Shown: in pieces, positions 1 to 64,000 of the stretch
Numbering within the stretch: the stretch's first letter is position 1
How the letters are laid out: each line of letters opens with the position of its first letter
Source of the DNA: Gemmatimonadota bacterium
GTDB taxonomy: Bacteria; Gemmatimonadota; Gemmatimonadetes; Gemmatimonadales; GWC2-71-9
Direction: 5' to 3'
NCBI GenBank assembly: GCA_016874005.1
Contig: VGVQ01000016.1
Span: forward strand, 1-64,000
Length of the DNA stretch: 64,000 bases
The notes under the pieces: model-generated
Told to the model about the DNA's origin: nothing
What the model saw: the letters and a program-made list of their open reading frames with translations, nothing else
Database searches by the model: none
Position numbers and translations under genes: made by a program

Positions 1-2
1 AC

Positions 3-59
3 CGCCGCCGCGCGGCGCGGGCGATGCTGGCGCTGGCCGAACCACCCGGGGTGCGTTAA
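3..59 (+). CDS. C-terminal end of an unidentified protein (partial)
   Basis: An open frame enters from the left edge and ends at a TAA. The last 18 residues are Arg/Ala-rich and finish with LAEPPGVR. High third-position GC fits coding sequence, but nothing here identifies a family. It points toward the next gene on the opposite strand, so the two are convergent. Confidence 0.4.
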   Translation, partial: RRRAARAMLALAEPPGVR

Positions 60-140
60 TTCACAGCCACCGAGTCACATTTCCGCTGAACCAGGACAGA
101 CTCCCCATACCACCAGCGTACCCGACCACTGTCGATCCAC

Positions 141-899
141 TCAGCGCTCCCTGATTCGGGCGAAGTCCATCACCCGGGCTAGACGTTGTACCAGCGGCGC
201 CCGATCCCGCAGCGTCACCGGGAACTGGGCTCCCGGTTTCTCGTGGAAAAGGCACCAAAGCAGGCCCTCGAAATCGCCCGAGCCATGGCCCTCCGAACGA
301 TGCCAGACCGGGATCCGGGCAAGTGCCCGGCCGAGGCCCTCGGGCGCGTCATTGGCCCGCAAGGCCGCCGCGACCTCTGGCACCGGGTCGGTTTGCCCTT
401 GCAAAAAGTATGCTGTGACTAGACTTACGCCCACTGCCCGCCACTGATTGCTGGGAACGGGATCGATCAGCCTGGAAAGGTGAAAGGCGGCGGAAACGAG
501 GGCTCGGTCGTTGTTCCAGTAACGAGCAACCAGGGGAAGGACGACGGCGGCAGCCCCGAGGTCCTCGGCGCCGTCGGCTTCGGCGGGAGGCCTGCCGGTG
601 GCGGCCAACTCGCCGAGGCCGGCGCGGAGGGAGGGGGCCAGGTCGAGCCGTGGAAAGGCCGCGACCCAAGCGGCGACGATACTGGCCAGGTCGATCTTCG
701 GGCTCCCGATCCGCGCCGCGACGATTCGGGCAAGGTCCAGTTCCCCGCCAAGGCCGGGCCCCGGGGCGAGCAGCCGATCGATCAGCGCCTCCGCTCGACC
801 ACCATCAGGACTCTGCACGCCGTCAAAATAAGCCGGCCAGCGGTACAGGTAGCCGGCCCGGGACCGATACTCGAAAGCGGGGGTCCGAGGGAACTCCAA
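141..899 (-). CDS. ADP-ribosylglycohydrolase-like protein, degenerate (hypothetical)
   Basis: The protein has 252 residues from a TTG start preceded by a purine-rich AAGGAAG. The middle of the protein (about residues 115-175) has the rhythm of the all-helical DraG fold: a VLPLVARYW segment, then helices around SRLIDPVPSNQW, where DraG enzymes carry their T-H-x-D-P motif. The C-terminal GGDTDT metal-binding motif of that family is not visible; GSGDFEGLLWCLF lies in roughly that place. If it belongs to the family it probably lacks Mg-dependent hydrolase activity. The similarity is by eye and weak. No signal peptide or membrane segment is apparent. It is divergent from gltA. Confidence 0.45.
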   Translation of the reverse strand: MEFPRTPAFEYRSRAGYLYRWPAYFDGVQSPDGGRAEALIDRLLAPGPGLGGELDLARIVAARIGSPKIDLASIVAAWVAAFPRLDLAPSLRAGLGELAATGRPPAEADGAEDLGAAAVVLPLVARYWNNDRALVSAAFHLSRLIDPVPSNQWRAVGVSLVTAYFLQGQTDPVPEVAAALRANDAPEGLGRALARIPVWHRSEGHGSGDFEGLLWCLFHEKPGAQFPVTLRDRAPLVQRLARVMDFARIRER

Positions 900-925
900 A
901 CTTCCTTGCGGTCCGGCTTATTTTG
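824..925. repeat. 13-bp perfect inverted repeat flanking 76 bp
   Basis: CAAAATAAGCCGG at 824-836 and its exact reverse complement at 913-925 face each other across 76 bases. The left arm lies inside the 5' part of the minus-strand gene (encoding PAYFDG). The right arm lies in the spacer before gltA and is AT-richer than its surroundings. It may be a paired operator, or chance. Confidence 0.5.
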
Positions 926-976
926 CACTCGCGCGGCTCGGAAGGGCCCGCCCGGTTTTCACCGCCACCGAAAGAC

Positions 977-2272
977 ATGGCACTCATGGCCAAGGACACG
1001 CTGTCGATTACCGACAACCGGACCGGGAAGTCCTACGAGCTCCCGATCGCGGAAGGCACCATCAAGGCCGTCGACCTGCGCAACATCAAGGTGGACGATG
1101 ACGACTTCGGGCTGATGACCTACGACCCGGCGTTCATGAACACCGCCGCCTGCCGGAGCGCGATCACCTTCATCGACGGCGACCGCGGCATCCTTCGCTA
1201 CCGAGGGTACCCGATCGAACAGTTGGCCGAGAAGGCGACGTTCCTCGAGGTCGCGTACCTGCTGGCGGAAGGAGAGCTGCCAACCCAGGCCCAACTCGAC
1301 AAGTGGACCAACGACATCAAGTACCACACCTACGTTCACACCAACATCATCAAGTTCCTCGAGGGCTTCCGCTACGACGCCCACCCGATGGGCATGATGG
1401 TGGGCACCGTGGCGGCGCTGTCGACTTTCTATCCCGCCGCCAAGAATATCGCCGACCCCGCCAACCGCTACGTACAACGGATTCGGCTGATGGCCAAGTT
1501 CCCAACCCTGGCGGCCTTCATCTTCCGGCACTCGCGGGGCCTTCCCTACGAGTTCCCGAGGAATGACCTCGACTACATCGGGAACTACGTCAACATGATG
1601 TTCTCGATCGGCGGCCTCCACAAGCCGAACAAGGTCCTCCAGCGCGCCCTGGAGATTCTCCTGATCCTCCACGCCGACCACGAGCAGAACTGCTCGACCA
1701 GCGCGGTCCGTTCGGTGGGATCGTCCCACGTCGATCCGTACTCGGCGGTGTCTTCGGGCGTCGCGGCGTTGTACGGCCCGCTTCACGGCGGCGCCAACGA
1801 GGCGGTCTTGGAGATGCTCGACGAGATCGGCGACAAAAAGCAGATCCCCGCCTTCATCGCGAAGGTCAAGGCCGGCGAGGGGCGGCTGATGGGGTTTGGC
1901 CACCGGGTGTACAAGTCGTACGATCCCAGGGCCAAGCTGATCAAGAAGACCGCCTACGACGTCTTTGCCGAGACCGGACTCAATCCCAAGCTCGAGATCG
2001 CTCTCGAGCTGGAGCGGATTGCCCTCGAAGACGAGTATTTCATCAAGCGCAAGCTCTATCCCAACGTGGACTTCTACTCGGGGCTGATCTACCAGGCCAT
2101 GAGCTACCCGACCGATTACTTCACGGTGCTCTTCGCGGTCGGGCGGCTGCCCGGGTGGTTGGCCCAATGGGAGGAGATGCTGAGCGACAAGGACCAGAAG
2201 ATCGCCCGACCGCGGCAAATCTATACCGGCCCGGCGGCCAGGGATTTCGTGCCCATCGTTGCCCGGAAGTAA
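977..2272 (+). CDS. gltA: citrate synthase (type II)
   Basis: The enzyme condenses oxaloacetate and acetyl-CoA to citrate, the entry step of the TCA cycle, in the cytoplasm. From ATG 977 the product is 431 residues, close to E. coli GltA (427). A second ATG at 986 (MAKDTL) is equally possible. The N-terminal beta-domain of the hexameric type II enzymes is present, then the catalytic signatures GPLHGGANEAVLEML and GFGHRVYKSYDPRA with the active-site His residues, and a C-terminal FTVLFAVGRLPGWLAQW segment with R-P-R-Q-I-Y close to the end. It is transcribed alone. Aconitase (18688) is in the same window but not adjacent. Confidence 0.96.
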   Translation: MALMAKDTLSITDNRTGKSYELPIAEGTIKAVDLRNIKVDDDDFGLMTYDPAFMNTAACRSAITFIDGDRGILRYRGYPIEQLAEKATFLEVAYLLAEGELPTQAQLDKWTNDIKYHTYVHTNIIKFLEGFRYDAHPMGMMVGTVAALSTFYPAAKNIADPANRYVQRIRLMAKFPTLAAFIFRHSRGLPYEFPRNDLDYIGNYVNMMFSIGGLHKPNKVLQRALEILLILHADHEQNCSTSAVRSVGSSHVDPYSAVSSGVAALYGPLHGGANEAVLEMLDEIGDKKQIPAFIAKVKAGEGRLMGFGHRVYKSYDPRAKLIKKTAYDVFAETGLNPKLEIALELERIALEDEYFIKRKLYPNVDFYSGLIYQAMSYPTDYFTVLFAVGRLPGWLAQWEEMLSDKDQKIARPRQIYTGPAARDFVPIVARK

Positions 2273-2776
2273 GGGCTTTCGGCTCGCTGATACCGCTGCA
2301 GTGCGTCAGTTGACCGCGGCGAGGGTGTTGGCTGCTGCCCACATGATGCGTCGCTGCAACATGCGGACTGGCTTACCTTTAGCGCGAGGGCTTGGAAATA
2401 CTTCTGCGAAAACAACTTGGGCAGTCCGCCCGGGGCATGAGCAGTTGCCCGGTTTCGCGGCCAGACGGGGCCACGGTGACGGGACCTTGCGCTGGACACC
2501 CCTGGCGAACCATCGAGTCAGATCGCAGGACCGCATTGGAGCGAGGCCATCCAGGTGCCCATATCCGGACCGTGAGGGGGGCAACCTCCAGACCGAGGTG
2601 GCGCCGGACAAGAAGGCGCTAATTCTGACTCGGGTCAACACCTTCGTCGAGCATCCGTCCGGCATGGGCAAGTTCACCCGGGCCATTTTCGCGCGGGATC
2701 TCCGGCGGTCCTTGGCCCCGGTCCGGGAAGGGGCCTTGGTCGGGTAGGACCGCCGGTCGGAGAAGCCGGTACCGCG
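2273..2776. other. 504-bp spacer with no confident gene
   Basis: No family is recognisable on either strand between gltA and the 3' end of speA. A plus-strand frame remains open to the TAG at 2745-2747; its last ~55 residues (containing ALILTRVNTFVEHPSGMGKF) read more like protein than its first half does, so this may be a gene remnant. No clear terminator hairpin with a T-run follows gltA. Confidence 0.35.
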
Positions 2777-4699
2777 CTACCGCTCGACCGGCTCGGCCAC
2801 CGGGATGTCGCCCTCGAGATAGGTATACCCCTCGAGCCCGGCGACGTAGTCGGCGATATACGCGTTGGCCTCGTTGCGGGTCAGCCTCGCCGCCGCCGAG
2901 ACCTTGCGCCGGAAATTCGCCAGCAGATCGGCCGGGTGGAACTGGACGTAGTTGAGCACCTCGGTCACCGTGTCGCCGTGGACGAGGTCGGTGATCTCGT
3001 ACCCCGCGTCGGTCACCCGGACGTGCACGGCGTTGGTATCGCCGAAGAGGTTATGGAGATCCCCCAGGATCTCCTGGTAGGCCCCCGTCAGGAACATCCC
3101 GAGGATATAGGGCTCGCCGTAGCGGTACGGGTGCAATTCGAGACAGGGCTTCCCCTTCCGGCCGCCGGCGAACCGATCGATCACTCCGTCCGAGTCGCAG
3201 GTGATGTCCTGGAGGGTACCGCGACGGACGGGCTCCTCGTCGAGCCGGTGGATCGGGACGATGGGAAACAGCTGATCAATGGCCCAGTTGTCGGGCAACG
3301 ATTGGAAGAGCGAGAAGTTGCAGAAATAGCGGTCGACCAGGACCGTCTCGATGTGGCCCGAGACTTCCTGAAACGATGCCCGGTCGTCGCCGATCAGCTT
3401 GGCGATGGCATTCATGGTACAGAGGTACAGCTCCTCGATGTCGGCCAGCTCGCGGAGGGTGACGGCGTCGCTGGCGAACAGCTCCTGAACCCGTTCCTTT
3501 GCCGCGACGGCGTCGTGGAACACCTCGTCGACCTTGTCGAGCGAGAGCGACTCGAGGTTCTCGTGCAACTCGACCAGGACCCGGTGGCAGTCGGGACGGC
3601 GGGGGGGGACCACCGGCTCCGTCTGCGCCTCGACGTCGGTCACGTTGACCAGCAGCAACGCGTGATGGGCCGTGAGGGCGCGACCGGATTCGGAGATGAT
3701 GTTCGGCATCGGCATGCCCTGCTCGCGGCAGATGGTGCCCAGGCCGTAGATGATGTCGTTGGCATACTCGCGGGGGGTGTAGTTCATGCTTGCCGGGCGA
3801 GTCGTCCGAGAGCCTTCGTAGTCGATACCGAGCCCGCCGCCCACGTCGACGTGCGTCAAGTCGAAGCCAAGCTCCCTGATCTCGACATAGTAGCGGCCAA
3901 TCTCCTCCAAGGCGGCCTTGATGTAACGGATGTCGGTGATCTGGCTCCCGAGGTGGAAGTGCAGCATCTTGAGGGTGTTTCGTTTGCCCGCGGACTCGAG
4001 CATCTCGAGTAACCGCAGCAATTGGGGGGCACTCAGACCGAATTTCGACTTCTCTCCCCCGCTCTTGGCCCAGCGACCCGACCCTTCGGTCGCGAGCTTG
4101 ATCCGGGTGCCCAGAAGCGGCTCCACCCCGAGCTCGTCGGCCACCCGAAGCACCTCGTCCACCTCGGACAGCTGTTCGAGGACGATGAACACCGTGTGAC
4201 CCAATTTCTGAGCCATCAGGGCAAACCGGAGGAACTCCTCGTCCTTGTATCCATTGCACACGATCAGGTGATCGGCACGATCGGTGATTCCGAGCACCGC
4301 TTGCAGTTCTGGCTTGCTGCCGCATTCGAGCCCAAGACCGTGCTGCCGGCCGAACTCGACGATCTCCTCGATGACGTGGCGCTGCTGATTCACCTTGATG
4401 GGATAGACGGTGGTGTACTGGCCCTGGTAGCCGAATTCATCGATGGCCCGGCGGAACTCGCCGGCGAGCAGTTCGATCCTGGCGCGGAGGATATCGGAGA
4501 AACGGATCAGGAGCGGGAGCTGCACTCCTTGGGCATTGAGATCCAGCGCGAAGCGGTAGAGGTCGAGGGCTCGACCGTTCCGGGGATCGGGATGCACCTC
4601 GACGTTGCCCTCCGAGTTGACTCGGAAGAAGCCCTGCCCCCACCCCGCCATGTTGTAGAGTTTCTCGGCGTCCTTGACGGACCAATGGGTGTTGCTAAT
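2777..4699 (-). CDS. speA: biosynthetic arginine decarboxylase (PLP, fold III)
   Basis: The enzyme decarboxylates arginine to agmatine, the first step of putrescine synthesis that aguA and aguB (44418-46356) complete. The product reads HWSVKDAEKLYNMAGWGQGF, then the PLP-barrel region YPIKVNQQ (catalytic Lys), ECGSKPEL, HFHLGSQI, VDVGGGLGIDYEGS, and ESGRAL in the C-terminal half. The start is unusual: homology begins just after 4699, no ATG, GTG or TTG lies suitably upstream, and an ATT at 4699-4697 follows the Shine-Dalgarno GCGAGGG. That gives 640 residues, normal for SpeA. The alternative ATG at 4651 would cut off conserved sequence. A further upstream frame would overlap the divergent gene and is unlikely. 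Confidence 0.93.
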   Translation of the reverse strand: MSNTHWSVKDAEKLYNMAGWGQGFFRVNSEGNVEVHPDPRNGRALDLYRFALDLNAQGVQLPLLIRFSDILRARIELLAGEFRRAIDEFGYQGQYTTVYPIKVNQQRHVIEEIVEFGRQHGLGLECGSKPELQAVLGITDRADHLIVCNGYKDEEFLRFALMAQKLGHTVFIVLEQLSEVDEVLRVADELGVEPLLGTRIKLATEGSGRWAKSGGEKSKFGLSAPQLLRLLEMLESAGKRNTLKMLHFHLGSQITDIRYIKAALEEIGRYYVEIRELGFDLTHVDVGGGLGIDYEGSRTTRPASMNYTPREYANDIIYGLGTICREQGMPMPNIISESGRALTAHHALLLVNVTDVEAQTEPVVPPRRPDCHRVLVELHENLESLSLDKVDEVFHDAVAAKERVQELFASDAVTLRELADIEELYLCTMNAIAKLIGDDRASFQEVSGHIETVLVDRYFCNFSLFQSLPDNWAIDQLFPIVPIHRLDEEPVRRGTLQDITCDSDGVIDRFAGGRKGKPCLELHPYRYGEPYILGMFLTGAYQEILGDLHNLFGDTNAVHVRVTDAGYEITDLVHGDTVTEVLNYVQFHPADLLANFRRKVSAAARLTRNEANAYIADYVAGLEGYTYLEGDIPVAEPVER

Positions 4700-4733
4700 G
4701 GCGCCCTCGCTGTGGTGCGGTTTCGCGGGCAGA

Positions 4734-4739
4734 ATGATA
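4734..4739 (-). promoter_or_regulatory. putative -10 element of speA
   Basis: TATCAT on the minus strand would place transcription start near 4727. That leaves a leader of about 28 bases containing the GAGGG Shine-Dalgarno before the ATT start. No strong -35 is evident. It fits the TANNNT pattern seen at several other starts in the window. Confidence 0.4.
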
Positions 4740-4768
4740 CGAGGGTGCAGCGCGCCAGGTAAGACCGC

Positions 4769-4774
4769 TATCTT
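4769..4774 (+). promoter_or_regulatory. putative -10 element for leaderless transcription
   Basis: TATCTT is followed by exactly six bases (GCCAAC) and then the ATG at 4781. Transcription would begin at or next to the start codon. No Shine-Dalgarno sequence lies before this gene. Confidence 0.45.
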
Positions 4775-4780
4775 GCCAAC

Positions 4781-5731
4781 ATGGCCAAAGGCACCGCCGC
4801 GGAGGGAGGCAGAGGTGAATCGCCGCGCCCCTTGGTCGTGGCGGTGACCGGGGCGTCCGGACTGATTGGAGGATTGCTGATTCCGGTCCTCGCCGAACGC
4901 GGGCATCGTGTGGTTCGCCTGGTGCGTCGCCCGCCTCGACATCCCACCGAGCGGCAATGGGCTCCAGATGGACGCCCGACCGACCCGGCCACCTTCGCCG
5001 ATGTGGACGTGGTGGTGCACCTGGCGGCCGAGAGCATCGCGGCCGGCCGGTGGACCCCCGCTCGCAAGGCCGCGATTTGGGAGAGCCGCGTCACTGCCAC
5101 CGGCCATCTGGCTTCCGCGGTCGCGGCGGGCGCGAAGCCAACGTCGGCGTTCGTCGCGGCCTCAGCGATCGGCTACTACGGCAACCGCGGCGACGCCGAA
5201 CTGACCGAGGCCGATGGCCCCGGCACCGGCTTCCTGGCCGACCTCGCCGTGGCCTGGGAGGCCGCCGCGGCCCCACTGGCGGCCCGGGGGATCCGAACCG
5301 TGGCGGCCCGGTTTGGGCTGGTGTTGAGCACCCGCGGGGGAGCGCTCGGCCAAATGCTGCTGCCCTTCCGGGTCGGGCTCGGTGCCCAGTTGGGTTCCGG
5401 GCGCCAGTGGATGAGCTGGATCGGCGAATCGGACACCGTGGCCGCCTTGGTCACCCTCGTCGAGGGACCCTTGTCCGGTCCGGTGAATCTCACCGCGCCG
5501 GCACCGGTGACCAACGCGGAGTTCACCAAGACACTCGCTCAAGTACTCAATCGGCCGGCCCTGTTGTGCGCACCAGCGCCGCTGCTCCGGCTCCTGTTAG
5601 GCGAATTCGCCGATGAGGGACTCCTCGCCAGCGCCCGGGTGCTTCCCCGAGCCCTCGATCGGGCCGGCTACCAATTCCGGCAGCCACGGCTCCGCGACGC
5701 GCTGAAGGCACTGCTGGACCCGAGTCGGTGA
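4781..5731 (+). CDS. TIGR01777 family NAD(P)-dependent sugar-epimerase-like protein
   Basis: This is an extended short-chain dehydrogenase of the YfcH/TIGR01777 group, 316 residues. The Rossmann dinucleotide motif [11 protein letters not shown] is near the N-terminus, followed by [14 protein letters not shown], the active-site region [22 protein letters not shown], and the family's RFGLVLS and MSWI stretches. Members are cytoplasmic; their substrate is unknown, though cell-division inhibitor names are sometimes attached. The stop codon overlaps the queC start by 4 bp, so it heads an operon with queC and queE. Its first ~20 residues precede the fold and are not conserved, but a -10 motif six bases before ATG supports this start. 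Confidence 0.88.
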
Positions 5732-6411
5732 GCGACGCGGTCGTCCTCCTTTCGGGTGGGCTCGACTCGGCAACGGCCCTCGCGATCGCTCGGGGCTTGG
5801 GGTTGACCCCGCACGCCCTGAGCTTTCGGTACGGCCAGCGTCACGCCGGCGAAATCGAAGCGGCCAGGGCCGTCGCTCGGCAGCAGGGGGTCGAGCACCA
5901 CACGATCGTCGATATCGACCTCGCCATGTTCGGGAAATCGGCATTGACCGCGGCCCTGCCCGTCCCCAAGGACGGCGCGGGCCTGGTACCCGGCGAGATT
6001 CCGATTACCTACGTGCCGGCCCGCAACACCATCTTCCTGAGCTACGCCCTCGCCTTGGCCGAGGTCGTGGGCGCGCGCGACATCGTGATCGGAGTGAACG
6101 CGGTGGACTACAGCGGCTACCCCGACTGCCGTCCCGAGTACATCGCCGCCTTCCAGCAGATGGCGAACCTCGCGACGAAGGCGGCGGTCGAGGGGTCCCT
6201 GACCACGATCCACACGCCACTGATCTGGCTGAGCAAGGCCGATATCATCCGCCGAGGCTTGAGCCTCGAAGTCGACTACTCGGTGACCAGGAGCTGCTAC
6301 GACCCCGACGTCGAGGGGCGGGCCTGCGGACGGTGCGACGCCTGTCGGCTGCGCTTGGCCGGATTCGCGGCGGTGGGCATTCCCGATCCAGCTCCATACC
6401 AGCCGCGATGA
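5728..6411 (+). CDS. queC: 7-cyano-7-deazaguanine (preQ0) synthase QueC
   Basis: The enzyme converts 7-carboxy-7-deazaguanine to preQ0 with ATP and ammonia on the queuosine pathway, in the cytoplasm. At 227 residues it has the expected length. The PP-loop [10 protein letters not shown] is at the N-terminus, [17 protein letters not shown] follows, and the C-terminal zinc site is [20 protein letters not shown] with four cysteines. The GTG start sits inside the preceding stop (GTGA), and its own TGA overlaps the queE ATG, so the genes are translationally coupled. Confidence 0.96.
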
Positions 6412-7040
6412 GTTACGCGGTCAAGGAGATCTACTACACCCTCCAGGGTGAGGGTGCCCAAACCGGTCGCGCCGCGGTCTTCTGCCGGTTCGCGGGGTGC
6501 AACCTCTGGACGGGTCGAGAACCGGACCGCGCCGAGGCGATTTGTCAGTTCTGCGACACGGACTTCGCCGGGACGGACGGACCCGGGGGCGGTAAGTTCC
6601 CGACGGCGAGCGCCCTGGCGGAGGCTGTCGCGGCCGCGTGGCCGAACGCCGCCGGCCGCCGGTATGTGGTCTGCACCGGGGGTGAACCCCTCCTCCAGCT
6701 CGATGCGGCGGCCGTGGACGCGCTCCACGCCGCCGGCTTCGACATCGCTGTCGAAACCAACGGCACCATCGCGGTCCCCGGCGGGGTGGACTGGGTCACG
6801 GTGAGCCCCAAGGCGGGTGGGCCGATCGTCGTCGACCAAGGCGACGAGCTCAAGCTCGTCTATCCACAGCAGGGCGCGCCTCCGGATCAGTTCGCGGGGC
6901 TCCGATTTCGCCACTTTTTCTTGCAGCCCATGGATGGTCCCGCCCGGGATGCCAACACCACGGCGGCCATCCAGTACTGCCTCGACCACCCCCAGTGGCG
7001 GCTCTCGCTCCAGACGCATAAGTTGACCGGTCTCCGGTAA
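6408..7040 (+). CDS. queE: 7-carboxy-7-deazaguanine synthase QueE (radical SAM)
   Basis: This radical SAM enzyme converts 6-carboxytetrahydropterin to 7-carboxy-7-deazaguanine, the step before QueC. It has 210 residues. The cluster site is not the common CX3CX2C: the third and second cysteines are preceded by a 14-residue insertion (CNLWTGRE... then CQFCDTDF), giving the CX14CX2C pattern known for this family. The [10 protein letters not shown] motif for SAM binding and ETNGT follow. The ATG overlaps the queC stop (ATGA). QueD and GCH1 are not in the window. Confidence 0.95.
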
Positions 7041-7046
7041 CCCATC

Positions 7047-7651
7047 GTGTATTCCGACCGAATTCACCACGCGCTCGCCTTCGTGGCGAAGCATCATCCC
7101 GGCCGGGTCTCCCGTTACGACAGCCATTCCTGTCTGATCCCTGCTCGAGCGTCGCGGTGATCCTTGCCCGGCACGGGGCCGACGAGCACACCATCGTCGC
7201 GAGCATCCTCAAACCGCTGATCGACGCGGCCAGCCACGGCCAGCAGGCGACCTGGTGGGGGCCCATTAGCGACAAGTTCGGCGTTGCGGTAACCGACCTG
7301 GTACGCGCGGCGGCCGAGCCGCGATTCGACGTCCTGGGTCGGGAACGCAGCTGGAAGGCGACCCGATTCGAGCAACTGAGCAAGCTCGCCGAGGCGCCGA
7401 GCGGCGCGGTAGACGTCTGCGTTGCCGGGGAACTACACCGGATCGGGGCCGCGTTGGTTTCGATTCGGCGGCTCGGGGTCGAGTACCTCGAGGCGGTCGA
7501 CGTCCCAACCCCGGGGGATACCTTGTGGTGGCTCGAGGCCTTCGGCGAGATGATTACCCACCACCCGCAGTGGGCCCGCGGCGGCATGGTGGCGGAGTAC
7601 CGCCGCGGCGCCAGGGAACTCGCCGAGCGGATCCGGGAGGGTTGCGGCTAG
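7047..7651 (+). pseudogene. HD-superfamily (RelA/SpoT HD-like) protein, frameshifted
   Basis: Two frames together make one protein. From GTG 7047 the first reads SDRIHHALAFVAKHH, typical of the N-terminus of Gemmatimonadota HD hydrolases, and stops at the TGA at 7158-7160. The second, open to 7651, picks up without a gap at VAVILARHGADEHT. One base appears to be missing around 7140-7150. The metal-binding His and His-Asp pair expected in the early helices are not visible (IPA and ILKPLID stand there), so even the repaired protein might be a non-catalytic relative. The C-terminal part (EYLEAVDVPTPG, YRRGARELAER) is well preserved. It begins 6 bp after queE, probably in the same transcript. A GTG at 7157 could start a 164-residue short form. 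Confidence 0.6.
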
Positions 7652-7666
7652 CCGCCTCTGGCCCGA

Positions 7667-8587
7667 TCAGTGGCCCTTCTTGGCTTTCGGCTTCTCCTCT
7701 TTGTCCTGCTTCGCCGGCGTGGTCCCGCGACCCTCATCGCCATGCTCCCCGCCGCTGTTCGTCCGGTCACCGCGGGCCTGGGCCTCGGCCTCCTTGGCGA
7801 GGGCATTGTAGCCCGCCGCGAAGCTTTTGTTGACGTGCACCACGGCGTCGTTCAGACTCCGAAAGGCATAGTCATCGGTGATCTGGGGGAGCCGGTCCGC
7901 CACCTTTTGGTCGGTCACGGTCTGGCCGGCCGGGACATAGCGATGAGGTGGGATCGTCACCCCGATGACCTTCGCTCCCGGCTCGATGACGACCCCTTCG
8001 CCGACCGCTGCCTTGAACACCATGGCCTGCATCCCCACGAACACGTTGTCGTCGACGCGAGCCGGTCCGTGGACCAGGGCCTGGTGAGCCATCGAGACTC
8101 GCTTCCCGACGTAGACCGCGTACTCCTTGCCGCCGACGTTGTAGGTACGACCGGGGACCGACTTGCCCTCTTGCACCGTTTCGAGGGCGTGGATGACGAC
8201 ACCATCCTGGACGTTGGCGCCGTCGCCGAGATAGATCGGCTGCCCTTCGTCGCCCCGGATCGACGCCGCCGGCGCGACATACACCTGTTTGCCAAGCTGG
8301 ACATGTCCCACTACGCTGGCCAAGGGATCGACGAAGCTGGAGGGGTCGATCAGGGGTGTCTCGACATCCTCGTTGAAATCGGTCGCGACGTTGGGCCGAC
8401 CGGCCGGGAACCCGCGAGCCGACATAGCCTGCGCTAGCACCGTCTTGAGGCTGTCCACCTGCTCCTGGAGCTTGACGAGGTCCTCCCCGCTCCGCTTCAC
8501 CTCCCTGCCGGCCCCGGCCAGCACCCCGAGCAACATCGCCCCCCCGAAGGAGGCTCCTCCGGCCGCCAGCAACTTCATCGCGAACAT
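7667..8587 (-). CDS. gamma-class carbonic anhydrase (Cam type), exported
   Basis: The enzyme hydrates CO2 to bicarbonate with a left-handed beta-helix trimer. It has 306 residues from the ATG behind GGGGAGGG. Residues 1-25 are hydrophobic, either a signal peptide or membrane anchor, then a short coiled segment (VKLQEQVDSLKTVL) precedes the beta-helix. The zinc ligands are H133 (IHALET) and H168/H173 (AHQALVHG). Proton-shuttle glutamates of Methanosarcina Cam have counterparts in RGDEG and HALE, which separates it from the inactive CaiE/PaaY-like proteins. The tail of about 35 residues is Lys/Glu/Gly-rich and unusual. It is convergent with the HD gene. Confidence 0.9.
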   Translation of the reverse strand: MFAMKLLAAGGASFGGAMLLGVLAGAGREVKRSGEDLVKLQEQVDSLKTVLAQAMSARGFPAGRPNVATDFNEDVETPLIDPSSFVDPLASVVGHVQLGKQVYVAPAASIRGDEGQPIYLGDGANVQDGVVIHALETVQEGKSVPGRTYNVGGKEYAVYVGKRVSMAHQALVHGPARVDDNVFVGMQAMVFKAAVGEGVVIEPGAKVIGVTIPPHRYVPAGQTVTDQKVADRLPQITDDYAFRSLNDAVVHVNKSFAAGYNALAKEAEAQARGDRTNSGGEHGDEGRGTTPAKQDKEEKPKAKKGH

Positions 8588-8723
8588 CCTGCCCTCCCCA
8601 GGTGGCAAAGTGCCGGTTGGCATGGACCCTGCCCGCCACCGTGAGTCTGATATCGGCCCGGGGTGGCCGAACTTGAGACCTGACAGGGCCTTGGGTCCGG
8701 TTCACGAGAGCCGGATAGGGTTC

Positions 8724-8729
8724 TATTAT
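8724..8729 (+). promoter_or_regulatory. putative -10 element for leaderless transcription
   Basis: TATTAT lies six bases (TCGACC) before the ATG at 8736. There is no Shine-Dalgarno sequence between, so initiation at the start codon is likely. Confidence 0.45.
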
Positions 8730-8735
8730 TCGACC

Positions 8736-10079
8736 ATGAGTAGCCAGAATACCGCGATTACCGCACTGGACGGCCTGACGAGCGCCTTCGCCATGGCTTG
8801 CCGCCAAGCCCGGACGGAGGGCGAGCTGCTGGAGCGGTGCCGGAGGATTCTGGCCGATCGGCTCGGTACCGACGAGGTTTGGCTCACCGTAACGGGATCC
8901 GACCACGCGGTGACGCCGGTGGGCCCGCAGGCCCAAACCGAAGCCCCTGTCGAGCTGGTCCGGCACACCAGCGGCGATACCACCCTCGTCATCTCGACCA
9001 CCGCGGCGACGGCCAATGGCTTCCGCTCAGTGGCTTTCCAGCTCGGATTCGGCCTGGCCCTGTTGATGGACCTGCGGAGCGTGCTGGTGGAACGCCAGCG
9101 GGCTCTAGACGACGCGGTCTTCCAGCTCAGGGCACTTCGCCAGGTGGCCAGGCTCCTGTCGTCGGCCCACTCGACCGAGGACACCGAGCATCTGGTGCTC
9201 GACTTCATGGCCGAGGTCTTCTTCGCCTGGTGGGCCTGCCTCTACCGGCCAAGCGGGGGGACCTTCGTCCCGCGATCGGCTCGCTCGCTCGATCGCGAAC
9301 GGGTTCCGGACAGCCTCAGTCGCGAGCGACTCGAAGCCCTGATGCCGATCGGAAGCGGGGTGACCGACCAGGGTGAGGTCGAGCTCGCCGCCTTGCTGCC
9401 CAAAGGGACCGAGTTGGTGGTGCCGTTCGACGCCAGCGGGGAACGGGTCGGAGTCCTCTTGCTGGGGCCACGCCTCAACGGCCTCCCATACGCGCGGGCC
9501 GAGCGGGACTTGGCGACCACCCTGGCGTTTGCCGGCGCGATCGCGCTGAAGAACTCCGAGCTGGTCGAGCGGCTCCAGAGCGCCGCCACCACCGACCAGC
9601 TCACCGGACTGTTCAACCGTCGCGCGCTGGAGGAGCGCCTCGAGGCGGAGATTTCCCGGAGTGTTCGGCACCAGATCCGCACCACGCTGGTCATGGTCGA
9701 CCTCGATCGCTTCAAGGCGATCAACGACTCGCTCGGGCACGCCGCCGGCGATCGATACCTCGTGCTGGTGAGCCAACTGCTCCGGCGGCAGGTTCGAACC
9801 CTCGACGTGGTCGGCCGGCTCGGCGGTGACGAGTTCCTGGTCGTCCTCCCAATGACCAATCCCGCCGAGGCCACCGGGTTCATCCAACGAGTCCAGGACG
9901 GTTTCCGGGACCTGTTGCGGGAGTACCCGGAATTCGGCATCGGATCGCTCAGCATAGGCATGGCGGAGGCCCCGAGGGACGGACTCACGCCGGCCGCGGT
10001 CATGGCGGCCGCTGACGCCGCCCTGTACGCCGCGAAGCGGGAAGGCGGCAACACGGTGAAGACCGCCGGGTCGCAGTGA
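8736..10079 (+). CDS. GAF-GGDEF diguanylate cyclase
   Basis: The protein would make cyclic-di-GMP from two GTP. It has 447 residues: an N-terminal ~100-residue region, a GAF-like sensor around residues 125-275, and a C-terminal GGDEF domain. The active-site GGDEF (363-367) is intact, DLDRFKAINDSLGHAAGD precedes it, and an RTLD product-inhibition site lies five residues upstream, so the enzyme should be active and feedback-controlled. No membrane segment is seen, so the sensor is cytoplasmic. Its stop overlaps the GTG of the next gene by 4 bp, tying it to a kinase-type partner. Confidence 0.93.
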   Translation: MSSQNTAITALDGLTSAFAMACRQARTEGELLERCRRILADRLGTDEVWLTVTGSDHAVTPVGPQAQTEAPVELVRHTSGDTTLVISTTAATANGFRSVAFQLGFGLALLMDLRSVLVERQRALDDAVFQLRALRQVARLLSSAHSTEDTEHLVLDFMAEVFFAWWACLYRPSGGTFVPRSARSLDRERVPDSLSRERLEALMPIGSGVTDQGEVELAALLPKGTELVVPFDASGERVGVLLLGPRLNGLPYARAERDLATTLAFAGAIALKNSELVERLQSAATTDQLTGLFNRRALEERLEAEISRSVRHQIRTTLVMVDLDRFKAINDSLGHAAGDRYLVLVSQLLRRQVRTLDVVGRLGGDEFLVVLPMTNPAEATGFIQRVQDGFRDLLREYPEFGIGSLSIGMAEAPRDGLTPAAVMAAADAALYAAKREGGNTVKTAGSQ

Positions 10080-11836
10080 CCGCGCTCGACCACGCGTCGC
10101 TCTTCGCGGCAACCGAGCGGCGGCTGGGAGCGCGCTTCCGCCTCGAACGACTGGTGGCCGCCTCGGCCGAGCGGGTCCTCTTCGTCGGGCGCGATTCGTT
10201 GTTGGGCCGCCGGGTCAGTGTCCGGGTCAATTTCTACAGCAGCGCCGAGTTGCGAACCTGGTTTCTCCGGGAGGCCGAAGCGCTCGGCCAACTGGACCAC
10301 CCGGCGATCCGGCACGTGTACGACGTCGGCATCGTCGACGAGATCGCCTACCGAATCGGCAACTGGATCGAGGCGGAGGGCCTCCAGGACGCCAACGCCC
10401 GGGGGCCCCGCCCCATTCCTCAGGTCCACGTGCTGGCGCGCGACCTGCTCCGCGGCCTCGAACATGCCCACGCCAATGGGATCATCGTCCGCCGGATCGT
10501 CCCGAACTCGTTGCTGGTCAGCAGCACCGGCCGAGGCACGATCACCGATCTGAGGTTCTGCAGCTTTACCCTGCCCCACGTTCCGCCGGACGAATCGCCC
10601 GGCGGCAGCCAGTTCATGGCGCCGGAGGTTCGAGATGGCGGGTTGGGCGACGCGACCGCGGACGTCTACGCGGCCGGCGCGGTGCTCTACTACGCCATTA
10701 CCGGCACCGAGCCGGCGCTCGACCCTGCCGAACTGGTACCGCCGTCGCAGCTCCGAGCGGCCTGCCCCCAGGCGCTCGAACGGGTGATTCTCCGCGCCAT
10801 GCGTCCGATCGGCGCGGAGCGGTATCTCTCCGCCTCGGAGATGCTCGAGGATTTTGCCTCCGACGCCGGAGCCTACACCACCCTGTCGACGATCGACGCG
10901 ACGCCCCCGGCGAACGAGGAGGGACCGCGGGCCTGGGAGAAGCGGCTGCGGCGGGCGTTAGGCGACGACTATGAACTCCTGGTGCAACTCGGGGCTGGCG
11001 GGTTCGGCCGGGTCTATCGGGTGCGCGACCTCGAGCTGGAACGGATGGTGGCCCTCAAGGTGCTCCACCCGGTCCTGACCCAGGATCCCGCCGTGGTCGA
11101 GCGGTTCCGGCGGGAGGCCCAGCTAGCCGCGCGGGTCAACCACCCCAACATCGTCAACATCTACGAGATCGGGGGGCGGGCCGGCCTCCTCTGGTACACC
11201 ATGGAACTGGTCGAGGGACCCAATCTCGCCCAGCTGGTCGAAAAGGAGGGGCCGCTGCCGTTGGAACGGGTCGTCTGGCTCCTCCGGGAGGCCCTTTCGG
11301 CGCTGGCGCACGCCCACGCGATTGGCCTGGTTCACCGCGACCTCAAACCCGAAAATCTCCTGATCGCCAGGGGCGGCGGGCTCCGGATCACCGACTTCGG
11401 CCTGGCAATGGCCATTCGGGGCCTCGGCAAGTACGGCGGGGCGTCGAGCCGCAGCGGCACGCCACAGTTCGCCGCCCCGGAACAGCTCCTTGGGGAACGG
11501 GTCGACGTCCGCACCGACCTCTACAGCATCGCGGCCGTCGCGGTGTTCCTTCTGCTCGGGACCCCTCCGTTCACCGGGACCACCCCGGAGGCGGTGCTGG
11601 CCAAGCAAACCACGAACCGCCTGCCGGACCTCCGGCGGGAACGGCCCGACGTTGGCGAGGAGCTCGATCGGGTCCTCCGGCTCGCCCTTCAGGCGGACCG
11701 CAACGCCCGGTACCCGACGGCCACCGAGTTCCTCCAAGCGTTGAATCGGGCGGTCAGGCGCGATCAACGCGCCGCCGGCCACGGCTGGACCAAGGCGGTC
11801 GCTGAGCCGATTCGGGCCTTGCTTCGTCGGATCTAA
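10076..11836 (+). CDS. tandem pseudokinase-Ser/Thr protein kinase
   Basis: There are 586 residues and two kinase folds in one chain. The first (about 20-270) has the shape of a PknB-like kinase but lost its chemistry: the ATP-binding Lys is Arg (VSVRVNF), the catalytic loop reads VRRIVPNSLL and the DFG position reads DLRFCSF. MAPEV and DVYAAGAVLYY are kept. The second (about 300-560) is complete: GAGGFGRVY, VALKVL, HRDLKPENLL, TDFGLA, and AAPEQ. There is no C-terminal membrane segment or PASTA/TPR sensor. GTG start in the diguanylate cyclase stop codon implies coupled synthesis. The pseudokinase probably regulates the kinase (inference). Confidence 0.9.
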   Translation: MTALDHASLFAATERRLGARFRLERLVAASAERVLFVGRDSLLGRRVSVRVNFYSSAELRTWFLREAEALGQLDHPAIRHVYDVGIVDEIAYRIGNWIEAEGLQDANARGPRPIPQVHVLARDLLRGLEHAHANGIIVRRIVPNSLLVSSTGRGTITDLRFCSFTLPHVPPDESPGGSQFMAPEVRDGGLGDATADVYAAGAVLYYAITGTEPALDPAELVPPSQLRAACPQALERVILRAMRPIGAERYLSASEMLEDFASDAGAYTTLSTIDATPPANEEGPRAWEKRLRRALGDDYELLVQLGAGGFGRVYRVRDLELERMVALKVLHPVLTQDPAVVERFRREAQLAARVNHPNIVNIYEIGGRAGLLWYTMELVEGPNLAQLVEKEGPLPLERVVWLLREALSALAHAHAIGLVHRDLKPENLLIARGGGLRITDFGLAMAIRGLGKYGGASSRSGTPQFAAPEQLLGERVDVRTDLYSIAAVAVFLLLGTPPFTGTTPEAVLAKQTTNRLPDLRRERPDVGEELDRVLRLALQADRNARYPTATEFLQALNRAVRRDQRAAGHGWTKAVAEPIRALLRRI

Positions 11837-11857
11837 CCAGGAAAAGTGCCCGGGATC

Positions 11858-12085
11858 TTGACAGCCACGGGCCGGCGACTCAGATTCTGTCGGCGTTTCT
11901 AGGGCGGGGCCGTCGTTGGTTTCCTTTTGCCGATAACCGAAGCGTGAATTCAGACCCGCGGCCTGCGGTCGCTTCGGGTCCTTTGGGTTTTTCCGGCGCG
12001 GGATGGGCTCGCGTCGGTAGTTGGGGCGGCGGCGCCCGTGCGCCGTACCGTCCTTGGGTGTTCACCAATTGAGGAGTTAGGCGTA
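11858..12085 (+). promoter_or_regulatory. cspA upstream region with candidate -35 and long leader
   Basis: A consensus TTGACA sits at 11858-11863 with a poor -10 (CAGATT or AGATTC at 17-18 bp spacing). It would give a leader of about 190 bases before cspA, in keeping with the long structured 5' leaders of cold-shock genes. No gene fits in the 249-base gap. The leader length is inference. Confidence 0.3.
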
Positions 12086-12301
12086 ATGGCTCGCATCACT
12101 GGCACCGTGAAGTGGTTCAACGACGCGAAGGGGTTCGGCTTCATCACCCCGGAGAACGGCGAGAAGGACTGCTTCGTCCACCACTCAGCGATCAAGATGG
12201 ATGGCTTCCGCAGCCTGGCCGAGGGCGAAAGGGTCGAGTTCGACATGGTCATGGGTGCCAAGGGCCCCGCGGCGGAGAACGTCACCAAGGCTGGTAAGTA
12301 G
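12086..12301 (+). CDS. cspA: cold-shock protein (CspA family)
   Basis: This is a 71-residue single cold-shock domain that binds single-stranded RNA and DNA. Both nucleic-acid motifs are present, RNP1 as KGFGFI and RNP2 as CFVHHSAI, where the usual second aromatic is His. The N-terminal [11 protein letters not shown] is standard. The start is fixed by a GAGGAG Shine-Dalgarno. It is followed at 33 bp by a strong terminator that it shares with infA. Confidence 0.95.
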
Positions 12302-12333
12302 CAGAGTTCCGAGGCGAGTCCTCGCGCTCGAAA

Positions 12334-12361
12334 GGGGGCCGCCGAAGGCGGCCCCCTTTTT
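12334..12361. terminator. bidirectional rho-independent terminator (cspA / infA)
   Basis: GGGGGCCGCC - GAA - GGCGGCCCCC forms a perfect 10-bp stem followed by five T on the plus strand. Read from the minus strand it is also followed by three T, and it starts directly after the infA stop codon. It therefore serves both convergent genes. Confidence 0.9.
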
Positions 12362-12579
12362 CACTTGTGGCGGTAGATCACCCGGCCGCGCCGCAGGTCG
12401 TAGGGAGAAAGCACCACGCTGACCCGGTCGCCCTCGAGCACCCGGATCTTGAACTTGCTCATCTTCCCGGCGGCGTACGCCAGAATGGTATGTCCGTTGT
12501 CGAGGAGTACCCGGTAGTTGCGGTCTGGCAGCACCTCCTGGACCAGCCCTTCCATTTCGATGCCTTCTTCTTTCGCCAT
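12361..12579 (-). CDS. infA: translation initiation factor IF-1
   Basis: IF-1 binds the ribosomal A site during initiation. The 72-residue S1/OB-fold protein has the usual landmarks: [11 protein letters not shown], then [28 protein letters not shown] and [13 protein letters not shown]. The gene stands alone, away from the ribosomal protein clusters where infA often lies. Its stop abuts the shared terminator. Confidence 0.97.
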
Positions 12580-12647
12580 TCAGTGTCCTGTTAGGGTGGT
12601 TGATCGCGGAAATTTCGCCCAGGTCGGGTCAGGGGACAAGGGATGCC

Positions 12648-14357
12648 TCACGCCAGCCCCTCCCGCCCGATTTGGGCCCGGAGTGACTCAATCTCGGCTT
12701 CGACCTCGGCGACCAGCTCGGCCATCGATCCGGCGTCGAAGACCAGCGAGGCCCCGGCGACCCGGTAGAGTTCGGGCAGGCTCCGAGTCGCGCCCAACGC
12801 CAGGAAGTCCCGATACCGGGCCAGCGCGTCCCCCGGGTCACGCCGATGCCGGCGCCAAATCTGGAGGGCCCCAAGCTGAGCGATCCCGTACTCGATATAG
12901 TAGAACGGGTAGAGGAAAATGTGGAGTTGGCGGTACCATCTGGCGATCCGCTCCGCCTCGAGACCACCCCAATCGACGATCGGCTCGAAACGGGCCCGGA
13001 TCGAAAGCCAGGCCTGATCCCGCGCCCGCGCGTCACAGCCGGCAGGATCGGTGTAGATCCAGTGCTGGAAGGCATCGACGGATGCCACGTGGCACAAAGT
13101 GACCAAGACGTCCTCGAGATGCTCGAGCCGAGCAATCGCGGCGTCGCGAGAACTCAGAAAGGCGCCCGGGCCGTCGAGCAAAGGCGCCGCTAACAGCTCC
13201 ATCGACATCGAGGCCAGCTCAGCCGATTCGGAGGACGGGTGCCGCTGCCAGATGAGCGGTTGCCGATGGGAGGCGAATGCGTGGAACGCGTGACCGGCCT
13301 CGTGGAGCAGGGTCTCGACGTCCTCCATGACTCCGGACGCATTCATGAAGATGAATGCCGCCCCGCGGCTGTGAAGGGTGTCGCAGTAGCCGCCCGGAGC
13401 CTTGCCGGGACGGCTGTCCAAGTCGAGGAGGCCGCGACCGGCCATGTCGCGAAACTGGGCGGCGAGAACCGGGTCCAGCCGATCGAAGACCGCTTGCGCC
13501 CGCCGGGTCAGGTCGGCGCCATCGGAGAACGGGCGGAGCGGCTCGCGTCGGTGGAGCGACACGGCGAGATCCCAGGGCCGAAGTTCCGTGACGCCCAGGG
13601 TAGCCGCGCGGGCCCGACGAAGGCGAGCGACCGCGGGGACGGCTACTGCTTCGACCGCCGCCTGGAACCGCTCGCAATCGCCGGGGGTGTAATCGAAGCG
13701 GCATTTGGCCGCGAAACTGTAGTCCCGGAAGTCGGCGTACCCGGCGTTTCGGGCAACCTGCCTCCGCAATTCGAGCTGCCGATCGAACAGCCGCGCCATC
13801 GTTTCGCGCTGACCGAGGTAAGGGCCAACCCCGGCGCGGAAAGCCGCCTCCCGCCTGGCCCGGTCGGGACTCTGGAGAAATGGAGCGAGTTGGGGGATCG
13901 GAAGTCTGCGGCCCTCGAACTCGACCTCGAATCCGCCGGTGAGCCGCTGATACTCGGCGATGGTTTCCTCGAGCTGGGCGGTGAGCGGTACGTTCTCCTC
14001 ACGAAACACCTCGATCGCCCGTCGAAACCTCGCCACGGCCGGCGCCAAATCGGGCGGGGCGTAGCCGACCGCACACAGCCGGCGCGCCAGGGCCACCGAC
14101 TTCTCTTCTGCCCGGGGACCGATCTCCACCGCGAAACGGCGATAGCTCGCCTCCTTGGCCGAATCGGCGGTATCGCAGGTGTAGGCGATCATGGCCAGCG
14201 ATGCCGCTTCGGACAGGTTCGACTCCAGGCGCGACCATTCCGCGAGCCATCCGGCCACGGTGCCGTGGTCGACCGGTTGAGCCAGCAGGCAATCGTAAGC
14301 CGCCGCGATCTCGTCCCAGCTCGCGGCCGCAAAGTCGGCCGGTGCGGTAAACCTCAT
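12648..14357 (-). CDS. M3-family oligoendopeptidase (PepF-like)
   Basis: This zinc metallopeptidase cleaves short peptides, presumably in the cytoplasm because no signal peptide is seen. It has 569 residues, as expected for PepF/thimet-like enzymes. The zinc motif HEAGH is at 352-356, preceded by FIFMNASGVMEDVETLL, and the distal Glu ligand is in the SSESAELASMSMELL stretch. The C-terminal FLYPFYYIEYGIAQLGALQ segment is typical. The ATG overlaps the MFS stop (ATGA), and it is the last gene of a five-gene operon read from 18622. Confidence 0.93.
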   Translation of the reverse strand: MRFTAPADFAAASWDEIAAAYDCLLAQPVDHGTVAGWLAEWSRLESNLSEAASLAMIAYTCDTADSAKEASYRRFAVEIGPRAEEKSVALARRLCAVGYAPPDLAPAVARFRRAIEVFREENVPLTAQLEETIAEYQRLTGGFEVEFEGRRLPIPQLAPFLQSPDRARREAAFRAGVGPYLGQRETMARLFDRQLELRRQVARNAGYADFRDYSFAAKCRFDYTPGDCERFQAAVEAVAVPAVARLRRARAATLGVTELRPWDLAVSLHRREPLRPFSDGADLTRRAQAVFDRLDPVLAAQFRDMAGRGLLDLDSRPGKAPGGYCDTLHSRGAAFIFMNASGVMEDVETLLHEAGHAFHAFASHRQPLIWQRHPSSESAELASMSMELLAAPLLDGPGAFLSSRDAAIARLEHLEDVLVTLCHVASVDAFQHWIYTDPAGCDARARDQAWLSIRARFEPIVDWGGLEAERIARWYRQLHIFLYPFYYIEYGIAQLGALQIWRRHRRDPGDALARYRDFLALGATRSLPELYRVAGASLVFDAGSMAELVAEVEAEIESLRAQIGREGLA

Positions 14358-15589
14358 GGCGACTCCGGAACCGGGCGCGGAATCGACTGGTTGTGGAGCT
14401 GGAATGCCAGCACGCCGACGCCGGCGACGATCAACGCGGCCAGGTAGAACGGGCTCCCGGGTCCGAATTCCTGGAAGGCCCGAGTGGCGAGGATCGGGGC
14501 AATCACCCGCGCCGCCCCGGCAAAGGTCTGAGCCGCACCCATCGTTCCGCCGAGGGCCGCCGGATCGCTCGCTTTCGACAACAACGCGGTCGTTGCCGGG
14601 AACAGCAGCGCCGTACCGACGGGAACGAACGTCATCGCGATGGGCAAGATCCAGATGCTCGGCACCAGGGGGTAAGCCACGAGCCCGAGTACCAACGCCA
14701 CCGTCCCCAGCCTGACCGCCCCTGTCTCGCCAAAGCGCCGAATGGCCGGGCCGAGCACGATCGTTCGCATCAGGAACGAGAGGATCCCAGTGTAGAGAAA
14801 GAAATACCCGATGGTCTTCTCGTTGATGCCGAAGCGGGCCCCAAGAAACAGCGCGAGCACCGAGGTCATCGCCGAAAAGCCCAGCATTCCGGCGCCGTAG
14901 ATCCAGGTGAGTCGCGACACCGGCCGCCGAGGCGCCGAAACGACCGACCAGACCGGAAGCCAGATCGGCGCCCGCCGGCGATGACCGTCGGCCGGGGTGG
15001 CCTGAGGGCCCTTGGATTCCGGCAGCCACCGCCAGGTGAACACGGTGTTGATCAGGCACAGCGCGGCCGCAACCAGGCCGGGCCCCGCGTGATGGATCTG
15101 AACGGCGGCCGAGCCGATGACCGGACCGAATGCCACCCCCAACGCACTTGCCGCCGAGAGCCAGCCCAAGGCCTGGGTCCGGCGAGCTGGCGAGATCGCG
15201 TCGCCGACGTAGGCGTGCACGACGCCCGTCGTCCCCCCACCAAGGCCTTGGATGATCCGGGAGACGAGCAACACCCCCACCGAGGTCGCGAAACCGAAGA
15301 CGACGTAGGCGACCGCCGAGGCCAGCAGCCCGATTAGGAGCACCGGCCGTCTTCCCCGCCGATCGGATACCCGGCCCCAGATGGGCGCGGCGGCGAGTTG
15401 GGCGAGCGAATAGGCCGCCATGATCCACCCGATCATCGCGGGTGAGGCCCGCAACTCGAGGGCGTAGAATGGCATCAACGGGAACACGATCGCGAACCCG
15501 ACCATGTCGATGAAGCCGGTCCCGATGAGCACCGACAGCTTGCGGAATTCCGGATCGGCGAGTAGTGCTCGAGCGTGGCTGGCGATCAT
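14354..15589 (-). CDS. MFS drug-exporter-like transporter (DHA1, TetA/MdtG type)
   Basis: The protein has 411 residues and about 12 hydrophobic segments. The loop between helices 2 and 3 carries the family's motif A as GRVSDRRGRRPVLL, and GPVIGS in helix 5 is the antiporter motif C. It probably exports a small molecule with proton antiport across the inner membrane; the substrate is unknown. Start ATG shares one base with the upstream stop (TGATG), and its own stop overlaps the peptidase start. The frame stays open further upstream but that sequence lies inside the deacetylase gene. Confidence 0.9.
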   Translation of the reverse strand: MIASHARALLADPEFRKLSVLIGTGFIDMVGFAIVFPLMPFYALELRASPAMIGWIMAAYSLAQLAAAPIWGRVSDRRGRRPVLLIGLLASAVAYVVFGFATSVGVLLVSRIIQGLGGGTTGVVHAYVGDAISPARRTQALGWLSAASALGVAFGPVIGSAAVQIHHAGPGLVAAALCLINTVFTWRWLPESKGPQATPADGHRRRAPIWLPVWSVVSAPRRPVSRLTWIYGAGMLGFSAMTSVLALFLGARFGINEKTIGYFFLYTGILSFLMRTIVLGPAIRRFGETGAVRLGTVALVLGLVAYPLVPSIWILPIAMTFVPVGTALLFPATTALLSKASDPAALGGTMGAAQTFAGAARVIAPILATRAFQEFGPGSPFYLAALIVAGVGVLAFQLHNQSIPRPVPESP

Positions 15590-17997
15590 CAAGGCGCCGG
15601 CGAGCGAAGAACCGGGTTCAGCAAATTCGCAAACAGGCGGAACGCCCCCGGTACCCCCGCCTTCAACTGCCGAAAGAACGCCAACCCGGTATACAGATAA
15701 GTCCCCTTTCCAACCGACGCGACCAAGAGCCCCCCGTCCAGCCGGGGCTCGCCCGGGTCGCTCAGGCCCAGCAGCGGCCGATAGCGCGGGTCCCAGGTGC
15801 GAGCAAAATACAGCCCCCGTTCCTGGACCCAACCCTCCCAGTCGGACGGGCCGATCCGATTGGGGTCCCGCCAGATCGGGTCGTCGGGATCGAGCACCTG
15901 GACTGGAGCCGTTTCGTCAGTGACGCGGTCATGGCGCCGGGCGACCGCGAGGGGATAGGGAGCGTAATTTCCGGCAAAGAACCCATGTTGCTGGTACTGG
16001 ACGACGAGGTGTCCCCCACGGCGGACGTACTCGAGGAATCGGTCGTTGTTCTCGACCAGGCTCGGCTCGGTCTCGTAGGCCCGGCTCCCGATCACGACGA
16101 CCTGGAACCGGCTGAGATCGGCCCGCTCGATCGCCTGGGCGTCGAGGACCTCGACCCCGAGGCCAAGCTGGGCGAGGACCTCGGGCACCTGGTCCGCGGC
16201 GCCCCGAACGTAGCCGATCCGCCGCACGGCCGGGAGCGCGATCGGTACGGCGCGAATGGTCGCGGCGGCGGCCGCCGGATAGGACCGATCCCGGATGTGC
16301 GGGTGCGCGATCGTCACCTGACCGGCATCGTAGTGCCGGCCTGACTGATCTCTCGCCACCGCCCGGATGGTGTGGGCTCCCTCGGCCATCGTCGCAGGGC
16401 GCCTGACCGGGAAGCGCAAGGTTCGGCGCTCGTCATCGCGAGTGAACCGGAACGGCTGTCGGGGCGTTTCAGGCCATCCCGCCGGCAGTAGCAATCCCAC
16501 CGTTCCCACCGTCGAGTCGGTTCCGGAGTGCACCAGGGTGACGACCACGGTATCGGCGACCGGCGCCCGGGCGGCTGGCCAAACCGCCACCTCCGGCGAC
16601 AACCTCACGCCCACGCGGGGAACCACGGCGAGCGGGCGCCGAACCTCGCCAAGGGTCTGGTCCCGATGGCGATAGACGACCTCGCGGTCGACCGGGAAGC
16701 CATCGACCGCGAGGCTGGCCAGCACTGGTGGCGGCTCGAATGGGTTCCCCAGAGTCGCAGCCGGAGCCTGCCACCGATACATGGCCCCATGGGGTGGCTG
16801 CTCGAGGAAATACGGCACCGTGGGCCGGGCCGCCGGGTCCGGCCAGACCTCGGCCGGGCAGTGCGAAACCGACCCGGGCGCCACCGGCGTGACCCGGCCG
16901 AGACAGTCGGATTTGACCGTCCAACCCCGCGGAACCTCGAGTCGCGGCGCCACCTCGACTGCTGCCGGCCCGGCATTCCACACCGAGACCCGAATCCCGA
17001 AACGTTGCCCGGCGACCAACCTCGAGCGGTCCGCGATCGCGTCCAAGATCACCCGGCGATCGGCCAGGTACTTGGCGGCCCGAATGGCCATGAGATCGGC
17101 GGCTTCGACTCCCCCGACCGGGGCGCTGGTGTCGATCCCGGCGAACAACTCGGGCCCCCCACCGGATCGATCGGCCAAGAGCGCCAGCCTGATCGGGCTC
17201 GGCCCGATCTCCTGGAGCGCGCCCATGTCCTGAGAGCGGTGCCGGCTTCGGCTCCGCATCGCGATCTGGTGATAGGACTGCCCGATATCCGGATCGAGCC
17301 GGCCGCCGTCGAGCGTTACCTGACCGCCGGTGGTATCGAACTGGGCCGACCGATAGAGCTTGACCGGACGCCAGGGCTCGAGCCCTTCGTCAACCAAGAG
17401 TTCGGGAAACCGGGTGGCGTCGCCGGCGGCTGCGAATGCCTCCCGAGCGGCCCAGCCGGCTGCCTGATGGTGCCCATGGCCGTCGCGGGGGGTACCGGAG
17501 AAGACCGAGACCAGGATCTGCGGCCGGAACCTGCGGACGATCCGGACGACGTCCTTGAGCAGGCTGTCCCGAGGCCAGAAGGTGAGTGTCTCCTCGAGGG
17601 TTTTTGAGAATCCAAAATCATACGCTCTGGTGAAGAACTGCCGGGCCCCGTCGAGACTCCGGGCGGCCAGCAACTCCTCCGTTCGAATCAGTCCGAGGGC
17701 TTCCCCGAGTTCGGGCCCAATGAGGTTCTGGCCACCCTCGCCCCGGGTGAGCGAGAGATAACCGCTGATGGCACCTTCGTGGCGGACCAGGTAGGTCAGC
17801 AGTTCGGTGTCTTCGTCGTCGGGATGGGCCCCCACCATCAAGACCCGCTTGGTGTGGCCGAGCATTCGGCCGGCGTTGGCGACGGCGGCCGCGCCGCCCG
17901 TCGACGGGCCGGTGACTTGGGCATTGGCCATTACAGCCGTCACCGCGAGCGCCACCGCCAGTCCGGCTCCGCGGCGGCCAACCCACCCGGCCGTCAT
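15589..17997 (-). CDS. exported PIG-L (LmbE-like) deacetylase with large C-terminal region
   Basis: The first 27 residues are a signal peptide ending at ANA. A PIG-L deacetylase domain (about 48-270) follows, with the zinc motif AHPDDE (57-62) and a GHGHHQAAG segment as the third ligand and catalytic region. Such enzymes remove acetyl or other acyl groups from sugars or glycoconjugates. The remaining ~500 residues hold beta-sandwich-like stretches (VRVSVWNAGPAAVEVAPRL type) and a glutamine-amidotransferase-like region, as in large periplasmic LmbE proteins. The total is 802 residues. Start overlaps the upstream stop (ATGA). The substrate is not known. Confidence 0.88.
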   Translation of the reverse strand: MTAGWVGRRGAGLAVALAVTAVMANAQVTGPSTGGAAAVANAGRMLGHTKRVLMVGAHPDDEDTELLTYLVRHEGAISGYLSLTRGEGGQNLIGPELGEALGLIRTEELLAARSLDGARQFFTRAYDFGFSKTLEETLTFWPRDSLLKDVVRIVRRFRPQILVSVFSGTPRDGHGHHQAAGWAAREAFAAAGDATRFPELLVDEGLEPWRPVKLYRSAQFDTTGGQVTLDGGRLDPDIGQSYHQIAMRSRSRHRSQDMGALQEIGPSPIRLALLADRSGGGPELFAGIDTSAPVGGVEAADLMAIRAAKYLADRRVILDAIADRSRLVAGQRFGIRVSVWNAGPAAVEVAPRLEVPRGWTVKSDCLGRVTPVAPGSVSHCPAEVWPDPAARPTVPYFLEQPPHGAMYRWQAPAATLGNPFEPPPVLASLAVDGFPVDREVVYRHRDQTLGEVRRPLAVVPRVGVRLSPEVAVWPAARAPVADTVVVTLVHSGTDSTVGTVGLLLPAGWPETPRQPFRFTRDDERRTLRFPVRRPATMAEGAHTIRAVARDQSGRHYDAGQVTIAHPHIRDRSYPAAAAATIRAVPIALPAVRRIGYVRGAADQVPEVLAQLGLGVEVLDAQAIERADLSRFQVVVIGSRAYETEPSLVENNDRFLEYVRRGGHLVVQYQQHGFFAGNYAPYPLAVARRHDRVTDETAPVQVLDPDDPIWRDPNRIGPSDWEGWVQERGLYFARTWDPRYRPLLGLSDPGEPRLDGGLLVASVGKGTYLYTGLAFFRQLKAGVPGAFRLFANLLNPVLRSPAP

Positions 17998-18308
17998 TCG
18001 TCTTCTGGGGCCTCCGAATGCGGCCCGGAGCCAGGGGGGTTGTCGGCTCCCCGGCGGCCGAGCACAAAGGCCAGCACGAAGCAGAACAATGCCAAGACCA
18101 GGAACGCCTCGCCGAAGCCGCCCCCGCCCCGATTCAGCAAAACCAACATGCCGATCGACACCGCCATGGTGCCGACAGCACGGAGAATCTCATCGACGTT
18201 CTTCCAGCTGGTCCGGCGACCCCAGTACGCCGCGGTCAGGAACCCGAGCACCCCGATGGCCAGGATGCCGTACCAGATCAAGATCCAGTATCGGTGGCCG
18301 ATGATCAT
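17994..18308 (-). CDS. small integral membrane protein, function unknown
   Basis: A 104-residue protein with three or four hydrophobic segments ([51 protein letters not shown]) and a polar C-terminus rich in Asp, Glu, Pro and Gly. No family recognised. It starts in the DUF971 stop (ATGA) and its stop overlaps the deacetylase start, so it is made together with them and may anchor or assist one of these proteins. Confidence 0.75.
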
Positions 18309-18622
18309 GATCGGGCGGGCGCCGGATCGCCGGGACGGTCCCGGAGCCAGGAGAAGGTGTAGATCCCGGTGCCATGGCCGTCGCTCCACTGTACCCTGAT
18401 CCCATAACCGCCGATGAGGGTGACATGAGTGGGGCTGATGTCGAGCGGAATGGACCGCGGGTCGAGGAGGGGTCGCCCAGTCATCTCTTCGACGCACTGC
18501 GCGCACGGACAGGCCAGCCTGAGCGAACGGGCGGCGATCCAAGTCCGATCGCCCCCGCGATCCCAGTCGAACCACAGCCCGTCGTCGGTGCGGGTTATCG
18601 CCAGCGGCAGCGCCGTCGCCAT
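18305..18622 (-). CDS. DUF971 protein (GBBH-like N-terminal domain)
   Basis: A 105-residue DUF971 protein, also called the gamma-butyrobetaine hydroxylase-like N-terminal domain. It has the family's [12 protein letters not shown] start, the [19 protein letters not shown] segment with a CPCAQC cysteine trio, and [19 protein letters not shown]. Related domains bind zinc and occur near Fe-S cluster genes (family knowledge). It is the first gene of the five-gene overlapping operon and is divergent from acnA, 65 bp away; aconitase is an Fe-S enzyme, so this adjacency may be meaningful. Confidence 0.88.
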
Positions 18623-18687
18623 GCCTCTCGCCTTCGCCTCAACTATCTTTCGGCCGTTACGACCACAGCCAAATCCGAGTTTCCCAC

Positions 18688-21357
<2,670 letters not shown>

Positions 21358-21499
21358 TCCGGTCGACCCGCCGGTCACGGCGGCGCGAAAACCACTCCTT
21401 CGAGCCCCCTCAGTCCGGGCCCCCGACCCCGTCCCGGTCTTTTGAGCCGGTCAGTCCGGTTGGCCACCACATGGTCGGCAAGAACCCTGACCGGGCCCC

Positions 21500-21505
21500 T
21501 ATATT
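21500..21505 (+). promoter_or_regulatory. putative -10 element of the SulP gene
   Basis: TATATT in an otherwise GC-rich 175-base spacer after acnA. Only weak -35 candidates precede it (TCGGCA at 19 bp). Transcription would start about 20 bases before the GTG at 21533. Confidence 0.35.
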
Positions 21506-21532
21506 CGGGCACTCACCGGACCAGGGATTGGC

Positions 21533-23203
21533 GTGCTCGTCCCCAAGCTGTTCACCACGCTGAAAGGCTATCGTCGCGAGGATTTCCTCGCGGATCTCGG
21601 AGCCGGAATCGTGGTGGGAATAGTCGCTCTTCCCCTCTGCGTTGCCTTCGCGATTGCGAGCGGTGTGACCCCGGAGCGCGGCCTGTACACTGGCATCGTG
21701 GCTGGCTTCCTGATCTCGGTCCTGGGTGGCTCGAGGGTCCAGATCGGTGGCCCCACCGGCGCATTCGTCGTGGTGGTGGCGGGCATCGTGGCCAGCCACG
21801 GGATCGACGGCCTCATCGTGGCAACGCTGCTCGCCGGGGTCCTCCTGGTCGCCGCCGGACTGGCCCAGCTCGGCGACATGATCCGGTACGTCCCCTTCCC
21901 GGTGGTGACCGGCTTCACCGGGGGGATTGCGCTCATCATTTTTTCGCAGCAGGTCAAGGATCTACTCGGGCTGTCGGTCGCGACCGTGCCGGCCGAGTTC
22001 TTGGGCCGCTGGTCGGCGTACCTGGCCGCCCTCGACACCGCGAACCTCGCCACGATCGGCGTCTCGCTCGGCACGCTCGCGATCCTGATCGGGTGGCCCA
22101 AGCTCAGCACCAAGGTCCCGGCGCCGTTTGTCGCCCTGCTGGCGGGGACGATCGCGGTCGCGCTGCTCGAGCTCCCGGTCGCCACGATCGGATCACGGTT
22201 CGGGATCATCGACGCCTCGTTGCCGCGACCGACCTTGCCGGTGATCTCCGAGGCGATGGTGGTTGAGCTGATTGGACCGGCCTTCACCATCGCGTTCCTC
22301 GGCGGCATCGAGTCGCTGCTGTCGGCCGTGGTGGCCGACGGCATGATTGGCTCGCGGCACCGATCGAACGTGGAGTTGGTCGCCCAGGGGGTTGCCAACA
22401 TCGCCTCGCCCCTGGTCGGCGGCATTCCTGCGACCGGGGCCATCGCTCGGACCGCGACCAACGTGCGCAACGGCGGCCGGACCCCCATCGCTGGCATCGT
22501 CCATGCCCTCACGCTGCTCGTCGTGACGCTTTTCGCCGGCCGATGGGCCGCGCACATCCCGCTGGCAACCTTGGCCGCGATCTTGACCGTCGTTGCCTAC
22601 CACATGAGCGAATGGCGGACCTTTCGCACCGAGTTGCGAGGCCCGAGGTCCGACGCCGTGGTGCTTCTGACGACGTTCGGCCTGACGGTGTTCGTCGACC
22701 TCACGGTGGCCATCGCGGTCGGGATGGTGCTGGCGTCGTTCTTGTTCATGAAGCGGATGGCCGAAGCAACCGAGGTCGCCCCGATCGCCACCGCTTTGAG
22801 AGCCTCCGAGGAGGCCTCCGAAGCGGAGCTCGAGGCCCGACACCGCCGAGTGCCGCGGGATGTCGAGGTGTTCGACCTCAACGGGCCGATCTTCTTCGGC
22901 GCGGCCCAACGGTTCGCCGACGCCCTCCGGGGCATTCATTGGCGCCCCAGGGCAATCATCCTCGACATGGCGGACGTCCCGATCATCGACGCGACCGGAC
23001 TACGGGTCCTCGCCGACATGATTCGGGAATGTCGGAGCCGAGGGGTCCAGGTCGTGGCGGCCGACCTCACTCGATCCGCCCAGGCAACCATTCAGGCGTC
23101 CACCGTCGCTGCTCTGCTCGCGCCGCACGGCCTCGAACTGGATTTCAGCGGGGCCGTGGCCGCCTTGGGAGCGACCGATGAGCACCCGACCCGCTCGTCC
23201 TAG
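21533..23203 (+). CDS. SulP-family anion transporter with STAS domain
   Basis: An inner-membrane anion carrier of the SLC26/SulP family, 556 residues from a GTG. The N-terminal two thirds hold about 12-14 hydrophobic segments, with VGIVALPLCVAFAIASGVTPERGLYTG as the signature region, and GGPTGAF. A STAS domain occupies about 440-545 (FDLNGPIFFGAAQRF, then DVPIIDATGLRVL). Family substrates include sulfate, bicarbonate and C4-dicarboxylates; sequence alone does not decide. Only 3 bp separate it from the TonB receptor gene, so they are likely cotranscribed. Confidence 0.92.
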   Translation: MLVPKLFTTLKGYRREDFLADLGAGIVVGIVALPLCVAFAIASGVTPERGLYTGIVAGFLISVLGGSRVQIGGPTGAFVVVVAGIVASHGIDGLIVATLLAGVLLVAAGLAQLGDMIRYVPFPVVTGFTGGIALIIFSQQVKDLLGLSVATVPAEFLGRWSAYLAALDTANLATIGVSLGTLAILIGWPKLSTKVPAPFVALLAGTIAVALLELPVATIGSRFGIIDASLPRPTLPVISEAMVVELIGPAFTIAFLGGIESLLSAVVADGMIGSRHRSNVELVAQGVANIASPLVGGIPATGAIARTATNVRNGGRTPIAGIVHALTLLVVTLFAGRWAAHIPLATLAAILTVVAYHMSEWRTFRTELRGPRSDAVVLLTTFGLTVFVDLTVAIAVGMVLASFLFMKRMAEATEVAPIATALRASEEASEAELEARHRRVPRDVEVFDLNGPIFFGAAQRFADALRGIHWRPRAIILDMADVPIIDATGLRVLADMIRECRSRGVQVVAADLTRSAQATIQASTVAALLAPHGLELDFSGAVAALGATDEHPTRSS

Positions 23204-23206
23204 TCG

Positions 23207-25433
23207 ATGATGCGATCGCGATGGTGGGCCCGCGCGGTTCGTGACTGCGCTCGGCGCCTGATGCTGGCCGGCCTGGCGGCGGGGTGGTCCGCCGTCGAGA
23301 CGGCCGCGGCTCAGCCCCTGGGCCGTCTGACCGTTCGGGTGGCCTCGACGACGACCGCCCTGCCCTTGGCCGGGGCCTCGGTCGCGGTCGACACCGTCCG
23401 AGTCACCACCGACCGCGATGGCATCGTCGTGGTGCTCCTCGCGCCAAGGCGATACCAAATCCAGGTCGCTCGAGTGGGATTCGAGCCCGATTCGAGCACG
23501 GTCACGATCGACCCGGGTGGCGAGGTCACCGTCGCGTTCTCGCTTCGCCCGGTGGCGGTGGAACTCGAGGATCTCACCGTGCACTCGACTCGCTCCGGAC
23601 GCCGGGTGGAAGACCAGGCACTCCGGGTCGAGGTCCTCGATACCGAGGAGGTCGAGGAGAAGTTGCTGATGACCCCGGGCGACATCACCATGCTCTTGAA
23701 CGAGACGCCGGGGGTCCGAATCCAAGGCGGCGCATCGACGTTAGGCAGCGCCGCGATCCGGATCCAGGGCCTTCGGGGTCGCTATACCGCTGTCCTCTCC
23801 GACGGCCTTCCCCTCCACGGGGCGCAGGTCGGCGGGCTGGGGCCCCTCCAGATTCCTCCGATGGACCTGGCCCAGGTCGAGCTGATCAAGGGTGCCGCGG
23901 CCGCGCTCTACGGCCCGGCCGCCATGGGTGGCGTCATCAACCTGATTTCGCGGGATCCTGAGCCTGGCACCGACCTGCTCTTCAACGCCACCACACTCGG
24001 CGGTGCCGACGCCGTGGCCCTCACCGCGGGCACCGCCGGCGGGGGGTGGCGGTACTCGCTCCTGGCGGGGGGACACCACCAGAGTCGCCGCGACATCAAC
24101 CGGGACGGCTTCGCCGACGTACCCGGCTACGACCGACTGGTGTTGCGGCCCCGGTTCCGGTGGTCCGACCGGGGCGGGGCCTCGCTGCTCCTCGTCGGCG
24201 GTACCACCATTGAACGGCGGCGGGGTGGGACACTCGATGGGCGGGCCGCGCCCGATGGTGTCCCGTTCGTGGAGCGGCTCGCCACCGACCAGTTCGACGC
24301 CGGCGTGGTCGCCTCTTGGCCGCTCGGGCAAGGCTGGCAGATCGCTGGCCGTTCCTCGTTGGCCGCGCGGTGGCACCGCCGGACCTGGAGCTTCTCGGAA
24401 GAACCGGATCGGCACCTCACCGGGCTGGTGGAACTCACCGCGCTGCGGCGCGGGGCGTTGGGTTCGTGGCTCGTCGGGGCAGCTTGGGGCGCCGACCAGT
24501 TCCGCTATTCCCCCTTGCCCGGCTCGATGGACTACGACCATTCCGTTCCCGCGGTCTTCGTGCAGGGTGAACTCGACCCCGACCCGCGCCTCGCCGTCAC
24601 CGCGAGCGCTCGGCTCGACCGCCACAACCGCTACGGCACCTTCGTCAGTCCCAGGATCTCGACGCTGCTGCGGCCCGGCGGCACCTGGCAGGTGCGGTTT
24701 TCCGGGGGGGGGCGGGTTCTTCGCCCCGACTCCGCTCACCGACCGCACCGAGCAGGTCGGCCTCTTGGGCCTGGTCCCGCCGAGCGCGCTTCGGGCCGAG
24801 CGAGCCCTGAGCGGCTCGGTCGACGTCGGAGTGCTTCTGGGCCCAGCCGAGTTCCATCTGGGCGCCTTCGCGTCGTCGATCGAACGAGCGGTGCAGGTAC
24901 GACAGAGGGCGAACCCGTTCCTGCCCCTCGAGCTGGTCAATGCTTCCGGGCCAACTCGGGCGGCGGGAGTCGATCTGCTTCTGCGGCTGCGGACCGGAAA
25001 CCTGACGGTCACCTCGTCATACACTTACACCTCGACCAGCGAACCCACCCCGGACGCTCCCATTCGACGCACCATTCCCTTGACGCCCCGACATGCCGCT
25101 GGCACCGTCGCGGCCTGGGAGCGGGAAGACTGGGGTCGGATCGGGCTCGAGCTCTATTACACCGGCCGGCAGGAACTCGAAGAAGATCCCTACCGGAGCG
25201 CAAGTCGCCCATTCGCGGTGGTGGGGTTCTTGGTCGAACGGAGGCTGGGTGGAATCCGGCTCTTCCTCAACGCCGAGAACGTGACCGACCGACGGCAAAG
25301 CCGAGTCGCGCCCCTGGTTCGGCCCTCGCAGGCTCCCGACGGTCGGTGGCTCGTGGATGCCTGGGGGCCTTGGGATGGGCGGGCGGTGAATGCCGGGGTG
25401 CGGCTCGCGATCTCCCGCGACAGGGAGGACTGA
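23207..25433 (+). pseudogene. TonB-dependent receptor, frame broken at a G9 tract
   Basis: An outer-membrane receptor in two frames. The first part (23207 to about 24712) has a signal peptide, a carboxypeptidase-like beta-sandwich (RLTVRVASTTTALPLAGASV), and the plug domain with NETPGVRIQGG, RGRYTAVLSDGLPL, VELIKGAAAALYGPAAMGGV and NLISR. Barrel strands follow to the G-run; the rest continues in the +1 frame to 25433 (LNAENVTDRRQSR, ending AISRDRED). With eight Gs the join reads SGGGGFFAPTPL and the protein would be about 741 residues. As sequenced, the first frame runs on to 25456 in nonsense. Substrate is unknown; some similarity in layout to siderophore/vitamin receptors. Confidence 0.85.
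24704..24712 (+). repeat. run of nine G inside the TonB receptor gene
   Basis: Nine consecutive G at the exact point where the reading frame changes. Eight would restore a continuous receptor. Such runs are prone to slippage in cells and to miscounting in sequencing. Confidence 0.95.
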
Positions 25434-25759
25434 CCGAGAACGCGTCCGACCGGTGACGACTCGTGGCGGGGTTGCGACAACCGGACGCCACAATTCCGCC
25501 GCTGCAACAGCTGCACTCTTGCAGTGCCCAGCCGCCAGGTTTCGCCACAGTCGACCGATATTTGGGCGGTCATCCCCGTCGGTTGCCACCTAGGTAAGCC
25601 GTTGTTAAATAACGTCTTAGATTCACCATACAACACTATACCGGCTGGTCTTCATACACCTATAGCGCTGGTTGACCGGCATATCAGTTGCCCCTGGACC
25701 GCGCCGAGAACGGCGACTCGCCAATTCTGACGACGCCCAGCGTGGGAAGGACCGGCCCA
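25434..25759. other. 326-bp spacer with an AT-rich stretch
   Basis: No gene is seen. About 25590-25680 is clearly AT-richer than its surroundings and contains an imperfect palindrome, CGTTGTTAAATAACG (25600-25614), and TAGATT (25618-25623). It probably carries the promoter of the lipoprotein-TPR-HD-GYP group, but I cannot assign a -35/-10 pair with confidence. Confidence 0.4.
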
Positions 25760-26308
25760 ATGATCAGCATCACCTTTCGACGACGATTGGCATCCGCGGC
25801 ACTCGGCCTCGCGCTCCTCGGCTGCCAAGCCATCGAGACGACAAGCCCTTCCTCCAACCAGATCCCGGGACCTCAGTTTGTCATATCCCCGTGGTCCAGC
25901 CTCGAAAAGCAACTGCAGGCCTCCCTCAAAACGTTGACCTGCTCGATCGAGCCCATCAGCTACGCCAAGGCAGCGATCGGGCCGGCTGGTGGCACCCTGC
26001 GGATAGGCCGCCACACGCTCACGGTTCCGGCGGGGGCCCTGAGCACCACCGTGGAGATCTCCGGCCTAACCGTTATGGACGCCACCGCCTCGGTCCACCT
26101 CTACCCCTCGGGCCTGGTGTTCAGGACTCCAGCGACACTCCGGCTCGACTACGGCCATTGCGACAAGATCAAGAACACGAAGTTCGTGGTCTACACCGAT
26201 GACGACGCCTTGCGGATTCTCGAGGTCATGCCCTCGGCCGACCGACCGGCCAAGAACTTCGTCGAGGGAAAGCTCGACCACTTCTCCCGGTACGCGGTGG
26301 CCTGGTAA
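25760..26308 (+). CDS. lipoprotein with ZU5-like domain
   Basis: A 182-residue protein with a lipoprotein signal peptide (basic start, hydrophobic core, lipobox LLGC near residue 23), so it should be anchored in the outer or inner membrane by a lipid. Residues about 75-130 read IGPAGGTLRIGRHTLTVPAG then EISGL, the beta-rich opening of a ZU5-type domain found in surface proteins. Two further Cys (LTCSIE and YGHCDK) could form a disulfide. Its function is unknown. It is 6 bp upstream of a TPR gene and may be cotranscribed. An upstream ATG at 25688 would put polar sequence before the signal and is less likely. Confidence 0.75.
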   Translation: MISITFRRRLASAALGLALLGCQAIETTSPSSNQIPGPQFVISPWSSLEKQLQASLKTLTCSIEPISYAKAAIGPAGGTLRIGRHTLTVPAGALSTTVEISGLTVMDATASVHLYPSGLVFRTPATLRLDYGHCDKIKNTKFVVYTDDDALRILEVMPSADRPAKNFVEGKLDHFSRYAVAW

Positions 26309-26314
26309 CGGTCG

Positions 26315-27349
26315 ATGACGACTCCACGCACCGGCCTCGACGAGCAGTTGGGCCGGTACTACGACGCCGCGGGGTTCGTCGAGGCGACGGCTCGGTATCG
26401 GTCGCTCTCGGCTGCCGAGGCGAATCAGCCGGCCAACCAGTTCGTCGCCGCGAGCGCCGCCGTTCGACTGGGTGACCTCGCGACGGGATCGGACTTGGCG
26501 GAGCGGTCCCTGGCCGCGTTCCACCGCCAGGGCGACCCCGTCGGCATCATGTGCGCCACCAACCTGCTGGGCGCGATCGACTTCGAGCAAGGACGAATCG
26601 ACCGAGCCAGCCATCGATTCGAAGCCGCGCAAGAGATGGCCAGGCGGTTGGGTGACACCGCGATGGTCGCCCGAACCATCAATAATCTGGCGAACATCGC
26701 GCATTTGCGCGGGCAGAGCAGCCGGTCCCTGCACCTCTACCGGCGAGCCATCGCGGCCATGACCGCCACCGGCGACATCGTTGGGGCCGCTGAAACGTGG
26801 CACAACCTGTCCTTGCGGCTGCGCCAACTCGGTGCCTTCCGGGATGCCGCGCACGCCGCGGAACGGGCCCTCGATTTCGCGGGCCGATCGGGTCGACCCA
26901 GCCTGATCGCCCTCTGTCAACTGGGGCGTGCCGACATGCGGCTCGAGCATGAGGACTTCGAGGGCGCCCGTGGCGACCTCATCGAAGCCGAACCGCTGGT
27001 CCGCTGCTCGGCCGACCCGTTCCTCGGGCTCGAAGCCCGTAGACTCAGCGCCCTGCTGACCCTTCGGACCGGACTGGTGTCCCAAGCGGTGGTCGAGGCG
27101 ACGGTGCTCGTCACCGCGGCCGCCCGAGCCCACAGCGCGCTGCTCGTGGCCGAGGGGACCGCCATTCTCGCCCTGGCCCTCAAGGCGGCGGGCGATGTGG
27201 GAGCGGCCGAAAGGGAGCGAGCCAAGGCGATCGCGAGCTTCGTCCGGCTTGGGGCGTCCGACCTCAAGGACCGATTCGAAATCGAATGGGACGACGAGAC
27301 CGGACCACTTCCCGACCTAGCGCCCAGCCGGCGGCTGGCGGACGGATGA
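26315..27349 (+). CDS. TPR-repeat protein
   Basis: 344 residues almost wholly made of alpha-helical pairs in the TPR pattern (for example NNLANIAHLRGQSSRSLHLY and WHNLSLRLRQLGAFRDAAHA), about six to seven repeats, without signal peptide. TPR arrays bind proteins. Its stop overlaps the start of the TPR-HD-GYP gene (ATGA), so the two are translated together, and the repeats resemble those of that neighbour, suggesting duplication or a shared partner. Confidence 0.82.
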   Translation: MTTPRTGLDEQLGRYYDAAGFVEATARYRSLSAAEANQPANQFVAASAAVRLGDLATGSDLAERSLAAFHRQGDPVGIMCATNLLGAIDFEQGRIDRASHRFEAAQEMARRLGDTAMVARTINNLANIAHLRGQSSRSLHLYRRAIAAMTATGDIVGAAETWHNLSLRLRQLGAFRDAAHAAERALDFAGRSGRPSLIALCQLGRADMRLEHEDFEGARGDLIEAEPLVRCSADPFLGLEARRLSALLTLRTGLVSQAVVEATVLVTAAARAHSALLVAEGTAILALALKAAGDVGAAERERAKAIASFVRLGASDLKDRFEIEWDDETGPLPDLAPSRRLADG

Positions 27350-28935
27350 GCGTCCTCCCGGCGGCCGAACTCTTCACGGCAGCCCAGGGCCGCGACCGCC
27401 ATGGGGCGGTCGATGAGGCAGCCGAGCTGTATCAGGCCGCTGCGGAGTCAGCCGAGGAGTGCGCCAACCCCGGGGTCGCTGCCGAGGCGTTCAAGCGACT
27501 CGCGATCCTCCGTCATCGCCAATCGCAGAGCGATCTGGCGCGGCGACTCTGGCGTCGCGGTCACCAGGTGGCGGTCGCCGCCGGCGATGAACGTCGGGCG
27601 GCAGAAGCGCTCAACATCGGCGGCGCGATCGAGTTGGAGACCGGGGATCTCGAGGCGGCGGTCGCTCTGTTCACCAAGGCGGCAGAGGTCGGCGAACGGC
27701 ATCCGGCCCTTCGGGCCAGGGTGGCTCAGAATTTGGGCATCATCGCCAACGTCCGAGGTGATTGGCAGGGCGCCAGAGCCCACTACCTCGCTTCGCTCGA
27801 GGCCTTCATCTCGGCGGGTGACGAGCAAGGGACCGCGATCGCCCACCACAACCTCGGGATGATCGCCGCGGACCGGAGTCGCTGGGACGAGGCCGAACTC
27901 GCCTACCGGACCAGCCAGGCGATCGCGGCCCGCCTCGGCGACACCCACTTGGCCGCGTTGTGCGTGCTCAACGCGGGAGAGGTCCTCTTCGCGCGTCAGC
28001 AGTACGACGAGGCGCTGACCCACGCCAACCGGGCGTTGGCGGTGTTTGCCCAGCTCCAATCCCACGCCGACTCCGCGGGGGCCTACAAGCTCGCCGGAAT
28101 GGTCTACCGCGACACCGGGCGGGTGCAGTTGGCCGAAGCCCGACTGTCCCGCGCCAGACAGCTTTTCGCGACGAGCGGTCAGGCACTCGGCGAGGCCGAA
28201 GTCGCCCGCGAGCTCGCCCTGCTCTATCAGACACTCGGCCGCAACCAGGAAGCCTTGGCAGCGCTGCTCGAGGCCACCCGCTTATTCGGCCGGGTCGACG
28301 CCCGCAAAGAGGTTGTGGACGTCGACGCCAAGAGGGAATGGCTCGAGGCCACTTACATGGCCGTGGTACGGGAATGGGGCCGATCGATCGAATCGAGCGA
28401 CAGCTATACCTACGGACATTGCGAGCGGGTCGCCGAGTATGCGGTGGCCATCGCGGGCGCGATGGGCCACTCGCAAGTCGAGCTCGACACGGTCCGGATA
28501 GGAGCCTACCTCCACGACCTCGGAAAGATCCACGTTCCGCACGAGATCCTCAACAAACCGGGTCGGCTGACCGACGAGGAGTTCGAGGTGATCAAGCGAC
28601 ACCCGGAGTGGGGACTCGCGCTGCTGCGGGGCATGGAACTCCCGTGGGACGTCGTCCCGATGATTCGGTGGCATCACGAGAAGTTCGACGGGACCGGCTA
28701 CCCCGACGGCCTCGTCGGCGATGACATTCCTGTCAACGCGCAGTTGATCTGCTGCGCGGACGTCTACGACGCGCTGACATCAGATCGACCCTATCGCGAC
28801 GCGATGACGCCGGACGCGGCGCTGGAAATGATGACCCGCAACCGCGGCTGGTGGCGGCCCGAGGTGTTCGAGGCCTTCCAGAAGGCCTGTCCTCAGCTCG
28901 GCGCGAGGGCGAAGGCCGAACCGAAACGGGAGTAG
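27346..28935 (+). CDS. TPR - HD-GYP cyclic-di-GMP phosphodiesterase
   Basis: 529 residues. Residues about 1-320 are TPR repeats; about 345-515 are an HD-GYP domain. The catalytic HD is at 390-391 in YLHDLGKIHVP, the GYP signature is at 451-453 (FDGTGYPDG), and other ligands lie in YGHCERVAEYA, RHPEWG, RWHHEKF and CADVYDALTS. All expected metal ligands seem present, so it should hydrolyse c-di-GMP (or cGAMP, in some HD-GYPs). TPR in place of a receiver domain suggests control by protein contact rather than phosphorylation. No signal peptide or membrane segment. Confidence 0.92.
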   Translation: MSVLPAAELFTAAQGRDRHGAVDEAAELYQAAAESAEECANPGVAAEAFKRLAILRHRQSQSDLARRLWRRGHQVAVAAGDERRAAEALNIGGAIELETGDLEAAVALFTKAAEVGERHPALRARVAQNLGIIANVRGDWQGARAHYLASLEAFISAGDEQGTAIAHHNLGMIAADRSRWDEAELAYRTSQAIAARLGDTHLAALCVLNAGEVLFARQQYDEALTHANRALAVFAQLQSHADSAGAYKLAGMVYRDTGRVQLAEARLSRARQLFATSGQALGEAEVARELALLYQTLGRNQEALAALLEATRLFGRVDARKEVVDVDAKREWLEATYMAVVREWGRSIESSDSYTYGHCERVAEYAVAIAGAMGHSQVELDTVRIGAYLHDLGKIHVPHEILNKPGRLTDEEFEVIKRHPEWGLALLRGMELPWDVVPMIRWHHEKFDGTGYPDGLVGDDIPVNAQLICCADVYDALTSDRPYRDAMTPDAALEMMTRNRGWWRPEVFEAFQKACPQLGARAKAEPKRE

Positions 28936-29021
28936 CGGCGACGGCCCGCCGCCGGACCCGCCGTTGCACGGCGTCCAACCGAGCGGTCGCCAACGGCCAT
29001 CAGCTCGAGCAACCGAACGAA

Positions 29022-29054
29022 CGAAAAACGGGGAACCCATTTGGGCTCCCCGTT
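29022..29054 (-). terminator. rho-independent terminator of the sigma factor gene
   Basis: Read on the minus strand, AACGGGGA-G-CCC-AAAT-GGG-T-TCCCCGTT forms a long stem with one mismatch pair, followed by a T-run. It is 29 bases after the sigma factor stop codon. The HD-GYP gene converges from the other side and may use it too. Confidence 0.85.
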
Positions 29055-29082
29055 CTCGAATGGCCTGTCCGACCGGCTCACC

Positions 29083-29973
29083 TCAAGCGACCAAGTCCTT
29101 CAACCGGTCGCCGGTCTCCCCTTCCCGAAGCCGCTGCAGGGCCCGGTCGCGCAGTTGCCGGATCCGCTCCCGGGTGACCCCCATCATCCGGCCGATTTCC
29201 TCGAGGGTGCGGCTATTGCCGTCCTCGATGCCGAAATAGAGGCGCAGCACCTTGGCATCGCGCGGCGGCAGGGTGGCCAACGCCGCTTCGATGTCGGTGG
29301 TCTGGCTGTTCGCCAGGGTCGAGCTATCGGTTCCCTCTTGGTCCGCCGAGGCAAACCGTTCCATCCGCTCGTTGCCATCGCCGTCCCGAGTGGGGTGGTC
29401 GAGGCGCACGGCTTCGGAGTTCAACGCGCTGAGACTACGCACCGCCTCTGGCGTCAGGCCGGTAGCCCGGGCCAGCTCTTCGGTGGTCGGCATCCGACCG
29501 AGCCGCTCCTTGAGGAGCGTGGTCGTCCGGCCGAGCCGCGACAGGTCGGCGGTCCGGTTGAGCGGCACCCGAACGGGACGCCCGTGCCGGGCAATCGCCG
29601 CCTGCACCGCCTGCCGAATCCACCACACCGCGTACGAGATGAACTTCACCCCACGATCGGGGTCGAACTTCCGGGCGGCGGTCATCAGACCCAGGTTGCC
29701 TTCGCCGATCAGATCGACGAGGGGGACACCCCGGTTCTGGAACTTCTTGGCGACCGACACCACGAACCGCACATTATGCCGAGCCAGCTTTTCCTGCGCG
29801 ATGATATTGCCCCGGAACGCCTTGCGAGCGAGCTCCATCTCCTCGTCTCGGCTGAGCAGCGGTACCCGGGAGATCTCATCCAGATACAGGTCGAGGCTCT
29901 CGCGGCCCTCGTCCACCGCACGGGCGATCTGGGCAGGTCGAGCCGCCCGGCGCTTCGCACGAGGAAGAGTCAC
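29083..29973 (-). CDS. RNA polymerase sigma-70 family factor (RpoD/SigA-like)
   Basis: 296 residues from a GTG behind GGAGGG. Regions 1.2 to 4.2 are complete: YLDEISRVPLL (1.2), LARHNVRFVVSVAKKF and LIGEGNLGLMTAARKFD (2.1-2.2), FISYAVWWIRQAVQAAI (2.3-2.4), region 3, and LPPRDAKVLRLYFG...TLEEIGRMMGVTRERIRQLRDRAL (4.2). There is no region 1.1 and no large non-conserved insert, so it is a short primary-like or group 2 sigma factor. The RpoD box residues that read the -10 are kept. It is a single-gene unit with its own promoter and terminator. Confidence 0.94.
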   Translation of the reverse strand: MTLPRAKRRAARPAQIARAVDEGRESLDLYLDEISRVPLLSRDEEMELARKAFRGNIIAQEKLARHNVRFVVSVAKKFQNRGVPLVDLIGEGNLGLMTAARKFDPDRGVKFISYAVWWIRQAVQAAIARHGRPVRVPLNRTADLSRLGRTTTLLKERLGRMPTTEELARATGLTPEAVRSLSALNSEAVRLDHPTRDGDGNERMERFASADQEGTDSSTLANSQTTDIEAALATLPPRDAKVLRLYFGIEDGNSRTLEEIGRMMGVTRERIRQLRDRALQRLREGETGDRLKDLVA

Positions 29974-30054
29974 TTAGGCCCTCCAAACAGTTAGATTGTG
30001 TTCCTGCCACCGGGTCCGAAACTCCCCCGAAATCCCCGGCCCTTTCGGGGCGAC

Positions 30055-30083
30055 AATATACTACCTAACGCCAAAAAAATCAA
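30055..30083 (-). promoter_or_regulatory. sigma-70 type promoter of the sigma factor gene
   Basis: On the minus strand TTGATT (30083-30078), a 17-bp spacer and TATATT (30060-30055) make a near-consensus promoter in the most AT-rich part of the spacer. The leader to the GTG at 29973 is about 75 bases and includes a small GC hairpin (CCCC...GGGG near 30034-30050). The rest of the spacer up to 30345 holds no gene that I can identify. Confidence 0.75.
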
Positions 30084-30345
30084 CAACTTAACTAAAGCCG
30101 CCTGCGATATGGGTTTGCGGATTCAGCCCAATTCCGAGCGGCTCACTCCTGTATAACGCCCAAGGGGAGGAAAACGTTGCGATCGCCTGGCCCACCAGGG
30201 CCAAACAGCCCTGCCAGCTGGCCCGTTTTCGGACACCCCACGCCGAACCCGGATGGGAGACGCCGCGCCCCCGCTGGATTGCACGGCGGCGGCACCGCCC
30301 TGGCGGGCTGGTCCCGGCCCCCCTTTCCACCCAAGATTCCCCCAA

Positions 30346-31014
30346 ATGTCTGATCCCCACGGCCTTGGCAGCACGGGATGGCGGCGGGCGGCCGTCTTGT
30401 TGGCGGCCTGCGTCGGGCTCGCCGTGGTCGCATCGTTCGGCCCGGTCCACGACCGCCTCGCGACTGCCCTCGGGTCCGCCGGCGCGGCGATCGCGGAACA
30501 TCGCGCCCTCGGGGCATTGCTCTTCATCGTGCTCGCGGCGGCCTCAGCCATGCTGGCCTTCTTCTCGAGCGCGGTCTTGGTCCCCCCCGCACTTTCGGTT
30601 TGGGGGGAGTGGCAATGCGTGGCCATGCTCTGGATTGGCTGGGTGATCGGGGGAATGACGTCGTACGGCATTGCTGCCTGGCTCGGTCGGCCGGTGGTGG
30701 AGCGACTCGTTTCGCCGCGACTGCTGAGCCGGTACCAGTCCCTAGCCGACCGGAAGGGGACCTTCGGCTGGATCCTCCTGTTTCAACTGGCGGTGCCGTC
30801 CGAGCTGCCGGGATATCTCTTCGGTCTGGCCCGGTTTCGGTTTCGAAGGTACCTCGCCGCCCTCGCCCTTGCCGAAATCCCCTACGCGATCGCGACGGTC
30901 TACGGGAGCTCGGCCTTTCTGAGCCGACAGTTGGTACCCCTCATTGCCGCCGGGGCCGCCGCCGCGCTCCTCGGGCTCGCCGCGATTCAGGCACTCAAGC
31001 GACTGGGGCGCTAA
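30346..31014 (+). CDS. VTT-domain (DedA/TVP38-like) membrane protein
   Basis: 222 residues with five or six hydrophobic segments. The signature of the VTT/SNARE-associated fold is visible: FFSSAVLVPPALSVWG with its re-entrant prolines, then GWILLFQLAVPSELPGYLFG and RRYLAALALAEIPYAIATVY. Family members flip or move lipids or proton-coupled cargo in the inner membrane (family knowledge). The stop overlaps the stop of the convergent PLP enzyme gene by 3 bp. Confidence 0.82.
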   Translation: MSDPHGLGSTGWRRAAVLLAACVGLAVVASFGPVHDRLATALGSAGAAIAEHRALGALLFIVLAAASAMLAFFSSAVLVPPALSVWGEWQCVAMLWIGWVIGGMTSYGIAAWLGRPVVERLVSPRLLSRYQSLADRKGTFGWILLFQLAVPSELPGYLFGLARFRFRRYLAALALAEIPYAIATVYGSSAFLSRQLVPLIAAGAAAALLGLAAIQALKRLGR

Positions 31015-32219
31015 CGGGCGAGTGACTTGGTCAGGTCGAGTGCCCGTTCGACGTCCTCGGCGTTGTTGAACAGAGCCAGGGACAACCGAACGTGGCCCTC
31101 ACGGACCGTGGCGTCGAGCCTGGCCGCCTCGAAGATGGCTCTCACCTCGGCCGCGGTCCGCCCGGTGTGGAAGCACAGTATCGACGACCGATTGCCTCGC
31201 GGCGTGAAGAGCCGATGCCCCTGGTCGAGCAGTCCGGCTTCGAGCCGCCTGACGAGACCCTCGCAGTGGCGATCGATCCGGTCGACACCGACCCGTTCGA
31301 GGTACCCCAATCCGGCGCCGAGTTGGTGAACTTCGGCGAACGGCAGCGTCGCGTAATCGTAGCGCCGAGCGTTGCGACGCACCTGGAAACGGTGATCGGC
31401 GGTCTGGGATTCGACGCCGAAGATCCCGAAACGGTCGGGGTCCAACCGATCGTGGAGGTCCCGCCTCAAGTAGAACGGGGCCACCCCAAAGCCACCCAGG
31501 AGGAACTTGTAGGTGCCGGCACAGAGCGAGTCCACCTGATCGGCCCGCACATCGACCGGGAACATCCCGAGCGCCTGGATCGCGTCGACGTGGAGCAGGG
31601 CACCATGGGCATGGGCGAGGTCGGCTAGACCGCGGACGTCGTGGCGAAGGCCGTTGATCGACGAGACGTAGGACACCGAGATCAGCCGGGTCCGGCGGTC
31701 GACCCGCCGGGCGATGTCAGCGGTGCTGACCAGCCCATCGCGGTGCTCCACGATTCGCAGCTCAACGCCGCGCCGCCGCTCGAGCTGCCGGTGGGCCACC
31801 AGAGCACCCTCGTAGTGGAGGCTATCGACCACCACATTGTCACCCGGCCCCATCGGGACGGTGTTGGCCATGATATTCTCGCCCTCGCTGGTGGCGAAGA
31901 CGAGGCCGATCTCCTCACTGGTCGCGTTGATCAGACGGGCGAACTGGGCCCGAACTTCGTTGGCCCTGGCGAGCAGCTCGGCCACGGTCATGGGCCGGGT
32001 GCTCTTTGCCTCGGCAAAGGCAATCCCAGCGGCCAGCACGGACCGTGGCGATGGGGTGATGTACGCCGAGTTGAGGTAGGTCCGGCCGTTTTCGAGAATC
32101 GGGAAGTCCGGCCTGACGCCAAGAGGGTCGGAGTCGGTTGGGCGGCTCCCGACTGGGACGGCCGGGTACCCCGCAAGCGAGGCCGCGGCCGAAACGAATT
32201 CTCGGCGGCGGAGCGACAT
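31011..32219 (-). CDS. class V aminotransferase-fold PLP enzyme with Tat signal
   Basis: 402 residues. The N-terminus has a twin-arginine motif (SLRRREFVSAAASLAGYP) followed by Ala-rich sequence, so the enzyme is probably folded with its cofactor and then exported by Tat. The catalytic domain is of the isopenicillin-N epimerase/cysteine desulfurase group: YLNSAYITPSP, HYEGALVAHR, SVSYVSSINGLRHDV, HVDAIQALG and the PLP lysine in AGTYKFLLGGFG. No persulfide-type cysteine loop is obvious, so desulfurase activity is not implied. Substrate unknown. Alone on its strand, 38 bp after the pntB stop. Confidence 0.85.
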   Translation of the reverse strand: MSLRRREFVSAAASLAGYPAVPVGSRPTDSDPLGVRPDFPILENGRTYLNSAYITPSPRSVLAAGIAFAEAKSTRPMTVAELLARANEVRAQFARLINATSEEIGLVFATSEGENIMANTVPMGPGDNVVVDSLHYEGALVAHRQLERRRGVELRIVEHRDGLVSTADIARRVDRRTRLISVSYVSSINGLRHDVRGLADLAHAHGALLHVDAIQALGMFPVDVRADQVDSLCAGTYKFLLGGFGVAPFYLRRDLHDRLDPDRFGIFGVESQTADHRFQVRRNARRYDYATLPFAEVHQLGAGLGYLERVGVDRIDRHCEGLVRRLEAGLLDQGHRLFTPRGNRSSILCFHTGRTAAEVRAIFEAARLDATVREGHVRLSLALFNNAEDVERALDLTKSLAR

Positions 32220-32257
32220 GACCGCGGTCCTCCCCGGCCGCCAGCGGGCGGCCCGTG

Positions 32258-33643
32258 TTAGAGCGCCTTCAGCTCGGTGACCACTTTCTGGAGCGAGCCT
32301 TTGGCGTCGCCGAAAAGCATCGCCGTCTTGGGGTTGAAGAAGAGCTCGTTTTCGATCCCGGCAAAGCCGGCCCCCATCCCTCGCTTGAGCACGATGATCG
32401 AAGCGGCCTTGTCCGCGTTGAGGATCGGCATCCCGTAGATCGGGCTCCCAGGGTCGGTCCGGGCCGCCGGATTGACCACGTCGTTGGCGCCGATCACGAG
32501 GCAGACGTCGGTCCGCTCGAACTCGGCGTTGATCTGGTCCATATCGAACAGCTTGTCGTACGGTACGTTTGCCTCGGCAAGCAGCACGTTCATGTGTCCC
32601 GGCATCCGGCCGGCTACCGGATGAATCGCGTATTTGACCTCCCCGCCCTTCTTCTCGATCAGGTCGGCCATCTCTCGAACGAGGTGCTGGGCCTGGGCAA
32701 CGGCGAGCCCGTACCCCGGCACGACGATCACCGATTTCGCGTAGGCGAGCTGCACGGCGGCGTCGTCCGCCGCGGTCTGGCGGGCGGTCAGGCCCTCGGC
32801 GGTCTTGGTGGAGGCGCTGGTGGCGCCGAACGCGCCGAACAAGACGTTGGCCAGGGATCGGTTCATCGCCTTGCACATGATCTGGCTCAGGATGATGCCG
32901 CTCGACCCGACCAGCGCGCCAGCGATGATCAGCACGTCGTTCTTGATCACGAAACCGGTCATCGCCGCGGCGATCCCGGAATAGGAGTTGAGCAGGGAGA
33001 TCACCACCGGCATGTCCGCCCCGCCGATCGGGATCACCAACAGGATGCCGAGGAGCAGCGAGATTCCGACCACCGCATAGAACGGCCACAGCAACGACTC
33101 GGGAACCGAGATCTGGTAGGCACTCAGCACGACGACCGCGAGAAACAACAGGGCATTGAGGACCTTCTGGCCGGGGAAGGTAATCGCCCGACCAGTCATG
33201 ACTTCCTGGAGCTTGGCCCAGGCGATCAGACTGCCGGCGATGGTGACGGCCCCGATCAACATGCTGAGTTGGATGGTGATCGAGACGTCGAGGGTCAGGT
33301 TCTCGTTGACCAGCTCCGACTTGAGGAACTCGCCGCCTCCGACCAGAAGCGAGGCGCCGCCGCCGAGCCCGTTGAGCAAGGCGACCATCTGGGGCATGGC
33401 CGTCATCTTGACGGACCGGGCCATCCAGAGACCGACGGCACTGCCCACCACGAGGCCAGCGACAATCACTTCGAACGAGAGGATCGCCTGGTCGAGCAAG
33501 GTCACGACGATCGCGATGAGCATGCCCGCGCCCGAAACGCGGTTGCCCCTGACGGCCGTGGCGGGGCTCGAGAGCCATTTGAGCCCCAGAATGAACAGCA
33601 CCGAGGCAATCAGATAGCTGAGGATGACGGCGGCGTGCGACAT
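32258..33643 (-). CDS. pntB: NAD(P) transhydrogenase subunit beta
   Basis: PntB, 461 residues: about nine membrane helices, then the cytoplasmic NADPH-binding domain III with IVVPGYGLAVAQAQH, HPVAGRMPGHMNVLLAEA, VIGANDVVNPAA and GMGAGFAGIENELF. With PntA it couples proton entry to hydride transfer from NADH to NADP. Its ATG shares one base with the upstream stop (TGATG). Last gene of the pnt operon. Confidence 0.96.
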   Translation of the reverse strand: MSHAAVILSYLIASVLFILGLKWLSSPATAVRGNRVSGAGMLIAIVVTLLDQAILSFEVIVAGLVVGSAVGLWMARSVKMTAMPQMVALLNGLGGGASLLVGGGEFLKSELVNENLTLDVSITIQLSMLIGAVTIAGSLIAWAKLQEVMTGRAITFPGQKVLNALLFLAVVVLSAYQISVPESLLWPFYAVVGISLLLGILLVIPIGGADMPVVISLLNSYSGIAAAMTGFVIKNDVLIIAGALVGSSGIILSQIMCKAMNRSLANVLFGAFGATSASTKTAEGLTARQTAADDAAVQLAYAKSVIVVPGYGLAVAQAQHLVREMADLIEKKGGEVKYAIHPVAGRMPGHMNVLLAEANVPYDKLFDMDQINAEFERTDVCLVIGANDVVNPAARTDPGSPIYGMPILNADKAASIIVLKRGMGAGFAGIENELFFNPKTAMLFGDAKGSLQKVVTELKAL

Positions 33644-33936
33644 CACTTCGCCCCCGGCTTGCGTTTGAACATCTGGAGCATCCGATCGGTCACCGCGTAC
33701 CCGCCGACCACGTTGATCATCGCGAAGACCACGGCCAGGAAACCGATCACGGTAGAGATCCACCCGTGGCCACCGCCCGCCACGATCAGGGCACCGGCGA
33801 TGGTGATCCCGCTGATGGCGTTGGCACCCGACATCAGGGGAGTGTGGAGGGTCGTGGGCACCCGGTTGATGAGCTCGACGCCCAGAAAGGTGGCGAGCGT
33901 GAAGATCACGACACTACCGAGGAGCGCTTCGATCAT
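33643..33936 (-). CDS. pntA2: NAD(P) transhydrogenase subunit alpha part 2 (membrane)
   Basis: 97 residues with three membrane helices (LLGSVVIFTLATFLGVELI, AISGITIAGALIVAGG, VIGFLAVVFAMINVVGGYAVTDRML). This is the separate membrane piece of the alpha subunit in three-gene pnt systems. Start overlaps the pntA1 stop (ATGA), its own stop the pntB start. A longer N-terminus is possible but lies inside pntA1. Confidence 0.93.
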   Translation of the reverse strand: MIEALLGSVVIFTLATFLGVELINRVPTTLHTPLMSGANAISGITIAGALIVAGGGHGWISTVIGFLAVVFAMINVVGGYAVTDRMLQMFKRKPGAK

Positions 33937-35042
33937 TGGGTCCTCCCATAGCGCACGGCGCCCCCATGGGTCACGCACATCGGGCCGATGATGGGGTCGT
34001 CCATGTTGGCTTGGAATGCGCCGTCTTTGACGCCGTGGTCGAGGAGCGACTGGATGTTCCGCGAGAACATGAAGCTGGCGTGGTTGGGAATGGTGCTGGC
34101 GAGGTTGAGCGGCCCGATGACCGTCACCCCACCGACCGATCGTTCTTCGCCCGCCACGGTCGCCTCGCAGTTGCCGCCGGTCTCGGCGGCCACGTCCACG
34201 ATCACCGAGCCGGGGCGCATCGACTCGACCATCTCGTTGGTGATCAGCCGCGGCGCCGGTTTGCCCGGGATGGCCGCGGTGGCAATGACGAGATCCATGT
34301 CCTTGATGTGTTTCGCGATGGCGGCGAGCACCAGCTGCTGTTGATCGGTCGACAGTTCCTTGGCGTATCCGCCGGCTCCCTCCGCCTTCGCCTCGGCCTC
34401 GACGAAGCTGGCACCGAGACTCTGGACCTGCTCCTTGACGACGGGGCGGACGTCGAATGCCGACACCACCGCCCCGAGGCGGCGCGCCGTCGCGATGGCC
34501 TGAAGCCCGGCCACGCCGGCGCCGATGATGAAGGCCTTGGCCGGGGTGAGGGTCCCGGCCGCGGTCGTGAGCATCGGCATCAACCGCCCCATCCGATGCG
34601 CTCCGAGCAGCACCGCCTGGTAACCCGCGATGGTGGCCTGGGACGAGAGAATGTCCATCGACTGGGCCTTGGTGGTCCGGGGGACCAGCTCGAGCGCGAG
34701 GGCCGTGACGCCGCCCTTGGCGAGCGCGTCGAGGAGCGACCCGGAGGCGTGCGGCGCCATCAGGGAAACCAGGACGGCACCGGGCGGCAGCGCCGCTGCC
34801 TCATCGATGGTGGGCGGCTGTACCTTCGCGATCAGGTCGGCGCCCGCGGTCACCGCGGCGACGGTCGGCGCGATCGAGGCGCCCGAATCCTGATAGAGCT
34901 TGTCGGGGAAAAAGGCCTGGACACCGGCCCCCTCTTGAACGACGACTTGGTGTTTCTGTTTGATGAGGCGGTCGACTGTGGCTGGCGCCAGGGCGACGCG
35001 CCGCTCGCGGGCGGCGGTTTCCCTCAGAACTGCAATCCGCAT
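33933..35042 (-). CDS. pntA1: NAD(P) transhydrogenase subunit alpha part 1 (NAD-binding)
   Basis: 369 residues, domain I of transhydrogenase, related to alanine dehydrogenase. It starts MRIAVLRETAARERRVALAP behind a GAGGT Shine-Dalgarno; the NAD Rossmann motif is GAGVAGLQAIATARRLGA with the Asp of AFDVRP. AAIPGKPAPRLIT and MRPGSVIVDVAAETGGN follow. It is the first gene of an operon in which all three pnt genes overlap by 1-4 bp. Confidence 0.96.
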   Translation of the reverse strand: MRIAVLRETAARERRVALAPATVDRLIKQKHQVVVQEGAGVQAFFPDKLYQDSGASIAPTVAAVTAGADLIAKVQPPTIDEAAALPPGAVLVSLMAPHASGSLLDALAKGGVTALALELVPRTTKAQSMDILSSQATIAGYQAVLLGAHRMGRLMPMLTTAAGTLTPAKAFIIGAGVAGLQAIATARRLGAVVSAFDVRPVVKEQVQSLGASFVEAEAKAEGAGGYAKELSTDQQQLVLAAIAKHIKDMDLVIATAAIPGKPAPRLITNEMVESMRPGSVIVDVAAETGGNCEATVAGEERSVGGVTVIGPLNLASTIPNHASFMFSRNIQSLLDHGVKDGAFQANMDDPIIGPMCVTHGGAVRYGRTQ

Positions 35043-35215
35043 CGTACCTCGCTCTTGGGTGACAGCGGTGCGTTGGCTGGGGGCCCTGCCCCACGCGCCG
35101 GGCGTCTGTGACCGTTGCGGGCGAAGACCCTGCTCGGGTCCGGTCCGGTAACGCGGAGGCGAATTTACATCGCCGATGCGGCCTTGGACAGGTGGACATT
35201 CCGTCGGGACTCGAA

Positions 35216-35221
35216 TACTCT
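35216..35221 (+). promoter_or_regulatory. putative -10 element of thrB
   Basis: TACTCT, again a TANNNT hexamer, would start transcription near 35228 and leave a leader of about 29 bases that carries the GAGGAAG ribosome site of thrB. The -35 is not clear. Confidence 0.3.
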
Positions 35222-35256
35222 GCGACTCCTGTCGCCACGCCGAGGAAGCGAACTAC

Positions 35257-36201
35257 ATGACGATCGTGCGGGTGTTCGCTCCGGGGTCGATCGGCAACCT
35301 CGGGCCCGGCCTCGACATCATCGGACTCGCCGTGGGTGGCGCCGGCGACAGCGTGACGGCTGAACGGACCCGGGGCGGCCAGATCGAGGTCGCCGAGGCC
35401 GGTCATCCGACGCTCTCCACCGACCCCGACCGCCATGCCGCGGCGATCGCCGCTGCCGCGGTATTCCGGCTGGCGCGCCGACGTACCGGGCTTCGGATCT
35501 GGTGCGAGAAGGGGCTCCCGCTCGCTGGTGGACAAGGAGGCAGCGCGGCCTCGGCGGTCGCCGGTGCCGTCGCGGCCAATCTGCTGGTGGGATCGCCACT
35601 CGACGCCACCAGGCTGATGGAGGCGGCCCTGGTGGCGGAAGAGGCGGTGGCCGGGCGCCACCTCGATAACATCGCCCCGGCACTGCTCGGTGGGATGACA
35701 CTGATCCGAAGCATCGATCCGATCGACGTCATCCGGCTCCGGGTGCCGGCCCGACTGCGGATCGTGCTCGCGAAGCCGAGCTACGAACTCAGGACCAGGG
35801 ACGGGCGCTCCGCGTTGCCCGACACCGTCAGTCGATCGACGGCGTTGTACCAAGCGGCTCAGGTGGCGGGGGTGGTGGCCGGAGCAACGACGGGCGACCT
35901 CGCCTTACTCGGCCGCTCGATCGACGATCGGATCGCCGAGCCGGCCCGGGCCCCGTTGCTCCCCGGGTTCGTCGAGGCGAAGGCCGCTGCCCTCGCCGCC
36001 GGGAGCCTGGGTTGCTCGATTTCTGGTAGCGGGCCGACGATTTTCGCGCTGGCGGCGGACGACCGCACCGCCCGGCGAATCGGCCTGGCTATCGCCCGCA
36101 GCTACCGGCGGAGCGGGTTCGAGACCACGCTGCGGATTGGCAGCGTGGACTCGACCGGAGCGCGAGAGCGGCCCATTGTGAGACGCCCGACGAGCAGGTG
36201 A
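35257..36201 (+). CDS. thrB: homoserine kinase (GHMP family)
   Basis: The enzyme phosphorylates homoserine in threonine synthesis. 314 residues from the ATG behind GAGGAAG. GHMP kinase motifs: N-terminal VRVFAPGSIGNLGPGLDIIG, the ATP loop PLAGGQGGSAASAVAG, and C-terminal GCSISGSGPTIFAL. The loop has GGQGGSA where ThrB usually has GLGSSA, a small change. thrA and thrC are not near. It overlaps nothing and converges with the peroxiredoxin gene 4 bp away. Confidence 0.88.
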   Translation: MTIVRVFAPGSIGNLGPGLDIIGLAVGGAGDSVTAERTRGGQIEVAEAGHPTLSTDPDRHAAAIAAAAVFRLARRRTGLRIWCEKGLPLAGGQGGSAASAVAGAVAANLLVGSPLDATRLMEAALVAEEAVAGRHLDNIAPALLGGMTLIRSIDPIDVIRLRVPARLRIVLAKPSYELRTRDGRSALPDTVSRSTALYQAAQVAGVVAGATTGDLALLGRSIDDRIAEPARAPLLPGFVEAKAAALAAGSLGCSISGSGPTIFALAADDRTARRIGLAIARSYRRSGFETTLRIGSVDSTGARERPIVRRPTSR

Positions 36202-36205
36202 CTTG

Positions 36206-36769
36206 TTACTTGGCGAGCCGATCGACCGCGGCTTCGAGCTCCTGGTAGGCCGTCGGGTCCGTTTCGCGAAATGGCGACATCACGTGGGCGATCTTGCCAT
36301 CCGGGCCGATGAGGTAGACCACCCGGGCGTTGAGCATGCCGATACGGGTCTCAATGGCCACCCCATACTTCTTGCCGACGTCGGCGCCGACATCGCTCAA
36401 GAACGTCACCGGGTACCGGTTCTCCGCCGCCCAGCTGGCGAGGGTGGTGTCAGGATCGACGCTGACCGCGAACGCGGCAACACCCTTACCACCGTTGAAG
36501 ATCGTCGCGTACTGATCACGGTACGCGTTCATCTGAGCCGTTCAGCCACCGGTCCTGGCCTTGGGGAAGAACGCTAGGACGACCGTCTGTCCCCTGAAGT
36601 CGGCGAGACTGGCCGCCTTCGGAGAGACGCCGTCCTTGGTTGCCGCCGGCAGCGAAAAGGCGGGCGCCTGGGCGCCAACCGCGAGCGGCTTCGGTTGCGG
36701 TCGTTCTTGCGCGGTGGCGTGACCGGCGAAGCCGATCAGCGCGAGTGCCGCCAACGTCACCTTGACCAT
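36206..36769 (-). CDS. exported peroxiredoxin-like selenoprotein (TGA = Sec, residue 76)
   Basis: An AhpC/TSA-type peroxiredoxin of 187 residues if the TGA at 36544-36542 is read as selenocysteine. The start is fixed by GAGGAGG. Residues 1-21 are a signal peptide ending ATAQ, so it acts outside the cytoplasm. The fold then runs AVGAQAPAFSLPA, TVVLAFFPKARTGG-U-TAQMNAYRDQ, VAAFAVSVD, and YPVTFLSDVG... The TGA is exactly at the peroxidatic Cys position, coding continues on both sides in one frame, and the protein has no Cys at all, so a single Sec would be the redox centre. A hairpin of bacterial SECIS form follows it. The alternative is a TGC-to-TGA nonsense mutation. Confidence 0.82.
36506..36541 (-). 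promoter_or_regulatory. candidate bacterial SECIS hairpin
   Basis: Starting right after the TGA there are 14 bases, a perfect 7-bp stem CGCGTAC / GTACGCG (36527-36521 with 36512-36506) and an 8-base loop CGTGATCA. The loop starts 21 bases after the TGA and has G as its second base, within the size and G-position rules known for bacterial SECIS elements. No tRNA-Sec or selB is in the window. Confidence 0.65.
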
Positions 36770-37106
36770 CGTACCTCCTCGATGGCTGGAAAATCGGGGC
36801 ACCCCGGGCCCAAAACAAGGGAGGCCCTTCCGGCGGGGACCGAAGAAGGCCGGTACAGGAGGCCGGTCCGGGGTTCCACGGCCATCGCCATGGCTTGGTG
36901 GGGCCCCTTCCGGTCGGTTCCGGCCGCCGACGGCTGTTGGATCGCGATCCAAGGGAGCCGTGAGGCGCAGAGAGGCCCGATGGAACCACCAGTCCCGAGG
37001 CGGCTGGGCCGGTAGTGATGACAAGGGGTTTCGGGGGCTGAATCGGCGACCGGACGTCTTGGGGCCTCGCGATGGGGTGGGGGGCTGTCTAAGTTCCCCC
37101 ACGGAT
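36770..37106. other. 337-bp divergent spacer
   Basis: The space between the peroxiredoxin gene (minus) and ettA (plus) has no recognisable gene. It must hold both promoters. CTAAGTT near 37090 could be the -10 region of ettA; nothing convincing is seen for the other direction. Confidence 0.4.
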
Positions 37107-38786
<1,680 letters not shown>

Positions 38787-38794
38787 GAGACGGC

Positions 38795-39837
38795 ATGCCG
38801 TTATTGCGGCAGAAGATCTCGGTGTTACCGCCCCGGCTCGAGGGTCTGGCCGCCCTGGCGACGAACCTGTCGTGGAGCTGGAACCGCGAGGCCCGCGACC
38901 TGCTCCGGACCATCGACCCGCCCCTGTGGCGGGAGACTCGGCATAACCCGATCGAAATGCTGCGCGAGGTGCCGCCGTCGCGCCTGGAGAAACTGGCCCA
39001 CGACCCCACCTTCTTGGCTCGGTACGACCGGGTCATGACCTGGATGGCGGGGGATCGGCAGCACGATCGGACCTGGTTCGGGCGCCGCAACCCCGACGTG
39101 GGGGGCCGCCCGATCGCCTACTTCTGCGCCGAGTTCGGACTTCACAACTCGGTTCCGATCTACAGTGGCGGGCTCGGCATTCTCGCCGGCGACCACTGCA
39201 AGACCGCCTCCGACCTCGGGCTTCCGTTCGTCGGGATCGGGTTGTCGTACATGAAAGGCTACTTCGACCAGCGGCTCCGGGCCGACGGCTGGCAGGAAGA
39301 CAGCGATGACCACGTCGACCCGATCATAACGCCGTTGGTGGAGCTGCGGGGCGATGACGGCCAATCCCACTTGACGGTGGTCGAGACATTCGGCCGCCCG
39401 GTTTACGTCCGGGTCTGGACCATGAAGGTGGGGCGGGTGCCGCTGTATCTGCTCGACACCAATCTCGAGTCCAATCACCCCGAAGACCGCGCCCTCCTGA
39501 GCAAGCTCTACGCCGGGGGACCCGATCTTCGGCTTCGGCAAGAATGGCTCCTTGGGGTGGGTGGGGTCCGAGTTCTCCGAGCCGTCGGGCTCGACCCGGG
39601 CGTGTGGCACGCCAACGAGGGCCACGCCGCGTTCATGATGCTCGAGCGGGTTCGGGAGCTGACCGTCGCCGGAATGCCCTTCGCCGAGGCGGTCGCGGAG
39701 ATCCGGTCGACCTCGGTATTCACGACCCATACGCCGGTCCCCGCCGGCCACGATGCCTTCGATGTCGATCATCTGGTCGCCTGTACCGGCCCGGTCTGGG
39801 ACGAAATGGGGATCGACCAGGAGACCTTCCTCGACGG
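38795..39837 (+). pseudogene. glgP: N-terminal part of an alpha-glucan phosphorylase (truncated)
   Basis: The start (behind AGGAGA) and the first ~348 residues are a GT35 alpha-glucan phosphorylase of the type with an N-terminal DUF3417: LEGLAALATNLSWSWNREAR, IAYFCAEFGLHNSVPIYSGG, GILAGDHCKTASDLG, GVWHANEGHAAFM and VFTTHTPVPAGHDAF. Around 39838 homology ends; the frame runs on to 40144 in nonsense. The catalytic half with the PLP lysine is missing, so it cannot phosphorylyse glycogen. The following sequence belongs to a GH57 enzyme in another frame. Either a deletion joined two glycogen genes, or the assembly did. Confidence 0.85.
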
Positions 39838-41235
39838 CCGCCGGCCGAACTCGGCGACTACCTGGCGCAGCTCCATCGAGACGAGGCCCCGGCTGCGGTG
39901 CTCGCCGACGATGGCGAGAAGTTCGGTGGGTGGCCCGGAACCAAGGAATGGGTGTACGGCAGCGGCTGGATGGCCGATTTCACCGCGACGCTCCAGCGGT
40001 TGGCCGATGACGGGATCGCGCGGCTCGCCACCTTCGCCGAGATCGTCGAGGAGGTACCGAGCGGCGGGCTCGCCTATCTGCCCAGCGCCTCCTACCGTGA
40101 GATGGAAGGCTGGGCCCTGCCGGCCGGGCAAGCCGTTCGCCTGAAGCACCTCGAGGACTTCCTTGGCGAGGCCCGGATCAGCGGTAAGGACGGGGCATTG
40201 ATCAGGGGGAGCCACTGGCGGCATTTCCTGGCCAAGTACCCCGAGTCGAATCGGATGCACAAGAAGATGCTGGTGCTGTCGCGACTGTGCCGGGAGCGCG
40301 GCGACCCGGCCGGCGCGCGCCGGGCGGTCGGGCAGGCGCAGTGCAATGACGCCTATTGGCACGGGGTGTTCGGCGGGCTCTACCTTCCCCATCTCCGCGA
40401 TGGTATCTGGCGAGCCTTGGCCCAGGCCGAGCAGACCCTCCGCGCCGGCGAGGGGCTCGCGATCGAGCCGATCGATCTCGACTGCGACGGCCACCGGGAG
40501 TGGTGGGTACACAGCGCGACCTTCTCGGCGCTGATCGCCCCGCACCGCGGTGCCGCGATCGAGGAATGGACCTCGTTCGCCAGCCTTCGCAACGCGGCGA
40601 ACGTCCTGACCCGCCGGCACGAGGGGTATCACCAGGAGGCGGTGGAACGAGAACGGCAACGACGGTCGGAGCCCGAGGCGAACTCGGCCGGCGCCCCGAG
40701 CATCCACCACCTGGAAGAGTCGTTACGGCTCGCGCAGCTGCCACCGGCGGACCGATGGCCGCGGGCGATCGGCCTCGAGTCGATCGTGGGACCGGTCGAG
40801 GCGGTGGCCGACTGGGTGGCTGGCGCGATCCCGCGGCTGCGCGACTGGGGTGGCGCGAACGGCGGCTCGACCGCGGGCCTCGAGGCCGGGGTCGCGGTGA
40901 TTCGAACCCAATTCGACGGCCTCCGGAAGACCATTCGCATCGACGACCGGGGACGGCTCCGGGTCGAGTTCGAGTGGGATGCCCTTCCGGGGGCAACCTG
41001 GTTTACCACGGAATGGTCGCTAGCCCACGAGGTGACGATCCGGACCGACGCGACGGCGCGATGGGGCTACCCGATCGAGACCATCGCCAAGAGCGAGCGC
41101 GGTTTCGATCGCACCATCCAGGGCCAGGCCCTGGTCCTAGGCTGGTCGATCGGGTCCGGACGTGGGTTCGTCGAAGCCGAGAACCCGACTCCCCCGGCTA
41201 CGGAACCGGCCGATCCTTCCGTTCCAGGCGAGTGA
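39838..41235 (+). pseudogene. C-terminal part of a GH57 alpha-glucan enzyme (truncated)
   Basis: From about 39845 a second frame encodes the back half of a GH57 4-alpha-glucanotransferase/alpha-amylase: DYLAQLHRDEAPAAVLADDG, EKFGGWPGTKEWVYGSGW, GLAYLPSASYREMEGWALP, SNRMHKKMLVLS, NDAYWHGVFGGLYLPHLR, and the DUF1926-type beta-sandwich at the end (GLRKTIRIDDRGRLRVEFEW). The N-terminal barrel part with the catalytic Glu and Asp is absent and no start codon of its own is evident. The last 38 bp overlap the convergent LVIVD gene. Confidence 0.85.
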
Positions 41236-43150
41236 TCCACAGGCCGGTGTTGATGTCGTTGAAGTAGATCAGCCCGTTCTTCACCACCACACCCCAGGTG
41301 AACGTCGCCCGGGGCTTGTGGCCATCGGCGTCGGCGGTGAACAACCAGGCCATTTCCCTGCCCTGCCGCAGCAAGTCCCCCTTCAGCTCGCCGGAGATGT
41401 CGACCACTCGGCCGCCGCCCTGGTAGGCGCCGATATAGAGGGAGTCGCCCTCGACCCAGAGATTGTGGACGCCGCCGTCCGTCGGCTCGTACCAAGCGAC
41501 GATCTCGGGCCGTTCGATGTTGGATACATCGACGACCTGGAGCCGGCCCCAAGTCAGGTCGTTGCCATCCTTGTGGCCCTTGGCCGCGCCGCTGGCATAG
41601 ACCTCGTCGGCGATGAAGACGTAGTTCTTGTGGCGCCAGGCCGTGTGGGTACCCCGAGCACCGAGACCGTACATCTCGTCGACGCGCCGGTAGAGGTGGT
41701 CGAGGTCGTACTTGAGCTGCGAAACGAAGACCGGCTTTTCCGGCGAGCCGCCTTTGATCCCGTTTCCGATGTCGAGCACGATCAGGCCGTCGTTCCAGTA
41801 GGATAAATAGGCCAGTCCGTCGCGGACATCGATATCGTGAACGTAGCGGCCGGCTTCGGTCTGGCTGGTCTGCCAGCGGCCCACCTCCCGCGGGTGGTAG
41901 GGGTCCTTGATGCTGATGACCCGCATCGAGCCGGTGGCGTCGTCGGTCAGATAGACGTGGCCCTGGTAGACGTAGGCGGAGTGGACCCCACCCGAGACGG
42001 TCTCGTTGTAGTCGGCGATGACCTTGGGACGACAGCTGTCCGAGGCGTCGAAGATGGCGATGCCGTTCTTCCGGTTGGAGGCGTTCTCCCTCGAGAAGAC
42101 GCCGTACTTGCCGTCCTCGGTGGTCATCACGTCGTTGATGTGCCGGGCGTCGATCATCATCGAGTCGACGATCTTGGGCTCGCTTGGCGTGGTGACGTCG
42201 ATCGAATAGAGCCGGTCGCCAATGGTGGTGTAGTAGACACAGTTGCCGTCAGGATGGGCCCAGACCTCGCCGCCTTGGAACTCGATCGGGACCCGGCCGA
42301 CGACCTCGATCCCGCGGCCGACGCCCCGGGTGCCGACTCGGACCGCCGCGTCGGCGGAGACCGATCCGGCAGCGACGGTGACGGTGTAGCTACCCTGCTC
42401 CTCCGCGACGAAAGCCCCCTCGTCATCGATTTGCGCCACCGCTCCCGCGGCGACGGCAGCCACCGACCACCGAAGGCCCAGTCCCTCGATGGCTCGGCCG
42501 GCGCGGTCTCTGACGACGGCTTGGAAGCGGATCACGTCGCCCGTTTTGACCGAAGAGGCGGGCGGGCTGATGGCGATCGACGCCGGGACGGCCGTGACCA
42601 CCTGCACCGCGACCGCCGCTTTGGCGTTCCCCGCCGACCCGGTGACCGTGACGGTGCCGGGCCGGAGGGCGTGGAGCCGCCCGTCCTCGGTGGCGGCGAC
42701 GACGCTGGGGTCACTGGACACGAACCGAATCGGGTCATAGCGGACGTCGTTCTCGACGCTCTTCGGGGTGCCGGTGAGCGAATAGCGCGACCCCACCGCG
42801 AGGTTCAAGCTCGTGGTCGCCAACTCCAGTCTGGCGGCAGGGGCCGGCGTCACTTTGACCCTGACCTGCTCGGTGACTCGCCCCGCGGGCGTGACCGCCA
42901 TCGCAACGACCTGGACGTAGCCCCGGAAGCCACCCCGAACGAGGCCCGTGGTATCGACGCTCCCGTCACCTCCGCCGAACCAGAGCACCCGGGCATTGGC
43001 GATCGGTTGGCCCGTCTCGTCGAGCACTTTGGCCGACATCTGGAGGGTCTGGCCAACCTGGATCTCCGCCTTGGCGGGAGCGATCTCGATCCGGGCGATC
43101 CTGGCGGGCGGCTGCTGAGCGACCGCCAGGGTGAGCAAGGCGAGCACCAT
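41198..43150 (-). CDS. secreted Ig-like / LVIVD-repeat beta-propeller protein
   Basis: 650 residues from an ATG behind GAGGAACA. Residues 1-12 are a short hydrophobic signal (cleavage near AQQ). About 20-290 are three bacterial Ig-like (Big_2 type) beta-sandwiches with VTVTGSAGNAKAAVAVQV and VTVAAGSVSADAAVRV strands. About 290-640 are LVIVD-type propeller blades (SIDVTTPSEPKIVDS, IAIFDASDSCRPKVI, RVISIKDPYHPREVG, LIVLDIGNG, VVDVSNIERPEIVAW, RVVDISGEL). Function unknown; likely periplasmic or cell-surface. Lies downstream of, and in line with, the OMP gene. Confidence 0.85.
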   Translation of the reverse strand: MVLALLTLAVAQQPPARIARIEIAPAKAEIQVGQTLQMSAKVLDETGQPIANARVLWFGGGDGSVDTTGLVRGGFRGYVQVVAMAVTPAGRVTEQVRVKVTPAPAARLELATTSLNLAVGSRYSLTGTPKSVENDVRYDPIRFVSSDPSVVAATEDGRLHALRPGTVTVTGSAGNAKAAVAVQVVTAVPASIAISPPASSVKTGDVIRFQAVVRDRAGRAIEGLGLRWSVAAVAAGAVAQIDDEGAFVAEEQGSYTVTVAAGSVSADAAVRVGTRGVGRGIEVVGRVPIEFQGGEVWAHPDGNCVYYTTIGDRLYSIDVTTPSEPKIVDSMMIDARHINDVMTTEDGKYGVFSRENASNRKNGIAIFDASDSCRPKVIADYNETVSGGVHSAYVYQGHVYLTDDATGSMRVISIKDPYHPREVGRWQTSQTEAGRYVHDIDVRDGLAYLSYWNDGLIVLDIGNGIKGGSPEKPVFVSQLKYDLDHLYRRVDEMYGLGARGTHTAWRHKNYVFIADEVYASGAAKGHKDGNDLTWGRLQVVDVSNIERPEIVAWYEPTDGGVHNLWVEGDSLYIGAYQGGGRVVDISGELKGDLLRQGREMAWLFTADADGHKPRATFTWGVVVKNGLIYFNDINTGLWITRLERKDRPVP

Positions 43151-43291
43151 TTTCTGTTCCTCTCGGGTTGCCTCGGAGGACTCGAGGCCTCCGTGCGGTT
43201 CATCGGCTTCGATGCTGGTCGGCTGGGACGAGCCGGCTGGTCGACCCCGGCGTCCGACCCGGCGTCGACCTCGGCAAGATACCCACGGGAG

Positions 43292-44383
43292 CTACCGCAA
43301 CCGAACTTCGATCGGTGCCCGCGCCACCAGCCGGTACGAGTACTCCCAACTCGAATCGAATAACGCCGGGCTCCGGACCCCTCCGTCGAACCGGTGGAAC
43401 CGGAACTCGGCGTCGACCTCGACCCCACCGTCGAACCGGGCCCGCCGCAGCATCCCGAGTTCGAAGTAGGTTCGCCGGGAGCGGTAGCTCGTCTCCCGGC
43501 GCCCGATGGAGCCATAGTTCCGGTCGCCTTCCTCGGCCAGGAAATCGCGTCCCCACCACTGGACCGCGAAGACCTCGAAGCCGGGCTTCGGGGCTAACCC
43601 AACCTTGAGGAAGGTCCCCGCACCGCGTTCGGGGCGACCGGTGGGCCGTGCTGGACCCAACTGGCCGCGGCTCCAAAGTCGGTACAGCGCCGCGCTGGCA
43701 GTGCCAATTCCTCCCAGCGGCTCGGCGACCTCGACGCCAGCGGCGGAGCCGGAGTTCGAGGCAACCGGCTCCCCGTCTTCGGCCAGTTGGCCGCCGCGGT
43801 GAAGGTCGTGCCGCTGGTACACCAGTCCCAACCGCCGCACCGGCTTCAGCCGCAGGACCACGCCGTAGTCGAACACCTCCGCCTGCCGGGTGGTCCCCAC
43901 CACCTGCCAGTTGAGGAACACCTCGGCGTCCCAGCGCCGGCGTCGCTCGCGCCACTGGACCCCGTACTCTATCGGCCGGGTGAACTCCAAGGTGCTGACG
44001 GCCAGGGGATCTAGCAGACCATGCCGGCGATCGGTCTCGAGGGTGCCGATCACACCGAGCGAGGTCTCGGTGTGGTAGCGAAGCGATAAGATCGGCTTGA
44101 CCCGATCGAGGAAATCCGTCGACCCCCACCGGACGTCCCCGAAGACTCCGAGGTGCAACCCGAAGCGGGACGATGGCTCCACCACCAAGCGGCTGGTGAA
44201 ATGGCCGCCGAGGATCGTCTCGCCTCGTCGGTACGGCGTGAAGAACTCGGTGTTGTCTCCGTAGAGCGTCAGGCGACTGGAGAGACTCGCCGGTTGGGCC
44301 AAGAGCGGAGCCGCGGCACCCAAGAGCGCGACAGTGACCGGCAGCGCCAGCGGCAGCGACAGAAGAGACGCCGGCGAGTCCAT
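43292..44383 (-). CDS. predicted outer-membrane beta-barrel protein
   Basis: 363 residues with a signal peptide (cleavage near LLAQ, residue 30). The mature part shows alternating hydrophobic strands with many aromatic and Arg/Glu residues, turning at short polar loops, and ends in VARAPIEVRLR, all as in porin-like barrels. No specific family is recognised. It starts without a Shine-Dalgarno, with TATCAT six bases before the ATG, and is divergent from aguB with only 34 bp between start codons. Confidence 0.7.
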   Translation of the reverse strand: MDSPASLLSLPLALPVTVALLGAAAPLLAQPASLSSRLTLYGDNTEFFTPYRRGETILGGHFTSRLVVEPSSRFGLHLGVFGDVRWGSTDFLDRVKPILSLRYHTETSLGVIGTLETDRRHGLLDPLAVSTLEFTRPIEYGVQWRERRRRWDAEVFLNWQVVGTTRQAEVFDYGVVLRLKPVRRLGLVYQRHDLHRGGQLAEDGEPVASNSGSAAGVEVAEPLGGIGTASAALYRLWSRGQLGPARPTGRPERGAGTFLKVGLAPKPGFEVFAVQWWGRDFLAEEGDRNYGSIGRRETSYRSRRTYFELGMLRRARFDGGVEVDAEFRFHRFDGGVRSPALFDSSWEYSYRLVARAPIEVRLR

Positions 44384-44389
44384 AGAAGG

Positions 44390-44411
44390 ATGATAAGGGG
44401 GACGTTAGATT
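44390..44411. promoter_or_regulatory. back-to-back -10 elements for two leaderless genes
   Basis: Minus strand: TATCAT (44395-44390), then CCTTCT, then the ATG of the barrel gene. Plus strand: TAGATT (44406-44411), then TGCGGG, then the ATG of aguB. Both have exactly six bases between hexamer and ATG. The -35 regions would have to lie inside the opposite gene. Confidence 0.5.
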
Positions 44412-44417
44412 TGCGGG

Positions 44418-45305
44418 ATGGCGAATCCAACTCGCACCGTGGTGGTGGGGCTGCCGCAGATGGCCTGCGGCCCCGACCCGAAGGCGAATCTGGCCAAGGC
44501 AATCGAGCGGATCCGCGAGGCCGCGGCCCGGGGGGCTCAGATCGTCTGCCTGCAAGAGTTGTTTCTCGGGCCCTACTTCTGCCAGACCGAGGACCACCGG
44601 TTCTTCGCCATGGCCGAGGCCGTCCCCGGTCCCACCACCACGGTGTTGGGCGAGTTGGCGAGAGAACTCGGCGTGGTGATCATCGCCTCGGTGTTCGAGC
44701 GCCGGGCCCAAGGCCTCTATCACAACACCGCGGCGATCCTGGATGCCGACGGGCGCTACCTGGGCAAGTATCGGAAGATGCACATCCCGGACGACCCCCA
44801 GTTCCTCGAGAAGTTCTACTTCACTCCGGGCGACCTCGGATTTCGCGCCTGGCAGACCGCCTTCGGCAAGATCGGGGTGCTGGTCTGTTGGGATCAGTGG
44901 TACCCGGAGGGCGCTCGACTCACCGCGTTGGCTGGCGCCGAACTGCTCTTCTATCCGACCGCCATCGGCTGGCTGCCACCGGAAAAGGCCGAGTACGGCG
45001 AACGCCAGCAGGCGGCCTGGGAGACGATCCAACGCAGTCATGCGGTGGCCAACGGCGTCTTCGTCGCGGCGGTCAATCGGGTCGGTTTCGAGCCGTCGAC
45101 TAGCGGCGGAATCGAGTTCTGGGGCGGCAGCTTCGTGGCCGACCCCAATGGTCGAGTGCTCGCCAAGGGTGGCCAGGGCGAGGAGACCCTGATCGTCAGC
45201 TGCGACCTCGGTCAAGTCGACGAAGTCAGAACCCATTGGCCCTTCCTTCGGGATCGCCGGATCGACGCCTACGATGGCATCACCAAGCGCTGGCTCGGTG
45301 ACTGA
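44418..45305 (+). CDS. aguB: N-carbamoylputrescine amidohydrolase
   Basis: A nitrilase-superfamily enzyme that hydrolyses N-carbamoylputrescine to putrescine, CO2 and ammonia. 295 residues. Catalytic triad Glu (CLQELFLGPYFCQ), Lys (GKYRKMHIPDD) and Cys (GVLVCWDQWYPEGAR) are all visible, and YFTPGDLGF is typical of AguB. Cytoplasmic. Its 3' end overlaps aguA by 8 bp with the GTG start, so the two steps are made together. SpeA (2777) supplies the agmatine. Confidence 0.95.
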   Translation: MANPTRTVVVGLPQMACGPDPKANLAKAIERIREAAARGAQIVCLQELFLGPYFCQTEDHRFFAMAEAVPGPTTTVLGELARELGVVIIASVFERRAQGLYHNTAAILDADGRYLGKYRKMHIPDDPQFLEKFYFTPGDLGFRAWQTAFGKIGVLVCWDQWYPEGARLTALAGAELLFYPTAIGWLPPEKAEYGERQQAAWETIQRSHAVANGVFVAAVNRVGFEPSTSGGIEFWGGSFVADPNGRVLAKGGQGEETLIVSCDLGQVDEVRTHWPFLRDRRIDAYDGITKRWLGD

Positions 45306-46356
45306 TCGCCGAAGGAGCGCGGCGGCCACCAGGAGCCAGTTCCGGATGCCGGCCGAGTGGGCCCCCCACCGGGGCACCTGGCTTTCCTGGCCCCATCGGG
45401 AGTCGTCCTGGCCAGGCAAATTCGAGCCGGTGCCGGCGGTCTTCGCGGAGATCGTCCGCCACCTTGCTCCCCGCGAGGAAGTCCACCTCAATGTGGCCGA
45501 CGACGCGATGGAGAGGTCGGCTCGCGAGGCGCTGGCCAAAGCGGCGGTGCCCACCGGCAACGTCTTCTTCCATCACCATCCGACCAACGACGCCTGGTGC
45601 CGGGACCACGGCCCGATCTTCGTCCAGCGCGAGGTGAACGGTCGCCGGGAACAGCGGGTCGTCGACTGGGGCTACAACGCCTGGGGCGGCAAGTATCCGC
45701 CGTTCGACGACGATGACGTGATTCCGTCTAGGATCGCCGCGGAGTTCGGGATCGATTGCGTTCATCCCGGGATCGTGATGGAAGGCGGTTCCATCGAGGT
45801 CAACGGTCGTGGGACCCTGATGACCACCGAGTCCTGCCTCCTCCATCCCAACCGCAACCCGACCCTCGCCAAGGCGGACATCGAGCGATTCCTGGCGGAG
45901 TACCTGGGGGTGCACCACTTCCTCTGGCTGGGGGATGGGATCGAGGGCGACGACACCGACGGCCACGTCGACGACCTCACCAGGTTCGTCGATGAGACGA
46001 CGGTCGTGACGGTCATCGAGGACGACCCGGCCGATCCCAACTACCGCCCGCTGCGCGAGAACCTGTCACGGCTGCGTTCGATGGTGGACCAGGACGGGCG
46101 GCCGCTCGACATCGTGACGCTCCCAATGCCCCGCCCGATGTACCAGGATGACCAGCGGCTCCCCGCGAGCTACGCCAACTTCTACATCGCCAATGGAGTG
46201 GTCCTGATGCCGGCCTACGACCGGGACCGCGACGAGACGGCTCGGACCGCCCTCCAGGGTTGTTTCCCGAGACACACCGTGATTCCAATCGAGTGCACCG
46301 ACCTGGTCTGGGGACTCGGCGCCGTCCACTGCGTCACCCAGCAGTGGCCGGCCTAG
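45298..46356 (+). CDS. aguA: agmatine deiminase
   Basis: The enzyme deiminates agmatine to N-carbamoylputrescine and ammonia. The proposed start is GTG 45298 (352 residues, 8-bp overlap with aguB); an ATG at 45274 or 45346 (MPAEWAPH, behind AGGAG) is possible. Family motifs: FRMPAEWAPHRGTWLSWPH, NDAWCRDHGPIF, GGKYPPFDDDD, MEGGSIEVNGRGTL, DDTDGHVDDLTRF, and the catalytic Cys in GLGAVHCVTQQ near the C-terminus. Confidence 0.94.
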   Translation: MTDRRRSAAATRSQFRMPAEWAPHRGTWLSWPHRESSWPGKFEPVPAVFAEIVRHLAPREEVHLNVADDAMERSAREALAKAAVPTGNVFFHHHPTNDAWCRDHGPIFVQREVNGRREQRVVDWGYNAWGGKYPPFDDDDVIPSRIAAEFGIDCVHPGIVMEGGSIEVNGRGTLMTTESCLLHPNRNPTLAKADIERFLAEYLGVHHFLWLGDGIEGDDTDGHVDDLTRFVDETTVVTVIEDDPADPNYRPLRENLSRLRSMVDQDGRPLDIVTLPMPRPMYQDDQRLPASYANFYIANGVVLMPAYDRDRDETARTALQGCFPRHTVIPIECTDLVWGLGAVHCVTQQWPA

Positions 46357-46471
46357 ACCCGACGGGCGCCGTCACCGGGCGGTCGACCTTCTGGTTCGAC
46401 CCCGACGACCCGCTCGGGGGCGGATTCCCCTTCCGGTAGGGCGGACGCACCGAACCACGCGAGGCTGCCAG

Positions 46472-47755
46472 ATGACCCGGTTTCTCTTCGTCTCCTACGA
46501 TGCCCTGATCAGCGACATCGCCTGGGAGGTGGCCAAGGAGGGCCACGAGGTCAAGTACTTCATCAAGGCCGAGGAGGACCGCGAGATCGCGAACGGGTTC
46601 GTCCCCAAATCGGACGACTGGGAGCGGGACGCGACCTGGGCCGAGGTGATCGTGTTCTACGACGTCCTGGGCATGGGAGCCGACGCCCAGCGGATGCGTC
46701 AGGCCGGGAAGCTCGTGGTGGGCGGCACCCCATACAGCGACCGGCTCGAGGACGATCGGGCCTTCGGTCAGGCCGAGTTGAAAGCGGCCGGGGTCACGAT
46801 CATTCCGCAGGAGAACTTCACCTCGTTCGCGGACGCCATCGCCTTCGTCAAGGCCAACCCCAATCGATACGTCATCAAGCCGAGCGGCGAAGCGCAGAAC
46901 ATGAAGCAGCTCTTGTTCGTCGGCGAGGAGGAGAAGGGCGAAGACGTCATCCAGGTTCTGGAGGATTACCAGCGCGCCTGGGCCGACCGGATCAAGGAAT
47001 TCCAGCTCCAACGGCGGATCGTGGGGGTCGAGGTGGCCACGGGGGCCTTCTTCAACGGCAACGAGTTCGTCTACCCGATTTGCGTCAACTTCGAGCACAA
47101 GAAACTCTTCCCGGGCGACATCGGGCCGGCCACCGGCGAAATGGGCACCGCGATGTTCTGGTCCGAACCGAACAAGATCTTCCGGGCCACCTTGGGCAAG
47201 ATGGAGAGCCGGCTCCGCCGGGAACGCTATGTCGGGTACATCGACGTCAACTGTATCGTCAACTCGAATGGCATCTATCCGCTCGAGTTCACCGCCCGGT
47301 TCGGCTACCCGACCATCAGCATCCAGCAGGAAGCGATGACGACGCCGATCGGCGAGTTCCTCCGCCAGCTCGCCGACGGCACCGCCACCCGGCTCAAGGT
47401 CCGGGCCGGCTATCAAGTCGGGGTCCGGGTCGTGGTTCCGCCCTTCCCGTTCAGTGACCGGGAGACCTTCCTCCGGAACTCGAAGGACGCGGTGATCATC
47501 TTCAAGAAGCCCAACCGCGAAGGCGTCCACATCGAAGACGTCAAGCTGGTCAATGGCGAGTGGGTAGTGACCGGTACCAGTGGGGTGGTATTGATCGTCG
47601 TGGGCGCCGGACCGACGATGCGCCAGGCCCAGCGGCAAGCCTACGGCCGGATCGACAACATCATGATCCCCAACATGTATTACCGGAAGGACATCGGCGA
47701 CCGGTGGTACGAGGACGTCGATCGGCTCCATTCCTGGGGCTACTTGCGGGAGTAG
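46472..47755 (+). CDS. PurD-like ATP-grasp ligase (phosphoribosylamine-glycine ligase family)
   Basis: 427 residues, the length of PurD. The N-domain is VSYDALISDIAWEVAKEG, the ATP-grasp part has DDRAFGQAELKAAGV, RYVIKPSGEAQ, GVEVATGAFFNG, FPGDIGPATGEMGT, and the metal-binding DVNCIVNSNGIYPLEFTARFGYP. PurD forms glycinamide ribonucleotide in purine synthesis. The start region lacks the usual GxGGREHA of PurD and this copy sits away from other pur genes, next to a transporter, so a different substrate cannot be excluded. The product is cytoplasmic. Confidence 0.78.
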   Translation: MTRFLFVSYDALISDIAWEVAKEGHEVKYFIKAEEDREIANGFVPKSDDWERDATWAEVIVFYDVLGMGADAQRMRQAGKLVVGGTPYSDRLEDDRAFGQAELKAAGVTIIPQENFTSFADAIAFVKANPNRYVIKPSGEAQNMKQLLFVGEEEKGEDVIQVLEDYQRAWADRIKEFQLQRRIVGVEVATGAFFNGNEFVYPICVNFEHKKLFPGDIGPATGEMGTAMFWSEPNKIFRATLGKMESRLRRERYVGYIDVNCIVNSNGIYPLEFTARFGYPTISIQQEAMTTPIGEFLRQLADGTATRLKVRAGYQVGVRVVVPPFPFSDRETFLRNSKDAVIIFKKPNREGVHIEDVKLVNGEWVVTGTSGVVLIVVGAGPTMRQAQRQAYGRIDNIMIPNMYYRKDIGDRWYEDVDRLHSWGYLRE

Positions 47756-47876
47756 CACGGCAGCCGCCAGGGCGGTACCCCTGGAGGCACCGGCCCAAGA
47801 GCCCGCCGCCGCCGGGCCGGTTCCCTTGCCCCCATCCGGGCGGTACCTTGGTCGGTCGCCCTCTCCAGGATCGCCC

Positions 47877-49406
47877 GTGACCGCACCCGCCCAGAGCCGC
47901 CTCGATCGGATCCTCGGCACCATCGAGCGGATTGGGAACAAACTGCCCGACCCAGCCCTGCTCTTCGTGGTGCTGATGCTGCTCGTCTGGGCCATTTCGG
48001 CGCTCCTCGCCCCGGTTGCCTTCACCGAGATCGATCCCCGAAACAACGAGCCCATCAAGGTGGTCAATCAGGTGACCGGCTCGGCCCTGGCCACCTTCTT
48101 GTCCAACATGGTCACCACCTTCACCAGCTTTCACCCCTTGGGCGTGGTGCTGGTGGCACTCCTGGGTGTCGGGGTCGCGGAGCACACCGGGTTCATCACG
48201 GCCGGCCTCAAGGGGCTGCTCGGGATCACGGCCCCCAGGTTGTTGACCCCGCTGCTGATCTTCGTCGCCACCTTGAGCCACACCGCGGCGGACGCGGGTT
48301 ACGTCCTGGTCATTCCGCTTGGCGCGGTGATGTTCGCGGCGGCGGGTCGCCATCCGCTGGCCGGTATCGCGGCCGCGTTCGCCGGGGTGTCCGGTGGGTT
48401 CAGCGCCAACCTGATTCCGTCGAGCCTCGATCCCTTGCTGCAGGGACTGACCCAGCAGGCCGCCCAGCTGATCGAGCCCGGCCGCCAGGTCAACCCACTC
48501 AACAACTGGTACTTTCTGATCGCGTCGACTTTCCTGATCGTGAGCGTGGGCTGGTTCCTGACCGATCGGGTCATCGAGCCCCGTTTGAAGGGCACCACCG
48601 TCGACGGTGACGCCGCGGCGATGCCCAAGATGGAGGCGCTCACGCCGCAGGAGCGCCGGGGCTTGCGGGCGGCCCTTGGCGCCATGCTGGGCGGGGTCGT
48701 GATCCTCACCCTGGTCTCGGCGCCGGCGGCCTCGCCGTTCCGGTCGCCGGAAGGGGCCCTCACCGCCGCCGCGGCGCCACTGATGCGGGCCATCGTGCCG
48801 CTGATCATGCTGCTGTTCTTGCTGCCCGGCGTGGTCTACGGGTACAGCAGCGGCACCGTGAAATCTCATCGTGACATCATCCAGGCGATGAGCAAGTCGA
48901 TGAGCACGATGGGGTATTACATCGTGTTGGCGTTTTTCGCTTCGCTGTTCATCGCGGCGTTCGGCCAATCGAACCTGGGTGCCCTGTTCGCCTTGAAGGG
49001 GGCGAACTTCCTCAAGGCGATGGCCATGCCGGCCCAGGTGACGATCGTCGGCATCATCCTGTTGACCACCGCGGTGAACCTGCTGATCGGCTCGGCATCG
49101 GCCAAATGGGCGCTGCTGGCGCCGATCTTCGTGCCGATGCTGATGCAGTTGGGGATCTCGCCGGACTTGACCCAGGCCGCGTACCGAGTCGGCGATTCCT
49201 CCACCAACATCATCACTCCGATGATGCCTTACTTCCCGCTGGTGGTGGTCTACGCCAAGCGCTACGTCACCGGCACCGGGATCGGCACCATCGTATCGCT
49301 GATGCTGCCGTACTCGATCTGCCACCTGGTCGCATGGACGGTGTTGCTGATGCTGTTCTGGATGCTCGGTATCCCGCTCGGCCTGCAGGCGAGTTACGCG
49401 ATGTAA
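47877..49406 (+). CDS. AbgT-family transporter
   Basis: 509 residues from GTG 47877, with about nine to eleven membrane helices and the family's re-entrant hairpins. AbgT stretches: FHPLGVVLVALLGVGVAEHTG, VATLSHTAADAGYVLVIPLG, AGVSGGFSANLIPSSLDPLL, GSASAKWALLAPIFVPML and GDSSTNIITPMMPYFPLVV. Members import p-aminobenzoyl-glutamate (folate breakdown product) or export sulfonamides. The genes on each side (PurD-like; creatininase-type, convergent) may relate to purine or folate salvage, but that is only a suggestion. Confidence 0.93.
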   Translation: MTAPAQSRLDRILGTIERIGNKLPDPALLFVVLMLLVWAISALLAPVAFTEIDPRNNEPIKVVNQVTGSALATFLSNMVTTFTSFHPLGVVLVALLGVGVAEHTGFITAGLKGLLGITAPRLLTPLLIFVATLSHTAADAGYVLVIPLGAVMFAAAGRHPLAGIAAAFAGVSGGFSANLIPSSLDPLLQGLTQQAAQLIEPGRQVNPLNNWYFLIASTFLIVSVGWFLTDRVIEPRLKGTTVDGDAAAMPKMEALTPQERRGLRAALGAMLGGVVILTLVSAPAASPFRSPEGALTAAAAPLMRAIVPLIMLLFLLPGVVYGYSSGTVKSHRDIIQAMSKSMSTMGYYIVLAFFASLFIAAFGQSNLGALFALKGANFLKAMAMPAQVTIVGIILLTTAVNLLIGSASAKWALLAPIFVPMLMQLGISPDLTQAAYRVGDSSTNIITPMMPYFPLVVVYAKRYVTGTGIGTIVSLMLPYSICHLVAWTVLLMLFWMLGIPLGLQASYAM

Positions 49407-49408
49407 GG

Positions 49409-50155
49409 CTACCGCACGGCCACCGCGATCCGCTCCGCCAGCGCCTCGACGACGGCCTCACCGATCTCCGCCGTGGCGCCGTGGGGATCGCCGAGAATGC
49501 CGTTGGGGGTGATGGCACGAAGCCCCTTGGCGAGCAGCTCGTCGAGATCGATGCGGCCCATCTTGCCGATCTCCAGGCGATCCATCTTGACCAGGTGACC
49601 ATGCCGTGCCAGGAGGACCGAGGTCTCGGTCACGTCGGCGTGAATGGCGTCGACGTCCTGGGGTCGGCCGAACTTCGCGGCCGCCCCGATCATCGCGGCC
49701 ATCGTTTCCTTGAGTGCCTCCCGCCCCGCAAAATCGACGATCGTGACGCCCTTCGGCCCGAACTCGGCTCGCAACCCATTGGCGGCCTTTTCCAAAGCGG
49801 CGAAGTTGCCGCCGTGGGAGGAGAGCAGGACGAACCTGGTGAATCCGTGCGGTACCAGGCTGCGGACACACCCGACGACGGTCTCGATGAACACCGGCTC
49901 GGGAATCGACAGGGTTCCCGGAAAGGCGAGATGGTGGTCGGAGCAACCCGGCCTGATCACCGGTGCCAGGAGGGCATCACCCAGCTTCTCGGCCACCCGC
50001 AGCCCGACCGCGTAGCCAATGGCGGTGTCGGTCATGGTGGGCAGGTGGGGGCCGTGCTGCTCCATCGAGGCGGTCATCACGATGGCGGTTCGTTTGCCAC
50101 CTTCGATCAGCCGCTGGACGTCGGTCCAGGACAGCTCTTCGAGCAAGAGGGACAT
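49409..50155 (-). CDS. creatininase-family amidohydrolase
   Basis: 248 residues of the creatininase/MftE fold. The metal ligands are in SMEQHGPHLPTMTDT (Glu, His, Asp), LLSSHGGN (His), and HADVTETSVLL (Glu). The family contains creatinine amidohydrolase, FAPy deformylase (ArfB) and MftE peptidase; which activity is meant cannot be read from the sequence. Alone on this side except for the amidase 44 bp upstream, with which it is likely cotranscribed. Its 3' end is 2 bp from the AbgT stop. Confidence 0.9.
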   Translation of the reverse strand: MSLLLEELSWTDVQRLIEGGKRTAIVMTASMEQHGPHLPTMTDTAIGYAVGLRVAEKLGDALLAPVIRPGCSDHHLAFPGTLSIPEPVFIETVVGCVRSLVPHGFTRFVLLSSHGGNFAALEKAANGLRAEFGPKGVTIVDFAGREALKETMAAMIGAAAKFGRPQDVDAIHADVTETSVLLARHGHLVKMDRLEIGKMGRIDLDELLAKGLRAITPNGILGDPHGATAEIGEAVVEALAERIAVAVR

Positions 50156-50199
50156 GGGCTAGTCAAGGCTCCGGTCTGGCGCCGCGTTGGTCCGGCTTC

Positions 50200-52029
50200 T
50201 CATCCGAAGGCCGGATGCCTGCGGTGGAAACCGGTCGCCTCCTGGTAGGCCTTCCCCACGGCGAGGAGGTTGGCCTCGCCCCAGAGCTGGCCGATGAACG
50301 AGAGGCTGACCGGCGTGCCATCGTCCCTGAAGCCGTTCGGGAGCGTGAGGGAGGGATGGCCGGTCAGATTGGTGACCAAGAGCACCTGGCCACCAAAACT
50401 CGGGGTTACGAAGACATCGACCCGCCGCATCAACTCGTCCATCTGCCGCATCAGCAGGGTTCGGACCCGATTGGCGTTGATGTACTCGACCGCCGGAATG
50501 AAGCGAGCGGAGCGGAAGTTGCTCGGCCAGGTCCCGGCCCCCTGCCGCGTCATTTGATCGTCCTGGTTGGACCGGGTCAGCGCGTCGAAGGCCGCGGCCG
50601 ATTCTGCCTGGAGAATGATCCTGGTGGCCGCCACCGGCAGGTCGAGGGGAATCTCGACCGGGATCAACGAGATCCCCAGCGATCGCAACTCGGCAAGGGC
50701 CCGATCGTCGAACGCCTTGGTGTCGTGCTCGGCGTCGAAGGCGGCTTTGAGGTATCCCACCCGGATCCCGGCGATTCCCTTGCCCGGACTCCACCCGAAC
50801 GGCCGGTCGACTGCCGACTGATCGCGGCCGTCCGCCCCGTGGATGGCCCTGAGCACCAGACCGCAGTCTTCGACCGATCGGCACATCGGACCGGCCTTGT
50901 CCATCGACCACGACAACGCCATCGCCCCGTGACGGCTGACCCGACCGAAGGTGGGGCGGAGACCCGTGACGCCGTTCCTGGTCGACGGCGAGACGATCGA
51001 GCCGAGGGTCTCGGTTCCGATACTGAACCCCACCAACCCGGCCGCCGTCGCCGACCCCGGACCCGCGGAGGAGCCGCTCGAACCCTGGTCGGTTTTCCAA
51101 GGGTTCTTGGTGGTTCCGCCATACCAGACATCGCCCATGGCCAGCTCGCCCAGGGTCAGCTTGGCCACCAGCACCGCACCCGCCCGGTCGAGGCGTTCGA
51201 CCACGGTGGCGGTTTCGTCGAGGCGTTGATCGCGGAACGGCCCGGTGCCCCAGGTCGTCGGGTACCCGGGAACCGCAAAGAGGTCCTTGGCGCCCCACGG
51301 GATTCCGTGGAGCGGGCCCTTGTACTTGCCGGCCGCGATCTCGTCGTCTGCCTTCCGGGCCTGATTGAGGGCCCGTTCCTCGGTCAGGGTGACGACACTC
51401 TGGAGGACGGCATCGTGCCGTTTGATCCGGTCGAGGTAGAGCCGAGTCAGCTCCATGGCGCTGACCTGCTTCGTCTGCACCAGCTCCGCCAGCTCGGCCA
51501 CGGTCAGGAACGCCAGCGCCGCCGGATCGGAGGGTTTGGTCAGCCCCTGTCTCTTGGGCCGCCCCTCACCGAGGCGGATCCGGGGGCCCGCTCCGGTAGC
51601 CCGGCCGGGCAGCTCAGGATCGAATCTGAGAGCCGGTTGGACCGCATTGGGCACGGTCACCCCCCGCAGGGTCCGAACCGAGGCCATCGTCGCACCGAGC
51701 GTCTTGACCAACTCGTCGACCTCGGGGTCGGTGAACTCGAGCCCGATCAACGCCGCCGCCCCGACGACCATCTCCTTGGTGATCGTCGGGGTTTGGGGCT
51801 CCTGGTCGGGTTCGTTGGTCAATGCGGCCGGGCCCGATGCCTTGCGCCACAGCGCTTCCGCGAAGGCCGGATGCGAGATCCCGGCGAGGGCACAAAGAGC
51901 CATGAACCCGCGGCGGCCGAGCCGGTGACCGTCGCGGCTGGGCGGCAGATCGGCCCCTGGCCCAGCAAGCGGGGTAACCGGCCCGGGCCTGGAGGCGTCG
52001 TGGCGCTTCGAGTTCTTGCGGGTCGGCAT
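50200..52029 (-). CDS. Tat-exported amidase-signature hydrolase
   Basis: 609 residues. RLGRRGFMALCALAGISHPAF near residues 36-56 is a twin-arginine signal. The amidase signature triad is Lys in GIPWGAKDLFA, and the Ser-cis-Ser pair in GSSGSSAGPGSATAAGLVGF with the ETLGSIVSPS stretch. There is an extra ~90-residue helical part before the catalytic domain. It likely cleaves amides or peptide ends outside the cytoplasm; it is not GatA because of the export signal and the missing GatCAB context. Divergent from ftcD. Confidence 0.9.
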   Translation of the reverse strand: MPTRKNSKRHDASRPGPVTPLAGPGADLPPSRDGHRLGRRGFMALCALAGISHPAFAEALWRKASGPAALTNEPDQEPQTPTITKEMVVGAAALIGLEFTDPEVDELVKTLGATMASVRTLRGVTVPNAVQPALRFDPELPGRATGAGPRIRLGEGRPKRQGLTKPSDPAALAFLTVAELAELVQTKQVSAMELTRLYLDRIKRHDAVLQSVVTLTEERALNQARKADDEIAAGKYKGPLHGIPWGAKDLFAVPGYPTTWGTGPFRDQRLDETATVVERLDRAGAVLVAKLTLGELAMGDVWYGGTTKNPWKTDQGSSGSSAGPGSATAAGLVGFSIGTETLGSIVSPSTRNGVTGLRPTFGRVSRHGAMALSWSMDKAGPMCRSVEDCGLVLRAIHGADGRDQSAVDRPFGWSPGKGIAGIRVGYLKAAFDAEHDTKAFDDRALAELRSLGISLIPVEIPLDLPVAATRIILQAESAAAFDALTRSNQDDQMTRQGAGTWPSNFRSARFIPAVEYINANRVRTLLMRQMDELMRRVDVFVTPSFGGQVLLVTNLTGHPSLTLPNGFRDDGTPVSLSFIGQLWGEANLLAVGKAYQEATGFHRRHPAFG

Positions 52030-52150
52030 TCGGGACCTCGGGGGCTAGATTGGGAGGCACCGCGCCCGCGAGTCGGGCCGCGACGCTCGCGGGCAGCCAG
52101 TACGCGACGACCAACCAAAACCCGGGCGCCTCCGGGTTCATAAGGACGAT

Positions 52151-53842
52151 ATGGCCAAGCTGATCGAGTGCGTCCCGAATTTCAGCGAGGGACGGGACGC
52201 CGGCGTCATCCGCCAAATTACCGACGAGGTCGAACGGGTTCTAGGGGTCAAGCTCCTCCACGTCGACCCGGGCAAATCGACCAATCGCACCGTGGTTACC
52301 TTCGCCGGCGAGCCCGACGCCGTGGTCGAGGCCGCGTTCCGAGCCATCCGAATGGCCGCGACGGTCATCGACATGCGGCGCCACCGGGGCGAGCACCCCA
52401 GGATGGGCGCCACCGATGTCTGTCCGCTGATACCGATTGCGGGGATCTCGATGGCCGAGACCGCCGCGCTCGCCACCGAGCTGGCTCGCCGGGTCGGCTC
52501 CGAACTGGGCATTCCGGTCTACCTCTACGAGCATGCCCAACCGAACGAAGCCCGGCGGAACCTGGCCGTGATCCGAAGCGGCGAGTACGAGGGGTTCTTC
52601 AAGAAGATCAAGGAGCCGGGCTGGGCGCCGGACTTCGGGCCGCGGGAGTTCAATCCGATCGCCGGCGCCACCGTCATCGGGGCTCGCGACTTCCTGGTGG
52701 CTTACAACGTAAACCTCAACACCACCTCCACTCGGCGGGCCAACGCCATCGCGTTCGACGTCCGGGAGGCTGGCCGCCCCAAGCGCCACGGCAACCCACT
52801 GACCGGGTCGGTCGTCAGCGACGACACCGGCAACCCCGTCTCGATCCCCGGGACCCTCAAGGCCGTGAAGGCCATCGGGTGGTTCATCGAGGAATACGGC
52901 CAGGCCCAGGTCTCGATGAACCTCACCAATCTCGCGGTCACGCCCCTGCACGCGGCCTTCGACGAGGTCTGCCGCGCCGCGGAGGCCCGCGGTGTCCGGG
53001 TCACCGGTTCGGAACTGGTTGGCCTGGTGCCGCTCGCGACGCTGCTCGACGCCGGCCGCCATTTCCTTCGGAAACAGCAGCGGTCGCTGGGCGTCTCCGA
53101 GCGCGAGTTGATCCACATCGCGGTGACGTCGCTGGGCCTCGACGAGCTGGCCCCGTTCCACCCCGCCGAGCGGATCATCGAATACCGGCTCCGGGACAGC
53201 GGCCTCACCCGGCTGGTCGACCGTTCCGTGACCGGTTTCGTCGACGAGGCCGCGAGCGAATCGCCTGCCCCGGGCGGCGGGTCGGTATCGGCGCTGCTCG
53301 GCGCGTTGGCAGCGGCCTTGGGCACGATGGTGGCGAATTTGTCGTCCCACAAGCGGGGCTGGGACGACCGGTGGGAGGAGTTCTCGGAGTGGGCCGTTCG
53401 GGGCCAGGCACTCAAGGACGAGCTGCTCAGCCTCGTCGACGAGGACACCGCCGCGTTCAACCGGGTCTTGGCCGCGATGGGCCTGCCCAAGGGGACCGAG
53501 GCCGAAAAAGCCGCCAGGGCGCGGGCGAAGGAGGAAGCCAACCAAGGCGCGATCGAGGTGCCATTCCGAGTGATGAAGGCGACCTACTCCACCTTCCCGC
53601 TGCTGGCCGCCATGGCCGCCCAAGGGAACCCCGCCTCGGCGTCTGACGCGGGGGTGGGGGCGTTGTGCGCCCGGTCCGCCCTGCTCGGCGCCTGGCTCAA
53701 TGTCCGAACCAACGTGGCGAGCCTCGAGGATCGATCGGCGGTGTCCGAGTTACTGGCGGATGGCGCCCGGATGGCCGCCGAGGTGGCCAGTCTGGAGGCG
53801 GCGGTGCTGGCGACAGTCGAGGGCAAGTTCGGCGGCCCCTGA
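52151..53842 (+). CDS. ftcD: glutamate formimidoyltransferase / formimidoyl-THF cyclodeaminase fusion
   Basis: The fusion enzyme moves the formimino group of formiminoglutamate to tetrahydrofolate and then deaminates it to methenyl-THF, the end of one histidine degradation route. 563 residues. Transferase part (about 1-330): IECVPNFSEGRD, HRGEHPRMGATDVCP, YEHAQPN, NPLTGSVV...; cyclodeaminase part (about 370-563): ESPAPGGGSVSALLGALAAALG...NLSSHKRG. The two-domain form is animal-like but known in bacteria. hutU and hutI at 60957-63863 supply earlier steps. hutH is not in the window. The S9 peptidase starts 22 bp downstream. Confidence 0.95.
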   Translation: MAKLIECVPNFSEGRDAGVIRQITDEVERVLGVKLLHVDPGKSTNRTVVTFAGEPDAVVEAAFRAIRMAATVIDMRRHRGEHPRMGATDVCPLIPIAGISMAETAALATELARRVGSELGIPVYLYEHAQPNEARRNLAVIRSGEYEGFFKKIKEPGWAPDFGPREFNPIAGATVIGARDFLVAYNVNLNTTSTRRANAIAFDVREAGRPKRHGNPLTGSVVSDDTGNPVSIPGTLKAVKAIGWFIEEYGQAQVSMNLTNLAVTPLHAAFDEVCRAAEARGVRVTGSELVGLVPLATLLDAGRHFLRKQQRSLGVSERELIHIAVTSLGLDELAPFHPAERIIEYRLRDSGLTRLVDRSVTGFVDEAASESPAPGGGSVSALLGALAAALGTMVANLSSHKRGWDDRWEEFSEWAVRGQALKDELLSLVDEDTAAFNRVLAAMGLPKGTEAEKAARARAKEEANQGAIEVPFRVMKATYSTFPLLAAMAAQGNPASASDAGVGALCARSALLGAWLNVRTNVASLEDRSAVSELLADGARMAAEVASLEAAVLATVEGKFGGP

Positions 53843-53864
53843 CCGCCGGTCTTGGAGGAGATTG

Positions 53865-56042
53865 ATGCGCGGGTTGGCGATCGGAGTCGTCGCGGCACTG
53901 GCACCGGCTTGGTTGGCGGCCCAGACCACAGCGGTCGAACGGTTCGGGGCCATCCTCCGAGGCGGGGCGGTCCGTTTGGTCGGGCCCGGCTCGGTGCGCT
54001 GGCTGCCGGGGTCGCTAGGCTACCTCGAGCCGCCGGCCGACACCGCCGGCCGGTGGACCCGGGTCGATCCGCTTTCGGGACGGCGGACCCCGTTCCTCTC
54101 CGCCGAAGTCGAGGCGCTGCTCCGGCGGGAAGGCCTCCCGCTCCGCCAGTTCGAGGTGATTCGGGACGGCCGCGGGTTGGCATTCCGACACGGCGATCGC
54201 CAGATGGTGGTGGCCCTGGATTCCGCGATGGTCCACCGGATTCCGATCCCAGCCAAGACCGGTCCGCTCGATCTCGCGACCGAGGAGCCCGGTCGCTTCT
54301 CCCCCGACTGGCGCCGGTACGCGTTCATCCGGGACTACGACAACCTCTGGCTCTTCGACCCGGCGACCGGCGCCGAGTCGCCCCTCGCGCGGGGAACCTC
54401 GGAGGACAACCTGGTCGGGTTCCTCGGGGCCGGCCCGTGGTGGCTTTGGTCGCCCCGCGGCGACAAGATCGCCTACCTCACGGCCGATCAGACCGGGATC
54501 TCCCGGTACCCGCTGCTTCGGGACACCAGCCGCGCCGCGACGGTGGAGTCGATCCGCTATCCGTTCACGACCGACCCCAATCCGACCCTCGAACTCCACA
54601 TCGTCGACCTCACCTCCAAGCGCGATCTCCTGATCGCCCGGAGCACGGTCGAGCGCCCCTTTCTCCGCGAGTTGGAGTGGATCTCCGATGGTCGCGAACT
54701 CGCCTACCAGGTGGTCGATCAGTGGGAGGACCGCCGCGAGTTGATGGTGGCGGACGCCGAAACGGGAGCCACCCGGTCACTCCTGATCGACACCGACCCC
54801 GCCTACCTCGACCCGATCCACAACTTCCGGGTGTTGGCCGATGGCCGCCGGTTCTTGTTCAGCTCCGAGAAGAGCGGCCGCCGGCAGATCTACCTGCACG
54901 ACCGCGGGTCCGGCGCGGCAACCCAACTGACCGACGGCCCCATCGTCACCAAGGAAGTCGTCGGGGTCGACGAGGCCAAAGGCCGGATCTATTTCGTGGC
55001 CGCCACCGAGCTCGGCCTCGAGCAGCATCTATACCGGGTGGGTTTGGACGGCCGGGGCCTGACCCGCCTGACCGAGGAGCCGGGCTGGCACGCGGTTTCG
55101 CTCGACCCCGCGATGCGGGTCTTCGTCGACCGGCATTCGTCGCTGGGCCGGCCGTGGTCAGTGGTCCTCAAGACCATCGACGGCCGGGTGATCCGGGGGT
55201 TGGCCCACTCCGACACCAGCGGAGCCGTGGCCATGACGCTGCGGCGGCCCGAGTTGCTGTCGCTAGTGGCCGCCGACGGGCGGACCCCGATGCACGCCCT
55301 GATGTATCGCCCCGCCGACTTCGATTCGACCAAGCGATACCCGGTGATCGTCTCGGTCTACGGAGGGCCCCACACCAAGGCCGTGCGGGACCAGTACGCC
55401 AGCGCGGACTACTCCGCGGCGATCGCGCAGCTGGGGTTTCTGGTCCTCGAGATCGACGGCCGCGGGACGCTCGATCGGGAGAAGTCGTTCCAGACCGGGA
55501 ACTACCTCCGGCTCGGGCAGGTCGATGTGGACGACCAGGCGGCTGCGGTGCGACAGCTGGCGGCTCGGCGGTACCTCGATGCCCGGCGAGTGGGGATCAC
55601 CGGGATCTCCCACGGCGGGTATCTGACGCTGATGGCGCTGCTCCGGCACCCCGACGTCTTTCAGGTCGGCGTCTCGGGCGCCCCGATTACCGACCTCCGA
55701 AACGGTCCCCGCCAATACATCGGGCGGATGATGCGGACCCCGGCGGCCAACCCGGAGGGGTACGCCCTGGGCGACCCCCTGCCCCTCGCGGCCGGCCTCG
55801 AGGGGCGGTTGCTGGTGATGTACGGCACGGATGACCGCAACGCCCTCGGGGCCAACGTCATGTCGCTGCTGCGCCGGCTGATCGACGCGGGGCGCCCGGT
55901 CGATGTGGCCCTCTACCCGCTCGGGAGCCACGTGCTGACTGGCGCCGACGCCGTCCACGGGCTCAAGACCACGGTGAGCTATTTCCTCGAGCACTTGAAG
56001 CCGGACGGTTGGGAGGAGACCCGCTCGGCACTGTGGCGTTAG
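53865..56042 (+). CDS. exported S9-family prolyl/dipeptidyl peptidase (DPP IV-like)
   Basis: 725 residues from the ATG behind GGAGGAG. Signal peptide 1-19 (cleavage near LAAQ). The N-terminal beta-propeller (about 20-470) has repeated WDxx/blade segments (WLFDPATGAESPL, LHIVDLTSKRDLL), the alpha/beta-hydrolase (about 480-725) has GGPHTKAVRDQ, DGRGTLDR, nucleophile Ser in GISHGGYLTLM, Asp in MYGTDDRNA and His in GSHVLTG. The double-Glu motif of DPP IV (substrate N-terminus) is probably in the propeller (EWISDGRELA). It degrades peptides in the periplasm. Followed by a strong hairpin. Confidence 0.93.
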   Translation: MRGLAIGVVAALAPAWLAAQTTAVERFGAILRGGAVRLVGPGSVRWLPGSLGYLEPPADTAGRWTRVDPLSGRRTPFLSAEVEALLRREGLPLRQFEVIRDGRGLAFRHGDRQMVVALDSAMVHRIPIPAKTGPLDLATEEPGRFSPDWRRYAFIRDYDNLWLFDPATGAESPLARGTSEDNLVGFLGAGPWWLWSPRGDKIAYLTADQTGISRYPLLRDTSRAATVESIRYPFTTDPNPTLELHIVDLTSKRDLLIARSTVERPFLRELEWISDGRELAYQVVDQWEDRRELMVADAETGATRSLLIDTDPAYLDPIHNFRVLADGRRFLFSSEKSGRRQIYLHDRGSGAATQLTDGPIVTKEVVGVDEAKGRIYFVAATELGLEQHLYRVGLDGRGLTRLTEEPGWHAVSLDPAMRVFVDRHSSLGRPWSVVLKTIDGRVIRGLAHSDTSGAVAMTLRRPELLSLVAADGRTPMHALMYRPADFDSTKRYPVIVSVYGGPHTKAVRDQYASADYSAAIAQLGFLVLEIDGRGTLDREKSFQTGNYLRLGQVDVDDQAAAVRQLAARRYLDARRVGITGISHGGYLTLMALLRHPDVFQVGVSGAPITDLRNGPRQYIGRMMRTPAANPEGYALGDPLPLAAGLEGRLLVMYGTDDRNALGANVMSLLRRLIDAGRPVDVALYPLGSHVLTGADAVHGLKTTVSYFLEHLKPDGWEETRSALWR

Positions 56043-56061
56043 GTCGGGGCAGGCCGGAACG

Positions 56062-56094
56062 ACGAGGGGCCGGGTTCATCACCCGGCCCCTCGT
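56062..56094. terminator. bidirectional terminator hairpin between S9 peptidase and SusD genes
   Basis: ACGAGGGGCCGGGT - TCATC - ACCCGGCCCCTCGT makes a perfect 14-bp stem with a 5-base loop. No long T-run follows on either side, so it may depend partly on other factors. It is between two convergent genes. Confidence 0.8.
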
Positions 56095-56119
56095 TGTACC
56101 GCAACCTCCGCCGATCAAC

Positions 56120-57556
56120 TCACTGCGTTGGCGGAGTGCACGGCACCGAGAGACCGCGAGCGTCGCACTCGGTGGCTGGGACCAGCATGTTCTGGAACGT
56201 CACGTCGCCGGCACGATCGAGCGGAATCGTCGACAGCAAGTTGAACCGGCGGGCATCGACCCACCGAGTGCCCTGCTCCCACAAGAGCGAGTAGAGCCGG
56301 TTGTACAGCAACTCGGTGATGAACTGCGCGTTGGTCGACGACGTGGTCAAAGAGGTCGGCGCCAATCCACCGGACGTGGTCCGAATGAGATTGATGTCGT
56401 CGATTGCCTGCTGCTTCGAGCCAGCGAACCAATTGGCCTCGGCAGCGAGGAGGATGAGCTCCTCGTTCTTGATGACCGGGATATCGGCACCAAGGTCGGC
56501 GGTACCATCGGCGTTGTTGTACATCGCCGGCTTGAAGTTGTGCAACGGCAGGCTGCCCTGGGTCCGGTTGACCGCGTCACCGATGGCTGGCTTCACTTTC
56601 GCCGCATACCGGTTGTCCGGCTGCCCATTGCCTTTGAGCTGGACTCCGCTCACAACCGAGTTGTGAATGTAGAACCGCTGGGCCGAAAGGTTCTCGCTAA
56701 TGGGGTTGTTCGGCTCGCCGGACGCGGACGAGTAGGCGTAGCTCACGGCGTTGCTCAACGCCCCAGTCCGGCTCATGAACGACTCATTGAGCGCGGTGAG
56801 TGCCGCCGTGTAGGCCGCATTGCCACCTCCAGCCAAGGTCGAACGAAGCACCTGGGCTTTGGCCGCGATCGCGCGATTGAACTTGATGAAGTTCGCGGGG
56901 GTGTTGGCAATTTCGTGGCCGGAGGGCGTGTTGAACGGGAACGCCGTGCCACCTGCGTTGAGGTCGCTGCGGGCCTCGTCGAGCTGGGCCAAGATGTACG
57001 TATAGACCCCCGCCTGGCTCACGAACGGTGCCGGCGGGTCGTTCAGACTGACTTCGACCGCGATGGGCGCCCCGAGCACGCCGTTTCGAACGATCGTGCG
57101 GAGGAGCAGCACGGCCTTCAAGGTCTTCGCATAGCCCTTCGAGGCCGATTTCTCGGCCGCGGTCAGATCCGGCGCCGCGTCGATGGCCTTGAGGTACTCG
57201 TTGATCGTTCTGAGCGCTATGTACTTGCCGGTGAAGTTGGCCCCGCCGAAGCCGCCGGCCTCGAGCGGCCCCCGGAGCATTTCCTGGGTGAGTCGAGGAT
57301 CGTTGCCCAAGAGGTTATAGCCCTCACGGCCAAAGATGGCGAAGAAAGAGATCTCGCCACCCAGGTCGTTGGCCAGCAAGGCGGCCGCTCCGAGCGCCGC
57401 GCGGCCGAGAATCGCCTTGTTGGGCGCGCCGGTGAGCTGCTCCACCGTCGGGGCGTTGGTGTTGAGAATGTTGTAGTGGCTGTCGGAGCATCCGGCCGCG
57501 AACACCAGCGCCGCGACTCCCGCCACTCTGCTGAGTTTAGTCGTCGTCATTGTCAT
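56120..57556 (-). CDS. SusD/RagB-type outer-membrane lipoprotein
   Basis: 478 residues, lipoprotein signal with lipobox VFAAGC near residue 23. The mature part is alpha-helical (TPR-like), with SusD hallmarks: NAPTVEQL..., NEYLKAIDAAPDLTAAEK, VIKNEELILLAAEANW, INLIRTTSGGL and LLYNRLYSLLWEQGTRWVDARRF at the C-terminus. It works as the lid of the SusC receptor and captures the ligand at the surface. Follows the SusC gene by 5 bp. Confidence 0.93.
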   Translation of the reverse strand: MTMTTTKLSRVAGVAALVFAAGCSDSHYNILNTNAPTVEQLTGAPNKAILGRAALGAAALLANDLGGEISFFAIFGREGYNLLGNDPRLTQEMLRGPLEAGGFGGANFTGKYIALRTINEYLKAIDAAPDLTAAEKSASKGYAKTLKAVLLLRTIVRNGVLGAPIAVEVSLNDPPAPFVSQAGVYTYILAQLDEARSDLNAGGTAFPFNTPSGHEIANTPANFIKFNRAIAAKAQVLRSTLAGGGNAAYTAALTALNESFMSRTGALSNAVSYAYSSASGEPNNPISENLSAQRFYIHNSVVSGVQLKGNGQPDNRYAAKVKPAIGDAVNRTQGSLPLHNFKPAMYNNADGTADLGADIPVIKNEELILLAAEANWFAGSKQQAIDDINLIRTTSGGLAPTSLTTSSTNAQFITELLYNRLYSLLWEQGTRWVDARRFNLLSTIPLDRAGDVTFQNMLVPATECDARGLSVPCTPPTQ

Positions 57557-57561
57557 GGCTC

Positions 57562-60513
57562 CTAGTAGCTCACGGCGACGTTGAAGAAGACGCTCCGGCT
57601 CGGCGGATACGGCGTCACGTCGACGTTGGAACGAATCGCCGCGGCACCGAAGTTCGCCACTTCCGGATCGAGGCCCGAGTACTTGGTCGACCAGAGGAGG
57701 TCGCGACCGGTGACGCCCAAACGCACGTCACGAACGCCGAGACCGAACGCCTCGCTGACCGAACGAGGCAGACCCCAGTTGACCGACACCTCGCGAAGCT
57801 TGACGAAATCGGCGGGCTCGATGTACACCGTGATGATACCCTGGCCGGCGAAGCCCCGGGGGAACCACCGATCCTCGTACGCGGGCGTGCCAAAATCACT
57901 CGAGGTCTTGCCGTCGTCGTAGAGCAGCTGGGTCAGGTTGGTGACCGTGCCGCCCTTCTGCCAGTCGACGGTGAAGCTGAAGTTGAGGTTCTTGTAGGTG
58001 AAGCTGTTCTGGAAACCCATCCGGAAGTCGGGATTGGTATCGCCGACGTCGTCCTGCACGACGCCTCCGCTGGGGTTGAGTTTCGGCCCGATGACACGGG
58101 TCAACGGCTTGCCCTGGGCGATCAAGAGCACGCCGAGACCACCGAAGCCGGAGGCCGGGGGCCGGAAGGCCGGCACCGGCAAGGAGTCGACATTCGACCG
58201 AACCAAGGTGAACGAGGTCGAGGAGACCCAGTTGAAATTGGACTTCTGGATCGGGGTGATACCAAAGACTGTTTCGATGCCCTTGTTGGAGATTTGACCA
58301 CCGTTGAAGATCTGGGCAGTGAACCCGGTGGACGGGGCCGGCGTCCGGCTCAGGAGCAAGTCCGTCGTCTGGCGGCGGAAAGCCGTGACGTCGATGTTGA
58401 TCCGGCCGTTCCAGAAGTTCAAGTCGAAGCCACCTTCGATTTCCTTGACGCGTTCCGGCTTGATGGTCGGGTCGCCGGCGGTGGTCGCCACGGCGAAGCC
58501 GTTCCGACCGCCAAGCTGCGGGGTGTTGAGCAAGGTGAACTTGTTGCCGAAGACCGGCTGGTTACCGAGTTGACCATAGCCAGCCCGGAGCTTGAGCTCG
58601 CTCCCCGAGCCGATGATGTCGCGGATGCTGTACTTGGCGGAGACACGGGGATAGGCAAAGTACTTGCCGATGTCGCCGTTGGCGCTCGAGCGCTCGGACC
58701 GGACACCACCCGAGATCAAGAGGCGATCGTCGAGCAGCGAAAGGTCTTCCTGACCGTAGAACGCGAAGGTCCGCTCCGGGGTCAGCGTCTGCGCCGCCAC
58801 GACGTTGGTGCCCTGGTTCACGTTCTGCTGGCCAGGCACCAGGTTGTCCGTGGTGATCCGCGTGGTCAACAGCCGGCGGTCCTCGTACTGCATACCGCCG
58901 GACGTGGTGAACTGGATCCCGCCGGTGCGCAGCGTGTGGACCGCGCCGAGGTTCCAGTTCATCTGCCGGTTCTTACCATTGTTCTGAATTGAGGTGCCGG
59001 GACGGGCCTGGCTGAACTCGTAGAACAACTCGTTCGGCGACCAGAGGTCGTCGTTTTGGCTGAAGAGGTCGGCACCGCCGGATCCGACCACTCGGAAGCT
59101 GGACTTCTCGGACGTGTAGGCGTTGTAGGTGAAGTTGACGCCGCCGGTGAAGCGGAAAGTCTCGGCTTCGTTGCGGGCCAGCTCAGCCGTCTGGAGCGGG
59201 TTCGAGGAAACCCCGCCACCGATCGCCGGGTTGATGTAGGAGCCGTCGCTCTGTTTGCGCAGGTCGATGAAGCTCGGAATGTACGCCAACGCGTATCCGA
59301 AGCAGGCGTAGTTGTTGCAGTTGTTGCCCCAACCGCGAGCATGAAGCGCCCGGTTGAAGACACTCGAGACCGAGATGTCGATCTTGCTGCCGACCTTCTG
59401 GTCGAGGTTGACCCGGAGCGCCTGGCGGCTGAAGCCGGTGCCCGGCTCGATCGCGTTGTCTCGCTTCCAGGTGGCCGACATGAAGTACTTGGTGGTCTCG
59501 GTACCGCCGCTCACGTCCGCCACGGTCTCGTAGGAGAGACGCTTCTTGCCCCAGACTTGTTCGTAGTGGTTGAACGCTTCCAGGCTTCGGCCCTGGAGGA
59601 ACGTGCCGGCGGACGCGCCATGTCCGGTGCTGGGATCTGCCGCCTCGGCCACGCTGGCATAGATCCGCGGTTCGTATCTACGGAGGAGATCAAACGTGCC
59701 GAGCCGCTGCGATACGTTGACCCGGGTCGTGCCGGCCGCGCCGCGGATGGTCTTGACGACCACCACGCCGTTGGCAGCCTTGGATCCGTAGATCGCCGCC
59801 GCGGCGGCGCCCTTCAGGACCTCGATGCTGGCGATGTCGGCCGGGTTCAAGTCCGCGAGCCGGTTGGCCGGATCATCTTCGAGGACGCTGGCGCCGTTGT
59901 CGATGGTGGAACGACCGCCCAAGATCCGGGCGTTCGAATAAATGACGCCGTCGACGACGAACAACGGATCGAAGGCGCCCAGAATCGTATTGGTGCCTCG
60001 AATCTGGAGCTGGAGTCCGCCGCCCGGCGCGCCGCCGTTGCCCTGAATGTTGACGCCCGCCAGCTTCCCGTGGAGGGCACTCTCGATCGACGCCGAGGCC
60101 ACCTTGGTGACGTCATCGCCCGAGACATACCCGATCGAGGTGGCCGCCTGACGCCGCTCGACCGTGGTCGCCGCGCCGGACACGACGACTTCGTCGAGTT
60201 TGAAGACGTCCTGATCGAGGGTGAAGTTGACCGTGTTGTTCCCGGCCGGGACGATGGCGTCCTTGCGGGTGAACCCGATCGCCCGGACCTGAAGCCGGAC
60301 CTCACCGGCCGGGGCGGACACCACGAATTGCCCCTGCGCGTTGGTGCGCGCCGAGTTGGTCGTACCGACGACGGAGACAGTGGCCTCCGGAATCGGAGCG
60401 CCAGTCCCGACGCGGGTCACGGTGCCGGAGATCTGACGAGCCTGGGCCGCAAGTAACCCAGGCAGGACCATGAGGCCCGCCGCCAGTCTCAGGATCTTAC
60501 GATGCATACCCAT
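57562..60513 (-). CDS. SusC/RagA-type TonB-linked outer-membrane receptor
   Basis: 983 residues; start ATG 60513 (MGMHRK) gives a signal peptide ending near LLAAQ; ATG 60507 is the alternative. A carboxypeptidase-like domain (ISGTVTRVGTGAPIPEATVSV) precedes the plug (VASASIESALHGKLAGVNIQG, GTNTILGAFDPLFVVDGVI, ADIASIEVLKGAAAAAIYGSKAANGVV...) and a large barrel ending in FFNVAVSY with a terminal aromatic. In SusCD systems it imports oligosaccharides or peptides. Nearby peptidase/amidase/his genes favour peptides here, but that is inference. Confidence 0.94.
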   Translation of the reverse strand: MGMHRKILRLAAGLMVLPGLLAAQARQISGTVTRVGTGAPIPEATVSVVGTTNSARTNAQGQFVVSAPAGEVRLQVRAIGFTRKDAIVPAGNNTVNFTLDQDVFKLDEVVVSGAATTVERRQAATSIGYVSGDDVTKVASASIESALHGKLAGVNIQGNGGAPGGGLQLQIRGTNTILGAFDPLFVVDGVIYSNARILGGRSTIDNGASVLEDDPANRLADLNPADIASIEVLKGAAAAAIYGSKAANGVVVVKTIRGAAGTTRVNVSQRLGTFDLLRRYEPRIYASVAEAADPSTGHGASAGTFLQGRSLEAFNHYEQVWGKKRLSYETVADVSGGTETTKYFMSATWKRDNAIEPGTGFSRQALRVNLDQKVGSKIDISVSSVFNRALHARGWGNNCNNYACFGYALAYIPSFIDLRKQSDGSYINPAIGGGVSSNPLQTAELARNEAETFRFTGGVNFTYNAYTSEKSSFRVVGSGGADLFSQNDDLWSPNELFYEFSQARPGTSIQNNGKNRQMNWNLGAVHTLRTGGIQFTTSGGMQYEDRRLLTTRITTDNLVPGQQNVNQGTNVVAAQTLTPERTFAFYGQEDLSLLDDRLLISGGVRSERSSANGDIGKYFAYPRVSAKYSIRDIIGSGSELKLRAGYGQLGNQPVFGNKFTLLNTPQLGGRNGFAVATTAGDPTIKPERVKEIEGGFDLNFWNGRINIDVTAFRRQTTDLLLSRTPAPSTGFTAQIFNGGQISNKGIETVFGITPIQKSNFNWVSSTSFTLVRSNVDSLPVPAFRPPASGFGGLGVLLIAQGKPLTRVIGPKLNPSGGVVQDDVGDTNPDFRMGFQNSFTYKNLNFSFTVDWQKGGTVTNLTQLLYDDGKTSSDFGTPAYEDRWFPRGFAGQGIITVYIEPADFVKLREVSVNWGLPRSVSEAFGLGVRDVRLGVTGRDLLWSTKYSGLDPEVANFGAAAIRSNVDVTPYPPSRSVFFNVAVSY

Positions 60514-60956
60514 CGAACCCCCGAGTTGTGTTGTGTAACCTGACCAAACCACCGGTATCGACTGCTGCCGCCAACGACCCAACGCGAACCACCTTCCCGT
60601 GACTCGCGGTCGGGCGTCCCCACCGTGTGTCCTCCCCACCTGGCACGATGCGGATCTGTTACTGATTTCCGAAGGCCCTGAGGATGGTGCCCGATCCGCC
60701 AACTGGCAAGCCGCCCTTCCAGTCCGAACCCATCGCCTAGGCAACTGCCGCGCCGATTCCCGCACCGGCGGTATCCTTTTGCCCGGTAACGGGATAGCCC
60801 TTGCCTCCGCGGGCACCTGAGCGTCAGAACGACACAGACGTCATCGGGCCCGGTGTCGATTGGACACGCTGCGCGCTCCTGCTCGAAACGGACTTGTCGC
60901 CGACCATCGCCGCCCGCGCGCCACCTCCCAACACCCGCCCTCCTGACAGGCGCCTC
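60514..60956. other. 443-bp spacer between hutI and the SusC gene
   Basis: No convincing gene on either strand. It should contain the 3' end of the hut transcript and the SusCD promoter. I looked for riboswitch signatures (cobalamin, TPP) and found none; no clear -35/-10 could be chosen. Confidence 0.35.
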
Positions 60957-62171
60957 CTAACTGACCCACCGCCCGCCGAGCACGACGCCGCCCACCGCCT
61001 CGCGGCGAAAGTGGTAGAGCCACTGCTCCACCGACGGCGCATCGATCAGCACGAAGTCCGCCTGACGACCTGCCTCCAAGGTGCCCGCTTGGTCGGCCAG
61101 TCCAATGGCCCGGGCTGCCACCTGGGTCGCGCCCTTGAGCACCTCGGCCGGGGTCATCCGCTGGAGAGTGCACCCCAGCATCATGGCGAGATGGAGGTCG
61201 TAGCTCGGCGCCGACCCCGGATTGAAGTCGGTGGCCACCGCCACCGGGACTCCGGCCGCGATCAGGTCTCTGGCCTTGGTCGGCGCGACATTCAAATACA
61301 GCGAAGCGATCGGGAGTGTCACCGCCACCACGCCCGCCGCCGCCATGGCGGCAATTCCCTCCTGAGATACCTTTTCCAGGTGATCGGCCGAGGCGGCTCC
61401 GACCCGGGCAGCCAACTCGGCACCACCACCGGCCGTGATCTGGTCGGCGTGGAGCTTCGGCACCAGACCATGACGGCGGCCCGCTAACAAGATCCGAGTC
61501 GCCTGCTCGACCGTGAAGGCCGTGTCCTCGACGAACACGTCGCAGAACCGAGCCAGCCCGCCTTCGGCCGCGGCCGGGATGATCCGGTCGACGACCAATC
61601 CGACATAGCCGTCGGGGTCATCGCGGAACTCCGGCGGAACGGTATGGGCGGCCAGCAGCGTGGGAACCACCCGGCCGGGCCACCGGCTAGCCACCGTCCG
61701 GTAGACCTGCAACAGCCGGATTTCGGTGGCGAGATCGAGCCCGTAGCCCGTCTTTGCCTCGACCGTGGTCACGCCTAACGCCTGCATCCGGTCCAGAAAC
61801 CCGAGGCAGCGTGTCGCCAGCTCGGCCGCGGTGGCCGCCCGGGTCTTGACGACCGTCGAGAGAATCCCGCCGCCCCGCCTGGCGATGTCCAGGTAGCTGG
61901 CGCCAGCGAGCTTCTCGGCAAACTCCTCGGCCCGCCAGCCGGCAAAGGCCAGGTGGGTGTGGCAGTCGACCAGGCCGGGGATCACCATCTGGCCCCGGGC
62001 GTCCTCGACCGGCCAGTCTCGGTAGGCCGGCGGGAGTGCGGCCTCCGGACCAACCCACGCCACGGTGCCATCCTCCCAGGCGAGCGCCGCGTTGGGCACC
62101 GGGTGCACCTCGGCCTGCCCGCCGGCGGCCCGGCACTGGTAGAGGATCGCGATGTTTCGGAGAACGGGCAT
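60957..62171 (-). CDS. hutI: imidazolonepropionase
   Basis: The enzyme hydrolyses imidazolonepropionate to N-formimino-glutamate, third step of histidine degradation. 404 residues, amidohydrolase fold. Metal ligands are in PGLVDCHTHLAF (HxH), LLAAHTVPPEF, LHADQI, and ATDFNPGSAPS (Asp). Cytoplasmic. 6 bp after hutU, so in one operon with it. Its product is the substrate of FtcD (52151). Confidence 0.96.
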   Translation of the reverse strand: MPVLRNIAILYQCRAAGGQAEVHPVPNAALAWEDGTVAWVGPEAALPPAYRDWPVEDARGQMVIPGLVDCHTHLAFAGWRAEEFAEKLAGASYLDIARRGGGILSTVVKTRAATAAELATRCLGFLDRMQALGVTTVEAKTGYGLDLATEIRLLQVYRTVASRWPGRVVPTLLAAHTVPPEFRDDPDGYVGLVVDRIIPAAAEGGLARFCDVFVEDTAFTVEQATRILLAGRRHGLVPKLHADQITAGGGAELAARVGAASADHLEKVSQEGIAAMAAAGVVAVTLPIASLYLNVAPTKARDLIAAGVPVAVATDFNPGSAPSYDLHLAMMLGCTLQRMTPAEVLKGATQVAARAIGLADQAGTLEAGRQADFVLIDAPSVEQWLYHFRREAVGGVVLGGRWVS

Positions 62172-62177
62172 CGGGGC

Positions 62178-63863
62178 TCACGACGGACGGGGCCGCGCCC
62201 CGTCGGCGAGCATGGGCAGATCCACGCCCCGCTCGCGGGCCACCTCGATGGCCTCCTGGTAGCCGGCATCCGCGTGCCGCATGACGCCGGTGCCGGGATC
62301 CGCCGTCAACACCCGCCGCAGCCGCCGGTCCGCGGACTCGGTGCCATCCGCCACGATGACCATGCCGGCATGAATCGAGTAGCCGATCCCGACGCCCCCG
62401 CCGTGGTGCAGCGAGACCCAGCTGGCGCCGCAGGCGGTGTTGAGCATCGCGTTCAGAAGCGGCCAATCGGCGATGGCGTCCGAGCCGTCCTTCATCGCTT
62501 CCGTCTCCCGATTCGGCGACGCCACCGAGCCGCAGTCGAGATGATCGCGGCCGATGACGATCGGGGCTTCGACTTTGCCGTGCTTGACCAACCAGTTGAA
62601 TCGCTCGCCCATCTCGGCGCGCTCGCCATATTCGAGCCAGCAGATCCGAGCCGGCAGACCCTGGAAGTGGACCTTGGCGCGAGCCTGCTCGATCCAGCGC
62701 CGGAGCCCCTCGTGGCGCGGAAAGGTCGCCAGCACCGCGTCATCGGTGACCGCGATATCAGCCGGATTCCCGGACAGGGCGGCCCACCGAAACGGTCCCG
62801 CGCCGCGACAGAACAGCGGCCGGATGAAGGCCGGAACGAACCCCGGAAAGTCGAACGCTTCGGCCATCCCGCGCCGGTCGGCAACTTGCCCTCTCAGGTT
62901 GTTGCCGTAGTCGAAAACCACCGCCCCGGAACGCTTCAGGGCGAGCATGGCGGTGACATGGGCCACCATCGAATCGAGGACCCGTTCCTCGTACCCTCTC
63001 GGGTCACGCTCCCTCGTCACCGCCGCCGATTCGACCGTCTCGCCGATCGGGAGGTAACCGAGCCGCAGGTCGTGGGCCGAAGTCTGGTCGGTCACCACGT
63101 CGACCGCGACGCCGCGGCGGACCAGCTCCGGAAGAACCGTGGCAATGTTGCCAACCAGGCCGACCGACAACGCTCGCCGCTCGGTCTTTGCTTGGAGGAC
63201 GAGTCCGAGCGCGGTATCGAGATCGGTCTCCAAACGGTCGCAATAGCCGGTGGCCACCCGGCGTTCGATCCGGGTCGGATCGACGTCCACCCCGAGAAAC
63301 GCGGCCCCGTTCATGGTGGCGGCGAGCGGCTGAGCCCCACCCATGCCGCCGAGCCCCCCAGTCACCACGAGGCGGCCAGCGAGGGACCCGTCGAAGTGCT
63401 GCCGGGCACACTCGGCGAAGGTCTCGTAGGTCCCCTGGAGGATCCCCTGGGTTCCGATGTAGATCCACGAACCAGCAGTCATCTGGCCGTACATGGTCAG
63501 GCCGAGGTGATCGAGGCGGCGAAATTCGTCGATGGTGGCCCATCGGGGCACCAGGTGCGCGTTGGCGATGAGGACCCGGGGCGCTTCGTCGTGAGTTCGG
63601 AAGACGCCAACCGGCTTGCCGCTTTGGACCAGCAGCGTCTCGTCGTCGGCCAGACGGCGGAGGGTGGCGACGATGGCGTGGTAGGCGGCCCAATTGCGGG
63701 CCGCTTTGCCTCCGCCGCCGTAGACAATCAACTCCTCGGGCCGCTCGGCGACCTCCGGATCGAGGTTGTTCATCAACATCCGGAGGGCCGCTTCCTGGTG
63801 CCAGCCTCGGCAGGAGCGGGCCGGCCCTCGCGGAGCGCGGATCGGGTTGGCTGGAGCGGTCAT
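62178..63863 (-). CDS. hutU: urocanate hydratase
   Basis: The enzyme adds water to urocanate with NAD as an electrophile, second step of histidine degradation. 561 residues. [68 protein letters not shown], and the NAD-linked Cys region [14 protein letters not shown]... with [19 protein letters not shown]. The ATG overlaps the stop of the receiver-domain gene by 3 bp (ATGA), so it is linked to a signalling protein upstream. hutH, the first step, is not in view. Confidence 0.97.
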
Positions 63864-64000
63864 TGGAACCGGGCTCGATCGATGACCCGCCGCACGGCCG
63901 CGGCCAGATCATCAGGAGTATAGGGTTTCTGGAGAAAAGTAGTCCGCGATGAAGCCGGCGGCACGAAGCTACCGGTGTATCCGGAGGTGAAGATGACCGG
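63860..64000 (-). CDS. receiver-domain protein, C-terminal end (partial)
   Basis: The last 46 residues are the end of a response-regulator receiver domain: [10 protein letters not shown] is the beta4 stretch with the Thr/Ser switch residue, [18 protein letters not shown] has the conserved Lys-Pro and the last helix. The gene ends with the receiver, so it is a hybrid histidine kinase or a single receiver rather than a DNA-binding regulator. The stop overlaps hutU (ATGA). It may respond to the substrate of the hut pathway. Confidence 0.85.

Follow-up and report, generated by a model that had tools for sequence, protein, structure and literature searches.

Peroxiredoxins (Prx) that carry selenocysteine (Sec, U) at the peroxidatic position within a TxxU motif constitute an established selenoprotein family, of which 91 proteins from 78 organisms were counted in 2016 (PMC5029168) and of which more occur in marine metagenomes (PMC1088965). 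The founding member of the TxxU family (COG1225/PF00578), as listed in PMC13188914, is PrxU of Eubacterium acidaminophilum (Sohling 2001), and the proline of the extended PxxxTxxC motif is described as highly conserved in Sec-containing members too (PMC13188914). The Prx-like thiol:disulfide oxidoreductase selenoproteins of the UxxC type belong to the same Pfam family, also contain Sec, and have a second Cys in their motif. Among the enzymes that use Cys, the cytoplasmic 1-Cys peroxiredoxin AhpE of Mycobacterium tuberculosis depends on mycothiol/mycoredoxin for its regeneration. Bcp4/PrxQ of Sulfolobus (3hjp, 2ywn) are likewise Cys enzymes without Sec, 2ywn having a second Cys at +5. Outside the cytoplasm, the Caulobacter relay ScsB-TlpA-PprX provides an example of a peroxiredoxin fed by TlpA, and the relevant portions of the two reviews describing it contain no report of PprX as a selenoprotein (PMC5403849, PMC9144841).

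The gene analysed here lies on the minus strand of a 64,000-nucleotide stretch (the window) from a soil-type Gemmatimonadota bacterium with a genome of 3.88 Mb, 97% complete, and it is very probable, judging from its sequence, that it encodes an exported Sec-containing peroxiredoxin. Its product belongs to the established Sec-Prx kind, with which it shares Sec at the peroxidatic position, the TxxU motif and the AhpC/TSA fold; it differs from that family in its predicted export, in the absence of any other Cys and in that two thirds of its Sec relatives have lost the proline of PxxxTxxU. The gene occupies 36206..36769, as given in the initial annotation, which left the strand unstated, and runs from an ATG at 36769, preceded at a distance of 4 nt by the Shine-Dalgarno sequence AGGAGG (36774..36779, minus strand), to a stop codon at 36208..36206. 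These 187 codons and the stop contain a single in-frame TGA (36542..36544) and, with TGA read as U, translate into 187 amino acids without a single Cys; the product starts with MVKVTLAALALIGFAGHATA, continues after the predicted cleavage site with QERPQ, passes through VVLAFFPKARTGGUTAQMNAYRDQY around residue 76 and includes NARVVYLIGPDGKIAHVM further on. When TGA is read as Cys, the Pfam model AhpC-TSA (PF00578) matches residues 31-162 above its cut-off (E=1.1e-26) and Redoxin matches at 1.6e-20; both matches run across the TGA at residue 76, so the homology continues through it, and the earlier claim of peroxiredoxin homology on both its sides is borne out. The NCBIfam PrxU model NF040737, in turn, has a cut-off of 270 bits; the protein scores 52.7 and so misses the threshold for a PrxU equivalog. 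As had been anticipated, ATG-initiated gene calling cuts the gene in two (36542..37192 and 36206..36532).

Position 76 (PKARTGG-U-T) is the peroxidatic position, and the window protein retains both the full PxxxTxxU motif, i.e. P69, T73 and U76, and the catalytic Arg. The codon of Thr73 (36551..36553, minus strand) falls in a column that is invariant in alignment A2, with Thr/Ser in 122 of 123 sequences, and that of Arg149 (36323..36325, minus strand) in another invariant column, the Arg motif being present in 123/123. At the N-terminus, an SPase I-like signal peptide with an AxA site is encoded at 36710..36769 (minus strand) and would be cleaved before QE. Using simple sequence features to call signal peptides, without SignalP, we found an N-terminal hydrophobic segment in all 122 homologues with a readable N-terminus and an xxA site followed by Q, A or E in 120 of them, while none of the 122 had another Cys in its mature domain. 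The signal peptide and the lack of any other Cys reported in the initial annotation are shared by the relatives, and the protein is predicted to be located outside the cytoplasm.

The distribution of the TGA was followed by a protein search reading through stops in 151 related genomes and in 395 others taken from the phylum, nearly all of them metagenome-assembled, as are those relatives of the window's genome that bear names, all of Gemmatimonadota. The gene was widespread, mostly with one TGA, and 123 distinct close homologues were extracted from the fetched loci. At the column of U76, 91 of these have TGA and 32 have TGC/TGT, with no other codon present, which confirms both the exact placement of the TGA at the peroxidatic Cys and the expected pairing of U with C. 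About 100 related species share the TGA, and because it recurs in as many independent genomes the sequencing error at 36542-36544 that might have explained it is excluded. Downstream of the TGA, dN/dS ranged from about 0.1 to 0.46 and was mostly below 0.3, indicating that purifying selection persists after this codon.

Comparison of the same homologues points to a recoding signal. A hairpin of 22 nt (36506..36527, minus strand), at +15 to +36 after the UGA and thus 14 nt past it, is formed by codons 5-12 and consists of a 7-bp stem with a GCGTAC core and an 8-nt loop, CGUGAUCA. All seven stem pairs form in 83 of the 91 Sec copies and are nearly absent from the Cys copies (2/32). The outer pair (36527/36506), made of two codon third positions, covaries among C-G (28), U-A (21) and G-C (34); it is paired in 84/91 Sec copies against at most 52 in 10,000 codon shuffles preserving the amino acids. 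In the structure count, 15 cells had a change on each side of the stem, compared with 5.2 in shuffles, and the covariation was reached by none of 500 shuffles. Synonymous sites after the TGA are also close to fixation in Sec copies, with CGT in 87/91 (background 5%), GAT in 87/91 (33%), CAA at codon 3 in 79/91 (4%) and TAC at two positions in 91/91 (50%). The folding energy of the single hairpin was unexceptional (z -0.8), and single-sequence folding and synonymous-shuffle energies were weakly below expectation (z about -1), so that energy was not counted as evidence and the case rests on covariation and codon choice. On this comparative basis, the element at 36527..36506 is identified as a bacterial SECIS.

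The machinery to be expected if the TGA encodes Sec is complete in the same genome, where we identified tRNA-Sec (68 bits, anticodon TCA), SelA (517 bits), SelB (303 bits) and SelD (371 bits). Besides the Prx gene, at least three others for selenoproteins contain a TGA: SelD itself, with TGA at HGAGUACK (genome G000, C14:80596-81510, L024); FdhA, with TGA at SCNRTU (C2:150801-152078, L170); and a second exported Prx-like protein of the UxxC type, which reads MKSHLPALLLAGSLAAAPALSAQ and then, further on, FYRGHWUPWC (C10:80124-80519, L096).

Across genomes, the machinery follows the codon. Of 99 genomes with a TGA-containing Prx, 92 have selA, one of them (G007) counted on a contig-end fragment only; of 19 genomes in which all copies have Cys, 1 does (Fisher p=1e-14). 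Since six of the seven Sec genomes without selA have SelB, its absence from those six probably reflects gaps in the assemblies, the absent gene being selA. At least one of SelA and SelB was thus detected in 98/99 Sec genomes, and 18/19 Cys-only genomes lacked both; the exceptions are the Sec genome G102 (80% complete), with no match to either, and the Cys-only genome G127, with both. Because close relatives are not independent, supported tree pairs were compared beside these raw counts, giving four concordant pairs, none discordant and one tie, a sample too small to reach significance. About 12-13 changes between Sec and Cys are needed to explain the tree, at least eight of which are forced by well-supported branches, and one switch falls within a single genus, in which G002 has TGC and lacks selA and SelB, as opposed to G000, G001 and G003-G005.

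A second residue changes with the codon. The proline of PxxxTxxC, seven residues before U, is present in 32/32 Cys copies versus 29/91 Sec copies, the remaining 62 having Phe (31), Tyr (27) or, in other cases, Ile, Ser or Val; the window protein keeps it (P69). Cys copies nested among Sec relatives without the proline (L103, L155, L128) all have it. On independent tree pairs the association amounts to about three to four concordant and no discordant cases, which is small evidence. We tentatively propose, while judging it more likely to fail than to hold as a whole, that an exported peroxidase with a single selenium occurs throughout the phylum, that its Sec and Cys forms replaced each other at least eight times alongside gain or loss of the machinery, and that Sec releases an otherwise near-universal active-site proline. 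If true, selenium alters the constraints under which the active site of a peroxiredoxin works.

An AlphaFold2 model of the protein built with 28 sequences reached a pLDDT of 90. Its best fold match was M. tuberculosis AhpE (Z 22.4, rmsd 1.9 over 150 residues, 29% identity), with which it shares a single peroxidatic residue and the absence of a resolving Cys; Bcp/PrxQ structures were nearly tied (Z 20.5-21.6), the top Foldseek match was 3hjp, and the nearest sequences in the PDB were Bcp4/PrxQ of Sulfolobus (E 9e-16 for 2ywn). By modelled fold and by Thr73 and Arg149, the protein is most likely a peroxiredoxin of the 1-Cys type in which Sec takes the peroxidatic role. Sec insertion and peroxidase activity, both of which we infer from sequence, would proceed as follows: having bound the hairpin (36527..36506), SelB would deliver Sec-tRNA-Sec at the UGA (36544..36542); the 187-amino-acid product would be exported by its signal peptide, whose cleavage would leave Sec76 as the sole redox residue; Sec76 would reduce H2O2 or an organic hydroperoxide and become a selenenic acid; and, as the protein has no resolving Cys, an external thiol would then reduce the selenenic acid.

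The most likely candidate for this thiol is an exported TlpA-like thioredoxin receiving its electrons via CcdA, a proposal to which we give about an even chance. On contig C23 of the same genome, the gene for CcdA (DsbD_TM, 151 bits) is immediately followed by one for an exported protein that is TlpA-like and contains WCSVC, a pair that resembles the ScsB-TlpA-PprX relay. PprX, compared here through its description in the two reviews, is located outside the cytoplasm, as is predicted for the window protein, for which a TlpA-type donor is plausible as well; the window protein differs in having Sec. The initial annotation had held that such an enzyme would need an unusual reductant; this is not required, given a fold closest to the 1-Cys AhpE, the known TlpA-fed PprX and the CcdA-TlpA pair. 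Gene context points to no reductant, as no conserved redox gene was found beside Prx in the compared loci and the recurrent neighbours are glycerate kinase-like, carbamoylputrescine amidase-like and ABC-F-like genes (identified by eye from translations, except the ABC-F gene of the window, which Pfam recognised). The order on C23 (L168, L097) is ispG-like, CcdA, exported TlpA-like and an exported 184-amino-acid protein that looks Prx-like, lacks Cys and has no Pfam or NCBIfam match.

It is possible, though less likely, that the Sec peroxidase is instead regenerated by a low-molecular-weight thiol of the envelope or that a different exported protein with a thioredoxin fold serves as donor. No redox gene adjoins Prx, such a mechanism is established for 1-Cys peroxiredoxins such as AhpE, and the title of a structure matched in the fold comparison mentions mycothiol, but the genome has adjacent genes for CcdA and an exported TlpA-like protein. 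TlpA, moreover, feeds a known envelope peroxiredoxin, PprX (PMC5403849).

We consider it improbable that the selenoprotein is not mainly a peroxidase and acts as an exported thiol/disulfide reductase or a peroxide sensor with a dedicated partner, e.g. the UxxC protein L096. The missing resolving Cys, the second exported UxxC Prx-like protein in the same genome and the replaced proline in 62/91 Sec relatives would fit such a role, but the active-site Thr and Arg of peroxiredoxins are conserved, the fold is nearest to AhpE/Bcp peroxidases and the window protein retains the full PxxxTxxU. That the TGA is a genuine stop, as standard gene calling reads it, leaving a broken gene or a 75-residue fragment through sequencing error, pseudogene mutation or a quirk of the lineage, is so improbable as to be negligible in view of a TGA at one codon only in about 100 species, purifying selection past it, the covarying hairpin and the co-occurrence with SelA/SelB. 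An alternative genetic code, with TGA read genome-wide as Trp or Cys, would suit its position opposite Cys in homologues, but may be dismissed for practical purposes, since TGA also serves as an ordinary stop for neighbouring genes (e.g. 36199-36201), FdhA and SelD have TGA at classical Sec sites, and tRNA-Sec, SelA and SelB are present.

With an exported Sec-Prx, defence against peroxide by means of selenium would reach the cell envelope in a major soil phylum. It is an old question why organisms bear the cost of Sec in place of Cys, for which an exported family without a second redox residue, with Sec in about 100 species and Cys in about 20, constitutes a natural comparative series that includes switches inside one genus and tandem Sec/Cys pairs in one genome. 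In the open-access literature searched, we found no paper on a Sec peroxiredoxin in Gemmatimonadota, nor any description of an exported, Cys-free, phylum-wide Sec-Prx with repeated Sec/Cys switches. ATG-to-stop calling halves the gene of this protein, and no curated NCBIfam model covers the protein above cut-off.

Several minor observations accompany these results. Tandem Prx genes within one genome, one with Cys and one with Sec, or both with Sec, occur in genus g52 (e.g. L044, L045, L116, L123, L153), and two Sec copies occur in L063/L106. The sequences L068, labelled Terrabacteria ANGP1, and L079, labelled Acidobacteria, were placed among Gemmatimonadota sequences in the tree, and their contigs are probably mis-binned. 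Rfam gave no match at the gathering threshold near the Prx gene, and four sub-threshold matches there (ALIL, blv_FSE, mraW and mir-2774) look like chance. The interval that separates the divergently oriented Prx and ABC-F genes (36820-36922) is G+C-rich, contains an imperfect 23-nt direct repeat (74%) and has no Rfam match at threshold. Elsewhere in the window, at 38795-41235 on the plus strand, a DUF3417/glucan phosphorylase frame runs into the C-terminal region of a 4-alpha-glucanotransferase in another frame, the two overlapping at 39544-40144, a frame change that could reflect a fusion, a deletion junction or a frameshift.
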